The translations under genes were made by a program, and so were the position numbers. Source: Acidobacteriota bacterium (lineage in GTDB: Bacteria; Acidobacteriota; G020349885). Taken from it: DNA of 33,152 nucleotides. The notes beneath the pieces are model-generated. The model worked only from the letters and a program-made list of their open reading frames with translations, made no database searches and was not told the origin of the DNA. Below, piece after piece: positions 1 through 33,152 of this stretch (position 1 is its first letter; each line of letters begins with the position of its first letter). The DNA is taken from NCBI GenBank assembly GCA_020349885.1, contig CP070701.1, positions 1,571,594-1,604,745 of the forward strand, in the 5' to 3' direction.

Positions 1-1
1 C

Positions 2-2191
2 GGATGGGTGGGAGCGCAGGCGGTCATTGCAGCCCTGGTGGTGCTGGTGCCGACGCTTGGGATGGGGGCGTTGTTTCCGGTGGTGGTGAGGGCGTTCCGG
101 GAGGCGTCGAGAGAGGGAATGCTGCCGGAGAAGAACGTGGGGAGACTGTACGTGCTGAACACGGTGGGGGGTATAGTGGGGAGCCTGGCGGCGGGGTTCT
201 GGCTGGTGCCGGGGATGGGGATGTGGAAGACGGTGCTTTTGGCGAGCGGGGTGAGCGTGGCGCTGGGGATTCTCGTGTGGATGGCGGTGCGGGAGATGGC
301 GTTATGGCCGAAGACAGTGCTCGCTACAACGGTGGCCGTGGTTGCGGTGGTAGGCATGTGGGCGCTTCCCGAGTGGAACGCGCTTCTTCTTAACCAGGGC
401 CTCTACCGCGAGATGCGCAACGTGAAACGATTTGACAAAAGGAGCAAGCTTGAGGGGCAAGACTTGCTTTTTTACCGCGAGGGCGTCAACACGACGGTGG
501 CGATTTTAAGGTCTCCCGGGAATATCAGCCTGCGGGTGTCCGGGAAGGCCGACGCCAGCACGTACGCCGTGGATCTCTACACCCAGCTTTTCGTGGGACA
601 GCTTCCGGTTATGTTCGCCCGCAACCCCCGGCACGTAGCCGTCATCGGCTTTGGAAGCGGCATGAGCGCCGGCACGATGCTCCGCCATCCTTCGGTCGAG
701 TCGCTCGACATTCTGGAGATCGAGCGGGGCGTAATCGAGGGCTCCAAATACTTTGAACTCCTCAACGAAAATCCCTTTGATGACCCGCGGACGCGCCTCG
801 TGCTGGAAGACGGCCGCATCCATATGACATACACCGACAAGGTCTACGATGCGATTACTTCCGAGCCTTCGAACCCTTGGATTGCCGGGGTGTCGAATCT
901 CTTCACGGCCGATTTCTACAAGCTGGTGCGCGCCCGGTTGGCGCCCGACGGCATCTTCGGCCAATGGATACAGCTTTACGAGCTCTCGCCGGGGACGTTC
1001 AAGACGATGATTCGCTCGCTGCACGAAGCGTTTCCGTACGTCGCGATCTTTTTATCGAGGTCGGCGGACGCCGTGGTGTTGGCCTCCGGCGTTCCCATCG
1101 AGATTCCGTGGGAGACGCTGAAGGAGCGCTTTTACGAGGAAGACGTGTACGAGGCGTTTCACGAGCTTAAGATCCGCAACCCTCTGGAGCTCTTTCATTT
1201 CTTCTTCGCGGGGGCGGAACAGGTGGATAAACACATCGCTATCTGCGGCATGGACGTCGTGGAGGTAGAGGAGGAGCGGGGGGAAGGGGAAACTCCTCTG
1301 TACCACTGCCCGGTGCACTCGACCTACACCTCCGACCGTCCCGGGGAGTGCCTTATCGTCCCGGCGATCAACACGGACGACAACGTGTGGCTGGAGCACC
1401 GGATGCCGTACGATTTCTTCAACGTGAGGGCGGGAGACCTGGGGCCGGAGCTAATTCGGCATTTTGCGAAAGGGCGTTTGGCGGGCCTTCGGAGGACGGT
1501 GCCGGGCCTGCCGGAGGAAGAGGCGGTGCGCACCATGATTCGCTACGTGCATTCCCAGGAGCCGAAGCTGATGCATGGCAGCCGAATTATAGACTTATGG
1601 CAGAAGTGGCGGGGGCCGATTGTGGAAGGTTTTCTCAACGTTTTCGAGGAGGAGGGCAACACGGAGATGGTGGAAAAGGTGCGCGAGTGGAAGAAAGGGT
1701 CCGAGGACTATATGCAAGACCGCGTCCTTGCGACGCGGCACGTTGTTCGGGCGATGGAACCCAAGGTGCAGCAGCAGCCTTCGCTGCGCGAGGCGTTCAT
1801 AGAGGAAGCCCTAACCCGGGCGCCGGACCTGCCGTTCGTGATGGTCATGGCGGGCAAGTTTGCCATGCAGGATCACGACGCCGACAAGGCGGAGGAACTC
1901 TTTCGCCGCGCCCTCGAACAACCCTGGAGCCCCTCATACTACGATGCGGTGATGGGACTGGCCAGGGTGATGGAGCGCCAGAAGCGGCTGGGTGAAGCCC
2001 TTGACTACACCGAGCTCGCCGAAGAGAGCAATCCCTATTTCCCGAACGCGTTTTCCTATCGGGCCCACCTGCTTAACCGTATGGGAAAAACCGACGAGGC
2101 CCTGGAGACTTTGGAGCAAGGATTTATCTACAATCCGGGCGACCAAATACTTGTGGACCGGCGCCGGGAGATCGCCGGCGCAGGGTCATAG
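2..2191 (+). CDS. Membrane/spermidine-synthase-like fusion with C-terminal TPRs, 5' end outside window
   Basis: The reading frame is open from base 2, and comparison with the paralogue at 31081 shows that several hundred N-terminal residues lie outside the window. The visible part starts in the last membrane segments (to about nt 400). A SpeE-like Rossmann domain follows: glycine-rich SAM/dcSAM loop VIGFGSGMSAG near nt 640-670, acidic LEIERG near nt 715, LEDGR near nt 805-818, and SEPSNPW at about nt 860-880 where true spermidine synthases carry the catalytic Asp. Two TPR-like helical pairs end the protein (about nt 1850-2170). Proteins of this kind are annotated as fused MFS/spermidine synthases; their substrate is not established, and the altered catalytic motif argues against simple spermidine synthesis. 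The membrane part is G-rich at third positions, unlike the C-rich SpeE part. Family assignment is good; function is unknown. Confidence 0.82.
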   Translation, partial: GWVGAQAVIAALVVLVPTLGMGALFPVVVRAFREASREGMLPEKNVGRLYVLNTVGGIVGSLAAGFWLVPGMGMWKTVLLASGVSVALGILVWMAVREMALWPKTVLATTVAVVAVVGMWALPEWNALLLNQGLYREMRNVKRFDKRSKLEGQDLLFYREGVNTTVAILRSPGNISLRVSGKADASTYAVDLYTQLFVGQLPVMFARNPRHVAVIGFGSGMSAGTMLRHPSVESLDILEIERGVIEGSKYFELLNENPFDDPRTRLVLEDGRIHMTYTDKVYDAITSEPSNPWIAGVSNLFTADFYKLVRARLAPDGIFGQWIQLYELSPGTFKTMIRSLHEAFPYVAIFLSRSADAVVLASGVPIEIPWETLKERFYEEDVYEAFHELKIRNPLELFHFFFAGAEQVDKHIAICGMDVVEVEEERGEGETPLYHCPVHSTYTSDRPGECLIVPAINTDDNVWLEHRMPYDFFNVRAGDLGPELIRHFAKGRLAGLRRTVPGLPEEEAVRTMIRYVHSQEPKLMHGSRIIDLWQKWRGPIVEGFLNVFEEEGNTEMVEKVREWKKGSEDYMQDRVLATRHVVRAMEPKVQQQPSLREAFIEEALTRAPDLPFVMVMAGKFAMQDHDADKAEELFRRALEQPWSPSYYDAVMGLARVMERQKRLGEALDYTELAEESNPYFPNAFSYRAHLLNRMGKTDEALETLEQGFIYNPGDQILVDRRREIAGAGS

Positions 2192-2286
2192 CGCCGAACG
2201 AAATTTGTCGGGTTCTCTCGCCTTCTCCTCTTTTCGCCTTGAAACACAGATTTTCCCTGACTTCCTCGGGAAAGCCGTGCCGCGGG

Positions 2287-2315
2287 TTGACCAGAAATAC
2301 GAATTGCTCCATACT
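2287..2315 (+). promoter_or_regulatory. Possible sigma70-type promoter upstream of the TPR gene
   Basis: TTGACC at 2287-2292 is followed after 17 nt by CATACT at 2310-2315. It lies in the 237-nt gap between the left-edge gene and the TPR gene and would leave a leader of about 105 nt. Only four of six bases match in the -10, so this is weak. The rest of the gap shows no gene or clear terminator. Confidence 0.3.
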
Positions 2316-2428
2316 TTTCCGAAAGAGCATTCAAAATGAAAGCCGAATTCACGGCCGTCTTCAAAAAGCGGCGAAAGCGGAAGGGGCGCGGTTTTTAGAG
2401 GTTCGCTGGTGATACGTTACTTGCCGTT

Positions 2429-5398
2429 ATGCGAATGATCCGCGCGCCGCTCGGTTGGAGCGCCGTGGCATGCGCGCTCTTGCTCGCGCCGGCGCTTCCC
2501 TCGCGGGCGCAGGAACCCCCCGTTGCGCCCCCCGCCGCCGCGGACGAAGAAGAGGCGGCGGCGCCGGAGGCGCTGCGGCTCATACGCGGCCTTCTGCGCG
2601 ACGGCCTGGAGGAGGCGGCGCTAGGGCAAATCCGCTCGTTTCTTGAAAACCATCCGGCGAATCCCGCCGCGGCGGAGATGCGCTTTCACGAGGGACGCAT
2701 CCTCCTCGCACGCGGCGAGGCGGACGATGCGGCGGAGTGCTTGTCGCTCCTTCTCGAGCAACATCCCGAAAGCCCCTACGCGGCCGAGGGCGCCTACCTG
2801 TGCGCCGTGGCGGAGCGCCTGCGCGGGCGACCGGGGGAAGCCGAGCGGCTTTTCGTGCGGGCGCTCGGCGAGGAAAATCTTCCCGACAAGCTCCGGCGCG
2901 CGGCGGGCCTCCGTCTCGCCGCGGTCCGGCGCGGGCTGGGCCGCTGCGAGGAGGCGCTCGAAGCCCTCGCGCCGCTCGAAGCGAGCGCGGCGGTGCTCCT
3001 CGAGAGCGCGCGCTGCCGATACGCGCTCAAGGATTTTAAAAACGCGCGCCGGGACCTGACCGGGGCGCTCAAGCCTTCTGCCCCGGGCGAAGCGGCGCTT
3101 GAGCCCGAGGAGGAGCGCGAGGCGCGCCGTATGCTCGGCTTCATCGCGTTTCACGAGAAGCGTTACAAGGAGGCGCGCGATATCCTCGCTCCCCTCGTAT
3201 ATGGGGAGACGGACGCTTCCGGGATTTTTCCGCAGACGGAATCGGCACTCGCGTGGACGCACTACCATCTCGGCGACTACGGCCAGGCCTACGACATGGT
3301 GCGGCGCCGCAGCCCGGCGCTTCGCCTGAGCGAGCGCGAGGAGGCGCTCCTTGCGGCGCGGGGTGCTCTGGCCCGCGGCGAGGACGGGGCCGCGCGCGAA
3401 GCGCTCACCGCCGTGCTCGAATCGGAGCCCGAAGACGCGGAGGCGCATGCACTGCTTGGAGAAATTCTGCGCCGCGCGGGTGACGCCGAAGGCGCTGCGG
3501 AGCATCTTCGCCGCGCCTCGCGGCTCCTTCCCGTCTCGGAAGGGGCGGCGCTCCTGTTTGACGTCGGAGAAATCCACTACGGCGAGATGCGCGACTTTCA
3601 CGCCGCGCGGCGCATCTTCGAGGCGCTCGCCGCAACCCCGGGCCACGGCATGCGGGCGCCATCCATGCTGTACGCGGCACGGAGCGCCCTCGGCGAGGGC
3701 GACCGCGCGGGCGCGCTCGCCTGGCTTGCGGCGCTCGTCGAGGAGTACCCGCAAAACTCTTCGACCGCCGAGGAGGCCTACTACCTCTTGACGGAGCTCT
3801 ACACGGCTCTCGGCCAGCATGAGAACGCGCTCGGCATGACGGAAATTTTCTTGAGGGAATTTTCCGACTCGCCGCGCGGTCCGGCGGCGCTCCTTCGCAA
3901 GTCCGACCTCGAGGAAAGGCTCGGCGCCTCGGAGGAAGCCGCCTCCTCGTACCGCTTCTTCCTGGCCCGCTATCCGGAAGACCGCGCCGCGCCGCGCGCC
4001 CACCTGTTGCTCGCGCGCGTTCTCTCGGCGCAGGGAGCGTGGAGCGAGGCAGTCGAGGTTCTCAAGGCGCTGCGCAAAAAATTTCCCGACTCCGAGGAAT
4101 CTCGACAAGACGCGCCGCACGAGACGGGGCGCGCGCTTCTGGAAACGGAGCGCGCGGAGGAAGCGCTTGCGGCCTTCCTCGAAGACGCGGCCTTGAATCC
4201 GCCGCGCGGCCATTATTGGGCCGCGAGGGCCGCCCTCGCCGCGGAAGACGCCGAGCAGGCCGTCGCCTACTTTGAAAAAGCGCACGAGGCCGCACCGCAC
4301 GGCGACCTCGGCCAGGAGGCGCTCCGCGAGGCGGCGAAAATCGCACTTTCCTCCGGCGACGAGGAGAGCAGTGTCGCGCTCCTGCGCCGTCTCCGGAAAG
4401 GCGACGTCCTTTATGCGCGCTACGCGCAGACGGCCCTGGAGCGCCATTTCCTGGGGCAGGGAAAAGTCAAGGAGGCGCTCGAGGAAATTCCCGAGTTCAT
4501 GCGCGGCAACCCCGCCGTGGCGCTCGACTCGGGAAAAATCCTCGTGCGTGCCAAGGGGCGCTACGAGGCGGGAAACATAAACGAGGCGCGCCGCGATTTC
4601 GAGGAAATTCTAGAAAAATTCCCTAACTCCGAAGCCGCCGCGGAAGCCCATTTCCACCTGGGCGAAATCGCCTTCGCGGAAGGCCGTATGCAGGCAAGCG
4701 ACGCGCACAACCGGAGCGCCCTCGAGGGCCGTCTTCCCGACGCGTTTCGCGCGAGGGCGCACTATCGGCTCGGCGCCTCGGCATTCGAGCGCAAGGATTT
4801 CTCCCAGGCCGCGCGCCACTTCGACGAGGCCGAAAAAACTCCGGCGAAAGCGTTGCGCGGCCTGCGCCCGACGATTCTCTACCTGGCCGGCGTCTGCTAC
4901 GAGCAGGAGCACGAGCCCGAGGAGGCGCGCCGCCGCTACCTCGGCTTCGCCGAGGCCCTCGAAGACAGGGCCGCCATGCAGGACGAGCAGCTCCGCGCGG
5001 CGCTGTTTCTTCAGCGCGAGGGCTACGCGCAGGACTCGCTCGCGCTCTGCGAGGCGCTTCTCGCTGTGGTCGAGACGGAGGACCTGCGCACCGAGGTGCA
5101 ATTTTACCTGGCCGAAAACTACAAAACGCTGGGAGACCTCGACCGCGCGCTTCTGGAATACCTGAAAGTCACGTACCTTCACCCCGAAAACGCGATGTGG
5201 GCCGTGACGGCGCGCTTCGAGGCGGGGCAGATCTACGAAAAACAGGGCAAGTGGGACGAGGCCGTGAAGCTCTACCGGCGCATCGCCGAGGCCGCTCCAG
5301 GCTCGGCACAAAGCGAAGCGGCCCGCAGGCGCCTCGAGGAGATCACCGAGCACGGCGCGGAATCGCCGCCGGAGCTTTCGTCGGAAGAGGTGGACTAG
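2429..5398 (+). CDS. Large exported tetratricopeptide-repeat protein (989 aa)
   Basis: A Sec-type signal peptide is visible: basic start MRMIR, hydrophobic core around residues 10-24, and a likely cut after PSRA near residue 27. After an Ala/Glu-rich linker, nearly the whole protein is TPR or TPR-like helical pairs with A-x-x-x-F/Y and terminal P positions (for example FLENHP, LLEQHP, FLARYP, ILEKFP). No enzymatic domain is visible. The architecture suits a periplasmic scaffold of the BamD/CpoB style, but the exact partner cannot be named. No good Shine-Dalgarno precedes ATG 2429, and an in-frame ATG two codons later is an alternative start. It stands alone, convergent with the sirtuin gene. 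Calling it exported TPR is safe; any narrower function is not. Confidence 0.85.
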   Translation: MRMIRAPLGWSAVACALLLAPALPSRAQEPPVAPPAAADEEEAAAPEALRLIRGLLRDGLEEAALGQIRSFLENHPANPAAAEMRFHEGRILLARGEADDAAECLSLLLEQHPESPYAAEGAYLCAVAERLRGRPGEAERLFVRALGEENLPDKLRRAAGLRLAAVRRGLGRCEEALEALAPLEASAAVLLESARCRYALKDFKNARRDLTGALKPSAPGEAALEPEEEREARRMLGFIAFHEKRYKEARDILAPLVYGETDASGIFPQTESALAWTHYHLGDYGQAYDMVRRRSPALRLSEREEALLAARGALARGEDGAAREALTAVLESEPEDAEAHALLGEILRRAGDAEGAAEHLRRASRLLPVSEGAALLFDVGEIHYGEMRDFHAARRIFEALAATPGHGMRAPSMLYAARSALGEGDRAGALAWLAALVEEYPQNSSTAEEAYYLLTELYTALGQHENALGMTEIFLREFSDSPRGPAALLRKSDLEERLGASEEAASSYRFFLARYPEDRAAPRAHLLLARVLSAQGAWSEAVEVLKALRKKFPDSEESRQDAPHETGRALLETERAEEALAAFLEDAALNPPRGHYWAARAALAAEDAEQAVAYFEKAHEAAPHGDLGQEALREAAKIALSSGDEESSVALLRRLRKGDVLYARYAQTALERHFLGQGKVKEALEEIPEFMRGNPAVALDSGKILVRAKGRYEAGNINEARRDFEEILEKFPNSEAAAEAHFHLGEIAFAEGRMQASDAHNRSALEGRLPDAFRARAHYRLGASAFERKDFSQAARHFDEAEKTPAKALRGLRPTILYLAGVCYEQEHEPEEARRRYLGFAEALEDRAAMQDEQLRAALFLQREGYAQDSLALCEALLAVVETEDLRTEVQFYLAENYKTLGDLDRALLEYLKVTYLHPENAMWAVTARFEAGQIYEKQGKWDEAVKLYRRIAEAAPGSAQSEAARRRLEEITEHGAESPPELSSEEVD

Positions 5399-5484
5399 GG
5401 GCGCGGCTTTCGAGCGGGGCATCCCATGCCTTGCTCGCCGGGAAATGACATGAGCGCCCTCGGCGCGGCGGCTTCCGTGGGAAG

Positions 5485-6249
5485 CTACCCGTCCACAATC
5501 TGCGGCAGGACTTCCGCCGACTTTGCGCGCAGGGCTACGTCGACCACTTGCGTTAACGGCGTTTCCTGGGGATTGATTTCGATTACGGCCGCGCCGCTCT
5601 GCTTTGCCATGAGCGCCCACTGCTGAATGTAGCCGAACACGGCCGTCGTGCCCACGACCAGCGCCGCGTCAAGCGTCGGGAGTTTCTGCAAAAAATCGTC
5701 GATGCGCTGAACGACCGCCAGATTCAGGGTTTCGCCGAACCAGACGATGTCGGGACGCAGCAGCCCCCGGCACGCCTTGCAGCGGGGCGGCGTCTCGGGC
5801 AGGGGAACGTCCCTGAGCTCGCCCGCGTAGGAGCAGCTCGTGCACCGCACGCGCCAGAGGGAGCCGTGGACGTGCTCGACGTTGCGGTTGCCCGCGCGCT
5901 CGTGCAGGTCGTCCACGTTCTGCGTGGCCAGAAGAAACCGCTCGGCGCTTCCTTCGATTTTCGCCAAAGCCTTGTGCCCGTCGTTCGGCGAGGCCTCGGC
6001 GACCAGGCGGCGGCGATGGTCGTACCATTCCCACACGAGCCCGGGGTTTTCCGAGAACGCCTGCGGCGTGGCGAGATCCTCGGCGCGGAATTTCTTCCAC
6101 CACCCGTCCGCGCCGCGGAACGTGGGGATGCCGCTCTCGGCGGAAGCCCCGGCGCCCGTCAGCACAAAGATGCCCTTTGCGCCCTGAAGGAGCTCTCGCA
6201 CTCGGGACACCTCGGCGTGCGTTTTGAGCGTGCCCATACCTTTTCCCAT
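5485..6249 (-). CDS. cobB: NAD-dependent protein deacylase, Sir2 family, class III-type
   Basis: This 254-residue protein has the full sirtuin motif set: TGAGASAESGIPTFRG at residues 31-46 (NAD loop), TQNVDDLHERAG at 109-120, and HG at 128-129 with the catalytic base His128. A zinc ribbon is formed by C136, C139, C157 and C160, followed by PDIVWFGE at 166-173. Tyr76 and Arg79 in WYDHRRR reproduce the YxxR pair that binds acidic acyl groups in CobB and SIRT5. This predicts removal of succinyl or malonyl as well as acetyl from lysines, using NAD+, in the cytoplasm. The start is uncertain: ATG 6249 has no clear Shine-Dalgarno, while ATG 6237 follows GGAAAAGG. It is divergently transcribed from the Clp-like gene, with a 157-nt gap. 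Family certain; acyl preference inferred. Confidence 0.93.
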   Translation of the reverse strand: MGKGMGTLKTHAEVSRVRELLQGAKGIFVLTGAGASAESGIPTFRGADGWWKKFRAEDLATPQAFSENPGLVWEWYDHRRRLVAEASPNDGHKALAKIEGSAERFLLATQNVDDLHERAGNRNVEHVHGSLWRVRCTSCSYAGELRDVPLPETPPRCKACRGLLRPDIVWFGETLNLAVVQRIDDFLQKLPTLDAALVVGTTAVFGYIQQWALMAKQSGAAVIEINPQETPLTQVVDVALRAKSAEVLPQIVDG

Positions 6250-6303
6250 GCTACCATGCCGAGCCCTATCAGAAAGGCGCCGCGTGATTCGGACTAACCA
6301 TGA

Positions 6304-6333
6304 TTGAAACGCAGTTCTTGTCTATGCTACTAT
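6304..6333 (+). promoter_or_regulatory. Promoter of the Clp-like gene
   Basis: TTGAAA at 6304-6309 and TACTAT at 6328-6333 are separated by 18 nt in the divergent sirtuin/Clp gap. The leader would be about 65-70 nt. It contains the small inverted repeat CCCAT-TGC-ATGGG (6353-6365) and a plausible AAAGG Shine-Dalgarno just before ATG 6407. No heat-shock-specific element such as CIRCE was recognised. Confidence 0.5.
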
Positions 6334-6406
6334 TGCATTTGGTGAACGGGTTTCCCATTGCATGGGAATGGTTTTTGGCGCAAAGGTTGAGTAAAGGTAA
6401 CACACC

Positions 6407-9400
6407 ATGACGACTTACCTGCCGCTGGAGGAAATCGCGCAGAAGTTTCCTTTTCTCTACGCGCCCCCTTCGGAAGCGGCCGAAAAAGACGCACCTCAGA
6501 CTCCCTACGTCCTTCTGGAGCGCAGCCTCCGCTTCGTGACCCTCATGGCTCTCGCGCACAGTGCGGTGCGGCGCAACATCGGCCTCGAGCTCTCTCACAG
6601 TCTTGACGAGCATTTGGGGAATCTTTCGGGCCAGGCGTGCGCGCGCCTTCAAAGCCTGATGCTGGCCCATGACACGGGCTCCCTCGTGGAAGTCTTCGGC
6701 CTGCCGCTTCGGAACCCGGTGCAGGTGCGCCTCTTCGTCGAAACCTATCGCGCGCTTCTCACGCGCATGGAGCATCTGGACAACACGTCCCGCACCGAGG
6801 AAGCCATACGAGTGCTGGCCGAAGAATACAGCGAGTTTCTCGTGCGGCGCTTCCACGCGCGCATCGTGTCCATTCGGGAGGAAAAACATGGGCTGTCCGC
6901 CTACGATGTCGTGGCCCGGGAAAGGATGGACATCGAGGAGCTTCTGCCCGTTTCGACGGGGCGGGGCCTGCATCTCGTGGATGACCTCGCGGCCTCCTTC
7001 ACGCCGATCGAGCCACTGTTTTGCATGCACCGCACCTCTCTGCTTCTTTACGAAGGACACGGCCCCGACGGCGTTTGCTACACGAACGGCCGGGGGGATC
7101 GGCTCGTCCGCCTGGAGCGAGACGAGCTGATCGCGTGGGCGGAGCTGTGCGTGCGCCTGGGCGCGTACCGGCAGGCCCTCGCACTCTTCCACGACGCCGG
7201 AAAAAATCTTTTCCCCAACAAGGAGCGCACCCGTCTCTACCGCTACGCCCGCATAGCCGCGAGCGGCATGGAACATTTCTCGGAGCAGGACTACGGAAAG
7301 GCGATCGAGGAATTCGAGCGGGCGCTTGCCCTTGATGACTCCCATCCTCCGCTGTATTACGCCACCGCCCATGCCCACCGCCGGGGGGGCGACTCCGCGC
7401 AGGCCATCGCGACCCTGCGGCGCCTCCTCGCACGCTACCCCGACAAGGTGCAGGCTGAGGAACTCCTGGGCGACCTCTTTGCCGAGCGGGACAGCGCCGA
7501 GGCCATCCGGTTTTACGAAAAGGTTCTCGCCGCAAGCCTTTATCAACCGGGTGTGGCGCGCAAGCGGGACGATCTTAAGGAACGGCTGGCCAACAAGCCG
7601 GGTCTTCCGGCGAGCGCGAAAGCGCCGGGGCGTGCTCCCGTGGCCAAGCCGCGGGAGGAGGCGCCGTCGGCCAAGCCCTCCGGAGCGCCCGCTCCGGCCG
7701 AAGGGCCTTCCGCGGACGAGCTTCTGGTGGACATGCTGGCGGAGGCCGAGGGCGGCCGCTACCGTCCCATCGTAGGCCGCGAGGGCGAACGCGCCCAGGC
7801 GGTCGAGATTCTCTGCTGCCGGGCCAAGAGCAACGTTCTTCTCGTGGGCGAGCCGGGCGTTGGGAAGACGGCCCTCGTGGAAGACCTGGCGCTCCGGCTC
7901 TCGAGGGGAGAGGCGCCGCGCGCGCTTCAGGGAAAACGCCTCTATGCCTTCAACAGCGCCGCCGCCATCGCCGGCGCCAAGTATCGGGGCCAGTTCGAGG
8001 AACGCATCCTGCAGGTCATCCGAAAACTCTCGGACCAGCCGTCCATTCTGTTCGTGGACGACATCCACACGCTCTCGAGCATGGGGGCGTCGAAAGGGGG
8101 AAGCCTCGACCTGGCGAGCCTCATCAAGCCGTCGCTCCTGCGCGGGGAATTCCAGGCCGTCGCCGCGGCGCCGTACGAGGACTACCGCTCGCGCCTGGAG
8201 AAAGACACCACGCTGGCGCGCTGTTTTCAGGTCGTCCGGCTTGACGAGCCCGGCCGGGAGGAGACGCTCGCCATTCTGTCCTTCCACAAGGAACCGCTTG
8301 AAAACCACCACCGCGTGCGCTTGAGCGAGGAGCTTTTTGCGGAGACGTTCAAAACCATCGCGCTGTGCTTGAAGGAGCGCGCTTTTCCGGACAAGGCGCT
8401 CGACGTCTTCGACCGCGCCTCGGTCAAGGCCGCCCTGCGCGCGAACGGCACCGCGCAACGCCAGCCCGCCGTCACGCCCGAGGACGTCCACGCGGCCATT
8501 TCGGACCTCTCCGGCGTGCCGTTCGCCAAGGTGGCATCCATGCGGGAGTCGCGCTACCGCGAGCTGGAAACCCTCCTCGAGGAGCGCATCATCGGGCAGG
8601 AAAGCGCCATCCGCACCGTGGCGCGGGCTCTCAAAACGGCCAAGCTGAACTTCTCTCTCAAGCCCCAGCGGCCGGAGGGTATCTTCCTGTTCGTTGGGCC
8701 CACGGGCGTGGGGAAGACGGAGCTCGCGCGCGCCATGGCCGAGGTGCTCTACGGCGAAACGGACAGGATGATTCGAATCGACATGTCGGAATACATGGAG
8801 CGGATCTCGTCGTCGCGCCTCATCGGCACCGCTCCCGGCTACGTGGGCTACAACGACCCCAATCAGCTCACGGACATGGTGCGCCGCAATCCCTACTCGC
8901 TGATTCTGCTAGACGAGATTGAAAAGGCCGACGCGCAGGTGATGAACCTCTTTCTGCAGGTCTTCGACGCGGGACGCCTCACCGACGGCAAAGGCCGCAT
9001 CGTCCACTTCAACCACACGACGATCGTCATGACCGGAAACATCGGCACGGAGCTCTACTCGGAAATGAGGATCGGCTACGACGAAGTCTCCGGCCGCGGG
9101 GGGCATGTTTCGCGCTCGGCCCTGACGAAGCGCATCAAGCGCTCCTTCGCCCCCGAGTTCCTGAACCGCCTCGACGAGATCGTCCAGTTCGACCCGCTCG
9201 CCCCTGAGAGCATCAAGCGCATCGCCGAACTCAAACTGCGCAGCGTCCGCGAGCGCATGGCCGAGGAAGGAAAGACCCTGCACCTTGCGCCCGCCGTCTA
9301 CGAACGCCTCGTCGCCGAGGGCTACAGCCCCGAGTTCGGCGCCCGCCACCTGGAGCGTGTCATCCGCCGCCTCGTCCTCGACCCCCTTGCGGACGCGTCC

Positions 9401-9559
9401 TTGAGCACGGAATGGGACGAGCACCGCCACATCCAGGTGGACGAGCGCGAGGGACGCACCGTGATCGGCTATTCCGAAGAGCCTTGCAGCGATGAGGTGC
9501 TTGCGGAGGGTAGAGAAGCGGTCGAGAGCACGACGTCCAAGGAAGTGCCCAAAGACTGA
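6407..9559 (+). CDS. Clp/Hsp100-type double AAA+ unfoldase with non-canonical TPR-bearing N-terminus
   Basis: The 1050-residue protein ends in two Clp-type AAA+ modules. Module 1 has Walker A GEPGVGKT (481-488), pore-loop sequence GAKYRGQFEER and Walker B LFVDDIH (about 548-554). Module 2 has GPTGVGKT (764-771), pore loop GYVG (811-814), Walker B LLDEIEKA (D836, E837) and a ClpB_D2 small domain containing EFGARHLERVI. The first about 390 residues lack the paired Clp_N repeats of ClpA/B/C: a helical domain I do not recognise (1-230) precedes about three TPR-like units (235-390) and a Pro/Ala/Lys linker (about 395-440). There is no long coiled-coil M-domain. An IGY tripeptide (889-891) sits where ClpA has IGL and ClpC has VGF, the ClpP-docking loop, so ClpP partnering is plausible. 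It should unfold substrates with ATP in the cytoplasm; the TPRs probably select cargo. Confidence 0.88.
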   Translation: MTTYLPLEEIAQKFPFLYAPPSEAAEKDAPQTPYVLLERSLRFVTLMALAHSAVRRNIGLELSHSLDEHLGNLSGQACARLQSLMLAHDTGSLVEVFGLPLRNPVQVRLFVETYRALLTRMEHLDNTSRTEEAIRVLAEEYSEFLVRRFHARIVSIREEKHGLSAYDVVARERMDIEELLPVSTGRGLHLVDDLAASFTPIEPLFCMHRTSLLLYEGHGPDGVCYTNGRGDRLVRLERDELIAWAELCVRLGAYRQALALFHDAGKNLFPNKERTRLYRYARIAASGMEHFSEQDYGKAIEEFERALALDDSHPPLYYATAHAHRRGGDSAQAIATLRRLLARYPDKVQAEELLGDLFAERDSAEAIRFYEKVLAASLYQPGVARKRDDLKERLANKPGLPASAKAPGRAPVAKPREEAPSAKPSGAPAPAEGPSADELLVDMLAEAEGGRYRPIVGREGERAQAVEILCCRAKSNVLLVGEPGVGKTALVEDLALRLSRGEAPRALQGKRLYAFNSAAAIAGAKYRGQFEERILQVIRKLSDQPSILFVDDIHTLSSMGASKGGSLDLASLIKPSLLRGEFQAVAAAPYEDYRSRLEKDTTLARCFQVVRLDEPGREETLAILSFHKEPLENHHRVRLSEELFAETFKTIALCLKERAFPDKALDVFDRASVKAALRANGTAQRQPAVTPEDVHAAISDLSGVPFAKVASMRESRYRELETLLEERIIGQESAIRTVARALKTAKLNFSLKPQRPEGIFLFVGPTGVGKTELARAMAEVLYGETDRMIRIDMSEYMERISSSRLIGTAPGYVGYNDPNQLTDMVRRNPYSLILLDEIEKADAQVMNLFLQVFDAGRLTDGKGRIVHFNHTTIVMTGNIGTELYSEMRIGYDEVSGRGGHVSRSALTKRIKRSFAPEFLNRLDEIVQFDPLAPESIKRIAELKLRSVRERMAEEGKTLHLAPAVYERLVAEGYSPEFGARHLERVIRRLVLDPLADASLSTEWDEHRHIQVDEREGRTVIGYSEEPCSDEVLAEGREAVESTTSKEVPKD

Positions 9560-9593
9560 GCGACCGGCCGGAAGGCGCCCCCTACCTTATCCT

Positions 9594-9718
9594 GAGGAGG
9601 TGAACAGGTGAACAGGGGATCAGGAGACCGCAGGCGAACGGCTTACCTGGCATTGTATCCAAACAGTTGACGCTGTCGTCTTGCTCGCCTGCTCGACTGT
9701 TCCAATGCTCGCCTGCTC
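9594..9718. repeat. Inverted pair of degenerate 8-nt tandem arrays (array A)
   Basis: From 9594 to 9625 the sequence reads as four consecutive octamers fitting GANSAGGN (the middle two begin GAACAGG). From 9671 to 9718 six consecutive octamers in the opposite sense fit NNCTGYTC; two of them are identical copies of GCCTGCTC (9687 and 9711). The arms are separated by about 45 nt. The array fills the gap between the Clp-like stop codon and tRNA-Pro and contains no gene. Confidence 0.7.
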
Positions 9719-9720
9719 TA

Positions 9721-9820
<100 letters not shown>

Positions 9821-9900
9821 AACGAACCATTATACTTCCCGCGAAAGTAGATCGCCACGAATCAGGCGGGACGTCCCCGGCGGCCTCGCGGCGGTGGATG

Positions 9901-10263
9901 CTATCGCTGCTTGTAGTGTTGCTCGAGATAGCGTCCGAGCAACTGCCGGTCCCGGCCGTATAAGCGGGTGAACTGGAGCGCCAGACGGTAATCGTTACGT
10001 CCCTCGACGGGCTCTTGGGGCTTCACACGAACCACCTCCCCCTCCGCCGTGAGCCATTCCGACCGCTCGGGGAAGGGAAGCTCGAGCTTGACGGTCAGGT
10101 GAGTCGATTTCGGAATGTAACGGGAGACGCGGCAATGGAACCCTCCCAGGCTGAGATTGCCGGTGACCAAGGTGAGCTCCGTCCCCTCGGGGCCGGCGGT
10201 CTCCACCGTCAGGTGCGCGGGCACCCGCGGGTGTTGGCGTCGTTCCTTTTTTACATCCATCAT
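9901..10263 (-). CDS. Single-domain PilZ protein, probable c-di-GMP receptor
   Basis: At 120 residues the protein is essentially one PilZ domain. Both c-di-GMP-binding signatures are present: RQHPR (RxxxR) near residues 9-13 and NLSLGG ([D/N]xSxxG) near residues 36-41, followed by a beta-rich body. It should bind c-di-GMP and act as an adaptor, typically on motility, polysaccharide export or adhesion; no partner is encoded beside it. The second of two adjacent ATGs (10260) is better spaced from the AGGGAG Shine-Dalgarno than the first. It is clearly paralogous to the PilZ gene at 28070: both open with KERRxHPR and carry a TxGPEG stretch. Family assignment secure; role inferred. Confidence 0.9.
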   Translation of the reverse strand: MMDVKKERRQHPRVPAHLTVETAGPEGTELTLVTGNLSLGGFHCRVSRYIPKSTHLTVKLELPFPERSEWLTAEGEVVRVKPQEPVEGRNDYRLALQFTRLYGRDRQLLGRYLEQHYKQR

Positions 10264-10318
10264 ACTCCCTGTTACCTCAGGCGTTTTTGTGCTTCGTTCG
10301 TCACTTGTTCAGCGATGC

Positions 10319-10348
10319 ATGATAGCTTTTAGAGCCCACCCCGGTCAA
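10319..10348 (-). promoter_or_regulatory. Promoter of the first PilZ gene
   Basis: On the minus strand, TTGACC (complement of 10343-10348) and TATCAT (complement of 10319-10324) are 18 nt apart. The leader would be about 50 nt and carries the AGGGAG ribosome-binding site. The match is good for a sigma70-type promoter. Confidence 0.55.
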
Positions 10349-10419
10349 GCCGTCGAATCGCTGACGAGTCCCCGGTTCCCGCTTGCACCACAAGGGAAAA
10401 GGGACGTGACGCTTTCTGC

Positions 10420-10437
10420 GGGAGGGCGGGGTAGGGG
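10420..10437 (+). other. G-quadruplex-prone motif upstream of parA
   Basis: Four G-runs, GGG-A-GGG-C-GGGG-TA-GGGG, with loops of 1, 1 and 2 nt lie in the 343-nt gap between the PilZ gene and parA. Apart from this motif and the two promoters, nothing gene-like was seen in 10264-10606, and no parS-like palindrome was found. Confidence 0.55.
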
Positions 10438-10492
10438 AGATCGGGCATGGGAGATAGGACATTACGTATGCGATGCTCAACCTGATGCGCTC

Positions 10493-10522
10493 TTGTAGCA
10501 GGCGGGTCTTTTCGGATAGAAT
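10493..10522 (+). promoter_or_regulatory. Possible parA promoter
   Basis: TTGTAG at 10493-10498 and TAGAAT at 10517-10522 are 18 nt apart. The -10 matches five of six consensus bases; the -35 is poor. The leader would be about 78 nt, without an obvious Shine-Dalgarno before ATG 10607. Confidence 0.35.
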
Positions 10523-10606
10523 ACTGCCTCGTGGGAGCACCAATTTTTGCGAAGAGGAAGCGGAACGGATTTAAAGAAAGCGTGAACCCCGAGCCGTGAA
10601 TCAACT

Positions 10607-11395
10607 ATGGGCCGCATCATAGCGATTGCGAACCAAAAGGGCGGCGTGGGAAAGACCACGACGACGATCAACCTCGCGGCCGCGCTCGCCGCGGCGGAGC
10701 GCAAAACGCTTCTCGTGGACATGGACCCGCAGGCGAACTCGACGAGCGGCCTCGGCGTTGCGCAAAACGGCGCGGGGCCCGACGAGGCGCCGCAGCAGGG
10801 CACGCTCTACCAGGCGCTTCTGCATTTGACGCCGCTCGTCGAGATTTACCGCTCGACGGAGCTCCCGCACCTGAAAGTGGTGCCGAGCGAGCGCGCCATG
10901 GTCGGGGCCGAGGTGGAGCTCGTGACGCTCAAGGACCGCGAGTGGCGCCTCAAGCAGCTGCTTCGGCCCGTGCGCCGCCACTTCGACCACATTTTCGTGG
11001 ACTGCCCGCCTTCTCTGGGGCTTTTGACGCTCAACGCCCTGGTCGCGGCCGACGGGGTGCTCATTCCCATGCAGTGCGAGTACTACGCGCTCGAGGGGAT
11101 CTCCGAGCTGGTGGCCACCATTCGCCGCATCCGCGAGACCCTTAACCCCCGCCTTCGCATCGAGGGCGTTCTGCTCACGATGGTCGACGAGCGCACCCGG
11201 TTAGGGCAGCAGGTCGGCGAGGAGATTAAAAAATTTTTCGGCGACCTCGTTTACAAGACCGTGATCCCGCGCAACGTCCGCCTCGGCGAGGCCCCGAGCT
11301 TCGGAAAGCCCGTTTTCCTCTACGACATCGCCTGCCGCGGCGCGGAGGCGTACCTGGCGCTCGGCAAAGAAATTCTGAACGCCTCAAAAACGTAG
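10607..11395 (+). CDS. parA: Chromosome-partitioning ATPase ParA (Soj type)
   Basis: The deviant Walker A motif KGGVGKTT spans residues 11-18, followed by LLVDMDPQANSTSGL (switch I) and the Walker B-like strand HIFVDCPPSLGLLTLNAL. The conserved tail IPRNVRLGEAPSFGKPV is typical of chromosomal Soj/ParA. At 262 residues, with no N-terminal HTH, it is the small chromosomal type rather than a plasmid P1-type ParA. ParA binds DNA non-specifically as an ATP dimer and is released by ParB, moving origin regions apart. parB follows after 9 nt, so the two form an operon. No gidA/gidB, rnpA or dnaA is adjacent, so the usual origin-proximal neighbourhood is not seen here. Confidence 0.97.
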   Translation: MGRIIAIANQKGGVGKTTTTINLAAALAAAERKTLLVDMDPQANSTSGLGVAQNGAGPDEAPQQGTLYQALLHLTPLVEIYRSTELPHLKVVPSERAMVGAEVELVTLKDREWRLKQLLRPVRRHFDHIFVDCPPSLGLLTLNALVAADGVLIPMQCEYYALEGISELVATIRRIRETLNPRLRIEGVLLTMVDERTRLGQQVGEEIKKFFGDLVYKTVIPRNVRLGEAPSFGKPVFLYDIACRGAEAYLALGKEILNASKT

Positions 11396-11404
11396 GCTCA
11401 AGTC

Positions 11405-12316
11405 ATGCCCAAGAAAAAACCCGCTTCCCCGAAACGACAGGCGCTCGGACGCGGCCTGGATGCGCTGCTCGCGAAGCCCGCGGCGGCGCTTCCGGAGTTC
11501 TCCCGCGAAGCGGGCGATGCGCTCGAAATCGATCTCTCGAAAATAGACCCGTCGCCGCACCAGCCCCGCGCACGCATTCACCCGGAGACGCTCGCGGAGC
11601 TTGCGCACTCCATCAAGGAAACGGGCGTCCTGCAGCCCGTGCTGGTGCGCCCCGCGGAGCGGCGGGGACGTTTCCAGCTCATCGCGGGCGAGCGTCGCCT
11701 GCGCGCGGCGAAGCGCGCCGGCCTCCGGCGCATCCCCGCCGTCGTCCGCGACGCGCCCGACGAGCGGCTTCTCGAGTTCGCGCTCATCGAGAACATCCAG
11801 CGCGAGAACCTTTCCCCCCTCGAGGAGGCGCGCGCCTACAGGACCCTCTCCGACACGTACAACCTGACGCAGGAGAAAATCGCCAAGCGCGTCGGGAAGT
11901 CGCGCGCGGCCGTGGCGAACGCGATGCGCCTCCTCGCGCTTCCGCCCAAGTGCCAAAAATTGCTCGAGGACGGAAGCCTCAGCTCCGGCCACGCGAAAAT
12001 TCTCCTTTCCCTCGATGACGCCGCGCTGCAGGAGCGCCTCGCGGAGCGCATCGCCAAAGAGAACCTCTCCGTGCGCGCCGCGGGAGCGCTCGCCAAAGCG
12101 AAGGTTCCGTCCGGCGGCGGGCCCTCCCGTCGAAAGGCCGCGGAAGCTTCCAAGGACCCGAACGTCCGCCGCGCGGAAGAGGATCTCCAGCGCGTGCTCG
12201 GCACGAAGGTCGCCATTCGCGGCGGGGGCGGCCGGGGCCGCATCGAAATTTTTTATTACTCCGCGAACGACCTGCACCGCCTCTACGACCAACTGCTTCT
12301 CTCGCGCGGGAAATAA
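11405..12316 (+). CDS. parB: Chromosome-partitioning protein ParB (CTP-dependent DNA clamp)
   Basis: The N-terminus has the ParA-stimulating basic segment with LGRGLDALL (residues 14-22). The ParB/Srx CTPase fold has HQPR near residue 58, GERR at 95-98 and ENIQRENLSPLEEA from residue 129. An HTH region follows (LTQEKIAKRVGKSRAAVANAMRLL), which reads parS. The C-terminal dimerisation segment is preceded by a flexible Gly/Ser/Lys-rich linker. Length 303 is typical. It loads at parS, spreads as a sliding clamp and works with ParA. I did not find a parS consensus inside the window, so loading sites are probably elsewhere on the chromosome. Confidence 0.97.
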   Translation: MPKKKPASPKRQALGRGLDALLAKPAAALPEFSREAGDALEIDLSKIDPSPHQPRARIHPETLAELAHSIKETGVLQPVLVRPAERRGRFQLIAGERRLRAAKRAGLRRIPAVVRDAPDERLLEFALIENIQRENLSPLEEARAYRTLSDTYNLTQEKIAKRVGKSRAAVANAMRLLALPPKCQKLLEDGSLSSGHAKILLSLDDAALQERLAERIAKENLSVRAAGALAKAKVPSGGGPSRRKAAEASKDPNVRRAEEDLQRVLGTKVAIRGGGGRGRIEIFYYSANDLHRLYDQLLLSRGK

Positions 12317-12408
12317 TTCGCCGCGGGCCCGGCGATTGTGATTGTTTCGTTCGCGCTCGCGGTGATGATGAAGGTGAAGGGAGACGCGAAAGGGGACGGG
12401 CGGCAGGC

Positions 12409-12437
12409 TTGACAGGGGAGGTGCCGCGTGCTAACTT
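12409..12437 (+). promoter_or_regulatory. Promoter of tRNA-Gly (and possibly the bactofilin gene)
   Basis: A perfect TTGACA (12409-12414) is followed after 17 nt by TAACTT (12432-12437), whose end is 12 nt before the first base of tRNA-Gly. This is the expected geometry for a tRNA promoter, although the -10 matches TATAAT at only three positions. Confidence 0.6.
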
Positions 12438-12449
12438 GAAGAATACGAT

Positions 12450-12525
12450 GCGGGATTAACTCAATCGGTAGAGTGCAAGCTTCCCAAGCTTGAAGTTGCG
12501 GGTTCAAGTCCCGTATCCCGCTCCA
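12450..12525 (+). tRNA. tRNA-Gly (anticodon CCC)
   Basis: The acceptor stem GCGGGAT pairs with ATCCCGC. The D-loop contains AATCGGTAGAGTGC, and the anticodon stem CAAGC/GCTTG closes loop TTCCCAA, giving anticodon CCC. The T-arm contains GGTTCAAGTCCC, discriminator T, and an encoded CCA at 12523-12525. It reads GGG codons, which are frequent in several genes here. The bactofilin start codon is only 20 nt downstream, so the mRNA may be processed off a tRNA-mRNA transcript. Confidence 0.96.
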
Positions 12526-12545
12526 TAAGGAAAGCAGGCGAAACC

Positions 12546-13076
12546 GTGGCATTTTTCGGCGAGAGGAAAAAATCGGCAGGTGTGCCCGTGCCGGGTGCTT
12601 CCAGGCCGGCGGCGCCCAGCGCGCCTCCTCCCTCGCCGCGCACGGTGCTCGGACGCGGCGCGACGTTCGAGGGCGTCCTCAAGGGCGAAGGCGAGGTCGT
12701 GGTGGAAGGCTCGTTCCAGGGAGAGGTCAACCTGTCCGGCAACTTCGCCGTCGGCGTGGAAGGGCGCGTGGAGGCGAGCATTCAAGCCCGCGCCGTGACG
12801 GTCGAGGGAACCATCGTGGGTAACATGACGGTGTCGGAGCGGGTGGACATCCGCGCCACCGGCGTCATCGAAGGCGACATCACGACGCCCCGCGTCGCCG
12901 TGGCGGAAGGAGCGACCATCCGCGGCCGCATCAATATGTCTCCGTCGCTTGGCGCCGAAGCCCGACCGGGCGGCGCTGCCTCGCCGGGCATGGCCGTGCC
13001 CCCCGGCCGGGCCGCCGCGAGCCCGGGAGGAGCAGGCCTGCCTTCCACGAGCGGACGCGCCGTGGTCGAAGGCTAG
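12546..13076 (+). CDS. Bactofilin-family cytoskeletal protein
   Basis: A 176-residue protein with a disordered Pro/Ala-rich head (residues 1-35), a central about 100-residue right-handed beta-helix, and a Gly/Ala/Pro-rich tail. The core shows repeating short strands separated by glycines: GEGEVVVEGSFQGEV, GNFAVGVEGRVEA, ARAVTVEGTIVGN, ERVDIRATGVIEGD and so on. This is the bactofilin (DUF583) pattern. Bactofilins polymerise without nucleotide into membrane-associated filaments that organise cell shape, stalks or ParAB positioning. The link to the parAB operon just upstream is notable because bactofilins scaffold ParABS in myxobacteria; whether they cooperate here is inference. It starts at GTG 12546, with an AGG Shine-Dalgarno 7 nt upstream. 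Confidence 0.9.
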   Translation: MAFFGERKKSAGVPVPGASRPAAPSAPPPSPRTVLGRGATFEGVLKGEGEVVVEGSFQGEVNLSGNFAVGVEGRVEASIQARAVTVEGTIVGNMTVSERVDIRATGVIEGDITTPRVAVAEGATIRGRINMSPSLGAEARPGGAASPGMAVPPGRAAASPGGAGLPSTSGRAVVEG

Positions 13077-13106
13077 GCGCGTCTTTTTTCCATTACATCC
13101 CTTCCC

Positions 13107-15188
13107 ATGCGTTTCATGAACGTTCCGGCTGCTAATTATACGAAGCGGCGTCTCGCCGCGGGAGGGGTGCTTTTTTGCGCGTTCTGGGCAAGCGCCGCGC
13201 CATGCCTGGCAGTGGAAGCACCATCCGTCCGGGGCGGACGACACAAAAAGGGTGCGCCGGCCATACCCTTGGCCCTGGAGGAGCAGGCCGAGGCGGACGC
13301 GAAGTCGCGGCGGGCGGAGGCGTACGCGCGTTTCCTGCGCGGCAGCATCTATGAGCAGGAGGGACGGTATCCCCGGGCGCTCGAGGCCTACCGCGATGCC
13401 CTCGCGCTCGACCCGGAGTCTTCCCATCTGCACTTCAAACTCGGCGAGATGCTTTTCTACGCTGGGCAATTGAGTGAAGCCAGGGACCATGTGGAGGAGA
13501 GTCTCCGCCTCGGCGAAAGCTACGAGGCCCATCTTCTGATGGCGCGCCTTCACCACAGCACGGCCGGGCGGAAGGGGCGGCGGAGCACCGCGTTCTACGA
13601 GCTGGCCGCCGAGGAGTACCGACGCGCCATGGCGCTGGCCGCGGACTCCGACATGTCGGACAAGTCCGAAGCCGCCGCCATGGAGCTGGCCAAGCTTTAC
13701 CTTGCGCTGGGCCGAACCGAGAAAGCCGAGGAGGTGCTCGAAGTGCTTCTGGCTCAAAAACCGGGTAACGCCCTTCCCCTCTTGCTGCTTGCGGAGATCC
13801 GCGAGTCGCAGGGGCTTTTTAATGAGGTGGAAGATCTCATTCAGCAGGCCTTGGAGGCCAATCCCGATTCCCTGCAGGCGATTCGCACAGCGGCCTCGTT
13901 CTATAGTGTGCGCGGCCGCTGCACCGAGGCCATTCCCCATCTCGAACGCCTCCTCGACGCCATACCGCCTGACTTCGTAACGCGGGAGCAGCTTGGACTT
14001 TGCTATATCGCCGAGAAGCGCTACGAGAACGCCATCTCCCTGCTCGAGCCGTTCGTAAGCCTCCAGAGCACCTACGACATCGTGCACCTTCTCGCGCTTG
14101 CCCTGCGGAAAACCGAGCAGCACGACAAGGCCGTCCGCTTGTGGCTGCGATTCTTGCAGGAACAGCCGGGGCACCTTAGGGCGCGCGCGGAACTCGCAGG
14201 GGTCTACGCGCTCCAGGAAGACTATGCGAGTGCCCTTGAGCAGTACCGGATTCTTGAAGACATGCTGCTTCGGACGCGGGAAACGGCCCGTGTTCCGCAT
14301 GACGAGGTGGCGAAGGTTCTGCATCGGCAGGGACTGGTCCTTGTGGCCATGGGCCAATACGGCGAAGCCGCGACGGCTTTTGAGCGCGCCATGCGGCTCG
14401 CTTCGGCGCCTTCGGAGGATTTTTATTTGGCCGCACTCGAGGCATGGCTCAACGCGGACGAGGTCACCCGCGCGCTCACGGTCACCATTGAGGCCCTGAG
14501 CCATTTCCCGAAAAGCACGCTGCTGCGCTTCGCCATGGCCGAAATTTTCTTGCGGGACGGCAAGGAAAGCGAGGCCGTCAAGAGCGTTGAGGACATTCTC
14601 GAAGAAGACAACCTCACCGAGGGGGATTACCGGCAGGCCGCGGCGTTTTATCGAGCGCTCGAGTACCCCGAGGAAGCCATGGGGGTGCTCAAGAGGGGGG
14701 AAAAAGTTTTTCCGAAAAGCGACAGCATTCAGTTTCAACTGGGCGCCCTCTACGAGCGGCAGAGCTTTTTTGATGAAGCGGAGCGCCATCTGCGCCACGC
14801 CATTGAGCTGAATCCACGGAACGCGGCGGCCCTCAATTACCTGGGCTACATCCTCGCGGACCGGGGCGGGCCGCTCGACGAGGCGCTCGCACTGACGAAG
14901 CAGGCGGTCGCCATCGATTCGGGAAACGGCGCCTACCTCGACAGCCTGGGCTGGGCGCACTTTCGGCGCGGTGAATACGAGGAATCGGAAAAATACCTGG
15001 AGCAGGCCATCGAGCGCCTCGAGGACCCGATTGTTCGCGACCACCTGGGCGACGTGCGCTTCGCCCTCGGCCGCATCGAGGACGCCATCACGGAATGGCG
15101 CAAGGCCCTCGAAGGGGGAATCGAGAACGCCGAGGAGGTACGTCAAAAAATTGAGCGTGCGGAGGCGCAGCTTGGCGCGGCGCAATAG
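13107..15188 (+). CDS. Exported tetratricopeptide-repeat protein (693 aa)
   Basis: An N-terminal signal peptide is visible: basic NYTKRR, hydrophobic core GGVLFCAFWASAAP, and a likely cut after CLA near residue 35. The mature part is a long run of TPRs, with clear units such as YPRALEAYRDALALDPES, SEARDHVEESLRLGES, FFDEAERHLRHAIELNPR and YEESEKYLEQAIERLED. The final units (about residues 560-680) are the best TPR matches. No catalytic domain is present. It lies upstream of ispE with only a short gap, so the two are probably co-transcribed. No clear Shine-Dalgarno precedes ATG 13107; an in-frame ATG three codons later is possible. It is likely a periplasmic or outer-membrane-associated scaffold; the partner is unknown. 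Confidence 0.85.
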   Translation: MRFMNVPAANYTKRRLAAGGVLFCAFWASAAPCLAVEAPSVRGGRHKKGAPAIPLALEEQAEADAKSRRAEAYARFLRGSIYEQEGRYPRALEAYRDALALDPESSHLHFKLGEMLFYAGQLSEARDHVEESLRLGESYEAHLLMARLHHSTAGRKGRRSTAFYELAAEEYRRAMALAADSDMSDKSEAAAMELAKLYLALGRTEKAEEVLEVLLAQKPGNALPLLLLAEIRESQGLFNEVEDLIQQALEANPDSLQAIRTAASFYSVRGRCTEAIPHLERLLDAIPPDFVTREQLGLCYIAEKRYENAISLLEPFVSLQSTYDIVHLLALALRKTEQHDKAVRLWLRFLQEQPGHLRARAELAGVYALQEDYASALEQYRILEDMLLRTRETARVPHDEVAKVLHRQGLVLVAMGQYGEAATAFERAMRLASAPSEDFYLAALEAWLNADEVTRALTVTIEALSHFPKSTLLRFAMAEIFLRDGKESEAVKSVEDILEEDNLTEGDYRQAAAFYRALEYPEEAMGVLKRGEKVFPKSDSIQFQLGALYERQSFFDEAERHLRHAIELNPRNAAALNYLGYILADRGGPLDEALALTKQAVAIDSGNGAYLDSLGWAHFRRGEYEESEKYLEQAIERLEDPIVRDHLGDVRFALGRIEDAITEWRKALEGGIENAEEVRQKIERAEAQLGAAQ

Positions 15189-15204
15189 GGGCCGCGCCCC
15201 GACC

Positions 15205-16131
15205 TTGAAGATTCCATCGTTCGCCAAGCTGAACCTTGGCCTCGAAGCGGGGCCGCGCCGCCCCGACGGCTATCACGCCCTCGCAACGCTCTACCAGACC
15301 ATCAGCCTTCACGATACGCTCTCGTTTTCGTTCGAGGGGCGGGAATGGCAGATCGAAACCCGATGCGGGCGCCGGGACAAGTACGACGACGCGGACCTTC
15401 CCGCGGGGACGGACAACCTCGTATGGCAGGCGCTCGAACGCCTCCGTCCGCACATGGGCAGGCAGGGCGTTCGCGTCCGCATTCAAAAGCGCATTCCAGT
15501 GGGAGCCGGCTTGGGCGGCGGAAGCAGCAACGCCGCCGCCGTGCTCCTTGCCGTAAACCGCGCGCTTCGCCTGGGGCTTTCGTGGCAGGCGCTCTACGCC
15601 GCCGCCGCTTCCCTGGGCTCGGACGTTCCGTTCTTTCTCCACGGCGGGACGGCGCTGGGCGTGGGGCGCGGCGAGGTGGTCTGCCCGCTTCCCGACGTGT
15701 GGAAAAGGGCCGTGTTCTACGTGCTTGCGGTTCCGCCGGAGCGCCTTTCGACGGAGGCCGTATACGAAGCGCTGGATCGGACTTGCAGGGGCTTGACTCC
15801 AAAAAAGTTGTCTGGTATTATTTTAAAGGATACGTTCCTGGTGCTTGACAGGGGTGTGCCGATGCAGTTGCAACTAAAGAACGACCTCGAAAGCGCGGCT
15901 TGTCGGATGGAGACGGTGGTCCGGCGGGTTCGGCGCGCCTTCGCTGAGGCGGGCGCCGTCCGTCCTGCGCTTACGGGGAGCGGGACAGGGTGGTATGCTC
16001 TTGTGCCCGGCCGTGCGGCGGCGCGGCGGATGGAGCGTCGTCTCGCTGGGTATGACTGGTTCGTCCGGACGGGTTGTTTCGTGACGAGGCGCCGCTTCGC
16101 CCGGGCGTTCCGCCCGCCCCGGCCATGCTGA
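15205..16131 (+). CDS. ispE: 4-diphosphocytidyl-2-C-methyl-D-erythritol kinase
   Basis: This is a GHMP-fold kinase of the non-mevalonate isoprenoid pathway. It phosphorylates the 2-hydroxyl of CDP-methylerythritol with ATP in the cytoplasm. The N-terminal strand IPSFAKLNLGL, the ATP loop PVGAGLGGGSSNAAAVL (from residue 98), the LGSDVPFFLHGG motif and the C-terminal LTGSGTGWYAL motif are all present. TTG 15205 gives the family-typical start right before KIPSFAKLNL; in-frame GTG 15157 and TTG 15172 are alternatives overlapping the TPR gene. At 308 residues it is slightly longer than average, owing to an Arg/Pro-rich tail. Isoprenoids made here feed undecaprenyl phosphate, the carrier recycled by the uppP genes downstream. 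Identity is secure; only the start is uncertain. Confidence 0.93.
   Translation: MKIPSFAKLNLGLEAGPRRPDGYHALATLYQTISLHDTLSFSFEGREWQIETRCGRRDKYDDADLPAGTDNLVWQALERLRPHMGRQGVRVRIQKRIPVGAGLGGGSSNAAAVLLAVNRALRLGLSWQALYAAAASLGSDVPFFLHGGTALGVGRGEVVCPLPDVWKRAVFYVLAVPPERLSTEAVYEALDRTCRGLTPKKLSGIILKDTFLVLDRGVPMQLQLKNDLESAACRMETVVRRVRRAFAEAGAVRPALTGSGTGWYALVPGRAAARRMERRLAGYDWFVRTGCFVTRRRFARAFRPPRPC
15793..15821 (+). promoter_or_regulatory. Promoter-like sequence inside ispE
   Basis: TTGACT (15793-15798), a 17-nt spacer and TATTAT (15816-15821) form one of the best promoter matches in the window. It sits in a locally AT-rich stretch of the ispE coding region, about 565 nt upstream of spoVG. It may give spoVG expression independent of ispE, or be a chance match. 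Confidence 0.35.
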
Positions 16132-16223
16132 ACTCGGCCGCACTGCTTCCAGGAGACAGGCAAAGACAAGGTACAAAGAAAGAGAGAGAGAGAAGCCAAT
16201 GAAAACCACTTTCCCCGACATGT

Positions 16224-16274
16224 AGGGGCAATTCCCGACACCTCGGGATAAGCCCCCGCAAAAGCGGGATAAGC
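16224..16274. repeat. Cluster of small inverted and direct repeats between ispE and spoVG
   Basis: TCCCGA-cacc-TCGGGA (16233-16248), CCCGC-AAAA-GCGGG nearby (about 16255-16268) and a direct repeat GGGATAAGC (16245-16253 and 16266-16274) lie in the 254-nt gap. They could form one or two short hairpins in the spoVG leader or at the ispE 3' end. No U-tract follows, and no known riboswitch was recognised. Confidence 0.4.
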
Positions 16275-16385
16275 TACGAGAGAACCCACGGGCTTGTCCT
16301 TCGGGTGTTCCGGTACACCGTATCGGGATTCCCTGGGGACGCGGTTTTTAGTTTTTTGGGGAGATCTCGAAAGGAATCCAAAACC

Positions 16386-16688
16386 ATGAACATCACCGAA
16401 GTGCGCGTTTTTCCGATTCATGACAAGGACAAACTGAGAGCCTTCGTCTCGATTGTCATCGATGGTTGTTTCATCGTGACCGACATCAAGATCATCCAGG
16501 GCAGAAACGGCGCGTTTCTTTCGATGCCGGGCAAGCTCGGCAAAGACGGAAAGTTCCGTGACATCGTCCACCCTCTTGACTCGGAAACACGCAAGTTCAT
16601 CGAGGACATGGTGTTCTCGAAGTATCACGAGGTCACCAAGGTCGAAGCGTCGCCCGGCGGCGAGGCGCTCCCTGCTCCTTCGGAGTAA
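16386..16688 (+). CDS. spoVG: SpoVG-family nucleic-acid-binding regulator
   Basis: A 100-residue protein starting MNITEVRVFP, with the compact SpoVG core VTDIKIIQGRNGAFLSMP, KDGKFRDIVHPL and ETRKFIEDMVFSKY. SpoVG proteins are small dimeric DNA/RNA-binding regulators named for Bacillus septation and sporulation but widespread in non-sporulating bacteria, so it is not evidence of sporulation. ATG 16386 is preceded by AAGGAA with a 9-nt spacer, which selects it over an upstream in-frame ATG at 16305. ispE and spoVG also lie near one another in Firmicutes, which supports both calls. A short acidic/Pro tail is variable in the family. Confidence 0.95.
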   Translation: MNITEVRVFPIHDKDKLRAFVSIVIDGCFIVTDIKIIQGRNGAFLSMPGKLGKDGKFRDIVHPLDSETRKFIEDMVFSKYHEVTKVEASPGGEALPAPSE

Positions 16689-16718
16689 TCCCGGGCCTCT
16701 TCAAGGCGAGGGAGAGGG

Positions 16719-17357
16719 CTACGCCCGGCCGTGCGTGTCGAGGATGTCGCGCGCGAGGCGCTCGGCCGCCTCGTCGTTTCCGAGGCGGTAGATTTCCAAA
16801 ATATCGCTCTCGATGAGGGCGTCGTAGAAGGCCACTCGGCGCTCGGCCGGAATCTTCTCCTGAATGTCGGTGCGCATTTTCTTCAAAAGCGCCGTGAACT
16901 TCGCGTACTCTTCGCCGAAGACTTTTTCCAGCATGAGGCGGACGCGGCGCGAGAGGCGCGGGGCCGAGCCGCCCGTGGCGACGGCGATCTGGAGTTCCCC
17001 CCGCCGCAGCACCGAGGGAACCACGAAGTGGCAGTGCTCGGGGTCGTCCGCGGCGTTGAGGAGAATTTTCTTTTCCTCGCAGAGGCGGTAGAGCTCGGGG
17101 TTGAGCGCGCGGTCGTCGGTCGCTCCCGCCACGAGAAAGACTCCTTCCAAATCGGAAGGAGCGAACGCCCGCGCGTGCCACACGATGCGGCCTTCCCCGG
17201 CGAGGCGGCGGATGTCGTCGTGCGCCTCGGGACTCACGACCGTGACGTGCGCGCCGGCTTCGAGAAGGGACAAAATTTTACGCGCGGCCACCTCGCCCCC
17301 GCCCACGACGAGCGCGCGCCGACCCTCGAGGTTGAGAAAAGCAGGGTAATAAGGCAT
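16719..17357 (-). CDS. Precorrin-2 dehydrogenase / sirohydrochlorin ferrochelatase-like protein (Met8/CysG N-terminal type)
   Basis: The 212-residue protein begins MPYYPAFLNLEGRRALVVGGGEVAARK, the NAD-binding Rossmann motif of Met8p and the CysG N-terminal domain (GGGEVA at 19-24). LNAADDPEHCHFVVPS places Asp104 where CysG has its catalytic Asp, and ATGGSAPRLSRRVR (127-140) matches the conserved anion-binding segment. It should oxidise precorrin-2 to sirohydrochlorin with NAD+, and may insert iron to give siroheme, in the cytoplasm. The uroporphyrinogen methyltransferase domain of full CysG is absent and no other heme gene is in the window. It lies downstream of the two TlpA-like genes on the same strand, next to heptamer array B, and has no visible Shine-Dalgarno. 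Confidence 0.92.
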   Translation of the reverse strand: MPYYPAFLNLEGRRALVVGGGEVAARKILSLLEAGAHVTVVSPEAHDDIRRLAGEGRIVWHARAFAPSDLEGVFLVAGATDDRALNPELYRLCEEKKILLNAADDPEHCHFVVPSVLRRGELQIAVATGGSAPRLSRRVRLMLEKVFGEEYAKFTALLKKMRTDIQEKIPAERRVAFYDALIESDILEIYRLGNDEAAERLARDILDTHGRA

Positions 17358-17361
17358 TGCC

Positions 17362-17439
17362 AGCGGTTAGCCGTTAGCTATTAGCAGTTAGCAAGAGCTC
17401 CTTCTTCTAACGGCCGACGGCCAACTGCTAACGGCTTGC
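17362..17439. repeat. Inverted pair of degenerate 7-nt tandem arrays (array B)
   Basis: The plus strand carries four consecutive heptamers fitting AGCNNTT from 17362 to 17389, then, after about 15 nt, five heptamers of the opposite sense fitting NGCYAAC from 17405 to 17439. AGCCGTT and AGCAGTT occur in both arms. The array fills the gap between the TlpA stop codon (17440-17442) and the Met8-like start. Confidence 0.75.
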
Positions 17440-17982
17440 TTAAAGGAGCGCCTTGATTTCTTTCTCGAAGTCTTCCTTTCGGTGGGAGCCGACGAACCTG
17501 ACGCGCAGCTTGCCCTCGCGGTCAATCAGGAAGGAGGTGGGAATGTTGCGGGCGCCGCCGTAATCCCGCGCAATCTTGTAGGTGGGATCCATGGCGACGC
17601 GATAGTTGATGTTGTTCTTCTTGGCGAACTCGGCAAGTTTCTCCGGAGGCATTCGCCTGGGATTGTCCACCGAAAGGGAGATCACGGCAAGGTGTTTCTT
17701 GCCGTATTCCTCATGCAAGGAATTAAGATGGGGGATCTCTATGCGGCAGGGGCGGCACCACGTCGCCCAAAAGGTGAGGAGCACCACCTTGCCCCTGTAT
17801 TGCTTAAGGCTGAGTGGCTTGCCTTCCACGTCTTTGATTTCAAACTCCGGCGCCGGCAGCGGCTCCTTCAGGTACCCGATGACCGCCCACTGTTGGGACG
17901 CCGCAAGTACGGCGACCGCGAAGGCGAAAGCCGCCCATAGCTTCGACCGACTCATTCCTCTCGTTATGCGCTTCTGCAGCAT
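17440..17982 (-). CDS. TlpA/ResA-like membrane-anchored thioredoxin
   Basis: An N-terminal signal-anchor (about residues 13-35 of the 180-residue form) precedes an AhpC/TSA-type thioredoxin domain. The domain has FEIKDVEGKPLSLKQYRGKVVLLTFWATWCRPC with active site W75-C-R-P-C79, followed by the cis-Pro segment NIPTSFLIDREG. Such proteins reduce disulfides outside the cytoplasmic membrane, for example for cytochrome c maturation. ATG 17982 is chosen because AAGGA lies 7 nt upstream; GTG 18009 would add nine residues. It is a clear tandem paralogue of the C-terminal half of the next gene upstream and shares its promoter layout. Substrate unknown. Confidence 0.92.
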   Translation of the reverse strand: MLQKRITRGMSRSKLWAAFAFAVAVLAASQQWAVIGYLKEPLPAPEFEIKDVEGKPLSLKQYRGKVVLLTFWATWCRPCRIEIPHLNSLHEEYGKKHLAVISLSVDNPRRMPPEKLAEFAKKNNINYRVAMDPTYKIARDYGGARNIPTSFLIDREGKLRVRFVGSHRKEDFEKEIKALL

Positions 17983-18030
17983 TCCCTTATCCTTAAACGC
18001 CTCCCGCACCGTTTTATTTCCCGACCTTGC

Positions 18031-18059
18031 AGACTAATCCATCTGCAGCGAAAAGTCAA
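18031..18059 (-). promoter_or_regulatory. Promoter of the small tlpA-like gene
   Basis: On the minus strand, TTGACT (complement of 18054-18059), a 17-nt spacer and TAGTCT (complement of 18031-18036). The paralogue's upstream region keeps the same -35, spacing and near-identical -10 (TAGCCT), which strengthens both. Confidence 0.5.
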
Positions 18060-18081
18060 TGCCGACGGAGGGCAGGGGCCG

Positions 18082-18155
18082 GTTATCAGGGGTCAGTCGT
18101 CAGAAAAAGGAAGATTCGTTTAACTGGCCCCTGACGGCTGGTCCCTGATTACTGG
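18082..18155. repeat. Inverted pair of degenerate 7-nt tandem arrays (array C)
   Basis: Three heptamers ending in TCA (18082-18102) are followed by four heptamers of the opposite sense fitting TGRNNNC (18125-18152). Aligning arm 18082-18102 with the complement of 18132-18152 gives 17 of 21 identical bases, so a transcript would form an imperfect hairpin. It lies two bases before the stop codon of the TPR-TlpA gene, downstream of that gene. Confidence 0.75.
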
Positions 18156-18156
18156 T

Positions 18157-19359
18157 TTAGAGGAGCGTCTTGATCACTTCCTCGAACACTTCCTTGCGGC
18201 GGGAGCCGACGAACTTGGCCCGCAGCCGGCCCTGGCGGTCGATGATGAACGAGGTGGGAATGTTGCGGGCGCCCCCGTAATCCTGCACAACCTTGGCGGT
18301 CGCCATGGCGACGCGGTAGTCGATGTTTTTCTTCCTTACGAACTCGGTGAGCTTCGCCGGAGTCACCCTCATTGGGTTGTCCACCGAGAGGGAGATGACG
18401 GCGAAGCCCTTATCGCCGTACTCCTTTTGCAAGGCATTAAGATGTGGAATCTCCATGATGCAGGGGCCGCACCACGTCGCCCAAAACATGAGAAGCACCA
18501 CCTTGCCCCCGTATTGCGCGAGGCTGAGGGGCTTGCCTTCCAGGTCTTCGATTTCAAACGGCGGCGCAATCGGAGTCTCCGAAGTAAAGGGCTCCGGCGG
18601 AAGCTTTGTATCGGAGAGCTTCGGTGCGGGGCGCTGTCTCAGGGCGGCCAGCCTTTGCCGCTCCTTTTCCTCGTTTTCGAGCGCCGTCAATCTGAAAGCG
18701 CCGGGGTGAAGGCTGGGATCGAGAGACATCGCTTCGTCGCGCTCGCGGCGCGCCGTGTCCCAATCTCCGGCCTCGGCGCGGCGGTCACTCAGAACACGGT
18801 GCACCCTGGCCGTCCAGGGCCGCAATTCCTGCGATTCCGGGTTGAGGCGCGCGGCCTCTTCAAAAAAAGCAAGGGCCATCTCGGGATCGTCCTGGAGGAA
18901 CGCGAGCGTTCCCCTGGCGAAGGACAGGCCGAAGCGCGCCTTCTCGTCATCCGGGCGCAGTGCAAGCGCGCGGGTGAAGGCGTCGAGCGCCTTCGGCTGG
19001 TTTTCGGGCACGCGACTGAGAAGCAGCGCCTCGCCCTCGGCGACGAGGCGGCCGGCGACGCGCCCTTCCATCTCGGCCAGGAAAGAAGCGTCGCCTCCCT
19101 CGGCTCCGGCCGCGCGCCTGGCCCAAAAAAGGGCGCTCGCCTCCGTTGGCTCGATGAAATTTCCCGCCGCGAACGCCTCCTCGGCCAGGCGCCGAAAGTC
19201 GCGCACCGCGACCTCCGATTCCTTTTCCTTCGGGTATAGCCATTCTAGAAAGCCTTGCTCGTGGAGGTAGAAAGCCGTACCGGCGAGAAGCGCGAGCGCC
19301 GCCGCGAGTCCTGCGGCAGCCACGACCATCGGTCGTTTCCACGGGTTCGTTTTTCCCAT
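18157..19359 (-). CDS. Membrane-anchored TPR-thioredoxin (TlpA-like) fusion
   Basis: This 400-residue protein has an N-terminal transmembrane anchor (about residues 9-32). A helical region with TPR-like pairs follows (about 50-215; KALDAFTRALALRPDD and MALAFFEEAARLNPES are the clearest). After a Pro-rich linker comes a TlpA/ResA thioredoxin domain (about 265-400) with W296-C-G-P-C300 and NIPTSFIIDRQG. It should act as a periplasm-facing disulfide reductase whose TPRs recruit a partner. The C-terminal domain is strikingly similar to the next gene downstream (VVLLxFWATWC, MEIPHLNxL, FAVISLSVDNP, DYGGARNIPTSF), so the pair arose by duplication, with gain or loss of the TPR region. A good AAGGAA Shine-Dalgarno precedes ATG 19359. 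Confidence 0.92.
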   Translation of the reverse strand: MGKTNPWKRPMVVAAAGLAAALALLAGTAFYLHEQGFLEWLYPKEKESEVAVRDFRRLAEEAFAAGNFIEPTEASALFWARRAAGAEGGDASFLAEMEGRVAGRLVAEGEALLLSRVPENQPKALDAFTRALALRPDDEKARFGLSFARGTLAFLQDDPEMALAFFEEAARLNPESQELRPWTARVHRVLSDRRAEAGDWDTARRERDEAMSLDPSLHPGAFRLTALENEEKERQRLAALRQRPAPKLSDTKLPPEPFTSETPIAPPFEIEDLEGKPLSLAQYGGKVVLLMFWATWCGPCIMEIPHLNALQKEYGDKGFAVISLSVDNPMRVTPAKLTEFVRKKNIDYRVAMATAKVVQDYGGARNIPTSFIIDRQGRLRAKFVGSRRKEVFEEVIKTLL

Positions 19360-19412
19360 CGGGCTTTCCTTAAAACGCCTAGGGCCCCCTTTTCTTTCCT
19401 TCCCGCCCCCGC

Positions 19413-19441
19413 AGGCTAAACAAGCCGCGGCAGAAAGTCAA
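19413..19441 (-). promoter_or_regulatory. Promoter of the TPR-tlpA gene
   Basis: On the minus strand, TTGACT (complement of 19436-19441), a 17-nt spacer and TAGCCT (complement of 19413-19418); leader about 47 nt. The flanking bases also resemble the promoter at 18031-18059, so the duplicated unit included the promoter. Confidence 0.5.
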
Positions 19442-19512
19442 TCCCATTGGAAGCCTCAGAAACTCGCTTGCCCGTTCAGGCCTTGGGGCAAGAGTCCCGA
19501 CCCCCGCAGGTG

Positions 19513-19521
19513 TGTTATACT
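19513..19521 (+). promoter_or_regulatory. Extended -10 promoter of rsmA, apparently leaderless
   Basis: TGT followed by TATACT (19516-19521) forms an extended -10 with no good -35. The last -10 base is 8 nt before the A of ATG 19529, so transcription should begin at or within a base of the start codon. No Shine-Dalgarno is present. Confidence 0.5.
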
Positions 19522-19528
19522 CTTTTCC

Positions 19529-20392
19529 ATGCTTGCCGCTACGGTCCCTATGAGGCAGCCCTCGCGGCCGACGCGACGGTCCCTCAGCCAGGTACACCTC
19601 GTTCGCGAGGATACGAGCCGCGAGCTCGCCGAGCGCTTTGCCCCCCGGGACGACCAATGCGTCCTCGAGGTGGGTCCCGGCACGGGCAACGTGACCGACC
19701 ACTTGGTGCGGCGCGTCAGGCGCCTCGTGGCCGTCGAGATTGATCCCGGGCTGGCCGGGGCGCTGGCAGCACGCTATCGCGGTCTCGAGCACGTCCGGGT
19801 TATTCAGGGCGACATCCTCGCGCTGGACGCGGCCGAGGTGCTGGCCCGCGACATGCCGGAGCAGGCGGATGAAGAGGCCGGCGCGGCGCGGGTTTTCTCG
19901 GCCCTTCCGTACCACATCACGAGCGCGTTCCTCGAATGGCTGCTCGACCACCGCGCCTGCTTCCGCGACGCCGTGCTCATCCTGCAGCGCGAGGTGGCCC
20001 GAAAGCTCCTGCGCGATACGCCGAAGACGCGCGGCTACCTTTCACACCGCGTCCGCTTCTGCGCGGACGTGAGCTCTATCATGCGCGTTCCGCCCTCGGC
20101 CTTCTCGCCGCGCCCGAGCGTCTCCTCCGAGGCGCTACGGCTGAGCTTTCGGAAAAAACCGCCTTTTTCCGAGGAGGACGAGGCGCCCCTTTTCGCCCTC
20201 GTGGGCGCGTCGTTCCGCGAGCGGCGCAAGACGCTCTGGAACAACCTGCGGCGCACGGCGCGCTATTCCCCCGAGGCGCTGGAGCGCGCGAGGGAAACGC
20301 TCGGATGGGAGAGGAACGTTCGCGCCGAGACGCTCTCCCTCGAGGATTTTTCGAAACTCCTCGCGGCGCTCACCCGGAGCCAGGGTCCATGA
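19529..20392 (+). CDS. rsmA: RsmA/KsgA-like rRNA adenine dimethyltransferase with altered catalytic motifs
   Basis: The 287-residue protein has a class I methyltransferase core with SAM motif VLEVGPGTGNVT (45-56), acidic VAVEIDPGL, and QGDIL. The C-terminal helical domain of the RsmA/Erm family includes REVARKLL, VPPSAFSPRPSVSSE and SFRERRKTLWNNLRR. Canonical RsmA methylates two adenines in the 3' helix of 16S rRNA. Here, however, the family motif NLPY reads S124-A-L-P-Y128, losing the Asn, and the N-terminal GQNFL reads SQVHL (20-24). It may be an active divergent enzyme or a paralogue with another role. It overlaps uppP by an ATGA, so translation is coupled. Fold certain, activity uncertain. 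Confidence 0.85.
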   Translation: MLAATVPMRQPSRPTRRSLSQVHLVREDTSRELAERFAPRDDQCVLEVGPGTGNVTDHLVRRVRRLVAVEIDPGLAGALAARYRGLEHVRVIQGDILALDAAEVLARDMPEQADEEAGAARVFSALPYHITSAFLEWLLDHRACFRDAVLILQREVARKLLRDTPKTRGYLSHRVRFCADVSSIMRVPPSAFSPRPSVSSEALRLSFRKKPPFSEEDEAPLFALVGASFRERRKTLWNNLRRTARYSPEALERARETLGWERNVRAETLSLEDFSKLLAALTRSQGP

Positions 20393-21201
20393 TTATTCTA
20401 TTGCAGGTAATTTTTCTCGCCGTTCTTCAGGGGATCACGGAGTTCTTGCCCGTCAGCAGCTCCGGCCACCTCGCCATCGCGGAGTACTTCATGGGCTTCC
20501 AGTCGCCGGGACTCACGTTCGAGGTCCTCGTCCACGCGGGAACCCTGGTATCCGTGATCGCCTACTTTCGCAAGGACATCGGCGCCCTCCTGGGGTTCGG
20601 AACGGATTCCAGGTTTGTGAAGCACGAGCATATGCTCCTTGTGTGGATCCTTGTGGGCTCGGTGCCCACGGGGATTCTCGGCTTTGTGCTCCAAGACGCG
20701 GCGGTGAAGGCGTTCCGCAACCTGGCGGCCGTAGGAGTGGGCTTTTTGGCGACGGCCGTGGTCCTCTACTTCGCTTCCCGCATCCATCCGGAAAAAATCG
20801 GCATCGAAACCATGGACTGGTACCACGCGGTTACGATAGGCGCGATGCAGGGGATCGCGGTGATGCCGGGCGTTTCGCGCGCCGGCGTGACCATCTCTAC
20901 GGCACTGTTCGGAGGCCTTGATCGACGCACGGCCTTCTCGTTCTCGTTTCTTCTTTCCATCCCCGCCGTGCTGGGGGCCACGATCGGGGAGGCGAGCCAC
21001 CTCACGGAGGGTGCCGTCAGCACGCAGGAACTGGGGCTCTACGCGATGGCCTTCGCCGTCTCCGCCGTCGTGGGATATGGCGCGCTCCACGCGCTGCGCC
21101 GCATCGTGGAATCGGCGCGCTTCTCGTTCTTCGCCTACTACTGTGCCCTTCTGGGTGTGGTGACCATTACGGTGAAGGCCCTATCGACGCAACCGGCGTA
21201 A
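20389..21201 (+). CDS. uppP: Undecaprenyl-diphosphate phosphatase, copy 1
   Basis: A 270-residue polytopic membrane protein of the BacA/UppP family that dephosphorylates undecaprenyl pyrophosphate to regenerate the lipid carrier for peptidoglycan and O-antigen synthesis. LQGITEFLPVSSSGHLAI (13-30) and PGVSRAGVTIS (160-170, with catalytic-loop Arg164 and Thr168) are the two signature re-entrant motifs. The Ser usually following the Arg is Ala here. ATG 20389 overlaps the rsmA stop as ATGA, giving the usual length; no better start exists. A second uppP follows about 170 nt downstream with long shared stretches, so the two are tandem duplicates. UppP overexpression is known to give bacitracin tolerance; that is family knowledge, not shown here. 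Confidence 0.95.
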   Translation: MIILLQVIFLAVLQGITEFLPVSSSGHLAIAEYFMGFQSPGLTFEVLVHAGTLVSVIAYFRKDIGALLGFGTDSRFVKHEHMLLVWILVGSVPTGILGFVLQDAAVKAFRNLAAVGVGFLATAVVLYFASRIHPEKIGIETMDWYHAVTIGAMQGIAVMPGVSRAGVTISTALFGGLDRRTAFSFSFLLSIPAVLGATIGEASHLTEGAVSTQELGLYAMAFAVSAVVGYGALHALRRIVESARFSFFAYYCALLGVVTITVKALSTQPA

Positions 21202-21370
21202 AGCCCACGCGCCCCATCCCCAATGATTGCTTTCCGCGCCACTGCGAGCCATGCCCCATCGCCGGCACAAGGGCGGCTTCGAGGCATCCTGGGTGTTCCG
21301 CGGGGAGGCAGGGGCGCGTTTTTCCCGCCCGCTGCACCAAGCGCGCGGCGCGGCGAGTAGGAAAAACCCG

Positions 21371-22174
21371 ATGCTCTTCTGGCAGGTGATCTTGCTCGCC
21401 GTTCTTCAAGGGCTTACGGAGTTTTTGCCCATCAGCAGCTCCGGCCACCTCGCCATCGCGGAGTACTTCATGAACTTTCGCTCGCCGGGGCTCGCGTTTG
21501 AGGTCATCGTCCACGCGGGGACCTTGATAGCGGTTTTCAGCTATTTCCGCAAGGACATCGCCTGCCTGCTCGGGCTCGGCTCCGATTCGGCGTTCGCGGG
21601 GCAGGAGAGAAAAACGTTGCTCCTGATCCTGCTGGGCTCCGTGCCCACGGGCGCCATTGGCCTCGCCCTTCAGGACGTCGCAACGTGGGCGTTCGACAGC
21701 ATGGCGGCCGTAGGAGGGGGGCTCCTCGCCACGGCGGCGTTCCTTTATCCCGCTTCGAGGATCCGGAGCCCCGGTCCCGCGAAGGGCGGGGTCGGGGCCA
21801 TGCGCTGGCGCCACGCCGTGCTCGTGGGCGCGGCGCAGGGACTTGCGGTGATGCCCGGCGTCTCGCGCACCGGCGTGACCATCTCGGCGGGACTCTTCGC
21901 CGGCCTTCATCGGCAGTTTGCCTTTTCGTTTTCGTTTCTTCTCTCCATTCCCGCCGTCCTCGGGGCCACGTTCCTCGAGGCGCGCCACCTCATTGAGGCG
22001 CCTCCTCAGGTGCTGGATATCGCCCTTTACGTCGCCGCGTTCCTCGTCTCGGCCGCAGTGGGCTACGGTGCGCTCCACGCGCTACGCCGCATCCTTGAGA
22101 CCGCCCGCTTCTCGTTCTTCGCCTATTACTGCGTCCTAGTCGGGGCGGCCGCGGCCGTGGCGTCCCTCGTGTAA
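21371..22174 (+). CDS. uppP: Undecaprenyl-diphosphate phosphatase, copy 2
   Basis: A 267-residue paralogue of the preceding gene with the same two signatures, LQGLTEFLPISSSGHLAI near the N-terminus and PGVSRTGVTIS around residues 160-170. The membrane segments align without large gaps. Differences cluster in the cytoplasmic loop near residues 70-80 and in the segment before the second motif, where this copy has a Gly/Pro-rich insert (RSPGPAKGG). ATG 21371 with an AGGA Shine-Dalgarno 8 nt upstream gives the family-standard N-terminus; an open frame extends further upstream but encodes a non-conserved Arg-rich stretch. It probably belongs to one transcript with rsmA, uppP copy 1 and the EamA gene, whose start is 12 nt beyond this stop codon. 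Confidence 0.94.
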   Translation: MLFWQVILLAVLQGLTEFLPISSSGHLAIAEYFMNFRSPGLAFEVIVHAGTLIAVFSYFRKDIACLLGLGSDSAFAGQERKTLLLILLGSVPTGAIGLALQDVATWAFDSMAAVGGGLLATAAFLYPASRIRSPGPAKGGVGAMRWRHAVLVGAAQGLAVMPGVSRTGVTISAGLFAGLHRQFAFSFSFLLSIPAVLGATFLEARHLIEAPPQVLDIALYVAAFLVSAAVGYGALHALRRILETARFSFFAYYCVLVGAAAAVASLV

Positions 22175-22185
22175 CGCTCTCCCCC

Positions 22186-23076
22186 ATGCCCTGGCTTGCC
22201 CTCTCCGGGCTCGTGGCTCTTTTCTATGGACTCCACGGCGCCTGGAGCCGCCATCTTCTGCGCCGCGGCGAGCCGCCGGCTATCGTGGTCTGGGCGACGT
22301 TCGTCTTCGGCGCTCCCGCGGCGGCGCTTTCCCTCCTTTGGGAGGGCGCGCCCGCCGAAATTCAGCCGGCGTTTCTCGGCGCCCTGGCCGTGAGCCTTGT
22401 GATCAATCTCGTCGCCATGACGCTTCTCATGCGGGCGCTCGCCGAGGGGAAGCTTTCGATCGTCTATCCGCTCCTTTCCCTCACGCCGCTCGCGATTGTC
22501 GCGACGGAGTGGTCCTACTACCGCATGCTGCCCTCGCGGCTCGGCGCGCTGGGCGTCGCGCTCATGGCGGGCGGCGTCTACGCGCTCCACCTCGAGTCCC
22601 GAACGCACCACTGGTTCGGGCCGCTTCGCTCGCTCGCGCAGAAGCCGAGCCGCTACGCGCTCGCCGTGGCCCTGCTCTGGAGCGTCTCCTCCGTGGCGGA
22701 CAAAGTGGCCACCCAGGCGTCGAGCCCGGCCATGTACATCACGCTTTTTAACGTTCTTTTCGCTCTGCTTTACCTCCCCGCGGCCCTGCGGGCACGTCGG
22801 CGTTCCGCGCCGCGGGGGAACGAAGCACCCGGCGCCTCGCGGACGCAACGCCTCGGCATGCTTTTGCTGCTCGGGGCGCTGTGGGGCGTCATGGCGCTGC
22901 TGCAGATGCATGCGATCACCCTGACGAACGTCTCCTACGTCATCGCCACAAAGCGAAGCGGCGCGCTAGTCGCCGTTTTGTTCGGAAGCTTGGCGTTCCG
23001 CGAAGGCGCGCTCGCCTCCCGCTTGGCCGGGGCGCTCCTCATGACCGCGGGCGTCTGGTGCCTCGCGTGGGCGTAG
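22186..23076 (+). CDS. EamA/DMT-superfamily membrane transporter
   Basis: The 296-residue protein has about ten hydrophobic segments in two halves, the layout of the drug/metabolite transporter superfamily. The first half includes LALSGLVALFYGLHGAWSR and LSIVYPLLSLTPL. The second half begins at about residue 155 (YALAVALLWSVSSVADKVA) and ends with NVSYVIATKRSGALVAVLFGSLAFREG and LMTAGVWCLAW, matching the usual EamA terminus. Substrates in this family range from amino acids to sugars and cannot be read from sequence. Its position directly after two uppP genes makes a lipid-carrier or cell-envelope role conceivable but unproven. A 12-nt gap to uppP copy 2 suggests co-transcription. Confidence 0.87.
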   Translation: MPWLALSGLVALFYGLHGAWSRHLLRRGEPPAIVVWATFVFGAPAAALSLLWEGAPAEIQPAFLGALAVSLVINLVAMTLLMRALAEGKLSIVYPLLSLTPLAIVATEWSYYRMLPSRLGALGVALMAGGVYALHLESRTHHWFGPLRSLAQKPSRYALAVALLWSVSSVADKVATQASSPAMYITLFNVLFALLYLPAALRARRRSAPRGNEAPGASRTQRLGMLLLLGALWGVMALLQMHAITLTNVSYVIATKRSGALVAVLFGSLAFREGALASRLAGALLMTAGVWCLAWA

Positions 23077-23094
23077 CACAACGCAAACGCTTTT

Positions 23095-23132
23095 CCTGAC
23101 TGGCCCCTAACGGCTGGCCTCTGACCCCTAAC
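23095..23132. repeat. Degenerate 7-nt tandem array (array D, single arm)
   Basis: Five consecutive heptamers fitting about NRCNNCT run from 23095 to 23129, just after the EamA stop and just before the tRNA-Ser 3' end. On the minus strand the units include AGCCGTT and AGGGGCC, words also present in arrays B and C. No inverted partner arm is visible. Confidence 0.6.
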
Positions 23133-23136
23133 TTCG

Positions 23137-23224
23137 TGGCGGAGGGAGAGGGATTCGAACCCCCGGTCCCTTGCGGGACTCCGGTTTTCAAGACCGGTGC
23201 CTTCAACCGCTCGGCCATCCCTCC
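23137..23224 (-). tRNA. tRNA-Ser (anticodon TGA)
   Basis: On the minus strand the acceptor stem GGAGGGA pairs with TCCCTCC. The D-arm begins GGCCGAGCGGTTGAAGGC, and the anticodon stem CCGGT/ACCGG closes loop CTTGAAA (anticodon TGA). A long variable arm with a GTCCCGCAAGGGAC hairpin marks the class II tRNA, then a T-arm GGTTCGAATCC, discriminator G and an encoded CCA (23137-23139). Length 88 nt. It decodes UCA and related serine codons. Confidence 0.97.
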
Positions 23225-23235
23225 GGCCAATTTCC

Positions 23236-23241
23236 ATTATA
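23236..23241 (-). promoter_or_regulatory. -10 element of tRNA-Ser
   Basis: A perfect TATAAT on the minus strand, 11 nt before the tRNA 5' end. The same 14-nt flank is repeated upstream of the broken copy (23406-23419). No convincing -35 is seen at the right distance. Confidence 0.55.
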
Positions 23242-23287
23242 CCCCGAAACGAGTTGGTGCGGGAAAAAGAATCTCTTCCAGAAACAG

Positions 23288-23402
23288 GCGGGACTCCGGG
23301 TTTTCCGCCGGAGGCGGATATGTCTCCGCCGAAGGACGGACTCGTCCTCTGGCGAGTTTTGGCGGACAAGACCGGTGACCTCAACCGCTCGGCCATCCCT
23401 CC
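23288..23402 (-). pseudogene. Broken duplicate of tRNA-Ser, split in the anticodon by a 62-nt insertion
   Basis: Bases 23367-23419 repeat, with few changes, the 5' half of tRNA-Ser plus its -10 flank: acceptor strand GGAGGGA, D-arm, anticodon stem and CTTG. Bases 23288-23304 repeat the start of the 3' half (AAAACC, GGAGTCCCGC). Between them, 62 nt (23305-23366) interrupt the loop between anticodon positions 35 and 36. The 3' half is also cut: T-arm, second acceptor strand and CCA are missing. It cannot make a normal tRNA. Functional intron splicing is unlikely because the 3' part is absent. Confidence 0.75.
23305..23366. mobile_element. 62-nt palindrome-rich insertion in the tRNA-Ser copy (MITE-like)
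   Basis: The segment begins CCGCC and ends GGCGGA, so its ends are inverted. It contains several internal hairpins: CCGCC-GGA-GGCGG, GGCGGA...TCCGCC and AGGACG-gact-CGTCCT. No coding capacity. Such structure suggests a small non-autonomous palindromic element, but no target-site duplication is evident. Confidence 0.45.
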
Positions 23403-23476
23403 GTCCAATTTCCATTATAAGTCCGGAAGGATGTGCAGGAGGACCATTCCCTGCGCTTTTCTCACCGTTTTGTTCA

Positions 23477-23485
23477 TGATAAAAT
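23477..23485 (+). promoter_or_regulatory. Extended -10 promoter of the FG-GAP/ASPIC gene
   Basis: TGA followed by TAAAAT (23480-23485) fits an extended -10; no good -35 is seen. The leader would be about 23 nt and no Shine-Dalgarno precedes ATG 23515. Confidence 0.4.
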
Positions 23486-23514
23486 CGCTCCAAATACAGT
23501 GCTCAGTGTGAACC

Positions 23515-26500
23515 ATGAAAAGAATTATCATCGCGGCGTGCCTGATTTTGGCCGCCCTCCTGTTTGTTCTGTTCTTGCGCATTAAGGCAGGTCGCTGGCA
23601 CGAAAGCGACGGCTTTCGATGGGCCAAGCTTCCGTCCCCCGGCGACGCAGGCCCCGGATTCACAAGGCTGCCGTCCGCGCAAACGGGAATCACCTTCGTC
23701 AATCGCGTCACGGACGAACAAGCCGCCAGTAACGAGCTCCTTATAAATGGCTCGGGCGTGGCGGCTGGCGACATCGACGGCGACGGCCGTTGCGACCTCT
23801 ACTTCTGCCGCACAGACGGCGATAACGCCCTCTACCGCAACCTCGGCGGCTGGCGGTTCGAGGACATCACCGCCTCCGCCGGCGTCACCTGCCCCGAGCG
23901 GTTCTCCACGGGAGCCGTGTTCGCGGACGTGGACGGCGACGGCGACATGGATCTGCTGACCACGGCGCTGGGGGGCCCGAACGCGTGCTTTCGGAACGAC
24001 GGCAAGGGAAAGTTCCGGGAGGTGACGGAGGAGGCGGGGCTCCAGTCGAACCTGGGGAGCACGACGATGGCGCTTGCCGACGTGGACGGAGACGGCGACC
24101 TCGACCTCTACGTCGCGCGCTACTCCCGGCAGCGCGCCCAGACGCTGGTCACGCTTCTCTCCATAAAGGCCGGCCAGTGGGTGATGCCGGACGAGTTTCG
24201 GAAACGGTTCACGAACGTGGCGGGCAGGATTGTGGAATACGGAGAACCCGACGCTCTGTACCTCAATCGCGGCAACGGACAGTTTTATAATCCCGACGTC
24301 GTCGAGGTCAAAACTTTCCTCGACGAAGACGGGCGCCCCCTTTCCTCGCTGCCCCTCGATTGGGGACTCGCGGCCCAGTTCCGCGACATCGACGACGACG
24401 GCGATCCCGACCTTTACGTCTGCGGCGACTTCTGGACGCCCGACCGCATCTGGATGAACGACGGCGCGGGGCGCTTCCGGCCCATCGGGAAGCTGGCGCT
24501 GCGCAAGACGACCTTTTTTACGATGGTCGTGGATTTCGCCGACGTGGACCGCGACGGGGACCTGGACTTCTTTTTGACCGACATGCTCAGCCGCGAGCAC
24601 CAGCTCCGCAAGATGCAAATGGGGTCGATGAGTGCAGCGCCACCAATCCCCCTTGTGATCGGCGCAATCGACGACCGCCCCCAGGTGATGCAGAACGCGA
24701 TGTTCGTGAACCGGGGGGACGGCACGTACGCGGAAGTAGGTCAACTGAGCGACGTCCACTCCTCGGAATGGAGCTGGTCGATCGCGTTCCTTGATGTGGA
24801 TCTCGACGGGTGGGAAGACATTCTTGTGGGAAACGGGCACCTTCACGACGTTCAAGACTCAGATACCCACGAGTACATGAGGACTCTTCAGAATTTCCCG
24901 TACGAGGAGGTCCGCCGCACGTACCTGCTGATGTTTCCTCGTTTGGAAACGCCCAACATCGCCTTCCGCAACCGCGGGGACTTGACGTTCGAGGAGGTGG
25001 GACGGCAGTGGGGGTTCGACTCGCACGACATCTCGCACGGGATGGCGCTGGCCGACCTGGACGGCGACGGCGACCTGGACGTGGTCGTCAACCACCTGCG
25101 CGCCGAGGCGGGCATCTACCGGAACAACGCCCCGGCGCCGCGCGTGGCCGTCCGCCTCAAGGGAGATTCTCCTAACACGCTGGGGATCGGGGCGAAGATC
25201 CGGCTCCTGGGGGGCGCGGTGGCGGAGCAGAGCCATGAGGTGATCTGCGGGGGGATGTACCTGTCGGGGTCGGAGCCGCTGCGGGTGTTCGCGGCGGGAG
25301 ATGCTCAAGAGATGACGCTGGAAGTGTGGTGGCGGAGCGGGAAGCGGAGCGTGGTGGAGGGGGTCAGGGCGAACCGCCTGTACGAGATCGAGGAGTCGGG
25401 GGCGGAGGAATGGCAGCGGCCGCAGCCCGAGGAGATAGAGCCATGGTTCGAGGACGCGAGCGGGCGGCTGGGACACGTGCACGCGGAGGAGGAGTTTGAC
25501 GATTTCACGCGGCAATCGCTGCTGCCGAACCGGATGAGCCAGCTGGGGCCGGGGGTGGGGTGGACGGACGTGGACGGAGACGGAAACGAGGACCTTCTTA
25601 TTGCAAGCGGCCGGGGGGGAAAGTTAGCGATATATCGAAACGACGGGCGAGGAGGGTTTGAGATATTGGCGTGGGAAAAGACGACGCAGCGGGACCAGAC
25701 GACGGTGCTGGGATGGGCGCGGCCGGTGGGAGGAGCGGCGGTGCTGGTGGGGTTGTCGAGCTTCGAGGACGGGCGAAGCGACAGGGAGAGCGTGGCCCGG
25801 TACGACTTTGGTAGCACTCGAGCGATAGCGGGAGCGGGGCTGGAGGGGTACGGGTCGTCGGTGGGGCCGATGGCGATGGCGGACGTGGACGGCGACGGGG
25901 ACCTGGACCTGTTCGTGGGAGGCAGGACGATACCGGGAAGATATCCGGAGAGTGCGTCGTCGAGGCTCTTTCGCAACGAAGGGGGGCGGTTCGTGCCGGA
26001 CGAGGAGAACACTAAGGTGCTGCGCAACGTCGGGATGGTATCGGGCTCGGTGTTTAGTGACATCGACGGAGACGGCGACGCGGACTTGGTGCTGGCGGTG
26101 GAGTGGGGGCCCGTCAAGGTCTTCCTTAACGAGGGAGGGAACTATCAGGACGCGACGGAGGAGTTGGGCCTTTCTTCTTACACTGGCTGGTGGAACGGGG
26201 TGACTGCGGGGGACTTCGACAACGACGGGAGGATGGACATCGTGGCGACGAACTGGGGGCGGAACACGAAGTACGAGCACCACTATGACGAGGAGCACCC
26301 GCTGAGGATCTACTACGCGGACTTTGACCAAAACGGCTCGCTGGACGTGGTGGAGGCGCACTACGACAAGGCGATGGGGGTGGAGGTGCCGGAGCGCGGG
26401 TACTCGTGCACGAAGCGGTGCATGAGTTTTGTGGAGGAGGAGATGGGATCATACAAGGCGTTCGGGGGGGCGAGCATTGAAGAGTTATACGGCGAGCGGC

Positions 26501-27195
26501 TGAGGGGTGCGGGGGTGGTGGAAGCGACGGTGCTGGACACGATGGTGTTTATGAACCGAGGAGAGAGGTTCGAGGGGAAGGCGCTGCCGCTGGAGGCGCA
26601 GCTCGCGCCGGGGTTCGGGGTGAGCGTGGCGGACATGGACGGCGACGGGGCGGAGGACGTGTTCATGAGCCAGAATTTCTTCGCGACACAGGTGGAGACG
26701 CCGAGGATGGACGGGGGCCGGGGTCTGTGGCTGAGGGGCGACGGGAGAGGGGAGCTGACGCCGGTGCCCGGGCAGGAGAGCGGGGTGAGGGTGTACGGTG
26801 AGCAGAGGGGATGCGCGGTGGGGGATTTCGACCGGGACGGGAGGGTGGACCTGGTGGTGACGCAGAACGGGGCGGGGACGAAACTCTACCGAAACGTCAG
26901 GGCGAAGCCCGGATTGAGGGTGCGGCTGAGGGGAGGGGGGAAGAACCCGACGGGGGTGGGGGCAGTCATGCGATTGGAGTACGAGGGAGGAGAGAGGGGG
27001 CCGGCGCGGGAGGTGCACGCGGGGTCTGGGTACTGGTCGCAGGACGGGGCGGTGCAGGTGCTGGGGCAAGCGAGGGAGCCGAGGGGGATATGGGTGCGGT
27101 GGCCGGGGGGGAAAGAAGTGACGGCGGCCGTCCCGTCGGGGGCGAAAGAGATTTCCATGGACGTAGAGGAAGGCCGCCTCGAGGTGCTCCGCTGA
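23515..27195 (+). CDS. Giant exported FG-GAP/VCBS-repeat protein with two ASPIC/UnbV domains (CRTAC1-like)
   Basis: A 1226-residue protein with an N-terminal hydrophobic signal or anchor (residues 3-22). At least eight FG-GAP/VCBS blades carry calcium-binding DxDxDGxxD loops (for example GDIDGDGRCDLY near 86, DVDGDGDMDLL near 139, DVDGDGDLDLF near 795). An ASPIC/UnbV domain at about 543-632 ends the first half. A second set of blades and a second ASPIC/UnbV domain (about 1132-1220) form the second half. The fold should be one or two calcium-stabilised beta-propellers outside the cell, probably for adhesion or glycan binding; no enzyme motif is seen. Codon use changes abruptly near nt 25140, from C-ending to G-ending codons, at the start of the first ASPIC domain. 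Single-gene unit. Confidence 0.9.
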   Translation: MKRIIIAACLILAALLFVLFLRIKAGRWHESDGFRWAKLPSPGDAGPGFTRLPSAQTGITFVNRVTDEQAASNELLINGSGVAAGDIDGDGRCDLYFCRTDGDNALYRNLGGWRFEDITASAGVTCPERFSTGAVFADVDGDGDMDLLTTALGGPNACFRNDGKGKFREVTEEAGLQSNLGSTTMALADVDGDGDLDLYVARYSRQRAQTLVTLLSIKAGQWVMPDEFRKRFTNVAGRIVEYGEPDALYLNRGNGQFYNPDVVEVKTFLDEDGRPLSSLPLDWGLAAQFRDIDDDGDPDLYVCGDFWTPDRIWMNDGAGRFRPIGKLALRKTTFFTMVVDFADVDRDGDLDFFLTDMLSREHQLRKMQMGSMSAAPPIPLVIGAIDDRPQVMQNAMFVNRGDGTYAEVGQLSDVHSSEWSWSIAFLDVDLDGWEDILVGNGHLHDVQDSDTHEYMRTLQNFPYEEVRRTYLLMFPRLETPNIAFRNRGDLTFEEVGRQWGFDSHDISHGMALADLDGDGDLDVVVNHLRAEAGIYRNNAPAPRVAVRLKGDSPNTLGIGAKIRLLGGAVAEQSHEVICGGMYLSGSEPLRVFAAGDAQEMTLEVWWRSGKRSVVEGVRANRLYEIEESGAEEWQRPQPEEIEPWFEDASGRLGHVHAEEEFDDFTRQSLLPNRMSQLGPGVGWTDVDGDGNEDLLIASGRGGKLAIYRNDGRGGFEILAWEKTTQRDQTTVLGWARPVGGAAVLVGLSSFEDGRSDRESVARYDFGSTRAIAGAGLEGYGSSVGPMAMADVDGDGDLDLFVGGRTIPGRYPESASSRLFRNEGGRFVPDEENTKVLRNVGMVSGSVFSDIDGDGDADLVLAVEWGPVKVFLNEGGNYQDATEELGLSSYTGWWNGVTAGDFDNDGRMDIVATNWGRNTKYEHHYDEEHPLRIYYADFDQNGSLDVVEAHYDKAMGVEVPERGYSCTKRCMSFVEEEMGSYKAFGGASIEELYGERLRGAGVVEATVLDTMVFMNRGERFEGKALPLEAQLAPGFGVSVADMDGDGAEDVFMSQNFFATQVETPRMDGGRGLWLRGDGRGELTPVPGQESGVRVYGEQRGCAVGDFDRDGRVDLVVTQNGAGTKLYRNVRAKPGLRVRLRGGGKNPTGVGAVMRLEYEGGERGPAREVHAGSGYWSQDGAVQVLGQAREPRGIWVRWPGGKEVTAAVPSGAKEISMDVEEGRLEVLR
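26930..26962 (+). other. G-quadruplex-prone motif inside the ASPIC gene
   Basis: Four G-runs of four to six bases (26930-26933, 26935-26940, 26952-26956, 26958-26962) with loops of 1, 11 and 1 nt on the coding strand. It is part of the generally G-rich 3' half of this gene and may be a by-product of that bias. Confidence 0.45.
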
Positions 27196-27298
27196 CGCCG
27201 CCGCGTCCTTTTGAGCTTCCGAGCCCGGGCTTCCGTTTCGGCGGATTAATCCCCTGTTTCCATGTTTCTATGCCGGGATTGGAGAAGGCGCACTGTCC

Positions 27299-27327
27299 TT
27301 GACTAGCCGGGGGCCTTACAGTATAAA
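27299..27327 (+). promoter_or_regulatory. Promoter of the DUF4388-PilZ operon
   Basis: TTGACT (27299-27304), a 17-nt spacer and TATAAA (27322-27327): five of six matches in both boxes, the strongest promoter in the window. The expected start point is only about 4-6 nt before ATG 27339, and there is no Shine-Dalgarno, so the transcript would be almost leaderless. Confidence 0.7.
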
Positions 27328-27338
27328 CTAAGATAGTT

Positions 27339-28073
27339 ATGCCCGCCAAAGCCAACGTCAAACCGTCCAGAGGGTCTCTGGAAGACAAGCCGTTTCCAAT
27401 TCTGCTCTGTGAGCTCTACCGCGGCCGCTCTTCGGGCACCGTGGTTCTTCGGCGCGACGAGACGGTCAAGGAGATTTACTTCGAGAAGGGCCATGTGAAA
27501 TTCGCAACCTCGAACGATCCGGACGAGCGTTTCGGCCAGATTCTATGCCGCACCGGGAAGCTCACCATCGGGCAGCTCGAATACGCGCTGGAGTCGGCCA
27601 AGAAGCAGGAGGGGCGTTTGGGAAAAGTCTTGGTCGAGGCGGGTTTTTTGAAGCCGCCGGATTTGTTCCAGGCCTTGCGCGAACAGATTAAGGAGATTGT
27701 CGTCGGAGCCTTCCCTTGGGCTTCGGGAACGTTTGAAGTGACCAAAGGAAACCCTCGCGCGGGCGAGGCCGTCAAGCTTTCGATGGACGTAGGCGAGCTC
27801 ATTCGCCAGGGCATGCGCCGCATTTCCGATCCCATGCTTCTGATGCGCGGCATCGGCTCCATGGACACGGTGCTCACGATGAGGCGGGACGCCATGACGG
27901 CCGTGAAGGAGTTTCGTCCCGGAAGCAAGGAGCAGCGCATCCTGCAAATGGCCAAGGGCGGCGTTCGCCTGCGCGACATGTGCAACACGCTCCCCTACCC
28001 GGCGGTCGAAACCTGTCAGCTCGTATACGGCCTTCTCGTGTTCGGCGTTTTGGAAAAGAAGGAAACGCTATGA
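27339..28073 (+). CDS. DUF4388 (PATAN-type) domain protein
   Basis: The 244-residue protein starts with a DUF4388/PATAN-like domain (about 12-100): PFPILLCELYRGRSSGTVVLRR, KEIYFEKGHVKFATSNDPDERFGQILCRTGKLTIGQL. A segment resembling the N-terminal domain of type II/IV secretion ATPases follows (GRLGKVLVEAGFLKPPDLFQALREQIKEIV), then a helical C-terminus. DUF4388 proteins are common in multi-domain signalling proteins and some bind response regulators or affect gliding and pili. No signal peptide is visible; it is cytoplasmic. The stop codon overlaps the PilZ start as ATGA, so the two are translationally coupled and probably work together. Family fairly sure; function inferred only from context. 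Confidence 0.82.
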   Translation: MPAKANVKPSRGSLEDKPFPILLCELYRGRSSGTVVLRRDETVKEIYFEKGHVKFATSNDPDERFGQILCRTGKLTIGQLEYALESAKKQEGRLGKVLVEAGFLKPPDLFQALREQIKEIVVGAFPWASGTFEVTKGNPRAGEAVKLSMDVGELIRQGMRRISDPMLLMRGIGSMDTVLTMRRDAMTAVKEFRPGSKEQRILQMAKGGVRLRDMCNTLPYPAVETCQLVYGLLVFGVLEKKETL

Positions 28074-28417
28074 AGGAGCGCCGCGAGCATCCGCGGTTCC
28101 CTGCGAGGCTTCCGGTAAAAACCACCGGGCCCGAGGGGGAGTTCGAACTGGTGACGGGAGACGTGAGCCTCGGCGGCATTAAATGCCATACCTCGCACCA
28201 CATCCCTGAGATGACGCGCATGGCGTTGAGGATTGAGCTTCCCCTCGAGGAAGGCTCGGAATGGATTACCCCGAAAGGCGTCGTGGTGCGCATCGAGCCG
28301 TCGGAGCCCGTTCCCGGCCACAGCGATTACCGCGTGGCGCTCTTTTTCCTGGAGTTAAGTGACGCCGACCGCGCCAAGCTCTCGCGCTACCTCGACCGCC
28401 ACCACATCATGAAGTAA
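28070..28417 (+). CDS. Single-domain PilZ protein, coupled to the DUF4388 gene
   Basis: The 115-residue protein has PilZ signatures RREHPR (RxxxR) at residues 4-9 and DVSLGG near 31-36. Start ATG 28070 overlaps the upstream TGA and has AAGGA 7 nt before it; an upstream in-frame ATG (27980) would only add residues out of the PilZ fold. It should bind c-di-GMP in the cytoplasm. It is paralogous to the PilZ gene at 9901-10263 (shared KERRxHPR, GPEG, LVTG, SLGG and SEW.T motifs). The coupled DUF4388 partner suggests the pair reads a second-messenger signal and relays it to motility or surface structures. Confidence 0.9.
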   Translation: MKERREHPRFPARLPVKTTGPEGEFELVTGDVSLGGIKCHTSHHIPEMTRMALRIELPLEEGSEWITPKGVVVRIEPSEPVPGHSDYRVALFFLELSDADRAKLSRYLDRHHIMK

Positions 28418-28442
28418 CCTTCGATAAAGCCATCCGAATTGA

Positions 28443-28523
28443 GTTCGGAAAGTGCTGCAGGTGCCGCAGGTGCGGAAGATTTGAACCCCTATGCACTTAC
28501 CGTACTTTCTGCACCTTCTGCAC
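28443..28523. repeat. Inverted pair of degenerate 9-nt tandem arrays (array E)
   Basis: Four consecutive nonamers on the plus strand (28443-28478) fit GTKCNGMAR. After nine bases, four more in the opposite sense (28488-28523) fit NTTCTGCAC in the last two units, with two more degenerate ones. The two 36-nt arms could pair into an imperfect hairpin. It sits between the convergent PilZ and pyrE genes. Confidence 0.7.
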
Positions 28524-28599
28524 GCTTTTAACCATCCACTACGGATGCGCCCACGGAAACGGCGTATATAGAAAACTTTTTCAGTGGTTTCACAAAACC

Positions 28600-29226
28600 T
28601 TAGCGCAGGCGCCTGCTTCCGGGACTCGTGATGGGAACGCCTTCGCGGCAGAGGGGGCAGCGCGTCGGCTCGTAGGTGGGAAGCCGCAACGAAATGAGCG
28701 CGTGAAAGGGTGCGCGTCCCTTGATCTCGAGCGAGGACGCACCGCGCCGCACCAGCGCCGCGATGCCCGCGATGCGCCCGCCCTGGGCGCGAACGGCCTG
28801 TATTACCTCCTGCGTGGATTTTCCCGTGGTGACGACGTCCTCGGCCACGAGAACGCGCGCCCCGCGCGGAACCGAAAACCCGCGGCGGAACACCATGCGC
28901 CCCTCTTTGCGCTCGGCGAAGACGGATTCCGCCTTCAGCGCGCGTGCGAGCTCGTACCCGACAACGATGCCGCCCACGGCGGGGGCGGCCACGATTTCGA
29001 CGCCCGCTCCGGGCTTCTTGAACGGGGCGGCGAGCGCCTTCGCGAGGCGGGCGGCGACCGACGGCTTTCGCAACACGAGGGCGCACTGCACGTACTGGCC
29101 GCTGTGAAGGCCGCTTGAGAGCAAAAAATGGCCCGTAAGAAGTGCGCCTTCGCGCACGAAAATGCGCAGAAAGGCCCGTTCACGAGGAGCGGCGGGGGCA
29201 TCGAGGCGTTTTTTCGGCATGGTCAT
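28600..29226 (-). CDS. pyrE: Orotate phosphoribosyltransferase
   Basis: A type I phosphoribosyltransferase: VLVAEDVVTTGKST (125-138) is the PRPP-binding motif. LSSGLHSGQYVQC (36-48), the APAVGGIVVGYELA segment and the FAERKEGRMVFRRGF flexible loop complete the family pattern. It converts orotate and PRPP to OMP in de novo pyrimidine synthesis in the cytoplasm. The C-terminal CPLC pair (CPLCREGVPITSPGSR) is seen in a subgroup of PyrE proteins. No other pyrimidine gene is nearby. ATG 29226 is used; an in-frame ATG two codons downstream is equally possible because no clear Shine-Dalgarno is visible. A hairpin (29244-29260) lies in the leader just upstream. Convergent with the PilZ gene. Confidence 0.95.
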   Translation of the reverse strand: MTMPKKRLDAPAAPRERAFLRIFVREGALLTGHFLLSSGLHSGQYVQCALVLRKPSVAARLAKALAAPFKKPGAGVEIVAAPAVGGIVVGYELARALKAESVFAERKEGRMVFRRGFSVPRGARVLVAEDVVTTGKSTQEVIQAVRAQGGRIAGIAALVRRGASSLEIKGRAPFHALISLRLPTYEPTRCPLCREGVPITSPGSRRLR

Positions 29227-29243
29227 CGCACGGTTTCCAAAGC

Positions 29244-29260
29244 CACGACAGCGCGTCGTG
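29244..29260 (-). promoter_or_regulatory. Hairpin in the pyrE leader
   Basis: CACGAC-AGCGC-GTCGTG, a perfect 6-bp stem, is 18 nt before the pyrE start. pyrE is attenuated in E. coli, but there is no U-run here, so a regulatory role is only possible. Confidence 0.3.
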
Positions 29261-29288
29261 CGTTTATCGTCTTGTCCTAGAGGCCCAC

Positions 29289-29318
29289 ACTATAGCACGA
29301 ATCCTTGCCGAAAGTCGA
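29289..29318 (-). promoter_or_regulatory. Promoter of pyrE
   Basis: On the minus strand, TCGACT (complement of 29313-29318) and TATAGT (complement of 29289-29294), 18 nt apart. The leader would be about 55-60 nt and contain the hairpin at 29244-29260. Confidence 0.5.
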
Positions 29319-29436
29319 AAGGGATGTCGAGCCCCCGACCCCGCGATATGGAGGTGAGGAAACGGTAAGGCAGGCGCTTGTTTCTATGTCAGGATTGGGG
29401 TTTTTCGGTAGGATTCATGTGACGCGATTCGCGTCC

Positions 29437-29466
29437 TTGACTCCCCCGCCGTCCCTCGGCTAACGT
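29437..29466 (+). promoter_or_regulatory. Promoter of comM, apparently leaderless
   Basis: TTGACT (29437-29442), 18-nt spacer, TAACGT (29461-29466). Seven bases after the -10 end is the A of ATG 29473, so transcription should start at the start codon. No Shine-Dalgarno is seen. The -10 is a weak match. Confidence 0.45.
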
Positions 29467-29472
29467 GGACGG

Positions 29473-31041
29473 ATGCTCTCCCGCGTTCGGAGCGCCGCGA
29501 CGTTCGGTGTGGACGCCTACCTGGTCGAGGTCGAGGTGGACCTTGTGCCCGGGATGCAGACCTTCACGGTGGTGGGGCTTCCCGACGCCGCGGTGAAGGA
29601 AAGCCGCGACCGCGTGGAGGCCGCCATCAAGAACTCCGGCTACCATTTCCCCACCGGAAAGCGCGTCACGGCGAACCTTGCGCCGGCGGATATCAAAAAG
29701 GAGGGCACGGCGTTCGACTTGCCCATTGCGCTGGGGGTCATGGCTTCGTCTGGCCAGGTGCCGCAGGGCGTTTTGGAGAAAAAAATTTTTCTCGGGGAGC
29801 TTTCGCTGGACGGCACGGTGCGCCCGGTCCGGGGGGCGCTTTCGATGGCGCTCGCGGCGCGCGGGGAGGGCACCGGGGGGATGTTCGTTCCGCGCGACAA
29901 CGCGCGGGAGGCGGCGCTGGTCGAGGAATCTCCGGTCTACGGCGTCTCGTCGCTCGCGGAGGCGGTGACGGCGCTCACGGGGGAGCGGCCGCTGGAGGCG
30001 GTGCAGGCGGACCGCGAGGCGCTCTTTCAAAAAGAGTCGACCTACGCGGAAAATTTCCACGACGTGAAGGGCCAGGAGCACGCGAAGCGCGCCCTGGAGG
30101 TGGCGGCGGCGGGTGGCCACAACGTTTTGCTCATCGGCCCGCCCGGGAGCGGCAAAACGATGCTCGCGCGGCGGCTGCCGTCCATTCTTCCTCCGATGAC
30201 GTTCGACGAGGCGCTCGAGACGACCAAAATTTTCAGCGTCTCCGGGCAGCTCGGCAAGCGCTCGCTTGTGGCGACGCGGCCCTTTCGCGCGCCGCACCAC
30301 ACCGTTTCCTACGCCGGCCTCATCGGAGGCGGCACGATTCCCGTGCCCGGCGAGGTGAGCCTCGCGCACCACGGCGTTCTCTATCTCGACGAGCTTCCCG
30401 AGTTTCACCGCGACGTCCTGGAGATGCTCCGCCAGCCGCTCGAGGACCGCGAGGTCACGATCTCGCGCGTCGCCCGCACCGTGACCTTCCCGTCGTCCTT
30501 CATGCTGGTCGCCTCGATGAACCCCTGCCCCTGCGGGTTCTACAACTCGAACGTCAAGGACTGCGCCTGCGCGCCGCACCAGATCCGCCGGTATCTGTCC
30601 AGGATCTCGGGGCCGCTCCTCGACCGCGTCGACATCCACCTCGACGTTCCGGCAGTTCCGTACAAGGACCTCGCCGAGCGCTCCGCCGGCGAGTCTTCCT
30701 CCGTCATCGCCGCGCGCGTGGCGCGGGCGCGGGAGCGCCAGCTCGTGCGCTTCGCCGGAAAAGACTCCGCCGAGTCGAGCCCCGATGCCCCGGGCCGCCT
30801 CTTCTTTAACGCACACATGGGGCGGCGCGACGTGGAAACGTTTTGCCCGCTTACGCAGGAGTGCCGGAAGCTCCTCGAGGCGGGGATGAAGAAGTACGGC
30901 CTCTCGGCGCGCGCCTACGACCGCATTCTCAAGATGGCGCGAACCGTGGCCGACCTGGCGGACGTGGAAGAAATCGAGCCGGCCCATATCTCCGAGGCCC
31001 TCCACTACCGCACGCTTGAGCTGTGGGGATTCCATTTGTGA
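29473..31041 (+). CDS. comM: YifB/ComM-family Mg-chelatase-like AAA+ ATPase
   Basis: The 522-residue protein has the three-part ComM layout. The N-terminal Lon-protease-like (ChlI) domain includes LPDAAVKESRDRVEAAIKNSG and ADIKKEGTAFDLPIALG. A Mg-chelatase AAA+ module has Walker A GPPGSGKT (222-229), Walker B LYLDELPEF (D306, E307) and FRAPHHTVSYAGLIGGG. The Cys-rich NPCPCGFYNSNVKDCACAP insert and a C-terminal helical domain (SARAYDRILKMARTVADLA) follow. ComM is a hexameric branch-migration helicase that helps integrate incoming DNA during natural transformation. No other competence gene is nearby. Full length, typical for the family. The next gene starts 39 nt downstream and may be co-transcribed. 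Confidence 0.96.
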   Translation: MLSRVRSAATFGVDAYLVEVEVDLVPGMQTFTVVGLPDAAVKESRDRVEAAIKNSGYHFPTGKRVTANLAPADIKKEGTAFDLPIALGVMASSGQVPQGVLEKKIFLGELSLDGTVRPVRGALSMALAARGEGTGGMFVPRDNAREAALVEESPVYGVSSLAEAVTALTGERPLEAVQADREALFQKESTYAENFHDVKGQEHAKRALEVAAAGGHNVLLIGPPGSGKTMLARRLPSILPPMTFDEALETTKIFSVSGQLGKRSLVATRPFRAPHHTVSYAGLIGGGTIPVPGEVSLAHHGVLYLDELPEFHRDVLEMLRQPLEDREVTISRVARTVTFPSSFMLVASMNPCPCGFYNSNVKDCACAPHQIRRYLSRISGPLLDRVDIHLDVPAVPYKDLAERSAGESSSVIAARVARARERQLVRFAGKDSAESSPDAPGRLFFNAHMGRRDVETFCPLTQECRKLLEAGMKKYGLSARAYDRILKMARTVADLADVEEIEPAHISEALHYRTLELWGFHL

Positions 31042-31080
31042 GCTAAACCGCTTCTCTGATAACCTGGAGCGCGGCATAAG

Positions 31081-33152
31081 ATGAATCTTCGCAACCGCTT
31101 CGTACTGGGTGTGTGCTTCTTCCTCTCGGGGGCCACCAGCCTCGCCCTCGAGGTGGCGTGGGCGAAGGAGCTCTCCTACATCCTCGGCAACACGCTCTAC
31201 GCCGTCGCCACGGTGGTGGCGGCGTTCATGGCGGGCCTCGGCCTTGGGAGCGCCTTGGCGGGCCGCTACGCCCCGCGCGTGCTCCGGCCCGTGCTGGCCT
31301 ATGCGGGGATGGAGTGGGTGATCGCCGCTTGCGGGATCTTTTCGATCCCCGTGTTCCGCTCGACGGAGGGAATTTTTCGGCTTCTTTACAATGTGCTGGA
31401 GCCGGGGCACGGGGCGTTTCTTGTGGTGAGGTTCCTGGTGGTGTTCGGGGCGATGCTCATTCCGGTGACGTTGATGGGGATGACGCTGCCGGTGGTGGTG
31501 GGGGCGTACGGACGGAGGAAGGAGCGGTACGATTTCGAGGCCGGGACGCTGTACGGGGTGAACACGCTTGGGGCGGTGGCCGGGACGCTCGTGGCGGGAT
31601 TCTTCCTCTTACCGTGGCTGGGTTTGTTGAAGACGTGCGTGGCGGTGGGGACGGTGGACGCGTTGGTTGGAGTGGTGGCGTGGTGTGTGAACAGGCGCGT
31701 GGGGGCGATCGAGGACATCCGGCTTGCCAGACAAGTCCGGACGCAGGAGCCGGAACAAGCGGAGTCCGTGGGAGGAAAAACATGGACGCCGATGCAGTTA
31801 ATGATCGGGGGAGTGTTTTTGGTGTCGGGGGCGGTTGCGATGGTGTACGAGGTGGGGTGGTTTCGGCTGTTGGCCTTGGTGATGGGGCCGTCGGTGCATG
31901 CGTTTTCGGTGATGCTTGGGATATTTCTGGTGGGGGTGGGGCTTGGGAGCGTGGCGGCTGCGAAGTGGGCGGAGAGGACGAAGAGGCCGCTGATGGCGAT
32001 GGCGGCGCTGGAGGGAGTTATCGGGGTGGCGGCGCTGGGGACGATGGCGTTCTACAACGAGCTGCCGGTATGGTATTTTCATTTATTCCGCAAGCTGGCT
32101 GGAGAGGGTGGCGGCGGATGGTACGTTGCGGCGCAGGGGATGGTGGCCGCCGCCGTTGTCTTGGTGCCGACGCTTGGGATGGGGGCGCTGTTTCCGGTGG
32201 TGGTGAGGGCGTTCCGGGAGGCGTCGAGAGAGGGAATGGTGCCGGAGGAGAACGTGGGAAAATTGTACGTGCTGAACACTGTGGGAGGTATCGTGGGGAG
32301 CCTGGCGGCGGGGTTTTGGCTGGTGCCGGGGATGGGGATGTGGAAGACGGTGCTTCTGGCGAGCGGGGTGAGCGTGGCGCTTGGGCTCCTCGTGTGGATG
32401 GCGGTGCGGGAGGTGGCACTTTTGCCTAAGGCGGCGCTCGCTACGGTTTTCGCCCTGGTTGTGGTGGGAGGTATGTGGGCGCTTCCCGAGTGGAACGCGC
32501 TTCTTCTCAACCATGGCCTCTACCGCACGATGCGCGACGCGAAACGATTTGACCAGAAGCGCAAGCTTGAGGGGAGAACCTTGCTTTTTTACCGCGAGGG
32601 CGTCAACACGACGGTGGCGATTTTAAGGTCTCGCGGGAACATCAGCCTGCGAGTGTCCGGGAAAGCCGACGCGAGCACGTTCGCCGTGGACCTCTACACC
32701 CAGCTTTTCGTGGGACAGCTTCCGACTCTGTTCGCCCGCAACCCCCGGCGCGTGGCCGTCATCGGTTACGGAAGCGGCATGAGCGCCGGCGCGGCGCTTA
32801 GCCACACTTCGGTCGAGTCGCTCGACGTTCTGGAGATCGAAAAAGGCATCATCGAGGGCTCGAAATATTTCGAGTTTCTCAACGACGACCCTTTCGACGA
32901 CCCGCGCACGCATCTCGTGCTTGAAGACGGCCGCATCCATATGACCTACACCGACAAGGTCTACGACGTCATCGCCTCCGCACCCTCGAATCCTTGGGTG
33001 GCTGGGACGGCGAACCTTTTCACTGTGGATTTCTACGAGCTGGTGCGCGCCCGGTTGGCGCCCGACGGCGTCTTCGGCCAGTGGTTCCAGTTGTACGAGG
33101 TGTCGGAAGATTCGTTCAAAACGGTGGTAGCGTCGCTGCATGAGGTGTTTCC
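31081..33152 (+). CDS. Membrane/spermidine-synthase-like fusion, second copy, 3' end outside window
   Basis: The frame opens at ATG 31081 (MNLRNRFVLG) and stays open to the window edge. About a dozen hydrophobic segments (residues 1-460) resemble half-MFS modules; SGATSLALEVAWAKELSYILGNTLYAV and SGAVAMVYEVGWFRLLALVMGPS look like two related repeats. The SpeE-like domain follows from about residue 494: IGYGSGMSAG, LEIEKG, LEDGR, then SAPSNPW (32977-32997). That last motif has Ala where the left-edge paralogue has Glu. From 32168 to the end the alignment with 51-1035 is gap-free, with long identical runs in the membrane part. Part of the membrane segment (about 31390-32470) is G-rich at third positions. 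Function unknown; the copy may have lost an acidic active-site residue. Confidence 0.82.
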   Translation, partial: MNLRNRFVLGVCFFLSGATSLALEVAWAKELSYILGNTLYAVATVVAAFMAGLGLGSALAGRYAPRVLRPVLAYAGMEWVIAACGIFSIPVFRSTEGIFRLLYNVLEPGHGAFLVVRFLVVFGAMLIPVTLMGMTLPVVVGAYGRRKERYDFEAGTLYGVNTLGAVAGTLVAGFFLLPWLGLLKTCVAVGTVDALVGVVAWCVNRRVGAIEDIRLARQVRTQEPEQAESVGGKTWTPMQLMIGGVFLVSGAVAMVYEVGWFRLLALVMGPSVHAFSVMLGIFLVGVGLGSVAAAKWAERTKRPLMAMAALEGVIGVAALGTMAFYNELPVWYFHLFRKLAGEGGGGWYVAAQGMVAAAVVLVPTLGMGALFPVVVRAFREASREGMVPEENVGKLYVLNTVGGIVGSLAAGFWLVPGMGMWKTVLLASGVSVALGLLVWMAVREVALLPKAALATVFALVVVGGMWALPEWNALLLNHGLYRTMRDAKRFDQKRKLEGRTLLFYREGVNTTVAILRSRGNISLRVSGKADASTFAVDLYTQLFVGQLPTLFARNPRRVAVIGYGSGMSAGAALSHTSVESLDVLEIEKGIIEGSKYFEFLNDDPFDDPRTHLVLEDGRIHMTYTDKVYDVIASAPSNPWVAGTANLFTVDFYELVRARLAPDGVFGQWFQLYEVSEDSFKTVVASLHEVF

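Follow-up and report, generated by a model that had tools for sequence, protein, structure and literature searches.

The window that we analysed, a stretch of 33,152 nucleotides, is part of a single-contig Acidobacteriota genome of 2.40 Mb and carries, among other genes, a sirohaem synthase-like gene followed by a small tlpA-like gene and a large TPR-TlpA gene (Table 1). The C-terminal domain of the large protein is 70% identical to the adjacent small TlpA, and the two genes are paralogs. Because both are encoded on the minus strand, each of two repeat arrays, here called B and C, starts directly past the stop codon of one paralog. The arrays behind the two stops (paralog pair at 17440-19359) belong to different unit classes. 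Elsewhere in the window, a direct repeat of 53 nt (23189-23241 and 23367-23419, 94% identical) copies part of the tRNA gene at 23140-23224 together with its flank, an arrangement that might be the remnant of an integration site. Two further stretches, 9976-10248 and 28073-28342, lie in inverted orientation with 65% identity, and since the first overlaps a PilZ-domain gene (9901-10263) they likely represent two related PilZ-like genes.

Table 1. Arrays of the window and the genes next to arrays B and C (window coordinates)
Feature	Position	Strand	Units or domains	Remarks
Period-8 array with inverted arm	9588..9722; arms about 9588-9635 and 9680-9722		AGGTGAAC / TGCTCGCC arms	
Precorrin-2 dehydrogenase/sirohaem synthase-like gene	16719..17357	-	Pfam PF13241, PF14824, PF10414	array B reaches its start codon
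Array B, overall	17359-17439			two arms, period 7
Array B, left arm	17359..17393 (about)	+	GTTAGCN type: GCCAGCG GTTAGCC GTTAGCT ATTAGCA GTTAGCA	TRF period 7; lag-7 match 21/28, p 0.001
Array B, right (inverted) arm	17407..17439	-		inverted repeat I1-I5; two-arm score 52, shuffle maximum 34
Small tlpA-like gene (AhpC-TSA/redoxin family)	17440..18009	-	Pfam PF00578	between B and C
Array C, overall	18073-18156			two arms, noisier at period 7
Array C, left arm	18073..18103 (about)	+	TCAGNNN type	inverted repeats I1-I3; two-arm score p<0.005
Array C, right (inverted) arm	18121..18156	-		TRF period 14 = 2x7; lag-14 p 0.002
Large TPR-TlpA gene	18157..19359	-		array C after its stop codon
Single-arm relative of array C	23096..23131	-	GGTCAGAGGCCAGCCGTTAG type	pattern match at G000:1594700 (G000, this genome)
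Period-9 array with inverted arm	28439..28532		GGTGCNGAA type	

Both B and C consist of tandem heptamers in two arms that face each other at close range, as the initial annotation had described. The 82 nt that separate the stop of the small tlpA-like gene from the start codon of the sirohaem synthase-like gene are taken up by array B, whose right arm begins, in the coding-strand view, immediately past the stop; when this spacer was shuffled 1000 times with its dinucleotides preserved, the lag-7 match of B was never equalled. The right arm of array C begins in the same way immediately past the stop of the large TPR-TlpA gene. The strict 7-nt period claimed for both gaps holds well for B; in C the match at lag 7 alone is weak (15/28, p 0.025) and that at lag 14 is stronger, because its units alternate between two versions. 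Consensus and fixed period are thus pronounced in B and less so in C, although the two-arm score of C (42, against a shuffle maximum of 34) exceeds the controls too, and its arms are complementary at 20 of 25 positions, close to the 17 of 21 first counted. A transcript of either array is predicted to fold into a stem of stacked units, in line with the initial reading, with folding z-scores of -2.9/-3.0 for B and of -6.3 (plus strand) and -3.8 for C. Neither has the G tracts of a quadruplex-forming repeat, the units of B being GTTAGCN and those of C holding short G runs only. A search of Rfam at gathering thresholds returned three tRNAs and no match at B or C. The role in termination that had been suggested finds no support here: neither array shows the pattern of an intrinsic terminator (a GC-rich stem and then a T run), no T run directly follows the stem in the sequence past B and C, and in relatives such arrays lie inside ribosomal-protein operons and within valS.

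How the two arms relate to each other was addressed by permuting the units of one arm. Pairing was equal or better after permutation, both in 14 arrays of this genome (mean rank 0.61, Fisher p 0.81) and in 44 arrays of relatives (mean rank 0.72). Neither arm repeats in mirror image the succession of variants seen in the other, as would be expected had one been copied from its partner or were selection maintaining a specific stem. The arms therefore match as units, without register-specific pairing, and are not a copied palindrome, since permuting the units of one arm leaves the pairing unweakened. This excludes a single decayed palindrome as well as the copying of one arm from the other. The first description of B and C as neither a simple microsatellite nor one ancient palindrome was therefore right; the inverted pairing that it noted is real at the level of units and not of whole arms, and its proposal of hairpin-templated copying is not supported if meant to apply across an arm. 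At three loci (L021:7019-7133, L022 near 7820 and L107:3586-3687) the two arms come from different unit classes and do not pair. A stop-codon cassette, in which the units would give stops in all frames, was also considered and abandoned, several unit classes containing no stop codon.

Arrays of this kind recur throughout the genome and in its phylum, mostly in intergenic positions, so that the absence of other loci, which the initial annotation had named as a refutation, does not apply. The two-arm periodicity score identified 24 intergenic arrays, with periods of 7, 8 and 9, against none in shuffled controls, in a sample of about 0.83 Mb that includes stretches picked for holding matches, and unbiased counts were accordingly kept separate. 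In the unbiased intergenic sample (293 regions, 61 kb), the autocorrelation that the initial annotation had called for gave lag-7 matches of at least 20/28 in 9 regions and in none of 20 shuffles; lags 8, 9 and 14 likewise rose above the shuffles, and lags 10, 11, 13 and 16 showed no excess in the same 293 regions. Period 7 is thus in excess as anticipated, but the periodicity is not restricted to it, periods 8 and 9 being in excess as well. Both are present within the window: the array at 9588-9722 is periodic at lag 8 (p 0.005) with a two-arm score of 50 against a shuffle maximum of 36, and that at 28439-28532 at lag 9 (p 0.003) with a score of 49 against 33, some eight more arrays resembling the latter being found elsewhere in the genome. 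The classes of units include GTTAGCN, TCAGNNN, GGTCATN, GTCAACN, GAGTAAG and GTATNNN at 7 nt, CGGTTACT and AGGTGAAC at 8 nt, and GGTGCGGAA and CGGCAAAAG at 9 nt. At the period-9 loci the plus arm precedes the minus arm in nine cases and follows it in none, and the orientation of the arms looks fixed within a unit class. Shuffles and strand pairing served as controls because reversed patterns proved unclean in the pattern search: one reversed pattern, CGATTGN, is itself abundant in some relatives, and the reversed period-9 pattern gave 67 matches, nearly as many as the 75 of the pattern itself. A preference for the neighbourhood of stop codons is suggested in this genome by the mean distance from array to stop, which is below that of random placement, but not by the median (P 0.17); by rough gene calls, divergent genes flank 7 of the 30 arrays. 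Three intergenic regions (L022:8086-8368, L030:9174-9363 and L036:7074-7199) have a different dispersed repeat in common, which is AT-rich and of the form CCACTAAGTGG...AAAGGGTTTTTT.

Some of these arrays are related to each other beyond their units. Two unlinked loci, L006 and L007, have arm, loop and arm in common (GTTAGCGACTGGAAAATTTTAAATTCCGCTCGCCAACGGC...) together with a short stretch to the right, whereas their left flanks differ and the flanks as a whole are largely different; three others (L010, L015 and L018) have a second arm-loop unit in common, though not all to the same extent. Whole hairpins, arm, loop and arm together, have thus been copied to other loci. No target-site duplication was seen, and no spreading enzyme was identified: PF01797, the Y1/HUH family of REP-type transposases, has no match in this genome, which rules out a REP/RAYT origin here, while among the relatives it has 10-11 matches per genome in genus g34, 9 in G120 and 5 in G005.

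The fate of such elements at a fixed site can be followed in g34, a genus of the same phylum of which 41 genomes were searched; the nearest genomes compared share only the phylum with ours, and the comparison concerns sites other than those of B and C. In the rpsS-rplV and rpsL-rpsG spacers, between strongly conserved flanks, the arrays are made of GTNAGCN units in G180 and of GTNAATN units in G172, a switch that covers all units of both arms, with the phase kept and the arms of equal or similar length. The rpsL-rpsG spacer of G148 carries GTCAGTA, and at one site that genome has a nearly pure expansion of GTCAGTG to about ten units. Across species, the spacers at tuf, rpsS-rplV and rpsL-rpsG measure either at most 30 nt (13) or at least 49 nt (52); sister species have the same operon spacers at 1-11 nt and without a hairpin. 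Among the long spacers, 45 of 51 tested score more than 3 SD as two-arm arrays, a figure that takes in a few plain palindromes, as the score includes a complementarity term, and period 7 came out best of six in 42. A second kind of site lies in valS, where a linker measures 36-42 nt in 16 of the 30 genomes fetched and is intermediate in two (57 and 66 nt), and where 12 of the 30 carry long in-frame inserts at one spot. Nine of these inserts are arrays, of several classes, so that arrays do enter coding DNA in the g34 relatives. The other three, likewise in frame, are copies of a non-periodic palindrome of the GCGGACACTC...GTCCGC type (L208, L214 and L215, from G140, G201 and G037). Class replacement was thus observed in g34 only, not at B and C, and the same is true of insertion in frame.

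The elements described here resemble several known families and differ from each of them. Rickettsia palindromic elements are palindromic inserts of spacers and, with the reading frame kept, of protein genes; among our arrays, in-frame copies were found in the g34 relatives only and not for B or C, and the Rickettsia elements are sequence families not known for a 7-nt periodicity. REP and REPIN elements are likewise short palindromes dispersed between genes, but they come with RAYT transposases, and the present genome is without a Y1 transposase. Other close counterparts are heptamer repeats: (i) In Xanthomonas, facing GGGAATC arrays have been reported in 70 and 75 cases, facing heptamer arrays lie near the preceding ORF, and heptamer arrays also occur in Nostoc (PMC4692102). 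Dispersed intergenic copies are common to those genomes and to ours, but the GGGAATC and GGGGA(C/T)T repeats consist, in any one genome, of a single G-rich unit that could form quadruplexes (PMC4692102), whereas here many classes and periods of 7, 8 and 9 occur together, neither B nor C is a G-tract repeat, and in the genomes of relatives one class takes the place of another at a given site. (ii) The P6b stem of the Nostoc trnL (UAA) intron consists of heptamers that complement each other, TDNGATT in Class I and NNTGAGT in Class II, and shares with our arrays both this architecture and the repeated replacement of classes at a fixed site (PMC4476775); it is however a single locus in a group I intron, while the present elements are dispersed over the spacers of a whole genome and, among relatives, also occur within coding DNA. 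(iii) The STRR, such as the TAACTGA direct repeats of Cyanobacteria and Beggiatoaceae, are also fixed-period heptamer arrays between genes, and the analogy with them drawn initially is apt. In the main these repeats are direct, the Guaymas genome having 169 direct sets and a single indirect repeat, and most lie upstream of start codons (PMC4679880), whereas our arrays have facing arms and, in the case of B and C, lie directly past stop codons. The accompanying remark, that heptamer repeats are not usually paired in inverted orientation, is contradicted by the Xanthomonas and Nostoc trnL cases (PMC4692102, PMC4476775). The present arrays differ from these kinds in the coexistence of many classes with periods of 7, 8 and 9, the replacement of classes at several operon sites, and the in-frame copies at one valS site; no description of this combination was found in the open-licence literature.

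Our preferred reading, which we hold to be probable though by no means assured, is that arrays B and C each represent one copy of a dispersed type of hairpin that spreads whole, is tolerated where it is harmless and is then altered by turnover of units and replacement of classes, any effect on the RNA being one on stability or processing. The element measures about 70-100 bp and is composed of an arm, a loop and an inverted arm, each arm made of degenerate units of 7, 8 or 9 nt belonging to one class, and its mode of life would likely be that of a small palindromic repeat. Entire elements would reach new sites, by a route of spreading that we infer, and would persist where the harm is slight, often immediately behind a gene's stop and now and then, among relatives, within the reading frame at a protein loop; later change would come from the gain or loss of units by slippage and from replacement by another class. 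In RNA the element would fold, downstream of the gene, into an imperfect stem whose units are stacked, and if this stem matters, it would most likely be for mRNA stability or for processing between co-transcribed genes and not for termination; any such effect is probably weak. That the hairpins are instead functional RNAs, serving in 3'-end protection, intercistronic processing or attenuation, with the structure under selection and the sequence free to drift or be replaced, is a reading we regard as unlikely. In its favour, the 51 operon spacers of g34 have a median folding z-score of -4.1 (90% below -2), array C folds at -6.3, and the stem is kept while the sequence classes change; yet the corresponding spacers of sister species do with 1-11 nt and no hairpin, the order of units is not mirrored between arms, the two arms of some loci belong to different classes and are unable to pair, and copies lie within the coding sequence of valS.

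Ordinary replication slippage, which would make the arrays decayed tandem repeats without a role and their inverted arms a side effect of template switching or of fold-back by the polymerase, is in our view distinctly improbable as a full account. Heptamers are the commonest repeat of 5-11 nt in most bacterial genomes and polymerase slippage has been proposed as their source (discussed in PMC4679880 and PMC4692102), and the GTCAGTG expansion of G148 speaks for it. Alone, however, it leaves unexplained the constant facing orientation of the nine period-9 loci, the concerted change of class in both arms and the copies of arm, loop and arm at unlinked loci, and fold-back copying predicts a mirrored order of units that is not present. 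We give still less credit to the idea that a protein with a footprint of 7-9 nt, binding DNA or RNA, lands on each unit and is seated both ways by the facing arms: the core of the unit is kept while variation falls at fixed positions, the arms match unit by unit, and CspB can bind heptamer direct repeats at one protein per heptamer (cited in PMC4679880), but many classes and three periods in one genome are hard to square with one protein, as is the replacement of classes at fixed sites between sister species. Our preferred reading has points against it too: neither a spreading enzyme nor a target-site duplication was found, the stop-codon preference in this genome is not clear, class replacement was observed in g34 only, and the switches between G180 and G172, in which phase and near-equal arm length are kept, fit conversion in place as well as or better than re-insertion. 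The stronger claim, that every unit in either arm is actively overwritten (GTNAGCN to GTNAATN) while phase, unit number and site are kept, strikes us as very doubtful; if true, it would imply machinery that copies in steps of 7 nt, or a template acting in trans.

Under the reading of a dispersed hairpin class, the arrays bear on how bacterial heptamer repeats are understood. These are usually treated as direct repeats of a single word; here they are modular hairpins, and a single genome uses many words and three periods. The findings caution against taking such hairpins for conserved regulatory RNAs. Since the word carried by one ribosomal-operon spacer or one valS loop of g34 varies between sister species, the origin and turnover of these repeats become testable at orthologous sites.
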